Shown here: piece by piece, positions 1-64,000 of the stretch
How the letters are laid out: every line of letters starts with the position of its first letter
Position numbering within the stretch: position 1 is the stretch's first letter
Source of the DNA: Spisula solida
Taxonomy: Eukaryota; Mollusca; Bivalvia; Venerida; Mactridae
Reading direction: 5' to 3'
Assembly (NCBI GenBank): GCA_947247005.1
Contig: OX365953.1
Coordinates: forward strand, 6,391,001 to 6,455,000
Length of the DNA: 64,000 nt
Made by a program: the position numbers and the translations under genes
The notes under the pieces: generated by a model
Told to the model about the DNA's origin: nothing
Seen by the model: the letters and a program-made list of their open reading frames with translations, nothing else
Databases searched by the model: none

Positions 1-152
1 TATTTTATTATTTAATAGATCTGAAAAGTATCGTAAATTGCTAATGTGATTATAGTAAGTAACTTTTTCCCATCACAACTAATTCGAGGCGCCCTTTGAT
101 GCTTAGTGTCAATGTTTTTCTTAATGTACAATTTTGGCCTACTATTGGGGAC

Positions 153-412
153 GTGAGACCTGGTCCCGATCTCCTGAAACATCTCAAGTAGAAATCTCAA
201 CTCAAATTGAGATTTTGCTTAAATCAGAATTGGAATTAGAGACATACCTGAAGATCCAGCTCTTGAAATTTTCCTGTAATACACTCGGAACAACAGTTTT
301 GTTTAGTGATGGTAATTTTGAGTTCAGCCTCGCACGAAAATTAACATAAAGACACCTGACAATATTTAAGTTGAGATCTTGCTCAGATTGAGATGCATCG
401 GGAGATCGGGGT
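153..412. repeat. Foldback (MITE-like) element
   Basis: The left arm (near 156-205, with CCCGATCTCCTGAAACATCT) and the right arm (near 370-412, with GAGATGCATCGGGAGATCGG) are imperfect reverse complements over about 45 bp. The interior is AT-rich and non-coding. The shape is that of a non-autonomous terminal-inverted-repeat element. Family and target-site duplication were not determined. Confidence 0.55.
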
Positions 413-887
413 CTGATGGGTCTGTATGAAGTGAAGGTGTAAGGTACGATTACGGTGCATAATAAATAATACATTGCAAAATCAGGTAAGAATATTGTAA
501 ACTATTTAAATGACCAATATACACTGAAAATTGAAATCACGAAAAAGAAGAAACAAGACAGTATGGCTTAAATAGGGTTTAAATGTTTGTGTCCGGTAAT
601 CAGACCTAATCTAAGATAAAAATTGCTATTATAGCGTTGACCAATTCGCTGCTTGTATTGTTTATAGATTAGTTGCTGTTCATGAGATGTCCGCTGTTGA
701 GAGACGTTTTTGTCCATAATATGTCCGCTGTCGAGAGTATAGAATAATCATGATTTATTGATTCGACAGTAGATCTAGTTTGATTTCCCATGTGTTGTTA
801 TTTATTTACATGTAATCCATAGTATTACACTTTAGACGTACTCTCTGCGTAAGTTGATACAAACACGTACTAAATAACAGTTCGTTA

Positions 888-1285
888 GGCCAGAGTTGTT
901 TAATTTTTGTTACTCGGACATTTTTTTGGAAAAATGTCCACAGGAGGAGGGAAAAAAATAAAAACTCCCAAAATATAGCTTCCACAAGCTGTTGGTGGTA
1001 GAATAGTCAATGACAGTCCGATTTAAAGCAATCAACACTCAACAACAGTGTTAGTTTTCAACAAAACAGCCAATTTATCTTAAGACTAGTACACTGCAGT
1101 GAAACACTAATATAATAAACTTATTATTAAAAAAATAATGAAATAATAACACAATTAAGGCTGGTCCATTTATCATCAAAACATTATATGCAATTTTTGT
1201 TTTCCAGTTTTTCAATTTTTTTTTTGAAAATGCCAAAAAAATGGGCAGGAGGGTCTGAGTAACGAAAAATAAAAGAACTCTGGCC
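888..1285. mobile_element. TIR element, GGCCAGAGTT ends
   Basis: The element starts GGCCAGAGTTGTTTAATTTT and ends with the near reverse complement (AAAATAAAAGAACTCTGGCC). The arms stay complementary for about 30 bp, including GTTACTC/GAGTAAC. The interior has no coding capacity. TTAG-like bases flank both ends, so a short target-site duplication is possible. It is a non-autonomous DNA element. Confidence 0.65.
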
Positions 1286-3476
1286 TTAGGGCTATTGTTT
1301 CAAAAATCGTGAACGCTCGACCATTTCCGTTTTTCTCCGACAAGTACATACTATTGGCATTCATAAAAGCCAAGGTGATCAGAATGATTATTTAGAAGTC
1401 ACGATTTGGACAATGGGCTTAACGAAGCAGGTGTCATTAGAACCTTCATTAGTGACATTTTAGTATGCAAAGTTATTGTTTATTATTGCAACGTTAGACA
1501 TTTGTTTGTTAATTTCAATTCTACCATAAACATTGATTATATAGTACTACAGTAGCAGTTTTTATAGTTTCGTTGATTTATAGTCGTTGTCTAGACTATG
1601 GTAGGTCTTGGCAAACATGGAGAATGACGGGCCCTTGGTTGAACACAATCTAGGTCACATGTGCATTCATATATAACTATTTATAAATAGATCGATCTGT
1701 GTTACTTTTACTCAACATAGAATCCGTATTGACATATTGACACAGACGTTACAGAAAAAGCCATGGCTTTAATTAAAATGACTCTTATCGACCTTAGACA
1801 AGCAAACACGTGCACAAATAAATCATAAAATTATGTCTTATAGAAAACTTGTACACTCGCGTGGGGTTTTAACCAGTAGTGATATTTCGATAAAATAAAA
1901 ACGAACAGTTCATGTACGAGGGGACGGTGTCCCAAAATACAATTTGGCAAAAGCTATAAATCGGTTAAGTGAGTTTTTATTTCGTACTGAAGCCGTTACC
2001 GTTACCGATTATATGCGCTTGTAAGGCGGCGTAGATTATAAGTCGGTCCAGACAATTAAAAATACGGATTTTCCCCACAAACTCTCTTATAAGTCACCTC
2101 GTCTTGTAAGCGGGTGTACATTGCATTCAAGTCCTTATTTGCCGTATACGTGCCCTAGTTAGGTGACCTAGATATATGACGCCCCAGAAAAGTGTCCGGA
2201 AAATATGGAGTTTTCCATAGACCGTCATATAAGTAAGCTCAACTTATCTGGGAGAATATACGATAGCCGAATCAATCGGTTGCTTTATGTAAATATTATA
2301 ATATGCAATGCTATAAAATGTTTGATATATTGATAAGTGCACTATAAATTATTTCGATTGCGTTATGAGTATTTGTCAACCATTTCCGTACGTTGGATGT
2401 TGGTTGATCAATTTACGATATCACGCGCGTTTAATGAACAGTCAACCACGTGAAACTAGTGGTCACCAATATAAACATTGCCTTCATATAAAGAGGATGT
2501 AGTGGCATTTTTACAAAGCTGATTCTTGTAACTTAATGTTCTTAAAACTCTGATTCCATTATGTTCTTATCCAGCTCTAGTTTACTGTATACTTTCATGA
2601 AAAAAAGTAAAATAATACAGTAAAACTTCGTTATCTCGAGGACCCGTCGGGACAAGACAAATGCTCGAGTAAAGCCAGATGCTCTAAATATCCAAAGTCT
2701 ATGATGAATTGTTGTTATGACTAAGTGTAACTGTGTTTATAATAAACATACGTTTGATACATGTATTTGGTGTGGTTGTAACTACGAAGAGTGTATACAT
2801 GTATAGCTCGTTCATAATTATTAATGTTTTTATGATTTGACCTATCTTAGGGTGGGCTGAATGTGACTGCTTTGAGCAGGTTAGATAGTGCCTGCACATT
2901 TAACTATGATGTATCATCAATCGTCTTACCAAAAATATGACGAAATGATTTTTAAGCATACTTTATTCACCCCATGTATTTAAACTCTTCAGCTCTTACA
3001 TGGATTTGTTAAAACGTGATCACTTTTTGTGGAAATTGTACATTGTATATACGAGGGATGTTCTATAAACCCGTAGACTTCTTCCTTATACCCCTTCAAT
3101 ATTGGTAAATAATAAATAAGTTTGCTATTATTCCTTCTTCTAAAAGCAAGAATGTATGTACTTGTTGACACAGCGACTTTTATTTTCAGTTCTATGAAAC
3201 TGAGACAGGAAAGACTGTCAATGATTGCTGCTTTGTAATATCTCGTAAATATCTCAATAATGTTATTCACAATTTTGATTTTGGTTGATTTTTATGTTAC
3301 TTTGCTATATGTATGTGTCTATGTTTACCCAGGCCATTTTTTTTCTAAATTATGTAAATGGCTAAAGGTATATATATATATATATGCCGATATGCTTTAA
3401 ATAAATGGTTAATGAAATGGTTAATGAAATGGTTAATGGTAAATAAGAGGTGAAATGATTTCGTAGACATCTGCAC
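1286..3476. other. Intergenic, no gene seen
   Basis: AT-rich sequence with no coding region I would defend. Open frames are short and lack splice context. Near 2619 a segment beginning TACAGTAAAACTTCGTTATC resembles one end of a pogo/Tigger-type element; no matching second end was found nearby. There is a short TA microsatellite near 3370 and a repeated TGGTTAATGAAA around 3406-3436. Confidence 0.5.
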
Positions 3477-3573
3477 ATGTACAATACAACCTCTCTAGAG
3501 CAACACCCTTTGAGAGACACACAAAGTTACTTTGTTGTACAGAGGTTGTTGCTCTGGAAAGGTAAACTGTAAA
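3477..3573. repeat. Short TIR fragment, ACAACCTCT ends
   Basis: The stretch contains ACAACCTCTCTAGAGCAACA near 3487 and the inverted AGAGGTTGTTGCTCTGGAAA near 3540. The same end sequence recurs in the element at 21519-21696. It looks like a minimal non-autonomous element. Confidence 0.5.
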
Positions 3574-3636
3574 GTAAATGGTTACTGAAACAATACGATT
3601 ATGTTGTTGAAGAGAAGTTTTTGCTGAAGGGATGGC

Positions 3637-4343
3637 CTATCTGGAGAGGTTATATCGTACGTTTTTATAATGGCTACATATTACCATACTTTGACTATTG
3701 TTGTATAATCTGGGGAACGTGCTCTTTTTCATTAGAAGATAAGTTAGTAAAATTTCAAAAACGAGCAGCATGAACTATTCTAGACAAGGACATCTATACA
3801 CCTTCAGTCTCAATGTTTGTGGATTTAAAGTGGATGACATTTCCTGAAAGGGCCATCTACCTTAAAGCTGTACACATGTATAAAACAATGAATGGCATAG
3901 CAACTGAATATTTACATACTTCCTTTACGTCTACATCAGAAGTTCACTCTAGACAATCAAGGTCGACATCTAACCTTCAAATTAATTTTCCTCGCCCTTA
4001 TACTTAACTTTTCCGTAAGTCATTCGAATATTCAGGATCATCTATTTGGAATGCTTTACCTACTAGTCATATTCAGCAGTCTGTTACACTCAATCAGTAC
4101 AATTCCCTTTATATATTTTGGTTCTATTCTATGAGGTAACACAATGTGGACAGCATTTTTGATACCTACGAATTCATGAACATGTACAATTGTGATGGTA
4201 TGCATTGAAATTATAGTTATGCATAGATTTATTGAAGCCATGTTTTTCTGTTTCAATGTTTTACTGTTGAGGTCCTTACGGCAGATTGAGATTTATGTCA
4301 AGTAAGCTCCCTCCATAAATAAATAAAGTCTTTATTATTTTGT
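3637..4343 (+). pseudogene. LINE 3' tail: reverse-transcriptase C-terminal remnant
   Basis: Plus-strand translation gives the tail typical of non-LTR retrotransposon ORF2 proteins: an LPYFDYCCIIWG-like segment, then KFQKRAA, ILDKD, an ER..YLKA..MYK.MNG block, and WNALP near the end. The frame is interrupted: a TGA at 3771-3773 follows KFQKRAA, and a stop near 4005 precedes the LFRKSFEYSG..WNALP portion. The 3' end is AATAAATAAAGTC-like near 4318, matching the end of the related copy at 53.1-54.1 kb. Only the 3' end is present, as in 5'-truncated LINE insertions. Clade (CR1, Jockey or L2-like) is unresolved. It is not functional. Confidence 0.75.
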
Positions 4344-6280
4344 TGTTTTGTCATTAATGTTTTGTCCTTGCCTGAACCTACAAAGACGGTGACAGATTAT
4401 ATGGCTAGACGAAAGTTAACATGATTAATAAATAATGAAATTATACACAAGGTTCACACGGAATTCTTCCGATTTCAAAGTTCTCAAACATTTGGCTATG
4501 ACTTGGCTATGACTGAGTTAATATGGAATTTTTAATCTTGTTAGCCCCGACTTAACATGAGATTGGATTAGCGGCATAAGAATGTTGACCTCAAGATCGA
4601 TTTAGTTGATTGATTGAAAATCGCTTATTCCGGTAAAATATGTTTTAATTAATTAATTAATTAAATGAATCACTTTCATTTACGCCCCTCATGATCGGTG
4701 GATTCTTCAGGGGCCGGAAAGATGCCCGACTAACCATTGCTGGCATCATATACACTGTACTAAGAAAGTGACTAAATGGGTCTAAACACCTTTGAGTCCG
4801 TGACACCCTTGTCGGCAACAGCCGGCAGTGTCGCTCTGAGTTTTGCTTCCGTCAGTATTTACAAATAAAGTAAATACTCAAAATATCAATGCATGTATTG
4901 AGTTAAACGCATTGAATTTCTTTGCACATGCACTGTATTTTGTTTTCTGTTACGCCGATATGTACCAAATTGTGTGTGAGTACTTTGATCAATCGGGACA
5001 CCTCGGACAATCTCTACGAATCATCTCTCGGGTGTAAATAGAACGTCGCCATTTTTTAACGTCTTTCGCCATGACGTCATCATGACAAATTTAAACAGTG
5101 CTTCAATGGAATACACGCCCATCAAGCAAGCGCTGCGTAGCTGCGTGTTATGCTCATGGAAAGTAGCGAAATTGTATTGTTTAATCAATAAAACATATTT
5201 TGATATTTCCGCTGCTGATAAGTTACGGTCTATTTTCTTCGGCCCATTTTCTTCTGCGTAGGATTTAAGAAAGAAAGCTGCGGGATTCATACGCTTGATA
5301 CATCCGAGGTATTTTATCCCGTAAAAATGCCGTACGGACCGTTCCGATTGTACTTTGATCTGATGTTCACAAGAATGGATTATATATACAGCTTTTAGGT
5401 ACCTTTTAGTTTGAGTATATGAACACATACAATACAATAATTATGGAAATTATCAAAATAATTGTGAATTGAGCAAAACACCAATTTGCTGTGGAAACCG
5501 TGTAAACCCGTGCAATAAAATACACGTGCGCCAATGAAAAAAAAACATGCAACACGAAATAACGTGAATTGAAATAAGGAAACACGTGACATCGAACATG
5601 TAAATAAAGAAAGACTCTAAACACGTGGAACTAAAAGTCTAGAACTGAATCTAAGTCTAAGTTTCGAATTTTGTTCAGAACTAAGGTAGTGAACTACAAT
5701 GTTCTAGAAATGAACATCACTTTTGTAATACTGTCAAAGTGGTTTAAAAGTTTAAAGTTAGCGACGTAGAAGTGTTGGCGAATTTCGCGCATACACAAAA
5801 TTCGCTAATATTTCATCTAGCGTAAATCTTAGCCCGTAAAGCATGTAAAGAACTCTCCTAAAAAGTGAAAAAGATCGCATATTTTTACGCATGCCAACTT
5901 TTTTACCCTCGGAAATACGCACATAAACAAGGCTTGCTTAATAACCCGTGTTTCGAAATAATAATCGCCAAAGACAAATCATGACGTATCCTATATTTAT
6001 ATCAAAAAGTGATGTTCATTTTCGGAAAGGAAAGAAAGCCAGCACAAAGAAAGAAGATGCTTAAGAAACCCAACCCTACATTGTACACGATACTAAAGGG
6101 GTGGTGCTTAGTTCTTGAGAAAAATAAACGAAAAAATGTATAAATTGTATGATGGCTCAAAACTAAAACATACCAAATGATCATGGTATTCCTGTAAGAA
6201 AAAAATAAACTCTTGCGTAAATAACACGTAAAGACATAACACGTGTTACCTAAAAGACCTAATGTAGTGCTTTAATATGG
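4344..6280. other. Intergenic, one orphan open frame
   Basis: The only notable item is a minus-strand open frame of 138 codons at 5021-5437. Its protein has no motif I recognise, and no convincing splice or start context was seen. It may be chance or an isolated exon. The rest is AT-rich, with a TTAA run near 4650. Confidence 0.4.
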
Positions 6281-6282
6281 TC

Positions 6283-6395
6283 AATCTCATCAAAATCAGA
6301 TTCTAACATTTGCTCCATTACTTTACGCTGTTAGAGCGTATACCAGCGTAAAGTAGTGAAGCGTAATTTAAGGGTCTGATTTCAATGAGATTGTA
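6283..6395. repeat. Palindromic element with nested hairpin
   Basis: The outer arms CAATCTCATCAAAATCAGA and TCTGATTTCAATGAGATTG are near reverse complements. Inside, ACTTTACGCTG and CAGCGTAAAGT form a perfect 11-bp inverted pair around a loop of about 14 nt. It could fold into one long cruciform and is typical of a small non-autonomous foldback element. Confidence 0.65.
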
Positions 6396-6633
6396 ATGTC
6401 GTGAATCTAGAACAGAGCACAAATAAACGGCGTAATTAACAAGATGGTGAATATTCCTAAATTTCAATAACTATTGTGGTATACACGTATATACGGTGCC
6501 AGACCATACGATTGAACTTGTCTAATATATATAATAGTACTAATTTCAAAGAAATCACCGTTCTATTCTATAAGAAATATCAACCATGTATAGCCTACAT
6601 TCTAATATTTATAGCTCACACCAAATCTAGACA

Positions 6634-6860
6634 AACAGCCAGTTAATATATAGTCTACCGGACTACCACACAAATATCGTCTATATCTAGACTAGTACAG
6701 AGAATCAATTTCACACAACAGATGAAATCGAAACATTTTCAAAAATATACAGCCAATTAATATATAGTCTACCACACAAATACCGTCTATATTCTAGACT
6801 AGAACAGATCTATCTTCATACAGAAGATATAACCGAAACACTTTCAAAAATAGACATCGA
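6634..6860. repeat. Two-copy direct repeat, about 115 bp
   Basis: Two diverged copies (about 6636-6745 and 6750-6860) share ACAGCCAGTTAATATATAGT-like starts, a CTAGACTAG segment and an ATCGAAACA/AACCGAAACA...TTTCAAAAATA end. It is a simple tandem duplication with no coding potential. Confidence 0.6.
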
Positions 6861-7420
6861 AAAGTACCGCATATATTCGTTTACAAGACACATCCCGACT
6901 GTAAACTGGCAAATTGGGATTTTTACATAGAACCCTCGTATAAGACAGGTCGCCTTACAATCGGGACTCCTCGGACATTACTGACGGAAATACCCAAGTA
7001 GTTACGATTCGTCGCCTTATATGCGGATATATACGGTATAATGGGTAAAGTAGTTCCAAAATGGCGACCGAACAGGGGAGAGAATGCCAACTCTCGTATA
7101 AAACTGTCGATTTTTTATCAGAGCAATGATTAAAAGCACTTATTTGAATAATTAACAAAAAACATGATTCTGAAACTGTATGTTCTTATTGGACAAGGAA
7201 CTATTTTGTTTTGTGTGTAAAACCGAATCATATACATGTACTATGGCAATTCAATGTATTCATGCGCTTACATTCGATGATGTCTATTTTTTGAATGTGT
7301 ACGGGTTATAGCCGAGATATTGCGAATGCACACTGAAATAAGAATACTAGGATGTGTAAACCAAACAATGTTCATTCTTTCTAAAAAATAGTTTTGTATG
7401 ATATGTATTTATGTACTTAC

Positions 7421-8251
7421 GGGTCCCCATTTCGACATCACCCAGTCAAGGAAAGAATCTACTTTTCCAAACGATTTTGTGACCCTTTCTTTTTCTGTAA
7501 GAATCATCCCGCATATTTCACACGCGTGCGCATCATGGTCGCCATTTTGTCCGTGTTTCCGGCGTTTCTCTCTTTTACCTTGTCTTGACTGTGATCGGGA
7601 GTCTGTGATAACTACAGCATCTGAACCGAATGATTCCAAATGATCGGGCATTTGATCATTATTCAAATTCGGTAGACGCTCGAAGCGCGTCTCTGACTCA
7701 GATTCGTCGGAGGTCTCGGACATGTTTTCAAACTCATCGTCTGATCTGAACACAGTACTTTGACTATGGTTTAAATTTTCAAAAGTCACCGTTCGTTTTA
7801 ATGAAGAAAAGCCACTGTCAGCCTCACTGCGAGCTATTGAGTTGCACCTCGATTTGAGGGCTGATTTTGACGGCAGCCTCGCTTCGATACCGCTCACTGA
7901 TTGGATGGTTGAAATGTGTAATCCTTGAACGGAAGTGTCTGCAACAACACTATAAGATCGTCTGAAACTATCGTAAAAATCTAGACTGTCTCTGACTCGA
8001 GCTTTTGGAAGCAACATCATTGGTGCGTCATTTATACTTATTTCCCGCTGTTTATTCGTATTTATTTTAGGTCGTCTGTTTATATATACTTCCGGTATAA
8101 TCGGTGTTTCCGGTAGATTTACCCGGAAGTTACTCTCCACCAAGGAGCAGCTAGAGGACGGCCTGGAAGACACAGATCGGTACGATCGGGAAGAGTACGA
8201 AGATCGCCCCGCCGATCGTGATGCCCACGATCTATACGATCGGGTACTCAT
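7421..8251 (-). CDS. First coding exon of unknown Ser-rich protein with PP1-docking motif
   Basis: The exon is an open 277-codon stretch from an ATG at 8251-8249 to a strong splice donor (GTAAGT, minus strand 7420-7415), so the gene continues to the left; I could not identify its next exon. The N-terminus (residues 1-40) is very rich in Ser, Arg and Tyr. Residues 153-157 read RTVTF, a textbook R-x-V-x-F PP1-docking motif. It is preceded at 130-133 by SALK, close to the SILK motif that often accompanies RVxF in PP1 regulators. A Ser/Glu/Asp-rich stretch follows (about 165-190), then a basic KREKRRK cluster (about 226-232), then a CxxC pair (C244 and C247) near the exon end. No family is recognised. 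PP1 binding is inferred from the motif only. Codon use and the clean donor support a real exon. Confidence 0.75.
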
Positions 8252-8901
8252 TTTTAACGATTAAAACTCTCGTTCTACCTTAAAGAAAAAAATCCGAATA
8301 TTTATTCCAACACACAGATTTATTCACGAATAAAGCACTTCACTTTCCGTCATGTTATTCCACATAGTTAATCCATGTTTTCGTACTAGATCTGTTCGAA
8401 ATCCTACTGCTCAATTTGTACTTCTGCTTCCAACAATCGATGGTAGGTGTTCAAGGCATAATGTTCTCTACAAATAAAACAGAAATATGATATCGACAAT
8501 TGTAAACTGTTATATCAATAAGTTAAGTTCTATTTTTATTGAAACTGAACTCATTAATTAACGGGTTTCAAATTGCAGAGGCACACTTAAAAGGTACGAA
8601 TGTATCTAGAAATGGGGTCGTTCGTAAAATAACTTGAATAAGGTCGAAACTAAAACATTGTTCGTTCCCCTCCCGCTACGTAACCTATCCACAAAAATCG
8701 CATCGATTTTATTTTATTGGTGAATCAGACTTTTTATCTACCTACCTTAAGATCGAAAACGAGTATTGAGTCGTGATTGCACTTTTAATTATTGACACAT
8801 AGACTATTTATAACAGATAACAAAATTGTTATCGATAGTCTATAACTCTATATACTATATACCGAAAGGTAACGACTCATTGGTCAGATTCTACCATACA
8901 G
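8252..8901. other. 5' flank of the minus-strand gene
   Basis: This is the upstream side of the gene starting at 8251. On the minus strand a plausible 3' splice site (TTTTATTTGTAG, near 8470) could end a 5'UTR intron, but no upstream exon can be confirmed. No coding region was seen. Confidence 0.35.
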
Positions 8902-9183
8902 TACAGTCCAATTAGCATATTGCGAGAGTGACGTTGTCGTTTATAAATGTGTACACAAAATATTATGACCACAGGTAGAGCGAATATACCCCGGTATAGG
9001 TGTATTTCTAGGTTATGTATGTTTATGTACTGTAACCATAGAGTGTATACAGTTAATCCCCCCGTTTAGCTACCCAAGTTGGAAATTTACCTATAGTATG
9101 TTAGTTTAGCACTGAAAGTATAGCTGTCTCACGGTTTAAGCCTATATATAGTTGGTTTTGACTCTTACCCTGACTGGACTATA
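8902..9183. mobile_element. MITE family A, copy 1
   Basis: It begins TA-CAGTCCAATTAGC and ends CTGACTGGACTATA. The ends are inverted (CAGTCCAATTAG / CTGACTGGACTA, imperfect) and bounded by TA. The interior shares GCGAGAGTGACGTTG, TTAGTTTAGCACTGAAAGTA and TAGTTGGTTTT with copies at 11823, 29363 and 54700. It is a non-autonomous TIR element, possibly Tc1/mariner-like given the TA boundaries. This copy is longer than the others. Confidence 0.75.
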
Positions 9184-9351
9184 CCCAACCCTATTTGGAC
9201 CAAAACACTGTCAAATCCATTCTAACCATTGTTTACATTTAAGAGGTAAACGGTGTAAGACTGGAATTGACTGGGAATTTAGTGTTTTGGGTCCCAATCG
9301 ACCACGTACTGACTGCCTTTGCCCCAGTCCGAAATTACATGGGTCACGGGA

Positions 9352-9386
9352 GGGGGAACAAACAATATTTTAGGCCAGTAAGTTAA
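9352..9386. repeat. Solo end of GGCC-type TIR element
   Basis: The segment GGGGGAACAAACAATATTTT followed by AGGCC matches the right ends of the elements at 35391-35752 and 45021-45193. No left end was found close by, so this is a fragment. Confidence 0.45.
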
Positions 9387-9846
9387 AACCTAAAACCTTA
9401 CCCTCCAATAAATAATGATAAATAATTCTTACATTGTACATACGACATCTACATACTGTCATATACATGCACAAGTATAGTTATGTACCGGTAGTCAAAT
9501 AATAAAGGTGACAATAAGATTTTGTTGTTATTACCTCATTAGTTTCCATAAATAAATCAGTAGGGGAAAATGTATGTTTTTAAAGATTATTTTCAGTCTC
9601 CTGGTCAACAGTGTTAAATTCATATGTGGACTACCCTGTCACATTATCCTGAAGGGATTACCAGCCCTTACCTTGAACTATGCTGAGCACCAAGCCAGGG
9701 AGATATACAAGTACAATTTTTATGACTTAAGTATGTAAATGTCTGAAACGGGGACCTCACGCACTAGGCTATCGAGACGAATCCATCAGAAGGAATCTCG
9801 TTTAAAAAGTGTATACTAGTAATAGGTATGTAAGTTTAGTTACATC

Positions 9847-9937
9847 ACAGGAGCCTGATATTTTCTATACGGGTGCTTGTCAGTAACGGTACATGGATAG
9901 TGTTTGGGCCATATATTTTAAAATATCAGGTTCCTGT
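9847..9937. repeat. Small foldback element with CACAGGA ends
   Basis: CACAGGAGCCTGATATTTT on the left and AAAATATCAGGTTCCTGTG on the right are inverted with about one mismatch. The same terminal bases (CACAGGA...TCCTGTG) bound the element at 20555-20657, so these are two members of one tiny foldback family. Confidence 0.65.
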
Positions 9938-10116
9938 GGTTACATGTATCAATATTTCGTCGTCGAAAGTCGGAAGGAAAATACAATGTCTTCATAAATT
10001 ATATATCTATCTGGGATAATGTTGAGTTAAACATATTTAGAATGCTTGTGTTCCATTGGCACTTATAAAATGCAATTTTAAGCGTCAATGGAGTTCATTT
10101 ACGTCATAATAAATAT

Positions 10117-10714
10117 GAGCCAGTCTCCAGGAAAACCTGCTCTATTGACATTATGTAATTGCTGCATGTAACAAGGTTTTAAAAAAGCTTTCAAATAAGA
10201 AAAATGACATATCTGTAGATTCAATTTTAAGTAATTTATCCATATATTACTTTATCTTAGCTTTAAAATGTCTTATGCATTATGTCGAAATCATTTACTT
10301 CGTTGCTATGGTGACCAATTTCATAAAAGTACTGTGGTTGAGAAAAACGAGGAGTTAGTTGATTAAAACAGTAGTAGCCTTTCTCTAAATGTGAACATTT
10401 ACAATTTGGATATATATTTTAAAAATTAAAACATTATTCTAACACATGATACTATTTTGAACAGATTAAGCCAATAATTCATCTAATGGTTTAATTATGA
10501 AGTACTTGTTACAGTTACGTCAAATAACGTTCGAATGACGTTTGTGACGTCACACAAAAAATCTCTGAATAGTGACTCTGTAACTTCCTTAAAACTCGAG
10601 ATATCAACAAAATTTATTTTACATTTTGCTTCAATATGATTATTCTTTATAAGTTTTGAAAATCTCTAAATCAATATTTTTGTCAAAATAGCAGGTTTTC
10701 CTGGAGACTGGCTC
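10117..10714. mobile_element. TIR element with 25-bp perfect ends (family K)
   Basis: The left end from 10117 starts GAGCCAGTCTCCAGGAAAAC and the right end closes with its exact reverse complement over 25 bp, up to 10714. The roughly 600-bp interior is AT-rich and non-coding. A diverged left-end copy lies at 46784-46930 in intron 6 of the ankyrin gene. It is a non-autonomous DNA element with well-preserved ends. Confidence 0.8.
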
Positions 10715-10927
10715 AGATGTTTTTTTATATAATAAATATACTAATAATACACTAACTAACACCAAAGTGGATTGAACATGATGATATGTAATCAATAAAT
10801 GATATAAAGTTGGATAAATCAAAGCCATTAGTTTCACAGACTACAAATAACGTTTATACAATGGGTAGTTTTAACTGAAAACAAAATGTTTATAAAATTT
10901 CCCCATGATAGTAAAAAAATATATTTC

Positions 10928-11275
10928 ACATTTTGCACAAAAATACTCACTAACGTTACTAAAATTCGTCATTTGAGAGATGCTCTACGTTCAGTATTAA
11001 GCCTTTCCCCATCCTAATAAAATTATTTTATTCCACAAAACTACTCAATATTAAACTACATCATTCGAGAGATCTTATATAAGTCAAGTATTACCTCAAA
11101 ATAATTAAACATATTTAATTCCACATTTCCACAAAAATACTCATAATTGAAGTATTTCACGTCATTTGAAAGATTTGAGTCCAGCATTATTATAAGTTCC
11201 ACATTTCTCCACAAAAATACTCACTTCTAAACGACGTCCTTTGAGAGATCTTACATATAAGTCCAATTTTTCAAA
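10928..11275. repeat. Degenerate tandem repeat, about 90-bp unit, four copies
   Basis: Each unit contains a CACAAAAATACTCA-like segment, then GTCATTTGAGAGAT-like, then an ATAAGTC/CAGTATTA-like end. Units start near 10930, 11030, 11125 and 11210 and are clearly diverged. No coding potential. Confidence 0.6.
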
Positions 11276-11822
11276 CACTTTTCCACTATTCTCGCCACAT
11301 TTCGGGTATTTTAACAGTCGGATACCACCAACCAAGCGAACTTCAAGACGATCACAAGCCGTTCGTACGTAACATTTACTTATGAAAAAGACAAATGTCT
11401 TAGTACTTAACTGTCGTCCGGCTTGACAATCTTTGTATTTTGATTAAAATGTTTAAATAATGCTAGTTTGATATATCAATGTTTAAATAAATCAGTAAGA
11501 AGACTTTTTTATTTACTTAAATCCAAATTACGGATTAATGATGTAAAACTGTGGACAGTTTTTACGATACTCGTCAACGGATTTTCACGTTTTTTCCTAA
11601 GTAAATAATCTTTGCTTAAGTACAGTATTATGTCATAGAGATATTGGGTGTCATTCGTAAAGGTTTTATGTTTCGCAGTTTTCTCGATCAAACTGAGGTT
11701 TCGGAAATTCCTATCGATTGTTTTCGTATTATTTCGACAGACGAATCAAACATATGAAGACATCAAGTAAATCGGTCCTTTTATTTGTACATGTTTATAA
11801 TTATAATAACCCCGTTCATAGT

Positions 11823-12037
11823 TATAGTCCAGTTAGGATATTGTGACAGTGACGTTGCAATTTATGTGTACGCAAAAAATCACAACCATTGTCTAAACAG
11901 GTAAAGCGAAGTTTAGTATATTAGTTTAGCATTGATATTATAGTTGTTTGTACAGTATAAGCCGTTATAATTGGTTTTACACCATTATAGTGGACTCGAC
12001 CGCTGCGTCACTGGATTGTTATCCTGACTGGACTATA
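11823..12037. mobile_element. MITE family A, copy 2 (best preserved)
   Basis: It starts TATAGTCCAGTTAGGATATT and ends ATCCTGACTGGACTATA. TATAGTCCAGT and ACTGGACTATA are a perfect 11-bp inverted pair, and TA dinucleotides bound the unit. The interior has the family segments GTGACGTTGCAATTTATGTG, TTAGTTTAGCATTGATATTA and CGACCGCTGCGTCACTGGAT. Length is 215 bp and it is non-coding. Confidence 0.85.
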
Positions 12038-12801
12038 CATGCCGTTACACGAATCGGATCACCTTGGCTTTTAAATATCGCAATAGACGTATATTTACCG
12101 GACAAAAACGGAAATGACCGATGTTTCACGATTTGGACCGTTGGCGTTGCGTTGATAAATGCGAACTTAAAACGACATGCTGTAGGTCCACATTATGTTT
12201 TGTAACTTGTGTCTTATTGTTTAAGTGTTATTTATGCACACCAATATACCACTACACTGACTAAATACACATTTTCATTTAAATAAATAAGAAAATATTT
12301 TAGCAAGGGTACGCGAAAATATCGAAAATAAACCCCTTATGTGAATACAATCACCAAAAGGCCATGCAAATTCATAGTGTACGTGCTTTTAAAAGAAAGG
12401 TTTTCAGGAGGAGGGGGTAAAATAACAAGAGACACTTTGGATACCCTTAATCTCTCTAACAACGACAGGTTTTGGAAATCTTGGTATTTTCATTCGACCT
12501 CCTCCCAGAGCAAAATTCCCAAAAAAATCAGTAAACCTAAAAATGAAACTGCGTGGCCTAAACAGCAAGACAATGCTATAAATTTCTCATTTCAATAGGC
12601 AATCATTGGTAATAAAGGCAAGACAAAGATAAATATTAACGGGATAGAAAGAAATAATTTATTTGCTATAAATATGTCTAATACAGTGTAATAAACTTGA
12701 ATAGACAGTCAGTAGTATTTACATGCCGATTGATAAAATCATGGCTTACTTGGCTAGCATTCTGGTCCCATATATCATGAGAAAAATAGACCAATTCGGG
12801 C
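12038..12801. other. Intergenic, no gene seen
   Basis: AT-rich sequence with short open frames only and no recognised motif or repeat boundary. The right part (about 12600-12801) may be the 3' flank of the candidate small minus-strand gene that ends at 12802. Confidence 0.4.
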
Positions 12802-13283
12802 TCAATGAAAACTGTGTAACAGATAAGAACGGGGATTGACATTGTAATGGAGCGTGAGTCGCATTCTCGTGATGACTGACCGGGTATATGTGTGGTTTGT
12901 TTGTTTGCGACCGACCGACCGACTGAGACAGTTGTTGACATATAGGTAGTCTTTCGTTTTTTCCCTGGCAAATTGACCAATGACCTCAGACTTTTGGGGA
13001 AAAGACAGTTCTGTGATACCAAGGATACAAGCAACCTGGGCGCGATACTGGCTGCTTTTGGCCGAATATACTCCTCGGTTCTTTAACATTTCCAGTGCTT
13101 TACTACTTTTGGGAATTGCCTTATCCTGTTTGTATATAACTTGATAATCCTTCTTGGGGAAAATAACAAAAACATAATAAGAAATAAACCGCAAATTCCA
13201 CAAGGAGTGGCAAGGCTATGGGTGGTATAACAAGGACTTACTGACTTGGCGTAATTGCGTTCAAAGCCTTCGCAATAAGCCAT
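12802..13283 (-). CDS. Candidate two-exon small gene, function unknown
   Basis: A minus-strand model has exon 1 at 13242-13283 (14 codons, starting MAYCEGFERNYAKS) and exon 2 at 12802-13152 (117 codons including the stop). They are joined by an 89-bp intron with a strong GTAAGT donor and a TTTTCCCCAAG acceptor. The predicted protein is 130 aa: a Lys-rich N-terminal half (KQDKAIPKSSKALEMLKNRG...), a middle section with YRAQVACILGI and FAREKTKDYLYV, and a basic tail. No domain is recognised. Both splice sites and the in-phase join favour a real gene, but there is no homology support. Exon 1 could be internal if another exon lies upstream. Confidence 0.4.
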
Positions 13284-13424
13284 GATCCTTTAGTGTGGGA
13301 TGCATTTGTACACATGATAATTTTATTGTCCTATCAGATTTTGGGCTACTAGACTGTAAACTACGGAATCTAGAACGTGCCATTCCGCCAAATTAAGAAA
13401 TAAAAATCTGTTCGCGTATCTTGT

Positions 13425-13493
13425 AGGTGAATAAAACACGGGCAGGAGTTCGCATGCGGAAAAATTAAATCACGAGTGCCCGTGTTTTATTCA
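13425..13493. repeat. Perfect-arm hairpin
   Basis: GGTGAATAAAACACGGGC and GCCCGTGTTTTATTCACC are exact 18-bp reverse complements around a loop of about 33 nt. Similar hairpins built on an AATAAAA arm occur at 18670-18790 and 56258-56350, so this may be one class of foldback element. Confidence 0.7.
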
Positions 13494-15128
13494 CCGACAA
13501 AATACAAGAACAGAGTTTTATTTCGATTCTAAATACGTTAATATCCTGTACTTTTTAACTGCGCGCATTCCATTTTCAACCATTTGGTATTGAACATAAT
13601 TCTACGCTGAAATTGAGTGGCTTATTAGCTGGTACAATTACCTCCCTCGTTAATGATAACGACCTTCGTAATTGTCTGAAGGAAATAACATATTTCAAAC
13701 ATTGGAATACATTGAGTATAGGGTATCTATTTCATGAAATGATAAATAAAAATGAATTGATTATCAGAAGTTTTTATGAAACTGAGTTTTGAGAGTATAT
13801 TGGAGTTTCTAAAAAAAGCGTCATAACACTGGATACTCGTGCAACTTGGCTTGTTCGCGACTCGTTGAAGAGTTTACTATAAAGTTTACGTTCATTCATT
13901 CATAAATATGTCACGTGATACGGGGCGTAAATAGTAACATCCAATTTGACAGGTATATTCTATTGCGGTAATAATACATGCCCTGGTTTGCCCTATGCGT
14001 ATATGGATTAATCCGCAGATCGTGTTAGAATATGCAATAGTACACAACTGTACATAGCGGAAGGATATGACTTGCAATTCCCTTCGGCAGCTAGTTTGGA
14101 ACTATTTTTTCCCTCATGCTACAAACTTAATGCCGACGAACAGTGAGTGCCGATGTACCCCAAATGTCGTTCGTACTTCACAAATAACACTGTGGGATAT
14201 CACCACAAATTAACAATAGTGTTTACCTACGTTGCTATTTGCTGTTTGCTTTGTCTACACTGTTCTTACTATCGTATTTACTTACTGGAATTTGAAAATA
14301 ATTAGCATTCTCTATATGTGTGTTTTCCGGATTAAAAATCGACTCGATTTCAAATGTCACACAGTTTACGGAAGCTCAATACATTGTACCTACCAACCGA
14401 CAAAATCCTAAATAGCTATAGAGTATAGAAATATTTGAATATTGGATCATGCATTATGTATGTTTTATTATTTATTTGGTCAGATTTCCGACTAAAAATA
14501 TTAAGTAGTGTTAGTAGTTCGAACACATACATTAGGTTATTAACATTTTGTCTGAAGTGTTGTTATTCCTAACAACGTGATTGGGCTAAAAAGCATTGTC
14601 AAGAGTCCTTTTGATATCATAATACCGCTTCTAGCATTCATCGTAATGGTCAAATATTTGATTCTCATGACTAACAAGGCATAGTAATTGAAAAAAAACC
14701 ACACCAACAACGTAAGGTTTATTTTGTGAAGCCAGGTCAAGCAAACGTCATGTGGTCCTAACAATGTAGACCAATTGTGAACATTTTCGGAATTTGCAAA
14801 ATAGATCTAAATCTGGCTTGTAGGCCTAGTCTAAGTATGGTATGCATGCATGTATGTATAGTATTAAAGTAAAAGCAAAATAAGTCATAATATGCCAATT
14901 ATTGCGTAGTGTCGTCCGTATTTAAAGGATAAGACCATTCGAATAGCCAATTTTCTGCCATTATCTGAGCACATACGCATATCCTTCTTTGGCATGTAGA
15001 CATGGTTGAAACATGTAACTTTAGTAGCGTGGTGACGATTATTTGACGGTGGTTCACCAAGCCGACATTTAAGAATGGACCCCTTCCTGGATTCGATCCT
15101 TTGACCACTCCATAGTTAACCAGACGCC
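13494..15128. other. Intergenic, no gene seen
   Basis: AT-rich sequence without supported genes. A B-box-like GGATCGAATCC occurs on the minus strand near 15089-15099, but no A box lies at tRNA spacing. Confidence 0.4.
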
Positions 15129-15371
15129 AGAGTACTGTTTTATCAAAGCACTTACCGAAATCGTAAACTTACGTCCAAATTTAAATTCTTTATAATTCTT
15201 AATAACTACAATTTGTGGTCAATGGGTCTGCAATATTAGCAATGATTCAGTTAATGAACTCTTACAAAACCATACCAGTCCCAAATTTTTATTTGTTAAA
15301 GCAATATAAGGAATTTAAATTTGAGCGTAAGTTTTATGATTCCGTAAGCGCTTTGATATATCAGTACCCAG
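15129..15371. mobile_element. MITE family B, copy 1
   Basis: The left arm contains AGTACTGTTTTATCAAAGCA and CTTACCGAAATCGTAAACTT. The right arm is the inverse (GCGCTTTGATATATCAGTACC). The arms are complementary for about 60 bp. Three other copies (40304, 49311, 52151) lie inside the ankyrin gene. It is non-coding and palindromic in overall structure. Confidence 0.8.
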
Positions 15372-16461
15372 ATGTTTACATATGTAAATCGAGAATTCCG
15401 TTGACCTATGAAAGAAATTTCATTTTGGTTTGTAAAAGCATTGAGAATATCCATCGTGAAAGCTCGGTCATTCCCGTTTGTCTCCAGTAAATAAACTCGT
15501 GTCTAACTGTAGTAATACACCAAAGTGTTAATTTCGCCTGAGTTATAAGTCCAGGCTACGTCAAGTTCGCGTGAAAATAAGGAATTATGTATACGTCAAT
15601 GAGAAGGTTATTTTTTCTTTCCCTATCAGTTTTCTTGTTTTTTACGACCATAAGAAGCCATATCGTGACAGGAAATCAACTTGATATCTTCGACACAAAC
15701 CTTCGACAAGTAAATGAGCGAAATGTTTTCTACTCTGACGTCTGGCCAATTTGTACCAATATGCCATAAAACAGAAATTCGTTATAAAAGACTGAAGTTG
15801 TTGATTGTATAAGACTTTTTCTCTAATACGATAGGGTTAAATTGAATCCCTCAAGTGGTGAAGGATTTCATGAGATCAGATGTTAAACCCTTCCATACAA
15901 ATAACATGACATATGGATTGAATGTTTATGGTTTCAATGATTCTTACGCTTAAACCTGTCTGACTGCCATGTAGTTCATGTTTTCAAGTATTCATAACAA
16001 GACCTAGCACTTTACAGACGATAGCAACAGAGGGTATGCGAATGACAAACGCGGAAATCGGAACGCTTCGGGGAGAATAGTTGGGTTCTATTCTATGAAA
16101 ACTAGGCTTAATCTATTGTCGAACTAAATCTCGTTAAATTAGTTTTTCGTCCCATGTATTTGAATAATGACCACTTGTGAAGAAAGGTGGAATATTTCAC
16201 CTATTTGTTATGAAATATAATAGATTATTGGTTCGAAAATATCGATGTTTGACTAAAGATCTTGATAAATGTATTTCATGAGTACCCTCTCGTCAATGGG
16301 TAAGCATTTTGCCAAGGTTAAGGTGCCTTCTGGTGTAAATTGATATGGACAAGGCTGACATGGATCTACATTTGCCAAAGGTCAGAGATACTTAATTATA
16401 AATGTCTATATATTAGATTTAGGCCTATTAGTACACAGTGGTGACCTAAGAAAGATGGTAA
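15372..16461. other. Intergenic, no gene seen
   Basis: No supported gene. A 60-codon plus-strand frame at 15587-15769 has a hydrophobic, signal-peptide-like start (FFLSLSVFLFF) but no continuation, splice context or family match, so it is not called. Confidence 0.4.
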
Positions 16462-18616
16462 GGGATACCGGGGATAGTTGATACACGGGGCAAGTTATTA
16501 CAGTACTGATATCCTAATAATAAAATCACTGACGGTGTCTCTTTCTGTGCGGTCTGTTTCAAATTGACAATCGCCACTTTTCGCACTACTTTTGAATGGT
16601 TAACTCTTAAAAGTATTGTTTTTAAATGAATAAGTACGATTTTGAGCCACAGTAGTAATTTTTTGACATTCTGTATTTTTATTGTCTCATGTTCGCGCAT
16701 TCAATTTATTTCGTCCTTTATAGAGCCCTTGTTACTCAAAATGAAATTGCGCACTTATATATGCGATCAAAACTGTTGAATCAGTTTTTCTGAGTTCCCT
16801 ACCATGAAAATTAACCCGTCTGGTAGGGTTGGGGCAAGTTGTTACACTAACCACGAGACAAGTTGTTACATTGGTGAAATATCTTTTTCGCCAACCTTAC
16901 CTGTTTTAAATGTAATATGTGTTAACTTTGGTTGCTGGTGATCTTAAGTGAACATATTTAATGTTTAACAGGCGTGTAAGATTGACATTCTAAAATTTCA
17001 GATACTCACCCACCAGGAACTCAATATACTACACATACATACATACTATTTGAGTGAATCAGTAGGGGAGACCGGGGCTATGTGATACACGTTTCGGTTT
17101 TTTACTCTTTTATAAAACATGAACACACATGCAGCCCTTGTAATGGGGTATACATAAAACTGCACTTAATTTTGACCAAACACGTTCTTTAATTAATCAA
17201 TTTAACTATGCAATAACAATTTACAGCTTGTGGAAAATGGTAAGTACATGTAACAAATAACCCCGTGTGTTGGGGACAAGTGTTACAGTCCCCGGGGCAA
17301 AATGTTACATGTAGTAAATTTCGACTACCCTGAAGCTTACCTCCATGAATCACGGACGGAGGTGAAGAGGCGATGTAGGAAAGGTTGGGGCGGTTGAATT
17401 TTGATTGTTTGGAACATAGTAAAAATGTTCATACTTGTCCGCCCTTAGCCCCAAAAGGTCGGGGCAATTTGTGACACTTTACGAACTATTTTTAAGCGGT
17501 TGAAATTATTGATGCATAGTTATATTGAATAATATAGTAACTTGCTTTGTCGAAATTAAGTGTAGTTTTATGTATACACCTTTATTAGGGCCGTATATGA
17601 GTTCACGCATTCTAAAATGTTAAAGTTATAAAAATGTAACCATTAGCCCCGGTGGCCCCTTTGTATTATGTAACAAATTGCCCCCAAGAACACTTGCGTG
17701 AATAAATCGCTCTATAGTAAATACCAAAGGTGGCCAAATCCCATTTCTTATTGCTACGGCATGCTTGATGTGTAATCAAACGTTGGCCCATAAGCCCAAA
17801 TATGTACCAAATCTTGAATATAGAATAAATTGACATTTGAAAATTTGTAAAAATGTTACAAAAAAGCATGAAAAAGTGTTTTCAACCTGTAACACAATTT
17901 GTGAGGATTTGAACTGGTCGCGACATAGCGGATAAAATGGCGGCTCGAAAAATGATAACATCAACATGCCTGATGATGTAATATAAGGACATCATAGGTT
18001 TGAAAATGCAGTGTAACATTTTGCCCCGTGTAACGCTTAGCCCCGGTCTCCCCTAAATACATGTATCTCGTAAAAAATATATTTTTATCACATATAATTT
18101 AAAATACCATGATCTTTCATGTGAGAACAAATGACAGAACAATGTTACCCTACACGTGTGATAAAAAATTCCTGACGTCACCAGCTTTTCGGCGCGAAAA
18201 CGTAACGTCGTCGGCTTAAATTCGTTTTTCTGACGTTGTTTCGACTCGGTTACTACGGTAATATGATAAAAATCCAACATTAGTTGTCTTTAGGATCAGA
18301 GAGTAGAGTACAAAATATTAAAATTTTAATAAAAACTTAACATATACCCTTCCTTCACCATTGATATTACTCGTAACAACTTGCCCCGGGGAATGTAACA
18401 ACTTGCCCCAATAGCGGGGTAAGTTGTTACATTTTACCAGCTCCGTACAAATCCCTATTTTAGTAGATATATTCGGGATTTTAAGCATTATTCTACATTG
18501 TTGTGTCTAGAAAAGATCAAACATTCACGTGGTACTTGTTTGAACGTATTATTCAAATTAATGAAGGCAGTATTCCCAAATGTGTGTAAAGTGTAACAAC
18601 TATCCCCGGTCCCCAC
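16462..18616. mobile_element. Nested TIR elements with GGGGCAAGTTGTTACA motifs
   Basis: The outer ends near 16464 (GGATACCGGGGATAGTTGAT) and near 18616 (AACTATCCCCGGTCCCC) are inverted. Inside lies a second pair: GGGGAGACCGGGGCTA near 17066 and its exact 16-bp reverse complement TAGCCCCGGTCTCCCC ending near 18053. Variants of GGGGCAAGTTGTTACA, in both orientations, recur at about 16488, 16851, 17289, 17461, 18019, 18381, 18403 and 18416. No transposase frame was seen, so these are non-autonomous or decayed. Confidence 0.65.
18095..18275 (-). repeat. Dispersed repeat family O, copy 1
   Basis: On the minus strand this stretch matches the plus-strand segment at 54545-54690. Both contain TTTAAGCCGA(C/T)GA, a GCTAAAAAGCTGGTGA-like segment and a GAACATTGTT...TGTTCTCACA end. 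The similarity shows up as matching conceptual peptides, but there is no evidence that either is translated. Confidence 0.5.
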
Positions 18617-18669
18617 TAGTCTTATTATTTAACCAATATGTTATTTAAGAAATAATGAATACGTGGCTA

Positions 18670-18790
18670 TGTTTTATTGCGTAATAAAATATAGGCTGCA
18701 CGTGTTTGGATGCGTAGTAATTAAATGACGAGTGCGTAGCACGAGTGATTGAATGTACGCATTCAAACGAGTGCCTATATTTTATAACAC
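18670..18790. repeat. Foldback element
   Basis: AATAAAATATAGGCTGCACG on the left and CGAGTGCCTATATTTTATAA on the right are inverted over about 25 bp. A GACGAGTGCGTAGCACGAGT core contains a second small palindrome. It resembles the 13425 and 56258 hairpins in organisation. Confidence 0.6.
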
Positions 18791-19310
18791 AACACAGCAC
18801 AGCACCTATTTATTATTTCGATTCTAACATCGCCAATGCTCTGCCATTTATAGCACAACAAGACAGGTTGACGTCAATCTACTTTCTTTCCTAGGAACGT
18901 TACCGCCACCGTTACGTCATTTGTCATAGTATATGACGTCAAACGTGACGTCACCAATCAGCTATATTTTATCGCGGTAATAAAATATGGTAAGCTTAAT
19001 ATACGTAAAGAAGGCAAATCTCACGTGCTATGTTAGAAACCTGTATAAGGTCGATTGTGATACAAGACCTACAACTTTTATTAATCACTGTCCAAACCTA
19101 ATTCATGATGGTATCCAACTATCCATGATGCCTCGAAAATGGATGTCCGTTTGCTTTTAGTACGGAGTGCTAAGAAAGGGACTCTACCTAACGTAGCGCC
19201 CAACTTGACTCAAAATGAACGCTATGTGGCCTGGGTCATGTAGTGTCACTTCAGTGTTTCCTTTCTAGCATAGAAATATGTGGACACCTATGTTAGACAT
19301 ATGATAGTTC

Positions 19311-19579
19311 CAGGGGCGGATTCAGGGTTGGGTGTTAGGGGGCGTAAATATTCACATGTCCCCTCCCCCTTTCCTACGACAATCGAGCGAGCGGAGCGAG
19401 ATGAAATAAAATGGATTGTTTATCCATCCAGCATGTTTCAGAAGGTATTTTTCCCAGCGAAGCGAACAATAAAAAATGCATATTCATTGTTTTACACCTA
19501 TAACATAGACAAATTACATATGCTCCGGCAATTTTAGGGGATGGGACGTACACAACGCCTCCCTTAAAGCCACTCCTGC
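19311..19579. repeat. MITE-like element, CAGGGGCGGATTCAGG start
   Basis: It starts CAGGGGCGGATTCAGGGTTG and ends with the imperfect inverse CCTTAAAGCCACTCCTG. The interior has a GAGCGAGCGGAGCGAG palindrome-rich segment and then an AT-rich middle. It is non-coding. Confidence 0.55.
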
Positions 19580-20554
19580 GTTCCACATGGCTCCCGTGCG
19601 ATTTGAATCCTTAGATTTGAATGACAAGTGTTCTGAAACATTTCAATGAGAAAGATGCGAAGTTGTGACGAAGAAAATAATTTATATTACATGTAGTTTT
19701 TATGGAACCTTCCTGACGTGTCCGAATTTTCACGATCATTGACGGACTATAACGTTTAGAAGAGATCGGTAGAACTCGTAGCACATCGTACAAATTCGGC
19801 TTAAACCATTTTATCGTTCAATACTAGGAAGCCGATAAAATGATATTCAAGTTAATTCTTGTGTAAACGAATCTTCCTTTTTCTCATGCACTATTGTCGC
19901 CAACCATTATTTCAAAAGCCTTGTGTATCTGTATATCAAATAAAACGAGTCGAGTATTGAACTAAAAATGATCTATAGGGGATTTAGGGACATCGTGTTT
20001 ATCTATAACTAGTAGGGGGCACTTTGGCATAAACATGAGCCTGTTTACATAATTCAGATTTTAGATATTTTGGGCTTTAAAAATTCCTGGGTTGTTCAGG
20101 GAGTATCACGAACATATTTTCATGAAATCAAAGACGCACATTTTATAATGTAGGCCCTATACATACGTATGCATATTCATAGTAAGAATTGTTTTTGTGT
20201 CAACCGTTTTGTACATTATTTTAGGTTATATAAATTGTCCACTGTTCTGGTCCGTCGTGGTTTTATTCATTTGTGATTCATCTTCATTGTTCGCTGTTTA
20301 GTTTAGACCGTCGGTCAATTCGTCTGTCCCCCGCCCGCAAGTCTCTAATTTCGTCCTTACGTCCATCCACAAGCCCGTATACGTAGTTTTATAATTATAT
20401 CCATACGACAGCAAACAGACCGCGCACGTGCAAGCCTGTAATTTCGTTTGTATTTGCCGTCCACCCGCGCGCGTGAAAGTGCATCCGTCAGCATGTCTGC
20501 TTACAAACACATAAGTTACAAAAAACCTGCACACCCGTTGGTTGGTTGGTTGGT
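19580..20554. other. Intergenic, no gene seen
   Basis: No supported gene. A small hairpin (CATTTTATCG/CGATAAAATG) occurs at about 19808-19841. The section from 20310 to 20540 is richer in CGTCC-type short repeats. Confidence 0.4.
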
Positions 20555-20657
20555 TCACAGGAACTTGCATTTATAATTTGAAATTTTAATAGTACAGTAG
20601 GCCTAGTGAAAACATTTTTTTTCCTTTTTTTTCAAATTATTAATGCAAGTTCCTGTG
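20555..20657. repeat. Small foldback element inside a TTGG microsatellite
   Basis: CACAGGAACTTGCATT and AATGCAAGTTCCTGTG are exact 16-bp inverted ends. TTGGTTGG repeats flank both sides (20540-20554 and 20658-20676), consistent with insertion into, or duplication of, a TTGG microsatellite. The terminal bases match the element at 9847. Confidence 0.75.
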
Positions 20658-21270
20658 GTTGGTTGGTTGGTTGGTTCTTTCGTCCGTCCGTCCGTTCGTT
20701 CGTTGATTTAATCAACTATTCAATTATCAACTACAGTGTACATCCCAATCGTTAGTCATATAAAATCGTATATTAGTAGGCTGTATACTTTCTACTTGTA
20801 TGCTTAAGAATTAAAATTTCGTTCGTTGCTGGAGTACTAATCCCCTTATTGGAATTTCTGACCGTTTGAGTTACGTTTCATATTTAATTAGAATGAAATT
20901 GTCCGAATTGGTCTAATACAATCTATCAGCGGTGTCCGAGTTTAGTGCGAATATTAATTACACATTTATCTCTGTTATTTATTATATTCAAAGTGTTTCC
21001 AGAATTCCAGAGTTGTGTCAAAATACTGACTTTTATTAAACGAGGAAGAAATCATCCTGCCTCGAGAAATGAATAAATACACGTGGTACGGTACTTTTGA
21101 CAACCGGTCTCCCAAATAATTCTGGTTCTTTTGGATAAATCATCAACACGATTTAAGGTAAAATGGATTCACAGTCGTGTGCTAGTGGCCATCCTAATTA
21201 AGTAACCACCTGTCTTAATTAAGTAGCTAAACCGCAATAATCAACTGTTTTGGACAGGTTCAGCTTACAC

Positions 21271-21413
21271 CGGTATTCAATATTGATCTGATTTAATTGG
21301 AGAATAAGGATAACCAATCATATCGCCTGTTACTAACCAAGAGTTTAATATGGTGTGATCTGATTGGTTGTCCTTATCCTTAGGTCAAGTAAGACCAATA
21401 TTGAATATCACCC
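21271..21413. mobile_element. Palindromic MITE family L, copy 1
   Basis: The left half reads GGTATTCAATATTGATCTGA then AGAATAAGGATAACCAATCA. The right half is inverted (TGATTGGTTGTCCTTATCCT ... CCAATATTGAATATCACC). Nearly the whole 140 bp folds back. A second copy is at 62268-62382 in the last intron of the window. Confidence 0.75.
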
Positions 21414-21518
21414 CAGACAAGTGAAACCGCTGGTGGTGTTAGAATCAGTCGACCAGTTGGTAGCCAAATGTGATACAAATCCCATGTCAGGTTGCTGAAG
21501 AGAGGTTAGTTAAATATA

Positions 21519-21696
21519 CAGTACAGTCTCTCCGGAGCGTCATTCTGTAGAGCAACAACATCTCTATAACAACACCTTCAAACTTCTCATAAGCTGATAT
21601 TTACTCTAAATTTGACCTCTGAAAGTAAACAAACTCTGTGCAACGGCCACTAGTTGCAGTTCTCAAAGGGTGTTGCTCTATAGAGGTTGTACTGTA
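21519..21696. mobile_element. TIR element, TACAGTACA ends
   Basis: It starts TACAGTACAGTCTCTCCGGA and ends TATAGAGGTTGTACTGTA. The ends are inverted with mismatches and share GAGCAACA/TGTTGCTC segments with the short fragment at 3477. The TA-starting ends suggest a mariner/pogo-type parent, which is an inference. Confidence 0.6.
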
Positions 21697-21699
21697 CGT

Positions 21700-22888
21700 T
21701 AAATGACAAAATTCAAGTACATGTACCTCTAGTCAATTATAGTCATAAAGATTGTGTTAAATTTTTACTTTTTTGAACGATCGAATATTTCAAAAAAGAA
21801 ATTAAAGAAGATAAGATTTTAATGTCAATTTGCTTAAGGATGTTACCAAGGCCGAAAGGCATTGACTATCCTTTCAACCAAGATCGGCCGTGTGTGCACA
21901 ACATGTAAAAATTGCTGCTCAAATTTCCATTAAATCCTATGTTACTTAAAAACCTTGGGGCAAGAATAACAACGAATACTTACACTCACTCAAATACACA
22001 AAAAAATGAAAATGTGATATAATGAGTTACAATTTTGTTTAAGTTTGCTAATCTGTAAAGATGAGGAAAATGTATAAACGTGATTGCAGAAAATAACATT
22101 TGACACATTTTCTTTGTCAGTGTATCCAATTTAGGAGGTGTGTATTACTTATTAAATCTGAGTGCCACACTGTAGGCCCCACACGTAGTCTGGTAAATAA
22201 TTCCACAAGAAAATAAGCCACACATAATATTTAGGTACAGTCTAACATTATCACGAATTCTAGCTGTCAAAAATTGTAACTATAAATCTCAAAAATTGAA
22301 TTTCCGTATTTGAGTGATGAGTGAATAAAAAGTATAAAAGTATTGCCAAAATATCATGTTTTAATTTTTCATACGAAAACACAAGGTTGTGACACGTCAT
22401 TTTTGTGTTAAATTTAATATTTGTTGGGTATTTTTCATTTTAAAAAAGTTGTTGTCTCCGTAAAACTCATGCCATTCGATTCTTTATTGTTTTATGCTTT
22501 CTAACGATATGCATAGCATACACATAGAAACGTTGGATATTTTTTTATTTTGGACTTAACTTACGACGGTAATCGATCTTTACGGAGTAGTTCCAGTTTA
22601 GTGCGTTACGTCTTAGAATTATTCGTTGTAATTCCGGGCCTTGAGTGGTCATAGTCTTGAGGTTGAACGTAACAGTGAATTTGGGCTTGAAATATAAAGA
22701 TGTTCTTATTTTTTTTAGATAATCTTAATAATGAGGTGGTATTCAAGGTGGCATTTCACAGCAAATTTCAATAAGATTTAGATTATAATTCGCGGGTATA
22801 CTAGCACACAATACTGTATTAACTGCTTTTATTTATACCTCTGATTTTATTCCATAGGGAATTGTTAATAAGAACCACTCTGAGTATT
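21700..22888. other. Intergenic, no gene seen
   Basis: AT-rich sequence without supported genes or clear element boundaries. Confidence 0.4.
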
Positions 22889-23099
22889 TACTCTTCATTT
22901 ATTGACGTTTCGGCCTGAGCCTTTCTCAAAATAAACAAACAAGAGAAAAAAAAAGAAAAAAAAGTGTTTGTCTACATTATACAGGCATCCATGTCAGCCA
23001 TTTTGTAATCAATCAAACCTGTATAATGTAGACACAAACTTTTGTTTGTTTATTTTGAGAAAGGCTCATACCGAAACGTCAATAAATGATGAGTAAATA
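22889..23099. mobile_element. Palindromic element with CGAAACGTC arms
   Basis: Arms of about 55 bp are inverted. The left arm holds TTTATTGACGTTTCGGCCTG and the right arm TACCGAAACGTCAATAAATG, with TTTGAGAAAGGCTC/GAGCCTTTCTCAAA inside. The arms keep the GAAACGTC portion seen in the hammerhead-like motif at 42546-42584 but have TTGAGAA where that motif has CTGATGA. Confidence 0.7.
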
Positions 23100-23619
23100 C
23101 TAAGAGTGTTTTTATTTAAGAAGGAAGTACATTAATTATATTCTTGCAAGCAATCTACGATATTGGTCCTGAACTGTGCGTAAAAACTTATTTACTCGTA
23201 TTTGTCTTTGAAATCTAAGGCGATATCAATATTGTCTCATCTGTATATAGTTTCACCACTGATTAGAAATTAAACAATTTTGAGCGTGAGATTGACCAAA
23301 AAACCCCAAGTTCTTTCAATACGAGGGTTGGTTCACCCAGTATCAGAATAATATGACTGTGTAGTCTTGATATGACGGAAACACTTTTTCCTGAACAATA
23401 TTTCATTATTTACAATTTTTGGTTCTCATGGTATATGGGGTCGTCATTTGGTTGACTGTCACCGTTGGCGAAATCGAAAAGATTGCAAAGGACAGACGTT
23501 TGTGGAGGGGCCTGGTAGCAGCCTAGTGTGCCAGCGGGCACGAAGAGGATAATTAAGTAAGTTACCGTATCAGGATAATGTGACTATAGATAGGCAGCAT
23601 ATGAATGAAAGCACAGCGT

Positions 23620-23845
23620 ATAAACCTAATCACTGTATGACTTATTGGGATACTATAGAATTCAACATATAAGACTTATTGCGAGCAAAAACATCTGTGA
23701 TTTCCGATCACTGTATGACTTTTGGGGAGACAATACAATTCAATTTGTATGACTTATTGCGAGCAAAAGCATGTGTGATTTCCAATAACGGTATGACTTT
23801 TTAGAAGACTTATATACAATTCAACGTGTATGACTGTTATACACT
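23620..23845. repeat. Tandem repeat, about 80-bp unit, three copies
   Basis: Units share CACTGTATGACTT/ACGGTATGACTT, ATACAATTCAA and TTATTGCGAGCAAAA then TGTGATTTCC. Copies begin near 23628, 23709 and 23788. No coding potential. Confidence 0.65.
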
Positions 23846-25200
23846 GTGGAGATACTGTTGGTGGGGCGTTAATTAAACAGTTAAAAGGTAACTAAGGATC
23901 CTAAACAAAACTACAACATCATTAATCCACTTGTCTCGGGTCTAGGTTGTCAGATGGTTAGAAAATAAGGTTCCAGGTACATGTTTGGTACTTATAAATT
24001 ATGCTACACTGTAAATACTAAAGCGCACAGACAATCCATAGCCACACAGTAACGGCGGCACCGCCAAGCTACCCACACAAAGGGTCAGGAATAGAACGAG
24101 CCATCCATATCTACCAAAAATGACATTTCAAGTAAGCCTACTATATGAATGACATAGTGTGGAGTTTAAATAAATTGTGGCTTAAATAACACATACTGAA
24201 TACATACCTGTATTTTAATAATTTTATCCTTTTTGGTAGTTACAAATTTCCCAGAAAAGTACTAGTGTATATTATAAACTATAATAATACTCCGCATGCG
24301 GATGTAAGTGGATTATAACGATTAGTCCACTCCGCTCAAGATTGAAGTTCACTTTCTGATTTTTTGGAATTAAATCACACGTTTTAGCACATTATACGCA
24401 CATATATCAAAGGCACACCTAACTGTTTCACTTGAGATAGTGTTCTGTTATTTTATTTACAATGCCAATGCTTAAATCCAATAGAAAATACTATCTTAAA
24501 AGTATCAACTTCTAACAAGCTTAAGCGCTGCCATAATTTAAAGTCTATTGTCAGTCAAACAAGGTCGATATTGACTGTATAATCACTCCAGTAAAAGCGA
24601 CGAACGAACAATTGTATGGGGTAGAAAAACTAAATTACGATTTTTTCACTCTACTGTTTGACGTTCGGTTATAGCGGCTTAAGATCACTTGTGTCAATAT
24701 TATATATTATATTGTGTAACGTATCGGAAACCAAAATCTCTACGACAAATTATACCGAAAAAATAGGAAATATAATACAAAACAAATCCGTTTTAAGGCC
24801 ACTGCTTATGTACCTATATAAAAGGTTTTCTGCCATTGGTTCTAAATTACATTGAAAGGACCACCCATTTTAATTTAGCGTATTCTGTATAGTATTGCCG
24901 GCTAACACACCGTAACTCCTAGTAAGATTTCTGGATTTGACTGGCTATGTTAATTCGTCCGTGACTCTTCAAACAGTGATGTCCTCCACATGTGGAGAAG
25001 TTATCAGTTGATTGTCTTCCGCATGTGGAGAAGTTGTCAATTGCTTGCTGAAGTTGTAAATTAATTTCATAAGTAACTAGAACCGAACATACCCGAACAA
25101 ATTATGATCTAGGTAAAATAAAATATATGTAATTGATAAAATGATTATCAAGTCGGTAGCTTCGCAGTGATCATGGTCGAATACTGTCTCTGAATAGAAC
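23846..25200. other. Intergenic, no gene seen
   Basis: No supported gene. A short direct duplication containing ATGTGGAGAAGTT (about 24990 and 25027) is the only local structure noticed. Confidence 0.4.
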
Positions 25201-25224
25201 AGCATTTATAAGCTGTCACGGCGT

Positions 25225-25300
25225 TTCGTGGGTTCGGACCCCTAGATCTGCAGGTTGACTATTGCGTTATACCAACTGTGCTAATGATTGAACTACGGTA
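25225..25300 (-). repeat. tRNA-Cys-like sequence, probable SINE head
   Basis: On the minus strand an A-box-like TAGCACAGTTGG (25283-25272) is followed, at tRNA spacing, by a B-box-like GGTCCGAACCC (25240-25230). Between them CCTGCAGATC resembles the anticodon arm of tRNA-Cys (GCA). The acceptor and T arms do not pair cleanly, so this is a tRNA-derived SINE or decayed tRNA and not a working tRNA gene. Confidence 0.45.
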
Positions 25301-25316
25301 CCATTTATACACCAGC

Positions 25317-25564
25317 CTATTGAAACCACGCCCCCCAACCCCGGGGAATAACGTTTTTTATTACTTTTGCCTATTTCAATCCTGGGGAAAATCCCTCGCG
25401 TCCCAAGGGTCATACAGATGATATCCCCGCAAATTGTCCCATATAATACGTACCTCATGGCTATATTTCCCCACCATTTTAGCCTGGCAGTGCGGGGACA
25501 TCGGAAAGGTAAAAACAAGGGACTGTTCCCAAGCTATCCCCCAGGGGTCGTGGTTTCAATTGAC
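25317..25564. mobile_element. MITE family M, copy 1
   Basis: It starts ATTGAAACCACGCCCCCCAA and ends GGGGTCGTGGTTTCAATTGA, so the ends are inverted. The interior has GCGGGGACATCGGAAAGGTA and CCCGCAAATTGTCCC segments shared with copies at 27085 and 37777. It is GC-richer than its surroundings and non-coding. Confidence 0.75.
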
Positions 25565-27084
25565 TCAATTGCATACGTGTTAAAGGCAAACAAAAAGCTC
25601 AGACATACGACCTGCGGATAACTTTCCTAACTTGGCCTTACAGATTAGTTGTTACCAAAATATGTGTTGTCTTGACCTTGCCTGGTATGTAACAAAAAAC
25701 AACAAAATTAACAAAAATATTCAGGTTTTTATTTAAACTTCACACACCGGAGAGCTTGTTTCTTTATCATTTGGAACATTCGGCGTTCACCCTTACACCA
25801 AGTTCATGCGATATCATAAATGCTCCTAATTATCATTCAATTATCGTATCGAAGAAAAGTAAAATTGGATCGTACAGCAATCGTTGAGAAAACAAAACAG
25901 TCGTACAAAAGACTACTTTTTTTATTTTTACAGAATATCAAGTTTAGGCTACAGTAATTGTATTGTCGCCAAGCGCAGACGACAATAAGTGAAGACTATC
26001 GACTGAATCGTTATTTTAATAATTGGTAGGCAAATATACTCTACTTTGATACAAAATAACATGTTTATTCCACAGTTGGGGGAGTCATATTTGGTCAATA
26101 GATTTTTATATATTTGTTTAAATTCTACGCTTAGTCCCGGATACATGAGCGTAATAAGCACGGACTTCATACATTTCTGAACAATGTAGCGTAAATACAC
26201 GCACATTAATAGCGTTCAATTATTAAAAATAGCTAATAGACCTTATTAGGCTGGACAATACGTTCAAACGAACCCGCATCATTCATTCAATGAAATACAA
26301 TTTTTAAAATATAATTAAGAGATAATTGAAAATGATAAAACAGACTAAATTAGTTGTCTCTATTTTGAAATAAGCCAGAAATTGTCGCAGATAACAATCA
26401 TTGATAAAGACTATTAAAGAGTAAACTATTTTTTATAAAATGAATGTTATCTTAGCTAGGTGCACCTGTACTAAAGTGGTCACATTCTCATAGTATCAAA
26501 AACGAGACTTGGCTTTCGATATCTTCATAAAGTAATTACATTCATAGACAACATCGTTAGAACTACCTCCATGCAAAATCCCATCGAAATTGACCAACTT
26601 GTTAAAAGGTTATACCATGAAATGTATATCACGGTGTCCAGTCAATCACTGAGGTGCATTCGAAACGACAATTGCTATTCTAAACAAGAAAGGAGCTAAC
26701 AAGAAAACAGAAAGTGATTTCACGCACTAGTGATTTATTTTCTTATTTATGGACGGATATTTTAAAATATTGATATCAAATTAAAGACGAAGCTCTCTAG
26801 TTTCTGATTATGTAAATATATTTAAAATAACACCAGTATTAATGAAATGCTTATCAAACTCGGTGACTGTGTGGTCAATTTCGCGTGTTATGAACCTTTC
26901 TAAGATATTATAAATTGTATAACAAAAAATGTTTTGTTTGTTTACTCTGTATTAATGATACAATACAATATACAATTACCTGTGGAACGTGTATGATTCA
27001 GAAGAAACTACGGCACTGATCCCGATGCATATCTTCTCAGTTATGTGTTTATGTGGGAGGAGCTCGCGTCTTGTTAATTGTAGC
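25565..27084. other. Intergenic, no gene seen
   Basis: AT-rich sequence without supported genes or clear element ends. Confidence 0.4.
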
Positions 27085-27325
27085 GGGGAATTGTATCGTG
27101 TTTTACCTTTCCGATGTCCCCGCACTGTCGTGTGAGTGCAGGGCTTTTGTTTTGTGCCAAAAATAGCGGGGAAATATAGTCATGACTATATTCGTGTGGT
27201 ATAAGGTGGGGATTTTACCATCTGAATGGCCATGGTGGTGCAGAGATTTTACCAGGGGTTTGAAATGGCAAAAGTAAAAAAAAACCAACCCTTCCCCGGG
27301 GTTGGGGGCGTGGTTTAAATTGACT
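27085..27325. mobile_element. MITE family M, copy 2
   Basis: It contains TTACCTTTCCGATGTCCCCG and AATAGCGGGGAAATATAG, and ends CCCCGGGGTTGGGGGCGTGG followed by TTTAAATTGACTGG. These are the inverse of the copy 1 left end, so one end is well preserved and the other less so. Confidence 0.65.
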
Positions 27326-27546
27326 GGTGCAACCTCTCTAATATTTTAAAGTGAAAACGGGACCATGATAGAAGGGGTTGTCTATCTTCATGTTTGTGGG
27401 AATTAGAGGATAAGTTGAAAGATTTAATCCAATACACTGATCTGTTCAGATATTGCTCACAAAACATAAGTGAAAACTAGGGTAAGATATGCAAATGGAA
27501 AAATTAACTGCGGTCCGAGACAAACTCAGGAAAAGGACTGCACGCA

Positions 27547-27888
27547 GTGACCACCCTTGCCACTACGATGGGTTCAACCACTCGTGAAAGCTCGGCCATT
27601 TCCGTTTGTCTTCGATACATATACACGTCTGCGAGGGGAATAGATATGCCGAGTCAGGATAGAGTATTAACACGTACATTTGACGTTCCAGTCACATACC
27701 TCGTACCAAAAACTTCGATCAGAGGCCATGGACTCAAATACCAACTACCCTACGCCCGAACTCTTTGCTACCAGAAGAGCTTCTTTCCGGACACCATCAG
27801 ACTATGGAATAGACTTCCCCAGTCAGTGGTATGCTGTTCAACCATAGACACATTCAAAAGGGAAGTCCAGAAGACTCATCTCCGATAG
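27547..27888 (+). pseudogene. LINE ORF2 C-terminal remnant
   Basis: A 113-codon open frame ends in a motif typical of non-LTR retrotransposon tails: YARTLCYQKSFFPDTIRLWN, then RLPQSVV...STIDTFKREV, closing with LR and a stop. The upstream RT domain is not present in frame, so this is a 5'-truncated insertion. It differs in sequence from the LINE tails at 3.6 and 53.1 kb and represents another lineage. It is not a host gene. Confidence 0.65.
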
Positions 27889-29362
27889 ATTTGTGAGAGA
27901 CTGTTTTAACCACACTGTATATAGACACTTTTAAACCACTGGATTTGTAAAATAGAAGTGTTACGATGCGCTTGTACGATTATACGCAAATAGGTGTCGG
28001 TACAATAATGGAAGAAGAAGAACGTTACCGCTTTGAAGATTTTGTACGGACATATCAACCGAATAGACAACTCATTTGTTATCAAAAGCATCCATTTCAT
28101 TTATAGTTATTTTTTAAACCAAACTCGATAATATTCCGTTTTATTTTTACATCTCATAATGTAAGGGAAGTAACTCTTCAGCTCCTGCCATCTGGTACTA
28201 GCGAATAGCTTCCCTTGTTAAAAATATGATTGCCCTGTCGGCACATATTTTCTTTTTCGAGTAGCCCTAGGTTGTATCTCGTCCACTCACTGTAACGACC
28301 CGAAGTAACGCCACCCGGCGGCCATGTTTTTTTATCAAATCGTTATAAAAATTAGGAATTTAAAAAGAGGACCACCTAGCTGGCATTAATCTAGTGCAGT
28401 TTCATCAAAATTGGCCAGTAGTTTATCAGAAGATGTTTGAATACATTGTAGACGACGGACGGACGCACACAAAAGCTCACACTGAGCACTGGGTACTACT
28501 GAGCTAATAGAACTATTAGTCAGCACTATTGACCTGTCGCTAATTAATCTCTGTGTGTTTTCGTTTTTGAACAGTAAGAATGGTTTGATGAGTTAAAATA
28601 ACAACTCTGATTGGACAACGGATAAACATGGATATTCATGGGTGACAAGTTAATAGTGACAGGTAATACAAATCGGTTCTCTACATGTTTTTTTTATTTC
28701 AACATGTACATGGTTTCTGCATCAATGTACCAACATTCTAGTGGTCAGTTGACTTGATTTGAAGTCTCGCGATCATTGGGCCAGTTTCATAGCTAACATT
28801 CGACATTTTCGTACATGTACAAGTCATTTAGATGACTCGGCCTTTACATTTAACAAAGTTAAAGTCCACCGATGATAACACTAGATTGTTTACAAATGAA
28901 AATTAAATGTATCATTTGTTCTACATAGGCACAATGCCCAATCCTGAAAATGAGTCGCTGTGTTATGGGTGCCATTACTGCATTAGCACACACCCCAGCA
29001 CTGAGTTCAAACATAGTTCTATAGTAAAAATTTAAATTATGAAATTTCAAGACCATAACTGTCAATTCTTGGAATTTTTTCGTCAGATAACTTTTTCTAC
29101 AGAAAAGTTCCTTCTTTCTTACACAGCAAATGATTATTACGAATTTTTTTGTTATGCATTTTCGAAGTTACATTTTTGTGCATGATCACTTTCAATGCAT
29201 ATACGATTACAATTTACTCTGATAAGCGGTCAGTTCACCATGCAATCTTTATACATTGCACATGTATTATGCAGGTTTGTTTATTGATAGGCTGTTTTCC
29301 GGCAAGCTTTGTATGTGAACTGGAATCATCGTAAACTACTTAAGTTTTCGAAAATATGAATG
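27889..29362. other. Intergenic with a decayed mollusc-type repeat
   Basis: From about 28310 to 28510 is a dispersed-repeat-like segment (CATCAAAATTGGCCAGTAGT, then GACGGACGGACGCACAC and AAAAGCTCACACTGAGCAC), similar in style to the repeat at 48083. At 28526-28664 CTATTGACCTGTCGCTAATTAA and TTAATAGTGACAGGTAATA are partly inverted. No gene was seen. Confidence 0.4.
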
Positions 29363-29534
29363 TACAGCCCTGTTAGGATATTGTGAGAGTGACGTTGCAG
29401 TTTATGTGTACACAAAATATTAGGTACAGCATTGAAATTAAAGCTGTTTGTATAAGCAGCTTTATAATTGGTTTAACACCTAAATTGTGGACTTGAACGC
29501 TGCGTCACTGGATTCTGACCCTGACTTGACTATA
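29363..29534. mobile_element. MITE family A, copy 3
   Basis: It starts TA-CAGCCCTGTTAGGATATT and ends CTGACTTGACTATA. Shared interior segments are GTGAGAGTGACGTTGCAGTT and CGCTGCGTCACTGGATTC. It is shorter (about 172 bp) than copy 2 because of internal deletion. Confidence 0.75.
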
Positions 29535-32328
29535 CATGTATATAGTTTGCCGAAGAAAACTGGAATAGTTCTGATTCTTTCCTTCAGAAATGAAGAAACT
29601 CCCTTTTATGCATTTTTCATGCCTCGTCACACTGGGAAATCCCAGCATCATTGGGAATCAAGAAAAAATAGAAACATAATAATAAAAATATCTATTTAGT
29701 TTATTTGCCAGTTGACATTTAAATAAACAGAAAGTATCTACGTTGAAACATACACAAAACATTAGAATTCTGATACAAATTAAATGTTAAAACTGTACAA
29801 ATGATATAGGGGTGCGAGAACTTTATGATTTGTTCTCGTCAGGTGATGAAGGTATAAAATGGCTCTAAGCCGTTCTTAAAACCACCGTCTCATCCCTCAG
29901 TCAAACCAAAATACTGAGTGAACATTACCCTAACCCTGCGGTATCCATAAAATCAACTAAAGAATAATTCAAATTAATACTATGTTAAATAAATGTTTTT
30001 AAAAACTTAGGCGATTTTCTTGGCATTTCTGTTTCAAATTTAGAATCAAAGGCATATAATAAACAGGCCAGTGTGATACTTTAGATATAACATGGTATGT
30101 AGACACTTATTTACAAGTTCCTAGATTAATATGTAGTGTGATAAAAACATTACAATCAGTCAACCGTTTACAGATTGGACACTTAGACGACATGTCAATC
30201 AATTTGGCAAATACATTTCATTAAATCATAATACATTACAACAATAAATATGTACATTCATTCTACCCAAGCTACAGGAATATGTTCTAATGTCTTCATT
30301 TCAGATCAGAGACATGCTTTGAATAGAATAAATAAAAGCAGCCAGCTGGTGGAACCAACCTAGCCAGCAGCACGCCATCTTTTTCCCAGTGAAATGGCTT
30401 GACATTAAAACAAGCATTACAGTTGTACAAAATATCGTAACTTGGGGTCGAGTGTTAAGTGAAAAATATGGAAACGAATTATCATCACAAAACAATTCCA
30501 ACATCTTCCACCTTTCACTCAATAATCGTGCACGAAAGTAATGTTAAAATACAGGGAATAAAATTGATGTAGGGTGTCATTTTTTCAAAAATATTATTCC
30601 ACACAGCAGTTAAGACTTTATGTAAGATGGAGGGCTACATGTTCAAGTTTTACATTTGATAAATTATTTTGGAGAGAACAGTCATTTGTACGTCTTACAG
30701 GAATAGATACAGTCCCAATTCAACAGCATGACGCTCAATTGGCTATTTACAAACAAATATATATACATAAATATTACATGTCATTACAGTCAAATATTTC
30801 TAATACTAATGTCTCCATACAGTATGTTTTAAGCAGGTGAAATATCCGACTATTGAACCATCTACTCATCAGGGGTTCCACAAGCATCTGAATCTGAATG
30901 GTCATTTTGATACTTTTGACTCCATTTTACCGACCGGAATACCAATGCTTTTATACAAGAGAAAAATTACCTTTCAAACCAAAATTTTAGAATAAAAATG
31001 TTTTTTTTAAGGGTCAGAACCCCTTCTCCCAGTCAAATGGAACCCCTGGGTCATATTTTACATGCATGATTCTGCAGTGAATGAATACTTCATTTAGAAG
31101 TCCTTATCATATAATAATTAGAACACACACAGAGACAATTATCATTTTTTTCTAAAATCTTATAAATATCTGTGAATATATTTGAGGCCTCCTTAATAGC
31201 AATATGGTAAACTGATGATGCTAAGATGTGTCTTGAAATGAGTAAAAAATAGTTCATGCTCTCAAGAGATTTTGTGCAGCAAATGGCAGCTTTTGTCATT
31301 GAAATGAAGGAAACAAACATTTAATCATTGTACCAATGGATTAGTAACAAAAAATACAAATATATAAAGAACTGGTTTAACTGGGAGGGGTCCTATCACA
31401 GCTTTTTAAGTATGTAAACAAAATCTCTGCAATCAGCAAACCACAAATATCACATTCACTATACTACCGGTACACACCTATTGTTGGACTCGAGAAACAT
31501 TTATGGCTGAAATTGCGAACAATCATGACCATAAAAATGTTTGGCTTATATTTTTGGACCATATCTACAAGAAAATCAATGTTTTAGGAGAATTGTGATA
31601 CTAGTATTCATGGTAAAACAAAGCATTCAGTAAGATGAGAGTCTTAAATGAATTCACCAAGATGGTTAAAGATTTGAATTCACCAAGATGGTTGAAGGTT
31701 TACTGAGTAAAATGACACAGAAATCTGGGAGCAAAATGTAGCCGAGAAATATATAGGAGTCGTCGATGAAATATGAATGAGATTTTAGTTAAAGCCTTCA
31801 TGACTAGCCATCTCATGTGATACAAAGAAATTCCACGACAATCACACCAAACCGGAAATTCATCAATATCAAACCTCAAGGTAAAAGCGATACTAGTTTA
31901 CCTGTGACTCAAATAGATAAGTCGCTCAAACCTATCAAAATGCTCCTAATTTAAGAGCTTAAGCATCTTTCAGTATGTAACGACACATTTAGTAGTATCT
32001 ATATCATTTATAGGAACAGCATGATTGTTTCACGAAATACAAAAAGACCAGGTACACATCTTTATCAGTCATACAAGTAACCACAGGAAAGCTATTCAGT
32101 CAAATGTTCACATTTCATACAGACGGGTACCGGTCCGTTGTCATGAGATGTACACGTGTAAGTTCACAAATTCACCGCGGAGTTGTTTTTGACATCAACT
32201 TTTTTACAACAGATCTATTTCATTCATAATTTCTTCAAGCACACGCAATTACTCAAATGTACGTCATGTGCACCATAATGCACACACTATGTTGTTTCGT
32301 TTATCACTAATCTCAGTCATGCATCAAT
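29535..32328 (-). other. 3' flank and possible 3'UTR of the PP1 gene
   Basis: Downstream of the PP1 stop codon the sequence is AT-rich and relatively free of repeats apart from the element at 30870-31048. On the minus strand an AATAAA occurs at 29705-29700 and an ATTAAA near 31325-31320. Either could end a long 3'UTR; the true end cannot be seen. A small direct duplication containing GAATTCACCAAGATGGTT lies near 31650-31693. Confidence 0.35.
30870..31048 (-). mobile_element. TIR element family N, copy 1
   Basis: It is bounded by CAGGGGTTCCA and its exact inverse TGGAACCCCTG. The interior (minus strand) matches the plus-strand copy at 41939-42110 in intron 3 of the ankyrin gene (AAAATCATGGGTATT-like and GTCAAAAGTATGAAAATGAC-like segments). 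It is non-coding. Confidence 0.75.
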
Positions 32329-38573
<6,245 letters not shown>

Positions 38574-38688
38574 TCCAATGGAGAAAGGTTGAAATGATTA
38601 GCTATGTAAAAACTTCAAGAGCCAAAACCTACGGCCGATGTTCGCGGATTTCTCCGATTCCTCCAAAGTATTTACAACTAGAAAAAAG
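38574..38688. promoter_or_regulatory. Shared divergent promoter of PP1 and ankyrin genes
   Basis: Only 115 bp separate the two start codons, which point away from each other, so both 5'UTRs and any core promoter must lie here or overlap the first exons. Just upstream of the PP1 start is CCAATGG (38575-38581), a CCAAT-box-like sequence. The ankyrin start codon is embedded in AAAGATGGCGGCC (38686-38698), matching the YY1 consensus often found just downstream of transcription starts in housekeeping genes. No TATA box was seen. Transcription starts are not known. Confidence 0.6.
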
Positions 38689-38737
38689 ATGGCGGCCGTT
38701 ACGAAGGCGGATGAATTTGCTGTATTTTCAATTGCCG
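38689..38737 (+). CDS. Ankyrin gene exon 1
   Basis: 49 nt, MAAVTKADEFAVFSIA plus one base; the donor is GTATGA. The ATG lies in a YY1-like AAGATGGCGGC. The phase fits exon 2 (G|AT = Asp). Confidence 0.8.
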
Positions 38738-41700
38738 GTATGAGTTATGCGGTCGACAATTTTTGATGTACTATTTCAATTATTTAGAGAACGATTGTGT
38801 ACAAACTTTAAGTGCAACTTTTTAAAACGTTTTCTCATCCAGACGGAGAGAAAATATTTGCAATTTGATGTGTAATTGAAAATATTTCTAAAATGTAGAA
38901 CTATATTTTGTCAGGTGCGCGCATGTATTATGGGAAATAAATAATAATGGCTTCCTACAAGTCAATGTTCGAAATTGACCGTTTATTCTATGTGTAGACG
39001 ATACAATAATGACGATGAAAAACAAATACTGGATGCATTCACTAGATATTTTATATTTTGTACCAGGGGAGGGAGAAAGTCTCCTGACTTAACGAGAAAA
39101 TCTTGAAAATGGTCATCAAACGAAAAGGTAGGGTGAATGACCTAGTTTCTGGTGATGTTTACATTTGTTTGTTTAATGATTCGACATCTTTGTGCTTTCA
39201 AACCTTAATTATATTGGTTGTCAACCTTAAAAATGTCTTAATCTATGTGATATCCACACAGTTACGCTCTATATCTTTGAACTTGAAAATAAATGTTGCT
39301 GATACTGAGAGTCAAAATTGTGATTTTTGCAGCAACATGTCCTTGCCTGTTACTTTCATGGGTTTCGAGTTTAAGAGATAAATTGCTGGTTGATTTGTGT
39401 ACTCAGTAATATAACATATGCGTCTATTATCATAGCTGTTTAAAATTTATAATGATTCTCATTCTGACTCGTACACAAATTATTATCACAATATTCTCAT
39501 TTTTTGTTGCCAGGGTAATTATGACAACAACCTCTTTTCAAAATGAAAGTAGAAAAGTTACACTTTGTACATGCAAGCACTGTTCATCCTTTTCTATTGT
39601 TTCTTTTGTCTAGGTTTGATGGTATGCATTACTTTTTATGAAATAAGTACAGGCTTTTTGAACTTATGATATTGAGTGCAATTTATAGTTTAACATTATG
39701 ATTATTATTTGGCATAAATCATTAAATGATGAAATGGAAGAATTACACATGTATTAAGATACATTTAATTAATTCATAAAAACTTTTTAAAGATATAATT
39801 TAGACCTATGCTGTGCAGACAATTTTTCGGCAAGTTTTACTTTTTAAAAATGTTTTGTTTTTCAGATTTTCAAAAGGCTGCAGCATTTATTCACGAGTTT
39901 CTGTTAAAGCTACATGAGGATTCAGAATGTGCGGAACTCAGAGATTCACTGAATCTTGCTCTTTTGCACATGCAAAAGTACTACAGGATATTACAAACTC
40001 GAAATCAAGAGAAACATTTAGCTACAAACTTATCACTTACTGCAAGGGGGCTAAGCCCCATGACACCATTTGTTGATGCACCTGATAAGTTTCAATACAA
40101 ATGGATAAATTTAGACAGTGCACGTTTGAAAGCCTCAATGGCTATGGACGAGAGTATGGCCCTGACAGTGTTACCCGCCATTATTCAAGCTGCCAAAGAA
40201 GGAAATACTGACCTTATAAATGAATTAGTAACTTCAGGTATATTTATAAGTATAATATATTATTTCAATTCACACGTATTACTATTTGATGATTATAAAC
40301 ACATGGTTACTGTTTTATTATAGCACTTACGGAAATGTTAAACTTACGTTCAAATCTAAATTCTTTATGTATCATCAACGGCTGCACATAGATTGGCGGG
40401 TTGCTTAATATTAAGTATTTCTCAGTCAACGAACCCCTACAAACAATATCTGAGCCCAGGGTGTAGATTTTAACGAATACTTTAGAATTCAAATTTGAAC
40501 GTGAGTTAACAATTTCTGTAAGTGCTTTGATAAAATAGTACCATGGTGAATAGTAACTTGTATCAACTTTTATTTTGTTGTAAATTGTTTATACTCATAC
40601 AAAAGAAACAGTGCCAATCATGAATGGCCCATTTGTTTGTAAAAACTGAAATCCACTAATACCGTATCTATAGCCAGTCAGTGAATAAAAATACATAGAT
40701 CTACCCAAACCCTGAAGATAAACCGAAAACCAAAATTATATTTGACAATTTTACATTATTTTTTTTGTAAAACATTCACTAAGTTTTTAGTTCTCTTCAT
40801 AAATTGACGTTTTTTCATGCTTTCAGAATTTCTTAGTTCAATGTGCTATAATTGCGGCAATGTGCTATATATATTTGTGATGTGTTTTAATGTGTTTCTT
40901 CGCAGAGCCAGCATGTATAGATGATCAGGATGGTCTAGGTCGTACTGCTTTATCCTACGCTGTACACTTCCAACAGATGGAAGCATTGCTGTGCTTATTA
41001 GAAAATGAAGCCAATCCAAATGTATCTGCCCATGGTAAGGTCATTCATTTAATTTATATGCAAGCCATTAAAAATGGTTGGTTTTGTGTATCTCTTCATA
41101 CAGAAAAGATTGTAAAAGTAGCAGTCTTTAATGGTTTTAATCCTTTTAAAAACAAAATCTATATTTGTTATGTTTGATACTCTTCCTATGTTTTTGACAG
41201 GGTTCCCACATTCCGGGAAAAACATTTTTCATGCAGGGAAAAGTTAGGAAATTGTGCAAAACTCAGGGAATTATTTATAGCTGTTGATCAATGTCATTTG
41301 AATTTTCCTATGAAGAAAATATCAAAAGACTATGCTTGCTTGAGATAATTCTAGATTATATTAATAACTTTATGTCAATAAAAAGTTCTAAAACTGCTGC
41401 TTTAAACTTTATGTCTGTATATTATATGCTCTTATATTGACTGTATTGTACAGAGAATTTGATGTGATCCTGGACCTTCTTTTAGCATAACTTGACAGCT
41501 AATATCTTGTCTATAATTATTACCCCAGCGGAGAGTATATCACAAAGACACTTGAGGTGTAACACAAACGCAAATTTAAACAACCAATATTTAAACAACC
41601 AATATTGCACAATTGCTTGCAGAAATTTATATATTCAATGCGAGAACTTTGTTTTATATTCATGCATTATAAAGGTAAGGATCACATCAATATCTCCATA

Positions 41701-44700
41701 CTATAAATACTGTATGAACTGTACACTTTGTGTTCTGTCAATAAAGTTACTGTCAGTGACACTCTTGTTAATTTACAACATATTTTTATGATAATCTTAG
41801 TTAAAATAAAAACTCATAAACAGGTTAATAAATTATCTACAAGTAATATGTAATACATAGACTATTACTGAGACAACGCAAAATGTACATGTTAAATAAT
41901 GGGTTGGTATAAAGGTTTAACAAACATTCAGGGGTTCCATTTGACTCGGGGTAGGGGTTTTGAGCCATGAAATTTCCAAAAAGCCAGATTTTGACCCTCA
42001 AGATTTTGGTTTTTCTCTTAAAATCATGGGTATTTTGTCTGTAAAATGGTAAAAATTAAGTCAAAAGTATGAAAATGACCCTTCAGATTCAGAAACTAGT
42101 GGAATCCCTAACATATGTTTATTTAGGCCTGATTGTATTTTGATTTTCTATATTTATTGTGTTACAGATGGTTCAACGGCCATACATCAAGCTTGTCATG
42201 ATTCTAACAGTCAGGCTTTAAGTATGTTGTTACAGTATGGTGGAGACTTCACGATACCCGACACACAGGGCCGGGCACCAATACACTGGACTTGTACTAC
42301 GCCCAACCTCGATTGTTTACAGGTAATTGTCATAGTATTACATTCATATGTGTGTTTTTATTATTGTGTTGTACCTAATCAGAGTTGGCATAAACGTGGG
42401 TGGGAAAAACCGGGCGGTCAATACTTTGCCAACCCTGTAGCTAAGTGTAGTGTACATTATTACTTCTGTATTATTGAGTACAATAAATAAGGGAGTATGT
42501 GGAACCACACGACTAAACAACGGAGGTGTTTATCATTTTATTATTACCGACGTTTCGGCTTAACACTTAAGCCTTCATCAGGGTTTCTGTATTATTGTAT
42601 AATTCTCCTGTTTCAAGAGAGGAAGGTCGAAGGTTTGAGCCATGTGGGGAGCAGGAATAACGTTTCCAGTTTTAAAGTAACAATATGAGTATGATGTTCC
42701 CCTTAACAAAATAGATTAAGTAAGAGGTTAAATAGAATAAAACAGGTCTGTGACTAGGGCTGTGGATCGCCTGCCCAGTGAAGATACGATATGTATCTAG
42801 ATACTGCACTCCCGATTCAAGATACATATCTAGATACGTTTAGCTGACCCGTGAAAATAAATATCATCACAGTTTGACAGTAATTACATATATTATAAGT
42901 ACTTTCAACATAAAAAATATATGAAACTCGGAGATGTATTCAATTGTTGAAATCAAAAGTATGGAAAGTTCAGCAAATGCGAAACTAACGACAGTACTGA
43001 CTTTACATGTATGTTGTAAACATTCTTCTTGGGGGAAAGAAATTGAATAGATTTTAAATGAATTGTGATATTTTAGCTGCCAATAGGACACAATCGTATT
43101 GGGCCTATCAGATCGCGATTCACCAGTTCATCGTTACAGCCCTATCTGTGACATGTTTAGGATTCAAATATATTAGGCCAGGCCCCCATAATTATGTAAG
43201 ATTCGCCTTTAACACTGAATGCTTGATTGAACTTGAGGTTGAAAGTAGTCCCATGTTATTTAATCACATAACCTAATAAAGCTCACTTGGCATAATAAAG
43301 CAAAAATTTACATGACAGGTCAATTTTGGCGTGATATAAAAGGCCATATGGTAGGATAAAGTGCAATGTTTGCTTATGTTTAGCAGCCTTGAATGTATGG
43401 CTGGTGCATACTATTAAAGGATCATACAATTCCACATCCAAATATGCCCAAAAAGCAATTATCTTTTAATTCAAATGGCTGGTTCTTAAATACCGGGTGG
43501 GGGGGTCACTATGATAAAGTCAACACTTATAGTTTTGAAAATATTAAAATGTTTCCTGTATCAAACCAACTCTAAAAATAATTTGTCGCAATCCTCTAAA
43601 ATGTTTAACTATGTTGTTGCTTTTTCTTTATGTTGAAAACAATTTGTAGCCTTATTATTTTACCCATCCCTTTCCGGGGGGGGGGGGGGGGGGGGGGTGA
43701 GGTGATTTACCTTTTAAATTATATGTCATCAATGATACTTTTACCTGTGGGCTTAACATGTTTCGGAAAAAATAATTTTAATGTTGAGGTCTTATGAAAT
43801 GTAAGTACTTAAACATGATTGTACCGAAAGATCTGTAAACGTTTACCCGATTCAGTTTGTCAGTTATATTCTTAAAATCTCATCAATGAGGGAGGAGAAG
43901 TTTTGATTTGAAAGGTTTAACTCATTTTATTTCAATAATGAAATCAATATTCATCGGTTTCTAATCCTATTCTTTTGTGACTCTGTGTGTATTGTCCATT
44001 GTTGTTGAGAACTATGAAAAAAATTACTTGAAGGCTGAAGATTAAAAATTCATATCAATTATTGAATCAATCCTTTATTTAATATTTATATTAATTTTCA
44101 TAAATAGAAATAAAATGAATAAATCTGCATTTGCAAAGACTTATATATTTGCGAACCTCTCTGTGGATCCAGAGTGGTTGCAATTGTGATAATTCCTACA
44201 GTTGCTAAATTTAATCATTATGTCAGTATATTTTCTATTCATTTTCATATATGCTAATATTTCAGCATTCTTTAAATAGGTTTAATGGCTTTACATTATC
44301 AAACCTTGCGTCAATGGTATGACGGTCATAATCTGAAAATATATTTTATTATACTTATGAATTGGTGTCATGTTTTTTTTGGTGCAATATCACAATTTAA
44401 TTTACTGGACTTGATATGAAGTAGATACATGTAATAGTATATGTTTGGGACAAGAGGTTTATAATATGAAACATTAAAAAATGAGTTTACAACAGTTACT
44501 CACACACTGAATAATGTTATTTTACAATTTGATGATTTATCACGATTTATTTTTATGCCCCCCTATCGATAGATGGGGAGGCATATAGTGATTCACCTGT
44601 CCGTCTGTTCATCCGTTCGTCTGTCCGTCCTGGTTAACCCAAATTGACCGTTTCTTCTAGCATTAATATGGCTTGCTACAAAGCTTTCATACTTGCATGG

Positions 44701-47700
44701 ATGTTGTGTATGAACACTCTCCACAAGACACTATCACCTGACCCCATTTTGACCTTCACCATGACCTAATTTTGGACTTAGACTTATTTATGGACAAGGC
44801 TTCCACAGGGGGCATAAGCGTTTATTGAACGCAGTCTTGTTTACACTCTGAAAAAGTTACAGTGCGCTTACTTTTCACAATTTTGAGAACTTTCACAAAT
44901 CAGAACGGCTTGGGACTCGTCATAATTCAGTGAATAAAGCCCTGATAACTTAAACCTGCACGTACATTTTGTAACATATAGAACTACCTGCTGTTAGCAG
45001 TCACAGCAGTCACATTTTAAGGCCAAAAATAGAATATTTTTGTTACCCCAGGGCCTCTCCGACCCTGACCGATAAGGGAACTTGGGTAAGTAGGTAAATC
45101 GATTTTTTTTTGGAAAAATTTTATGTCAATATTTTTTGTTTTCGAACTTGGGTAGGAAGGGAAGGGGAAACAAACAATATTTTATTTTTGGCCTAACTGT
45201 CTGCTTAGGACATGTAAGACAATATTAAGAAGCAGCATTTATCTGGCGTGGCTGTTATAAATCTCTGACTGATATTGACTGACAATTTTTTTCAAAATTC
45301 CTTCTTGTGTTTCAGTTATTAATTCAACACCATGCGGATGTGAATATTCGTGACAAGGACGGCCTGTCCCCGTGTATGTGGGCGTGTCGACTAGACCATA
45401 TAGAACATTTTCAGCACTTGTGTCAGGCAGACAATTTTAACGTTGATGATGCCGACGGTATAGAGAGGGATTTAGTGGGTAGAACGTGGATGCATTGGGC
45501 AGTCCGTAGAATGGAGCCACTTGAATGTCTTCAGGTTTGTTTCTTTGATTATTGAATGCAAGGTTCGCACATGCCTTAAAAAGTCCTTGAATTTGGTCCA
45601 AACCTTGAAAAGTACTTAAATTTAATGCTACCTTGATAAAAAAGGGCCTAAATGGTACTTGAATTTAACTGCAGGGGTGTCAATATTCCTGATTAATCCG
45701 GATTTTAATTTTTATCATTCCTGAAAAAGCAATGGCTGCTGACCAAAATAAAAGTTATAACTTGATGAAAATATCTCCGGAAATGGCAAAGTTATGGTCA
45801 ATTACATCTGCTCTAAAGGATTTTCTTTAATACAAACTGAGTTATTTATGGAAATGATGTCATTGAAGGACTCTTGTTTGGTAAAAATGGTCAACTGCAT
45901 ACGATTTTCCTGATTTTTAATTTGGCCCTGTTGACACCCCTGTAACTGATAATCCTTGAATTCTGACAAACAGCCTTGAATATCCATAAAAGTTTATGGA
46001 TGTTGTCATGATGTCTCATAATTTGCTTAAAAATGAAACAGAAACACTCTCTGTTCTCAAAAATTGTAAGTACAGAAATGTATGGGTGCAAATGTCACTG
46101 GAAATTAACACAGACACTTGGGGTCTGGACCACGCCCCCCTCCCGCTATGCGCCTGGAAATATTTTTTAATATGTCTTATATATCCAGTCCCATTCAGTA
46201 ATCACACAAACATTTGTTATGTGTATTTGATACTAATACAAAAATATACGTAATTCCTTTACTACTTAAATAACACATGTGTTATTAAGCTAGAGAGGCA
46301 TTATGAATATTTTTTATTTGTCGCGGATACATTTAATAATGTTTGTGTGATTAATGTATGGGTCTGGGTATACAATGTTTATGATACAAATATATCCAGG
46401 TGCGTAGCTGGGGGGCGGGGTCCCGACCCCAAGTGTCTGTGGAAATTAATTGTGATAAATTGAGTGAAGCGGTTATTCTTGTGTATGACATCACTAGAAA
46501 TAGTGTATAAAATTGCAGCACATAATGACATTTTTGTACAACAGGCTCGGTCAGGCTCCAATCATTAAATAGATTTGTTATGTGTGACAGGGCCTATAAA
46601 CATATCCATAACACTTTCAGACACTACTAACGATAGACACTGCAGCCATCAAAGATGAGGAGGGTAGAACTGTTTTATTGACTGCGGCAGAAATGGGTAA
46701 GTCTGATCATCTAAATATGGCTTAGATGGTGCACCTCAGTGCATGCTAACCGTGAATTATGTCTAATAATAAAGATTTTATGAGCCAGTCCCCAGGAAAA
46801 CTCACTATTTTGACGTTATGTAATTATTGTATGCAATAAGGTTAACCGTTAAGTTTGAAAAAGCTCTAAAATAAGAAAAAAATGACAACACATTTACCCA
46901 TAAAGCACTATATCTTAGCTCAGCTAAGCTTTACAGGAATTATTTTGAAAATTTTGCTGTGGGGAGGATGGAATGACAAAAATTACAAGAGACTATTTAT
47001 AGGCCCTAGGTTGTTCACCCAAGGCAGTTGAGCCCACTTAGTACCCTTTTTGGCCCTCTTGTTATATTTCCATTCCCTGCTTCAGATAGCAAAATGTTTT
47101 AAAATCCTGTGAAACCTAAGAAATAAAAACTTTTGGCCTTATTTACTTACAAATCATGAAATGTAGTATGCATCATCTATTTGGTTTGGAATGCTTGTCG
47201 TGGACAAATCAATATCTTTCTATTTACAATGCAATGTAGTGAAAGGTATGATGCAAGTCAATTTAATGATGCAAGTCAATTTAATTCATCACTTTATGAT
47301 GCATGTCATGACTCATCCTTTGAATTGATGATGTCACCTAGGTGCACAGTGAAATTGCCAATTACTGTTAAATATTGCTTATTTGTGAGAATCAGATGTC
47401 AATTTTTCATGGATTTCTTATCTTGACAATGAAATAAATCTCCCTCAAAATTAAAAGAATTCTTTAGTCTGCTTTAATGCTGAAAATTGGAAATCTACAG
47501 ATAAGCAACCCCACAATTTCAGTTTCAATTTTAGTTAAATCCTCAAACTTAACTCACAAATTGAAATGATTTTACAGTAAAGGAGTACTAATATTTGTTT
47601 ATCATTGATGTATTTGATTTGATTTCCAAGCTTGCTGGCAAATGAGGATAAATACATTCATCAATTTGTCTTTTCAATTATATAAACTTCAATAACTGGT

Positions 47701-50700
47701 CGTTTTATTTGTAGGGTGTGCTATAGGATCGGCACGATTACTCGGTTAATTGGATATGATTCGATTGCAAAGTGAAATCGGTTTAAATTTTGCAAAACTG
47801 CTCATCATTTTAAAACAATAAACATCCTACAATGCCAATACAGTGCAGGTTACTGCGTGTATACAATATATCTCTGACAACAATCTGCCTGAATGTGTTG
47901 ATTGACACATAAACAAGCAAATAAGCTGTGTGTTTGGGCAACATATGATACATTAATCCATATATGATCATATTTAACATACAAATTATATTTTGGTTTT
48001 GTATACCTTGAAGGATAAAATAAACACACACTATTAGAGTTATGTATACCCAGTGACCTTTCAGGAGACATGTCTATGTTTTTAGCTCACCTGTCACAAA
48101 GTGACAGTTGAGCTTTTGTGATCGCTCTTCGTCCATCGTCCGTCCTCAATTTCTTGTGAACACACTAGAGAACACCCTTATGGCCCAATCTTCATGAAAC
48201 TTGGTCAGAATGTTTGTCTCTATGAAATCTAGGTCAAGTTCGAAACTTGGTCATGTGAGGTCAAAAACTAGGTCACTAGGTCAAATCTTAGAATACGCAT
48301 GTGAACACATTAGAGGACACAATTATGGCTTAATTTTCATGAAACTTTCGAAACTGGGTCATGTGGGGTCAAAAACTCAAGTCACTAGGTCACATCTTAG
48401 AAAAAACTTGCAATAGAGGCTGAATTTTCCTGAATCTTATTCATAAATATAAATGATTACTAAGGTCACCACAGGGCTTGCATGCACTACTATGATAGGT
48501 GAGCGACCTAGGGCCCTTTTGGCTCTCTTGTACATTATTACACTATGAGTGTATGTGAAATAATAATAGAAAGTAAATGCTTACCTACCTATACCCACCT
48601 AAGTTTTAGGTGAGGTAACTCCAAACTTAGAACTTTTTAAGGTATACCCTACAATGTATAATGTCAAGAGATGGTTCTAACCGTGCACCAATGTTCACTA
48701 TTTCAGGTTCACTAGCAGCGTGTAAGATTATACTAGATATCGGTAGTATGCAATGTATCATAGATCGTGACTACCAAGGGTCTAATCGTGCACCAATGTT
48801 CACTATTTCAGGTTCACTAGCAGCGTGTAAGATAATACTAGATATCGGTGGTATGCAATGTATCACAACTCATGACTATCAAGGGTCTAACCGTGCACCA
48901 ATGTTCACTATTTCAGGTTCACTAGCAGCGTGTAAGATAATACTAGATATCGGTAGTATGCAATGTATCACAAATCATGACTATCAAGGGTCTAACCGTG
49001 CACCAATGTTCACTATTTCAGGTTCACTAGCAGCGTGTAAGATAATACTAGATATCGGTAGTATGCAATGTATCACAAATCATGACTATCAAGGGTCTAA
49101 CCGTGCACCAATGTTCACTATTTCAGGTTCACTAGCAGCGTGTAAGATAATACTAGATATCGGTGGTATGCAATGTATCACAGATCGTGATTACCAAGGT
49201 CGGAACGCTCTACATCTAGCAACCATTGGTGGTCATGGTGATGTCGTCAACTTCTTGTTAGATCATTCAGGTACTATAAAATATACCACTTAATATTCAC
49301 CTGGGTACTGTTTTATCAAAGCACTTACGAAAATCTTAACGTTACGTTTAAATTTAAATTCTTTATAACTCGGCTACAAAATGCAGAGGTGTCAATATTC
49401 CTGATTTATCTGGAATTCCGAATTTATCATTCCTGAACGAGCAATTGCTTCTGACCAAAATAAAAGTTATTTGATGAATATATCTCAAAAAATGGCAAAG
49501 ATATGGTAAATTCAATCTGCTCTGAAGGATGTTCTTTGATACAAACTGAATTAATTATGGAAACAATGTCATTGAAAGCCTCTAGTTTGGCAAAAATGGT
49601 TGGCTGCATATGATTTTCCTGATTTTTAATTTGGTCCTGTTGACACCCCTGAAAATGGGGTTAATTGGATGTTGCGATACTAATAATGATTCAGTTAATC
49701 CTACACCCCGTATCTGTCCCGATTATACAGTTGTTAAAAAAATTATAAAGAATTTAAATTTCAACATAGTTTCAGATTTCCGTATGTGCTTTGATAAAAC
49801 AGTACCCTGTGGTCTTCACGAGGGTTGTCTGCAAAAGTCGGAAACATAGATTTTTGCTGCACTGTTATCCAATGATTAACAATTTGCATACACTGATGTT
49901 TTAAAGACATCATTGTTATGGCATCATTGTTATGGCAAAATTTAATGACTACCGGTAGATCTAAAAGTCTGTGTCTATTTATTGCTCTTGAGGTCTGATT
50001 GGTGCACACTTTACGATGTCACCTACGTTCAACTTCAACGTTTTCTTTTGTTTTAGCAACTTAGCTACATTGACTGAAATGATTTTGGATTAAGACGGCA
50101 CATTCTCGTGGATTAAACATGACCGTCAAAAGATCAGAAAATTCCCCTAGATGCCGGAATTCATTGGTTAATTAGGCAGGGAAGATCCCGAATGGTGACG
50201 CAATATGACTCAATTGAACACAAAAAAAGTTCAGAAAGATACACAACACATATTTTAATTTTCCGATAAGACATTATGTGCAACAGTTAACCAGATGCTA
50301 ACTTTAGCCACCACATTTTACCATCGATGATATGGATTTTCACTTCTGTTACATGGGTCCTATTATTCCGGAATACTCCGAAATCCGGATTTGCTGCACT
50401 AGAAAGAATGAACAATCCTGTTGAAGATAAAAGTTATTTGGTTAAAAAATTCAAAGAGTTGACAAAGTTATGGCCATTTGATGTTTCATAACTGAATTTT
50501 ATTCCATGTTTAAACCATGTTTGAAACAGAGTTTTGCTGTAGGGATGTATGGTAATACCACACAGAACAGACTTGCGATTAATTTTCAGGATTGGGTATT
50601 TTGCCTCAGTAGGACCCTGTGTTAGTTGGAGGTTAACTTAAATTGGTACTAACTTCAACCAAGATTGCTTCAGCATAGTAACTATTGCTTAAAACATAAT

Positions 50701-53700
50701 TTTTTTTGTTTTTGTGGAATTCCAAACAATATTTTCCATTTTCAGCTGATCTCTCGACTGTTGATAAATTCAATGCTACTCCGTGGGATTATGCTAAAAA
50801 TAGACAACTACATTACTGTCAGCTGATTATCATGTCACACCAGCGACAGCGTCTCGTCAGCAATCCCGCTAGTCCACTACCTAATGGTTTCGGTTTAATG
50901 ATGAACGGATCCCTGTCATTTTATAAAGGGGACTTTGATGCTAGCACTGATTTCGACTACGCTGTAAGTAGCTTTTGATACTAGATAAGGTTCACAGAAA
51001 ATATTGCCTCATAATTCATATTTTAAAAATTTGGTCTGTAGGTAGGAAATTAAAAATATTGTATCATGAAACACTGAGCAGGGGTCCAACTATATCTGAA
51101 TAATCTGGAAATCAGGATTTGCTGAAACAGAAAGAATGAACTATGTTGCAGAAAATGAAAGTTATTTGATGAAAAAATACCAAGTGTTGACTGGCTTATG
51201 GCCGTTTAAAATTTCTTATATGCTGAATTTTGACAATAAACCAAAGTTTAAAACCAAGTTTTTGTGTAGGGATGGCACTAAAACAGACTTGCATCTTATT
51301 TTCAGGATTGGGCATTATGCCTGAGAACTTCAGACGTAGTCAAAACTAGGAATATTTGAGAAATTAGCTGCTTATAACTACATGCAGCTCACAGATGTAT
51401 TTCATTGTCTTAAGTTTTGTAAGGTGTTAAAACTATATTACAGGGGTTCTACACTTCCAGATTAATCCGGAATTCCGGATTTGCTGCTTTAGAAAGAATG
51501 AACTTTTCTTCAAAAAATGAAAGTTATTTTATGAAAAAATACCAAGTATTGACTGAGTTATGATCATTTGAAATTCTATATGCTAAATTTTGACAATAGA
51601 ACAATGTTTGAAACGAAGGTTTAGTGTTGGGATGTGTGCTAATGGCATCCAAAACATATGTGCGTCTTATTTTCAGGATTGGGCATTAGGCTTCAGTAGA
51701 ACCCCTGATATTATTGAATATTAGACTCGATACTTGGTATATTTCAGAGTACACGAGGAAGTGTTGACAGCATGCCTATAACACCACCACATCCTCCAAA
51801 ACGACCGAGGACCATGCGAAATGTACGGCGGTCTCGAAGTTTAGGATCACAAGACCGAGACAGGGAAAGGATCAATTCTACTCTGAACTCGACGCTCAAC
51901 TCGACGCTCAACAGTCGAGAATCAACAATGTCCACCATCAATGGTCCGCTACGACGGGAACAATATAATTCAACGTTTATGAGCAGAGAGTCTAGTATGT
52001 CTACAATAGATGGGAATCAGAGGCGATTAATGAACAGCGCTGGTGATATGCAAGCTCGAAATAATGAAAGTCGACCCAATGAAAGAATAGAGGTATGCAG
52101 TACCAGTTTTAACTATATCTCATAAGGACTCAACAAAATAAAATTGCTGTCCTGGGTACTGTTTTATCAAAGCACTTACGGAAATTGTAAAGTTACGCAC
52201 AAATTTAAATTCTTCATAATTCATGAACAAATACACATTAGGAACATATGTGGTTTGAGGGAATACATTTACTGAAACATCATTAATCATTACAGTCCGC
52301 CTTAATACCATTTGCAACTGTTAATGAATTACACAGGGTTTTAATTAGAGTGTTACTTTAAGATTAGCTTAAGTGCTTTGATAAAACAGTACCCTGGTAA
52401 CCCTACCTACCCTTTTTCTCTGCTCCTATCATAAATTATTTTTGGCATGTTGCTTTAAGTCAAAATAGATTTCCAGTTCATAAGCTGTATTAACGAATTA
52501 AAAAAAATAAGTTTTTCATACACCTTCAGAATTGGTCCCTTGATCGGACTCAACTTAATAGCTAAGAAAGTAAGACTCAGAAGTACGAAACATCAATACA
52601 AATGTAGTGGAATATTGCAAGTATTTCATCCTTGGACCCCTGATAAATCTAAAAAGCCACATTTTGACCCCTAGGGTTTTGATGAAGGATAGTACCATTT
52701 CATCATTTCAAGGGCAGCAACTCTGCTAATACTGGTCAGATCTGAATCAAAATATGTAGGTGGGCAACTTCACATACTGACAAATATGCCTACAAAATTT
52801 GAAGACTAGCTCAATTACTGTTAGAATTATGATCGACTCAAGCAAAAATTAATATTTTCAAGGGCAAAAACTCTGCTAATACTAGTTGGTAAGAAGTATT
52901 GCTTTAAAATTTAAAGGGTAAAATCTAGAACAAAATTATTCGAACTCACTCTTGAGAATCTGTTCCCTAGTGGAACCCCTGGCAGTATTGCTATTGTTGT
53001 GTATGTTACTGTATACATTGGTCAGCATGTATTACTTATAGGCCTCAAGACATACACTCAAAATTGCAAGAATCATTAATTGGTGCAATCATAACTCAAT
53101 GTTTTAAATAGCACAAAAACTAAAGCCTTGATCATATCAGCATCTCACAAACATAACATGCATGTACCCCTTACCCTTCAAAATGACCACTAGCAGTTTT
53201 CCACAACAGAAAAACTCCTTGGAGTACATATTGATAACAATCTTAACTTCAACACACATATTGAATAAACCCTTAAAAAATGCAACTCTCTTCTCTTTCT
53301 CCTCCTGAGAATAAAATGCTATCTTGACCAGAAAACCGGATTTTTTTTCTTTCAATTCCTATATTCTTCCTCATCTTGACTACTGTTACAGTATCACAAT
53401 ATGGGGAAATTCAACTTGTCATCTCCTTGACATGCTATTAAAATTTCAAAAACGTGCTGCAAGAATTATTCTTGACAAGACTTTGATTCACCATCTGCAT
53501 AGCTTTTTCAGAGCCTGAGATGGATGACTGTCTATGAAAGAATAGATTATAAAAAGGTCATTCTTGTATTTAAAAGCTTGACCAATACGGCTCCAGAATA
53601 CCTTAGTTCAAAATTTCAAAATACAAATTACCCAAATCAAACATTAAAGTCAGCCACAAACAATCTCCTATACATGCCTAAACCTAATCTAGAAATCTTC

Positions 53701-56700
53701 AGAAAGTCAATCTTATATGCTGGGCCAAAACTTTGGAATTCCCTCCCTCAAAACATCAGAAATGCAAAAACATTAAACACATTTAAGACAAAATACATTG
53801 AGTACAAATTTCCACAATGGGCTGACAGCGTTGCTTCTTAGCCTACATCAGACACTATTGTTGTATGTAAATAAGCCTATGTTGAAAATTACATTGCATT
53901 ATATCTGTTATATTCTCAGACATTTTATTTTTCACCAATGCCATTAATAACTGAAGTTCACTATATGTTGTTTATTATGCACATTGTCATTTATGTATGC
54001 TTTTCAATGTTATTGTTATATTTGTCTGTTTTCTTTCCAGTGGACCATATTGAAAATTGATATTGCTGTCAAATATGTAATCCACAATAAATAAAGTCGT
54101 TATTATTATTATTATAAGCCCCGCCCACTAGCCTTATCTCGACCTGCCACACTCTGTAATTAACCAGATATTTTATAGAAGTTTAGCTATGCACACATGT
54201 TTTTATATTAAAAATATGTAAAAAATACCCAACAGCTATTATCAGATCTTAATGGTGATATTATTCTTGTTATTTTAGGTCTCAATAAACACACGACGGA
54301 CAGCGTCACATGATGGCTACATGAATAAGAGAAATAGCAATCGTGAAGAGGTTGCCATGGCAACGGATGATAATGTTTGTAAGTCGTTATTTTTCGAGAT
54401 TTTGCAAATGTCGTAGTGGTTAGGTAGAAGATTAGTTCTGTTTACAAGTTCTATAATAGATATAAGATCCGTCACAAGTTGTCTTTGGAGATCAACATTT
54501 CTTAAACAATTACTTAAAACGTGTGTAGAAAACACAGGTTATTAAGCAAGCCATTGGTAAGAAATAACAATTTTAAGCCGATGATGTTACGCTTTTGTGC
54601 TAAAAAGCTGGTGATGCCATGCGTTTGTGATCACACACATTGGAGAACATTGTTTCATGATTTGTTCTCACAGGCAAGATCATTGTATTTAATATGTGAT
54701 ACTGTCCAGTTAGGATATTGTGAGAGTGACATTGTTTTTGTGTGTGTTCTCAAAAGATTATAACCATTGTCTGAACAGGTAGAGCGAAGATAGTATGTTA
54801 GTTTAATATTGAAATTTTTGCTGTCTGTACGAGCCTAAACATTTATTTTACACCATTATGGTGTACTCGACCGCTGCGTCACTTTATTTATACCCTGACT
54901 GGACTATAGATGGTTATATTAGTTCTGTTTAGATGGATAATGAATTTTAAGACACTATAAATAGTTTGTGGTCAGCCCTTAACTCCATAGGTCCTATTTT
55001 ATTTTTACTGTGTCAGGCCCCAACAAATATTTTTAAAAGCACTTGTCCTGCAATATAGACAAAGAAGAACCCCACAAATGTTACTCGTCCTGCTAAATAA
55101 ATATAGAAGGAAAAAAATTGGCAGGACAAGCGGACGAGTAGATTTATTGAGGCCTGTGTGTGTTACTTTGTACAGTAAAGTTCCGCTATTAAGACCACCG
55201 ACCGTTCTGACAAAAAGTGGTCTTAATAGCGAGTCGGTCTTAATAGCGAGTCTGTGTGTATGTACCTTGAAGAAGCTAGCACTGGTTGTTATATACTGGT
55301 GAACATTGTCTTTGAAGCTAATATACATATATAAATATAATAAAAACAAAAACAATGTACAGCATACACATTTAATTAATACAATATAATATATATATAT
55401 TAATTAAAACTGCATAATTAGGCAGCAATAATGCTTATATTCTCTGAAGCTTAATTTATCCGAATTTTGAAGTTGTCCGAATACTACGCAAGTTACAATA
55501 ACAGACCGTGATTTGAATCGTTCTTGAGAATAAAATGGTGACTTCTTTGTTATGATTTGACCCAAACTATATTTAAGGAAGATTTATTGATTAATATAAA
55601 CTACATTAATGCTCTTCGTTATTAACAAAGTTCTGAACGATCTACGTTGGTAACGAAATTCCGTGACGCCGTATCGTACCTGACTTTAAACCGTACCGTA
55701 ATGGAAGACAATTTATTTTCATCGTCGGCAAATTCAACAAGTTTTTCACAACTTTAGTGACATTTAATTGATGCTAATCAGTGTCTTAAATTGGTTAATC
55801 TGCTTGTTTGCCAGTCATGCATGCTGCGCCAGGCAATTATCGATTGTTTATACATGTCATAAATGACTACACAAGTTTCAATACGGCGTCTTCGATCTCA
55901 AGCGCCCCGCGACCTTGATCAAGGTGCAAGATGATTTTCAAGCGCCCCAGAGATACGCGTAGGTGTGAATAAAGTTGTTTACACAAAATTATACATGACA
56001 CATAATTGGTCTTATTAGCGAGACCAAACACAGTGGGAATTGACACAATGGGACTGGTTAATTTGGTCGTAATACGGAATAGCGGACCGGTCGCATTATA
56101 GGACCTTAATTCAATTGAATATAGAACAAAATTATTTGGTTCTTTTAAAAATCGGTCGTAATAGCGGGACGGTCGCATTATCGGACCGGTCGTTAGGTGG
56201 AACTTTACTGTATGAGATAATGTTATATAGAGGATATTACATGAGTATCTTTTCATATTGAATTTATTAAACGAGTTGAATAAAATAATAAAATGCGAGG
56301 CTCTGCTGAGCATTTTATCGATTTTATTCAACAAGTTTAATAAATTGAATGTGGAAAGTCACAAATGTAATGTTCTTTTTATCACATGTTAGCCTTTTCT
56401 GGCCAAAAACATGAAATAGCTACTTATTTTCACTATAATAAACGCGCAACTTTGACGACGTCGCGTAACATTGAGTGACGTCATGTCGAAGCTTTTTTAC
56501 ACTAGTGTATTATCAAAAATAAATAATGGCTTTATTAGGCTACGGCGACGTCAAACATGTGATAAATATTAATCACCCCTCGTACATAACAGCATGCTTC
56601 GTGAAAGTATTACGGTTGTAACGATATTTGATTAAAGTGAGTGTGTCCGTATTTTACGTCAAACATGTGATAAAGTGATGTACAGGGAAATGACTTGACT

Positions 56701-59700
56701 TGTTATTCAGATGAAGTCTTAGAGCCGGACGATGATCTAGATGGTGTGAGTGTTGGTGGTATGGACGTATCAGATATAGAAGATGAAGACCATATGCAAC
56801 ATCACTCGAGTGGACCGCCTACAAGACGGGCACCAGGTCATCAAGGCCCTAGACCTTCTGCACCACCGGGGCCACAACCCAACTTCCAGCCGTCTCCGCC
56901 TCCAAAATATGCTCCTCGTCCTCCGGGGGTGTCAAGTAGTGCACCACAGTCTATGGTAAGTGTATGATGATGATAACCAGGCCCTTCCTCAAAATGTTTT
57001 TAAGGCACTGGGGCATTGGGCTGGGATTTGTGCTAAAGGAGATCGACCAGAATGGCTGAAATGTTTTAAAAGAGAAAACTGCATAGTTTTTGTCGAGCCC
57101 GCTTGCGGTGAGCGAGGCTTAGTCGCCACTTTTGGTGTATGTCCATGCGTCCGTCCGATTTTGTCCGGACCATAACTTTGTCATGCTTTGACCAATGTTG
57201 CTTATATTTGGCATGAATGTTAACCTCCATCAGGAGGAGTGTCATGCCCAACCCCAGGTTCCTATCTCAAAGGTCAAGGTCACAGTTGGAGGTCAAAGGT
57301 CAAATTGAAGCTTGTCCGGACCATAACTTTATCATGCTTTGACCTATGTTGCTTATATTTGGCATGAATGTTCACCTCCATGAGGAGGAGTGTCATGCCC
57401 AATCCTCAGATTCCTATCTCAAAGGTCAAGGTCACAGTTGGAGGTCAAAGGTCAAATTGAAGCTTGTCCGGACCATAACTTTGTCATGCTTTGACCAATG
57501 TTGCTTATATATGGCATGAATGTTCACCTCCATGAGGAGGAGTGTCATGCCCAACCCCAGGTTCCTATCTCAAAGGTCAAGGTCACAGTTGGAGGTCAAA
57601 GGTCAAATTGAAGCTTGTCCGGACCATAACTTTGTCATGCTTTGTCCAATGTTGCTTATATTTGGCATAAATGTTTACCTCCATGAGGAGGAGTGTCATG
57701 CCCAACCCCCAGGTTCCTATCTCAAAGGTCAAGGTCACAGTTGGAGGTCAAAGGTCAAATTGAAGCTTGTCCGGACCATTTCTTTATTATGCTTTGACCA
57801 ATGATGCTTATATTTGGCATGAATGTTAACCTCCATGAGGAGGAGTGTCATGCCTAACCCCCAGATGCCTATCTCAAAGGTCAAGGTCACAGTTGGAGGT
57901 CAAAGGTCAAATTGAAGCTTGTCCGGACCATACCTTTGTCATACATAGACCAATCTTTCTTATATTTGGCATGAATGTTAACCTCCATGAGGTGGAGTGT
58001 CATGCCCAACCCCCAGGTTCCTATCTCAAAGGTCAAGGTCACAGTTGAAGGTCAAAGATCAAATTGAAGGCTAATTTAAGTTGTAGCCATTTTTCAACGT
58101 GCGCCGAGGCTCGACATAATTTGCCTGAGGCACGAATTTCTAGTTTCATAATTTAAAGGCTGGTTTAAGCAATTTTTACATAATAAAGGCCATAGTCTCT
58201 CCAATAACACAATACTGAACCAAAAATATTAGCACCCACAGTGATTTAAAGACACCATACCATACTTCTGCCCCTGGGAAAGGGCCTGATAACAGTATCA
58301 AACTCTGCAACTATCGGTAATACGCTGCTAGAGGAACAATTTGAACAGATCGAAACTTGCATGAAAGAGTTCATGAGCATGATTATATTGTGCATTTATC
58401 GAACTTGTTAGTAGAGCAGAATTTAACAATAGAAATTTTATGTACAGTAGGGATGTGAAATAATGCCACTCGAAACAGACTTGAATCTTATTTTCAGGAT
58501 TGGGCATGATCCCTCAGTAAGGCCTCTGTATAATGTACCATAATCATTATGTAAAATGTGATGTAAATATTGATAAATGTTTTTTTAGTCACCAACCAGT
58601 AGGTTTGCCCTCCGTCCATCAGTCTGTCGGTCCGTCCGTCAAAAAATCTGGATCCTGACATAACTCAAACAGTTTCCAAGCTAGGCTTATGAAACTTGGT
58701 ATGTGGATAGGGGGCAATAAGGGGATAATGCATGTCTAAAAATATTTTGATTCTGACAAAAATTGTGGTTGCTATGGCAACAGAAACATTGAAAATGGCT
58801 TAAAACCGGTAGGGGACTTATGTATTGCTTGCAATTCTTAATGACTTGTTTATTTCAGCAACCCTCTTATGGTAGAAGTGCCGATTATCCAGAAGAAAGG
58901 TCATCATTTGACCCGACACAATCCCGTCCTGGTATGCGCTCATCAAATCCACCCCCAGGTGCTCAAAGAGGGCGGGATAATTTCTACAACAGGTCCCCCT
59001 CTCCCAATCCCAATGATACTTTCCCTCCGTCCAATAATAGGCCCCGCCCTGCTCCTAGACCACCCAGAATGCAACCTTCCCCACCCAAACCTCAGCCCCA
59101 ACCTCAAGCTCGTAACACCCCTTCACCTGTCAACAGACCGGGGTCGGGACCAAATCTCAGGGATTTGACAAGTCCGCCATCAGGTGACCAGTCTGGCAGA
59201 GAGAGCAGGCCAGATTCAGCAAGTAGACCACCAGGTAAGGTTAATATTCTAGAAGGTTCGCACATGACTTGAAAACCACTTGAATTTGATGCCTAATACG
59301 TGAAAAGTACTTGAGTTTGACACTGCCAAAAAGTCCTTGAAAAGTACTTAAATTTTGAAATAAGCATAATTTTCTGTAAATTGGCCTAGAATTTTACAAT
59401 TTTTAGCTCCACTATTCGTAGAATAAGGGAAGCTATTGAAGTCACCCGAGCGTCGGCGAAATGCGAATGTTAAAGTTTAGCTACAGGTTTTTTAATCTCT
59501 TATATTTTCAAAGTCCTTTGACATATTGCTTTGATACTTTGCATACTTGTTCACCATATAACACCAACCATACACAGGTGTAGGTTACTATATCAAACAT
59601 TTTGTTGAAATTATGCCCCCTTTTGGACTTTGAAATGCAAATGTTAAAGTTTAGGTACACATTTTTTAACCTCATATATCTTAAAAGTGCAGTGATATAT

Positions 59701-62539
59701 TGCTTTGATACTCTGCATACTTGTTCATCATCTTGACCCCAACCCCTACACAGTAGTAGATAACTATTTAGCATTTTGATGAAATTATGCCCCCTTTTGG
59801 ACTTAGAAATATGCTTATTTGTTCACCTTCATGACCCAGAGGACTTACACATGAGTTGGTAACTGTCCTGCATTTTGTCCAAATTATCTCCCTTTGTCGA
59901 CTTAGAAGCCCGAGGCAACCACTACACAGCAGAGGGTAATGCTGCTGATAAGAAGCATTTTGTTTTGAATATATAATGATTATACTATCCTAGTATGGCA
60001 CTGTGAATAGTGGAGCGCGCTGTTGGTGGACAGCTCTTGTTTAAGTCTTTTCTGAACCTTTTACATAATTATTTTATAATGTCTTTATGCCTGCTTTTCC
60101 TGAAAGAACGGCTAACATATATTTTAGTTATAACTGCACATATTAAGTAATTCTAAGCACCCTCGATGTTTCATTAAATTAACCTACTAGTATATGAATT
60201 CTACAGGTATGCTGGAAGGCAAGAAGATCATGCCACCTCCAATGTTGATGCCATTAGAAAATGCTCCACGACCTAATTTGAACAGGGAAGATAAACCACC
60301 GAAAAAGAAGAAAAAGAAGCGACGTGACAGAGGCTTAGGGATTAATGTTGAAAAAGATATTGATCGTGCCCTTGATGTTTGCTCCCCTCCAGAGCCCCCG
60401 GAGAGTCTAACGCCCCCTAGAGGTTTTGCCGCACCCCTTCATCCACCGCCATCCGCAACATCTAGACCACCAAGGGCACAGTCAGGGATCCCGTCCCCTA
60501 AATACTCAAAGGGAGCACCTCAGAAACATGAAAACAGGTAAACATTAATTAGATGTTGGTCTGATTTCAATGAATGCTCACACGAAATAGTTGGTACCAA
60601 GCCCAGTTGTGCATATTGTCAGGTCTTTTAGATGGGATCATTTTCGCCAGAGTTATGGCCCTTTATGGGAGAGATACTGGTTATATATAGTTAAGAGTCA
60701 ACCCTCCAAAAATTCAGAATTATCAAAATGAATTATTAAATATTATTTCTCAAATTTGCATTAAAAAATGGCCGACATTTAACAACAGGGGAGGTAATTG
60801 TTTTAGGTATGGCAACTATGTGTTCGTAGAAAAAGTGTTAAAACACTGCATTTAACCCGAATAAACTGAAACTGAGTGACCGGTTGGGGAAATTGCAGGC
60901 TTGGGCAGTTTGGTTTTTTCCCCTATTACTTGCCTGGTTGGGAAAATTGTTTTATTATTATGTGTCAGATTTGCCTTTAAATATGACTGTGGCCTTCAAA
61001 GATGGCCGACATTTAAAAACAAAGGATATATAAGTAGCATGTGATTGTTTGTGTCAGGTATGTTGAAGAAAGCATGGATGAAGAGAAGGACGACATTGTT
61101 ATACCCAAAGAGAACCCACCTATGGTGAATGGTCAGGCCTTACCGCTACGTGAGGGGCCGATGAGGTCAGCTAGACCTGGTAAGAGACTCCAACCCATGG
61201 ACACGTCAGACGAGTATGACATGAATGGAAATGTTGAAAATGGAGATAATGTCATGCAGGTAGGATCATAAAGATGTTAAACAAATCAATGGTAAATTTT
61301 GGATTTGAAACTTCATGTACGAATTAGAGAAATGTTGAATTTTTGGATTTGAAACTTCTTGTCTGAATTAGAGAAATTTTGGATTTGAAACTACTTGTCT
61401 GTCAATTAGAGAAAGGTTGAATTTTGGATTCGAAACTTGTCTGAATTAGAGAAAGGTTGAATTTTGGATTTGAAACTTCTTGTCCGAATTAGAGAAATAT
61501 TGAAATTTGGATTTGAAACTTCTTGTCTGAATTAGAGAAAGGTTGAATTTTGGATTCGAAACTTGTCTGAATTAGAGAAAGGTTGAATTTTGGATTCAAA
61601 ACTTCTTGTCCGAATTAGAGAAAGGTTAAATTTTGGATTTGAAACTTGTTTTCTGAATCAGCAAAGACAATAGGTTACTTTAAACTTAATACATATTTCC
61701 TGCAGAAGTAACTTGTCTGAATCAATAATGACTTATTCCGGACAACCGGACATGTGCTAAGCGAAATTTGGATTTGAAACTATTTGTCCGAATTAAAGAA
61801 GTGAATAGTTACTTTATACTCTATTCAGAATACTCAGGATTTCTTTATTTATCATTGCAAAATAAACTAGTACATTGTTTTGTCTACATACTTTTTGAAT
61901 GACCCTCGTATATATATTTCCTGCAGAAGTTACTCGTCCAAATCAATAATTACTTATCCCTGACAGCTGGACAAGTGCTTATTTCACAGTTTGTGTATGG
62001 TTTTGATATTACAACTTTAACTTATGTTTTAAAGGCACTGACTCTATCATAATGTTACTGCATGTATATAATGGCAGATACCTTATATCGTGTGCAATTA
62101 ATTCTCATAAAGTTATGCCAATTAACTTAAACAACTACACAAATTAGTTATCTCCTGAATTTTAAGATTTGTGAATACTTCTTCAGAGTAACAAATTAGC
62201 GAAATTCTTGCCTGTTGTTATGTTTTGCTGGGATCTACATGTAGTATAAGCAAAGTTGTGTGAAAAACTGGACAACCAATCAGATCACACCATATAAAAA
62301 AACTCTTGCCAATGATCAGTAACAGGCAATATGATTGGCTATCCTTATTCTCCAATTAGATAAGGTCAATATTGGATACCAATCATTGTTTCTTTCAAAT
62401 TTTCCTTAATCCTTTTTTGTAGACAAATAATATAAATGATGATGAAGAGGTTGGACCTTTAATACCGCCACCTCAGGGATTCCGTGGTCCGTCAGCAAGA
62501 CCAAATCAAGGGAGACCACTCTCACAGTCTGTTCCACAG
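38689..62539 (+). CDS. Ankyrin-repeat protein with Pro-rich tail (3' end beyond window)
   Basis: Fifteen exons join in phase to 1026 codons without a stop: 38689-38737, 39866-40237, 40906-41034, 42168-42322, 45316-45534, 46621-46696, 49127-49270 (or an earlier acceptor), 50746-50963, 51748-52092, 54279-54378, 56711-56955, 58859-59234, 60207-60537, 61058-61259 and 62423-62539. All introns are GT-AG. Residues 1-115 are mostly helical and charged. About eight ankyrin repeats span residues 120-430 (for example DGLGRTALSYAV, DGSTAIHQACHDS, QGRAPIHWTC, GRTWMHWAV, QGRNALHLAT). After that comes a low-complexity tail: an Arg/Ser section with LNST repeats, an acidic patch (exon 11), long Pro-rich stretches (exons 11-13) and a lysine run PPKKKKKKRR near residue 842 that may be a nuclear signal. 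The layout resembles inversin- or ANKRD55-type scaffolds, but I cannot assign orthology. Probable role: protein-protein scaffold. Confidence 0.9.
39866..40237 (+). CDS. Ankyrin gene exon 2
   Basis: 372 nt, residues 17-140. It encodes the helical N-terminal region (FQKAAAFIHEFLLKL, ALLHMQKYYRI) and the first ankyrin-like helix pair (LPAIIQAAKEGNTDLINELV). The acceptor is GTTTTTCAG and the donor GTATAT. Confidence 0.92.
40304..40543. mobile_element. MITE family B, copy 2 (intron 2)
   Basis: GTTACTGTTTTATTATAGCA plus CTTACGGAAATGTTAAACTT at the left, and the inverse ending AAGTGCTTTGATAAAATAGT then ACC. It starts 67 bp after exon 2 ends. Confidence 0.8.
40906..41034 (+). CDS. Ankyrin gene exon 3
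   Basis: 129 nt, one ankyrin repeat (DDQDGLGRTALSYAVHFQQM then EALLCLLENEANPN). Phase 1 on both ends; the acceptor is TTCTTCGCAG and the donor GTAAGG. Confidence 0.93.
41939..42110 (+). mobile_element. TIR element family N, copy 2 (intron 3)
   Basis: It starts CAGGGGTTCCATTTGACTCG and ends AGTGGAATCCCTA. The interior matches the 30870-31048 copy in opposite orientation. Confidence 0.7.
42168..42322 (+). CDS. Ankyrin gene exon 4
   Basis: 155 nt, repeats DGSTAIHQACHDSNSQALSM and QGRAPIHWTCTTPNLDCLQ. The acceptor is TGTGTTACAG and the donor GTAATT. Confidence 0.93.
42546..42584 (-). ncRNA. Hammerhead-ribozyme-like motif (intron 4)
   Basis: On the minus strand the order is ACC, CTGATGA (42581-42575), a helix GGCTTAA/TTAAGCC with a GTG loop, GAAAC (42556-42552), GTC and GGT. 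This is the hammerhead order: the CUGAUGA core, stem II, the GAAA core, a minimal ACGT stem III and a GUC cleavage triplet, with ACC/GGT beginning stem I. One extra A sits between CUGAUGA and stem II. Very short stem III forms are known in Penelope-like retroelements and related repeats and may act as dimers. Activity is not shown. Confidence 0.5.
43676..43697. repeat. 22-base G homopolymer (intron 4)
   Basis: An uninterrupted run of 22 G on the plus strand, unusual in this AT-rich window. It could form a G-quadruplex or be an assembly length error. Confidence 0.8.
44551..44842 (+). repeat. Dispersed repeat family G, copy 2 (intron 4)
   Basis: TTTTATGCCCCCCTATCGAT at the left, a CCGTCTGTTCATCCGTTCGT tract, GACCTTCACCATGACC, and CATAAGCGTTTATTGAACGC at the right. 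It is the inverse of the PP1-intron copy at 33181-33458. Confidence 0.75.
45021..45193. mobile_element. GGCC-type TIR element (intron 4)
   Basis: It starts GGCCAAAAATAGAATATTTT and ends AACAATATTTTATTTTTGGCC-like; the arms are inverted. It contains GGGTAAGTAGGTAAATCG as in the 35391 element region. Confidence 0.65.
45316..45534 (+). CDS. Ankyrin gene exon 5
   Basis: 219 nt, exactly 73 codons, two repeats (DKDGLSPCMWACRLDHIEHF and GRTWMHWAVRRMEPLECLQ). The acceptor is GTGTTTCAG and the donor GTTTGT. Confidence 0.93.
45560..45660. repeat. Dispersed repeat family E, copy 1 (intron 5)
   Basis: It starts AAGGTTCGCACATGCCTTAA and contains AAAAGTCCTTGAATTTG and CTTGAAAAGTACTTAAATTT. It begins 26 bp after exon 5 ends. 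It matches 59253-59360. Confidence 0.7.
45672..45942 (+). mobile_element. TIR element family C, copy (intron 5)
   Basis: It is bounded by CAGGGGTGTCAA and its exact inverse TTGACACCCCTG. The interior has ACCAAAATAAAAGTTATAAC and CTGATTTTTAATTTGGCC. It is inserted next to (possibly within) a family E repeat, since CCTTGAATTCTGACAAACAG resumes just after it. Confidence 0.8.
46100..46460. repeat. Pair of inverted repeat ends (intron 5)
   Basis: CAGACACTTGGGGTCTGGAC..TGCGCCTGG at 46112-46157 and CCAGGTGCGTAGCTGGGGGG..CCAAGTGTCTG at 46398-46440 are inverted copies about 240 bp apart. They may be two ends of one element or two insertions facing each other. Confidence 0.5.
46621..46696 (+). CDS. 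Ankyrin gene exon 6
   Basis: 76 nt, TLLTIDTAAIKDEEGRTVLL then TAAEM plus one base; the first half of the ankyrin repeat that exon 7 completes. The acceptor is CACTTTCAG and the donor GTAAGT. Confidence 0.9.
46784..46930 (+). repeat. Family K fragment (intron 6)
   Basis: GAGCCAGTCCCCAGGAAAAC, then ATTATGTAA/TTATGTAATTATTGTATG-like sequence, matches the left end of the element at 10117-10714. No right end was found. Confidence 0.6.
48083..48531 (+). repeat. Mollusc-type dispersed repeat (intron 6)
   Basis: It starts TTAGCTCACCTGTCACAAAG and ends GGCCCTTTTGGCTCTCTTG. The interior has repeated CTAGGTCA/AGGTCAAAAACTAGGTCA and TTCATGAAACTT segments, with one internal duplication. I associate this type with bivalve genomes; that is recollection and not a search. 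Confidence 0.65.
48676..49200 (+). repeat. Five-copy 105-bp tandem unit with splice acceptor and half ankyrin repeat
   Basis: Units at 48676, 48781, 48886, 48991 and 49096 are each exactly 105 bp and nearly identical. Each has 31 bp of intron end (TCTAACCGTGCACCAATGTT, then CACTATTTCAG) followed by 74 bp of exon start (GTTCACTAGCAGCGTGTAAG...). All five stay in one open frame. The intron-derived part reads SNRAPMFTIS, ten residues, the same length as the exon 6 segment RTVLLTAAEM it would replace. Differences are few (GSMQC/GGMQC, IIDRD/ITTHD/ITNHD/ITDRD). Confidence 0.9.
49127..49270 (+). CDS. Ankyrin gene exon 7, shortest form
   Basis: 144 nt from the last of five near-identical acceptors. 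It completes the split repeat (GSLAACKIILDIGGMQC..) and adds QGRNALHLATIGGHGDVVNF. The donor GTACTA is weaker than the others. Acceptors at 48707, 48812, 48917 and 49022 would extend the exon in frame by 420, 315, 210 or 105 nt. Confidence 0.85.
49311..49809. mobile_element. MITE family B, copy 3, split by a nested insertion (intron 7)
   Basis: CTGGGTACTGTTTTATCAAA starts it and TTTGATAAAACAGTACCCTG ends it. The family C element (49384-49651) sits inside, so family B arrived first. It starts 41 bp after exon 7 ends. Confidence 0.8.
49384..49651 (+). mobile_element. TIR element family C, nested copy
   Basis: CAGAGGTGTCAATATTCCTG at the left and TTGACACCCCTG at the right, with interior ACCAAAATAAAAGTTATTTG and TTTTCCTGATTTTTAATTTG, match 45672-45942 closely. 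Confidence 0.8.
50353..50619 (+). mobile_element. TIR element family D, copy 1 (intron 7)
   Basis: GGGTCCTATTATTCCGGAAT at the left and CTCAGTAGGACCCTG at the right. The interior has CCGGATTTGCTGCACTAGAA and TTTCAGGATTGGGTATTTTG, shared with the copies at 51079 and 51441. Confidence 0.7.
50746..50963 (+). CDS. Ankyrin gene exon 8
   Basis: 218 nt, last ankyrin repeat (ADLSTVDKFNATPWDYAKNR) and the start of the linker (SHQRQRLVSNPASPLP). The acceptor is CCATTTTCAG and the donor GTAAGT. Confidence 0.92.
51079..51340 (+). mobile_element. TIR element family D, copy 2 (intron 8)
   Basis: It starts CAGGGGTCCAACTATATCTG, with AGAAAGAATGAACTATGTTG and TTTTCAGGATTGGGCATTAT inside. The right end is decayed, so its limit is approximate. 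Confidence 0.6.
51441..51707 (+). mobile_element. TIR element family D, copy 3 (intron 8)
   Basis: It is bounded by CAGGGGTTCTAC and its exact inverse GTAGAACCCCTG. It ends 40 bp before exon 9. Confidence 0.8.
51748..52092 (+). CDS. Ankyrin gene exon 9
   Basis: 345 nt, 115 codons, Arg/Ser/Asn-rich (PPHPPKRPRTMRNVRRSRSL). A 12-bp coding repeat gives LNSTLNSTLNS. MSTI recurs twice after SRES. The acceptor is ATATTTCAG and the donor GTATGC. Confidence 0.9.
52151..52397. mobile_element. MITE family B, copy 4 (intron 9)
   Basis: CCTGGGTACTGTTTTATCAA at the left and GATAAAACAGTACCCTGG at the right, with long inverted arms. It starts 59 bp after exon 9 ends. Confidence 0.85.
53100..54115 (+). pseudogene. 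LINE 3' tail in intron 9
   Basis: The translation shows the ORF2 C-terminal pattern across frame breaks: SYILPHLDYCYSITIWGNS, KFQKRAARIILDKT, then (53524-53841) YERIDYKKVILVFKSLTNTA, KPNLEIFRKSILYAGPKLWN and SLPQNIRNAKTLNTFKTKYI. A stop after SFFRA (53516) separates the two blocks. The 3' end is AATAAATAAAGTC-like near 54090 followed by TTATTATTA. It is related to the 3.6-kb copy and sits in the same orientation as the host gene. It is a decayed insertion and not part of the host coding sequence. Confidence 0.75.
54279..54378 (+). CDS. Ankyrin gene exon 10
   Basis: 100 nt, VSINTRRTASHDGYMNKRNS then NREEVAMATDDNV plus one base. The acceptor is TTATTTTAG and the donor GTAAGT. The phase fits exons 9 and 11. 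Confidence 0.85.
54545..54690 (+). repeat. Dispersed repeat family O, copy 2 (intron 10)
   Basis: It contains TTTTAAGCCGATGATGTTAC, GCTAAAAAGCTGGTGATGCC and GATTTGTTCTCACAGGCAAG, matching the minus-strand copy at 18095-18275. It lies immediately before a family A MITE. Confidence 0.5.
54700..54908. mobile_element. MITE family A, copy 4 (intron 10)
   Basis: TACTGTCCAGTTAGGATATT at the left and CCCTGACTGGACTATA at the right. The interior GTAGAGCGAAGATAGTATGT and CGACCGCTGCGTCAC match copy 2. Confidence 0.8.
55171..56212. mobile_element. pogo/Tigger-like TIR element, non-autonomous (intron 10)
   Basis: It starts TACAGTAAAGTTCC and ends with the exact inverse GGAACTTTACTGTA; TA bounds both ends. 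Both sides carry subterminal GGTCTTAATAGCGAG / GGTCGTAATAGCGG repeats. Such ends are typical of pogo-type elements (family knowledge). No transposase frame is visible in about 1 kb. Confidence 0.7.
56258..56350. repeat. Long hairpin (intron 10)
   Basis: ATTGAATTTATTAAACGAGT then TGAATAAAAT at the left, and ATTTTATTCAACAAGTTTAA then TAAATTGAAT at the right, form arms of about 30 bp around an inner AAAATGC...GCATTTT stem with a CTCTGCTGAG loop. Confidence 0.75.
56711..56955 (+). CDS. Ankyrin gene exon 11
   Basis: 245 nt. An acidic start (EVLEPDDDLDGVSVGGMDVS, DIEDEDH) is followed by a Pro-rich section (GPPTRRAPGHQGPRPSAPPG). The acceptor is TTATTCAG and the donor GTAAGT. Confidence 0.9.
57092..58115 (+). 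mobile_element. Element with GTCGAGCC ends carrying a 152-bp tandem array (intron 11)
   Basis: The outer GTCGAGCC (57092) and GGCTCGAC (to 58115) are exact inverses. Inside, six units of 151-152 bp start at 57163, 57314, 57466, 57617, 57769 and 57921. Each has GTCCGGACCAT, GCTTATATTTGGCATGAATG, CTCCATGAGGAGGAG, TCAAAGGTCAAGGTCACAGT and AGGTCAAAGGTCA. Units are more than 90% alike by eye. Confidence 0.8.
58370..58527 (+). repeat. Family D fragment (intron 11)
   Basis: GTAGGGATGTGAAATAATGC, then CTTATTTTCAGGATTGGGCA and CCCTCAGTAAGGCCTCTG match the right half of family D elements. The left half is degraded. Confidence 0.55.
58586..58851 (+). repeat. Dispersed repeat family H, copy 1, abutting exon 12
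   Basis: Shared with 62805-63070: AAAAAATCTGGATCCTGACA, ATGAAACTTGGTATGTGGAT, GGTAGGGGACTT and TATTGCTTGCAATTC. Its last shared bases (ACTTGTTT) are followed directly by ATTTCAG and exon 12. Confidence 0.75.
58859..59234 (+). CDS. Ankyrin gene exon 12
   Basis: 376 nt, Pro/Ser/Arg-rich (SPSPNPNDTFPPSNNRPRPA, PRPPRMQPSPPKPQPQPQ). The acceptor TTTATTTCAG directly follows a dispersed repeat; the donor is GTAAGG. Confidence 0.9.
59253..59360. repeat. Dispersed repeat family E, copy 2 (intron 12)
   Basis: AAGGTTCGCACATGACTTGA, AAAAAGTCCTTGAAAAGTAC and TTAAATTTTG match copy 1 at 45560. It begins 19 bp after exon 12 ends. Confidence 0.7.
59406..60015. mobile_element. Element with GCTCCACTATTC ends (intron 12)
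   Basis: AGCTCCACTATTC and GAATAGTGGAGC are inverse ends. The interior has two diverged direct copies of a block with ATATTGCTTTGATACT.TGCATACTTGTTCA and ATGCCCCCTTTTGGACTT. It is non-coding. Confidence 0.65.
60207..60537 (+). CDS. Ankyrin gene exon 13
   Basis: 331 nt, with the lysine run PPKKKKKKRRDRG, a helix-like GINVEKDIDRALDVC, and Pro-rich PPEPPESLTPPRGFAAPLHP. The acceptor is TTCTACAG and the donor GTAAAC, in phase 2. Confidence 0.9.
60549..60700 (+). repeat. Dispersed repeat family I, copy 1 (intron 13)
   Basis: TTTCAATGAATGCTCACACG, AGTTGTGCATATTGTCAGG and AGAGTTATGGCCCTTTATGG match 63355-63470. Confidence 0.6.
61058..61259 (+). CDS. Ankyrin gene exon 14
   Basis: 202 nt, acidic and polar (ESMDEEKDDIVIPKENPP, QPMDTSDEYDMNGNVENG). 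The acceptor is TTGTGTCAG and the donor GTAGGA. Confidence 0.88.
61295..61640 (+). repeat. Minisatellite, about 41-46-bp unit, eight copies (intron 14)
   Basis: The unit is TTGGATTTGAAACTTCTTGT followed by CTGAATTAGAGAAAGGTTGA and ATTT. Copies differ in length by 0-5 bp (TTCTTG present or absent). One more isolated unit lies near 61768. It starts about 36 bp after exon 14. Confidence 0.8.
62268..62382. mobile_element. Palindromic MITE family L, copy 2 (intron 14)
   Basis: GGACAACCAATCAGATCACA at the left, CAATATGATTGGCTATCCTT then ATTCTCCAATTAGATAAGGT at the right. It is the inverse of the 21271-21413 copy. Confidence 0.7.
62423..62539 (+). CDS. Ankyrin gene exon 15 (last in window)
   Basis: 117 nt, 39 codons (NDDEEVGPLIPPPQGFRGPS, ARPNQGRPLSQSVPQ). 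The acceptor is TTTTTTGTAG and the donor GTGAGC. There is no stop, so the gene continues to the right. Confidence 0.88.
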
Positions 62540-62804
62540 GTGAGCATGTGTTATTACAAAATATATCTAGAATATTAATGTGGCTTGAAATGCGATTTTG
62601 CATAGTATTATTTAAAGAAATATGAATGTGTTTTTTAAGATAAATTTGTGTAACTTGTTTAGAAATACAAATCTTGCATAATAAGGATACTGTCAGTGTT
62701 AGTTTCCAGTTACATGCCTAATGTCATAAAACATTTACGATTGGAGCAAATTTTTAGGTAGGTCGAATGCCCAACTTTGTCCCCTCTTAAAAACAAGTCA
62801 TTAT

Positions 62805-63070
62805 TAGTCCCCTACTGGTTTTTGACTGGTGGGGACTATAGGTTTGCTGTCCTTCCGTCAAAAAATCTGGATCCTGACATAACTCAAACAGTTTTCAAGC
62901 TAGGTTTATGAAACTTGGTATGTGGATAAGGGGCAATAAGGCGATAATGGACAGCCACAAATATTTTTATTCCAACCAAAATTGTGGTTGTTTTGGCAAC
63001 AGAAATATTGAAAATTGCTTAAAACTGGTAGGGGACTTCTGTATTGCTTGCAATTCCTAATTACTTGTTT
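62805..63070 (+). repeat. Dispersed repeat family H, copy 2
   Basis: AGTCCCCTACTGGTTTTTGA at the left and AAAACTGGTAGGGGACTTCT at the right are inverse arms. The interior matches copy 1 at 58586. It lies in the intron after exon 15. Confidence 0.75.
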
Positions 63071-63354
63071 AAATTTATTAAACCAAATTTGGCAAGGCTA
63101 GTGGTCAACTTGCTATGAAAGTTGTTAAAAAATGTAATATCATATAATGCAATGAAAACAAGCAGACAAACTGTTCCTTGGTGATGATCTGAAATGGGAC
63201 AGAAACCACAAATTATATCTCCCACACCAGGCTGTGGTTTTCTTAATGTGTAGTGGGGGAGACATAGTGATTTTGAGCTGGATGTCTGTCTATCTGTGTG
63301 AATGGATGTTGTTGCAAGGTTTGTCCATGTTTGTTCTCCTTAATCATTTGTTGT

Positions 63355-63475
63355 ATTTCAATGCAACTTCACACGAGTAGGAAGCACTAAGGCTAGTTGT
63401 GCATATTGTTAGGCATTTAAGGTAGGATGATTTTGGCTGGAGTTATGGCCCCTTTGTGGGAGACATTATTTTTTG
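63355..63475 (+). repeat. Dispersed repeat family I, copy 2
   Basis: ATTTCAATGCAACTTCACAC, AGTTGTGCATATTGTTAGGC and GGAGTTATGGCCCCTTTGTG match copy 1 at 60549. Confidence 0.6.
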
Positions 63476-63672
63476 TGTCAAAAACCCTTCTTAGTTTCAA
63501 AATATTATGTAGATGAACATCATTTTCTTGGTAAGTGGTTGTTTCAGTGTGAGAAATCACATGACTAAAAATAAATGGTACTGAGCACTGTCACAAAATC
63601 ACAGAAATCTAAGAATTTGTGTATAACCTGCACCATATAAGATGTGAAAATAATTTGGGAGAAATTAGCAAG

Positions 63673-63829
63673 CAGGGCTCGACACTAACAATGGTCCGCT
63701 GGTCCGAGACCAGTGAAATTCCAGAAGGACCAGTGAAAATTCTTGAGGACCAGTAACTGTCCTATTTACAAATTTTGCACTTTTGCCCTGTTGGACCAGT
63801 GCCCAAAATAGTTAGTGTCAAGGCCTGGC
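63673..63829. mobile_element. Small TIR element, CAGGGCTCGACACTAAC ends
   Basis: It starts CAGGGCTCGACACTAAC and ends GTTAGTGTCAAGGCCTGG (inverse with a mismatch). The interior has GGACCAGTGAAA repeated several times. It is non-coding and lies in the intron after exon 15. Confidence 0.65.
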
Positions 63830-64000
63830 AAGAACGGAAAAACTATCAATTTAAAATACTTCAGATTTCGGCAATATTTTTGAAAGTGCCAAGTACCATT
63901 TTAGTCACACGATTCCATACACTGTTGTATGTACATCTGTGCTTGTAAATATGTTTATGAGTAAGTGCATCACATATTAGGTGTAAAACTTACCTATATT

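Follow-up and report, generated by a model that had tools for sequence, protein, structure and literature searches.

Five tandem copies of a candidate 3' splice site with part of an ankyrin repeat, all in one frame, in a conserved gene of the clam Spisula solida

Tandem duplication across an intron-exon boundary is a described route to a new intron. In a potato RdRp gene, such a duplication was followed by recruitment of a cryptic exonic GTAAG as donor, and marker sites tell the copies apart (Ma, Lan, Niu 2016, PMC4974935). In human segmental-duplication genes, internal tandem repeats at exon-intron boundaries have been described with units of 30 bp on average, and the same account lists in-frame coding examples whose units measure 62-126 bp (PMC2812944). 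The Rogers AGGT duplication model of intron gain has also been reviewed (PMC3443670).

The locus examined here belongs to the bivalve Spisula solida and lies in a 64,000-nucleotide stretch of contig OX365953.1 (the window), the plus strand of which carries a multi-exon gene for a conserved ankyrin-repeat protein (Table 1). The 19-nt first coding exon, ATGGTCATCAAACGAAAAG, encodes the MVIKRK start that is also found in the Ruditapes protein P0001. An ATG exon at 38689-38737 also joins exon 2 in frame, and would be at most an alternative start. More exons lie downstream of position 52092, among them at least one small exon that was not found. Within exon 9, at 51886-51912, there is a 12-bp in-frame tandem repeat encoding NSTLNSTLNSTLNS, which the five closest relatives lack at this point. 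Two longer repeats stand between inferred exons further downstream: a hierarchical tandem array of six 152-bp units at 57161-58069 (between exons 56711-56955 and 58859-59234), and a 174-bp unit present twice, with 83% matches, at 59458-59810 (between exons 58859-59234 and 60207-60537). Since the window holds several other tandem arrays, such duplications appear to be common here.

Table 1. Features of the ankyrin-repeat gene and of the 105-bp array. Positions are those of the window; a slash marks an inferred or possible splice junction.
Feature	Position	Strand	Remarks
First coding exon, conserved (MVIKRK/D)	39109..39127	+	product matches start of Ruditapes P0001
Inferred exon	39866-40237	+	
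Inferred exon	40906-41034	+	
Inferred exon	42168-42322	+	
Exon 5, ankyrin repeats	45316..45534	+	
Exon 6	46621..46696	+	ends with first part of ankyrin repeat (DEEGRTVLLTAAEM); donor ATGG/gtaagt
Unit 1	48676..48780	+	31 bp intron end and 74 bp exon 7 start; acceptor AG ends 48706
Branch-point-like CTAAC, unit 1	48677..48681	+	same place in units 3-5; CTAAT in unit 2
Donor-like GTAAGA (CGT/GTAAGA), unit 1	48722..48727	+	unit position 47; also at 48827, 48932, 49037 and 49142
Unit 2	48781..48885	+	acceptor AG ends 48811; branch-point-like CTAAT
Unit 3	48886..48990	+	acceptor AG ends 48916
Unit 4	48991..49095	+	same sequence as unit 3; acceptor AG ends 49021
Unit 5	49096..49200	+	runs on into the rest of exon 7; acceptor AG ends 49126
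Exon 7 from last acceptor, 144 nt	49127..49270	+	inferred donor CAG/gtacta
Exon 8	50746..50963	+	
Inferred exon 9	51748-52092	+	

An initial sequence-only reading of this DNA had proposed that the region 48676-49200 consists of five 105-bp units, each made of an intron end and the first 74 bp of exon 7. This was confirmed both by TRF (48676-49199, period 105, 5.0 copies, 96% matches, 0% indels, score 957) and by comparison of the copies. The units stand head to tail without indels, and in each of them the last 31 bp of intron 6 are followed by the 74 bp with which exon 7 begins; the repeat itself is far beyond chance expectation. The intron part starts with a branch-point-like TCTAAC (TCTAAT in unit 2) and ends in CACTATTTCAG, and an acceptor site, CACTATTTCAG/GT, is offered in every unit. 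The units cross the inferred boundary between intron 6 and exon 7, which places the array among exon-intron-boundary tandem repeats. To judge by its sequence, the duplicated segment also carries a branch site, a pyrimidine tract and an acceptor, as in intron gain by tandem duplication. The 31-bp intron part bears, by eye alone, a weak resemblance to exon 6 or exon 7 (GGT..AAC). A search of the whole window against Rfam gave nothing at the gathering threshold. The left flank shares CAATGTAT with the unit and was considered as a decayed sixth copy; this was rejected, as its local alignment was no better than those of dinucleotide shuffles (p 0.22-0.52, four settings).

The copies differ at 10 of their 105 positions, with 0 to 8 differences between pairs. 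Units 3 and 4 have the same sequence, and similarity exceeds 92% in every pair, as might be seen if the copy number had been inflated or collapsed during assembly, or if two alleles had been concatenated. Such an artefact is highly improbable, however, given that there are four distinct unit types with marker substitutions and that the 932 Mb of the assembly lie in only 36 contigs. The region also matches at one place: among the best candidates scored, a 701-bp query gave a single genome match, and the 105-bp unit gave five matches, all in the array. The copy number is known from one assembly, and the exact unit number may differ between individuals.

The joins between units bear on how the array might have formed. 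All four read GGG, whereas both flanks of the array read GGT at the breakpoint, a pattern consistent with one founding join at GG(T) microhomology and subsequent expansion. We infer a mutational route in which exon 7, after the DYQ-G codons, would have been joined to the intron at a point 31 bp upstream of the acceptor, where both breakpoints share a GG(T); unequal exchange among the copies would later have raised their number to five. A four-gamete test shows position 70 to be incompatible with positions 88, 92 and 99, which could reflect either exchange among copies or parallel mutation. Apart from the junction base, the copies differ at 5 nonsynonymous and 4 synonymous sites, a ratio that is indistinguishable from neutral (P 0.13-0.20) and uninformative on coding selection.

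When exon 6 is joined to any of the five acceptors, the product is stop-free and in frame, with 0 to 4 extra 35-residue units. Depending on the acceptor, exon 7 has a length of 144, 249, 354, 459 or 564 nt, and exons 1-8, counted with the alternative first exon at 38689, encode 454, 489, 524, 559 or 594 residues. Of the 33-base stretches in six introns of the gene, 48% are open, and multiplication by 1/3, for a length divisible by three, gives a chance of ~0.16 for an open in-frame unit; the open frame as such is thus not beyond chance. Nine random substitutions leave no stop in 73-77% of cases, and no copy has a stop. The unit is also 35 codons long, which equals the spacing of the native repeat from DEEG to DYQG (35). 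We would guess, post hoc, that a unit matches the ankyrin period by luck in a few per cent of cases, a figure that does not separate luck from selection. On these points the sequence-only reading was sound: it had stated that all five acceptors are in phase with exon 6, and had pointed out that the ten residues encoded by the intron part of the 35-residue unit, SNRAPMFTIS, match in length the exon 6 part of the ankyrin repeat; the native period is 35 as well.

We then compared the protein with its relatives, which range to flatworms, echinoderms and hemichordates. Among the matches listed, the best are a Ruditapes philippinarum protein and two others, each sharing 90% identity across 98% of the first 460 residues; for the product of exons 1-9, identity to the five closest proteins is 78-84%. 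The orthologue alignment comprised 54 of 122 listed proteins (P0001-P0053 and P0121; the first search had given the best 120 of 391). It was cut where identity falls to 29%, at P0054, and P0055 and P0056 (34-35% over 86-87%) were also left out. The repeat pair is covered in full by 52 of the 54 but not by P0121 and P0052, the latter with four gap positions within its covered part. It is free of indels in 51 of the 52 covering orthologues, the exception being the flatworm protein P0048 with 3 extra residues. When exon 6 is joined to exon 7 at the last acceptor, the protein likewise aligns without gaps with 51 of the 52, and intron is therefore the best reading of the 31 bp. At the protein level the relatives lack the array (51/52 without length change), as would be seen if the extra intron sequence had been gained in this lineage.

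A scan of the first 60 listed proteins for the intron-derived motif of the unit found it in none (0/60). No protein of the source species was recognised among the matches; the species is probably missing from the database, and this lack of unit-bearing proteins is therefore weak evidence. In one listed protein, P0122 (129 aa, from a 732-bp contig), the sequence of exon 6 runs on in frame into that of exon 7, and intron 6 may accordingly be missing in some lineages.

The copies also differ in how well they keep the residues of the orthologues. Codon 24 is S in copies 1, 3 and 4; the orthologues have G in 51 of 53 letters and S in none. At codon 30, copies 2-4 have T or N, against D in 38 of 54 orthologues and N or T in 0/54, and at codon 31 the same copies have H, against R in 25 of 54 and H in 0/54. 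Copy 5 carries G, D and R at these codons, in each case the residue most frequent among the orthologues. Few sites are involved; their pattern is what relaxed constraint on copies 1-4, with constraint on copy 5, would look like.

Which acceptor might be used? Splice sites were scored with a frequency table; by this table the five acceptors score alike, at 4.14, and the values for the 10 other inferred acceptors of the gene lie between -0.42 and 8.27. Experiments with duplicated splice sites are reported to show that, among identical acceptors, preference can go to the site closest to the upstream donor, which speaks against the last one here. The orthologue comparison favours the last acceptor. 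We infer that the main mRNA would use this site, with a 144-nt exon 7, so that copies 1-4 would be spliced out as intron and the ancestral protein restored. Every unit would then represent a complete 3' splice site (branch point, pyrimidine tract and CAG) followed by 74 nt of exon, and splicing at the upstream acceptors would give minor isoforms; since the unit length is a multiple of three, these stay in frame and would be tolerated. We read the locus, with a probability of roughly 0.6, as a young, lineage-specific splice-site minisatellite in a conserved ankyrin gene, the main product of which would be the ancestral protein made via the last acceptor.

If the upstream acceptors were used instead, SNRAPMFTIS would replace the half-repeat of exon 6, and selection would have added 1 to 4 ankyrin-like repeats to the protein. 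This was the growth in repeat number that the sequence-only reading had suggested, and it agrees with the open, in-phase units and with the equality of the 35-codon unit and the native DEEG-DYQG distance. It also draws on a Pfam search with the whole 213-residue frame, in which the Ank_2 match (E 6e-9) covers residues 131-212, starting within unit 4 and reaching the native end; the profile therefore tolerates an array-type repeat beside native sequence. However, two or three array units alone matched no ankyrin family, their only matches being below threshold and to unrelated families; the native 68-residue pair, by contrast, matched Ank_2 at 6.2e-12 (a single native repeat alone was weak, 0.015-0.027). 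The repeat spacing that is fixed in 51/52 orthologues, and the residues kept by orthologues and lost from copies 1-4, also speak against selected growth.

Structure prediction of the unit within the stack, which had been proposed as a check, yielded no confident support for an ankyrin fold of the array in either of two models. With the frame alone, AlphaFold2 gave strands throughout (pLDDT 79, pTM 0.75); this model is not trusted, because the native ankyrin end was also built as strands. In an alignment-based model (35 sequences, with 34 orthologues from the 122 listed proteins) the native end formed helices with pLDDT 88-95, and the array blocks, in part helical, had pLDDT 35-69. These low-confidence helices lean towards added repeats, and their distance in pLDDT from the native end leans against them; since the aligner paired residues of the array with other ankyrin repeats in the orthologues, the model is weak evidence. 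Many ankyrin chains were matched among solved structures, none of them informative for the array. Hence the anatomy, frame, phase and the 10- and 35-residue matches of the earlier proposal stand, but the selected addition of repeats is unlikely in view of the orthologue spacing, the Pfam result for units alone, the structure models and the lost residues.

The exon part of the unit introduces a further possible splice choice, which the sequence-only reading had passed over. In all five units CGT/GTAAGA stands 15 nt into it, and together with the acceptor of the next unit this donor-like site bounds a 90-nt segment that has its own branch-point-like CTAAC. The array could then be a case of serial intron gain, in which each CGT/GTAAGA would pair with the next acceptor to remove a 90-nt mini-intron and leave a 15-nt microexon; the microexons would form SLAAC repeats, and products with 0 to 4 of them are in frame. 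The anatomy is that described for the potato RdRp intron gain (PMC4974935). On the frequency table used for the acceptors, the donor-like site scores 1.27, which is above the inferred donor of exon 7 itself (-0.4) but below 12 of the 13 inferred donors, the weakest of these 12 having 1.62; by the same table it ranks no higher than the 94.9th percentile among 3783 GTs. Moreover, 15-nt microexons are spliced poorly, and we regard serial removal of mini-introns as quite unlikely. More speculatively, and decidedly unlikely in our judgement, the locus might encode an adjustable ankyrin stack. One allele would then give proteins with 1 to 5 versions of the repeat, the first helix of which would come from former intron, and the length of the duplication would have been selected at one ankyrin period; the GTAAGA donors may add a 15-nt microexon choice.

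The array is a clean, recent natural experiment, in which five nearly identical 3' splice sites follow one another, each in frame and each leading into almost the same 74-nt stretch of exon. It bears on which of several equal acceptors the mollusc spliceosome prefers, on the birth of mini-introns from duplicated 3' splice sites, and on the entry of former intron into a solenoid protein.

Set beside the systems described above, the clam array shares with potato RdRp both a duplication across an intron-exon boundary and a cryptic GTAAG, but has five copies where that gene has two (PMC4974935). Splicing in the potato case was shown by RNA reads, whereas for the clam array it is predicted from sequence; every splice choice examined in the clam is in frame, and the unit equals the ankyrin period. 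As in the human internal tandem repeats, a recent minisatellite expansion at an exon-intron boundary could be either kept or spliced out. The human cases concern paralogues, and are not known to carry an acceptor in every unit, as the clam array does (PMC2812944). The exon part of each clam unit starts AG/GT, so each unit is formally a GT...AG segment, as in the Rogers AGGT model (PMC3443670). The AG/GT was considered as a donor in the sense of that model and rejected, with CAG/GTTCAC scoring -3.83 on the same frequency table, below all 13 inferred donors. The array is thus of a kind already known, and its local twist is a five-fold series of complete acceptors with the period of an ankyrin repeat.
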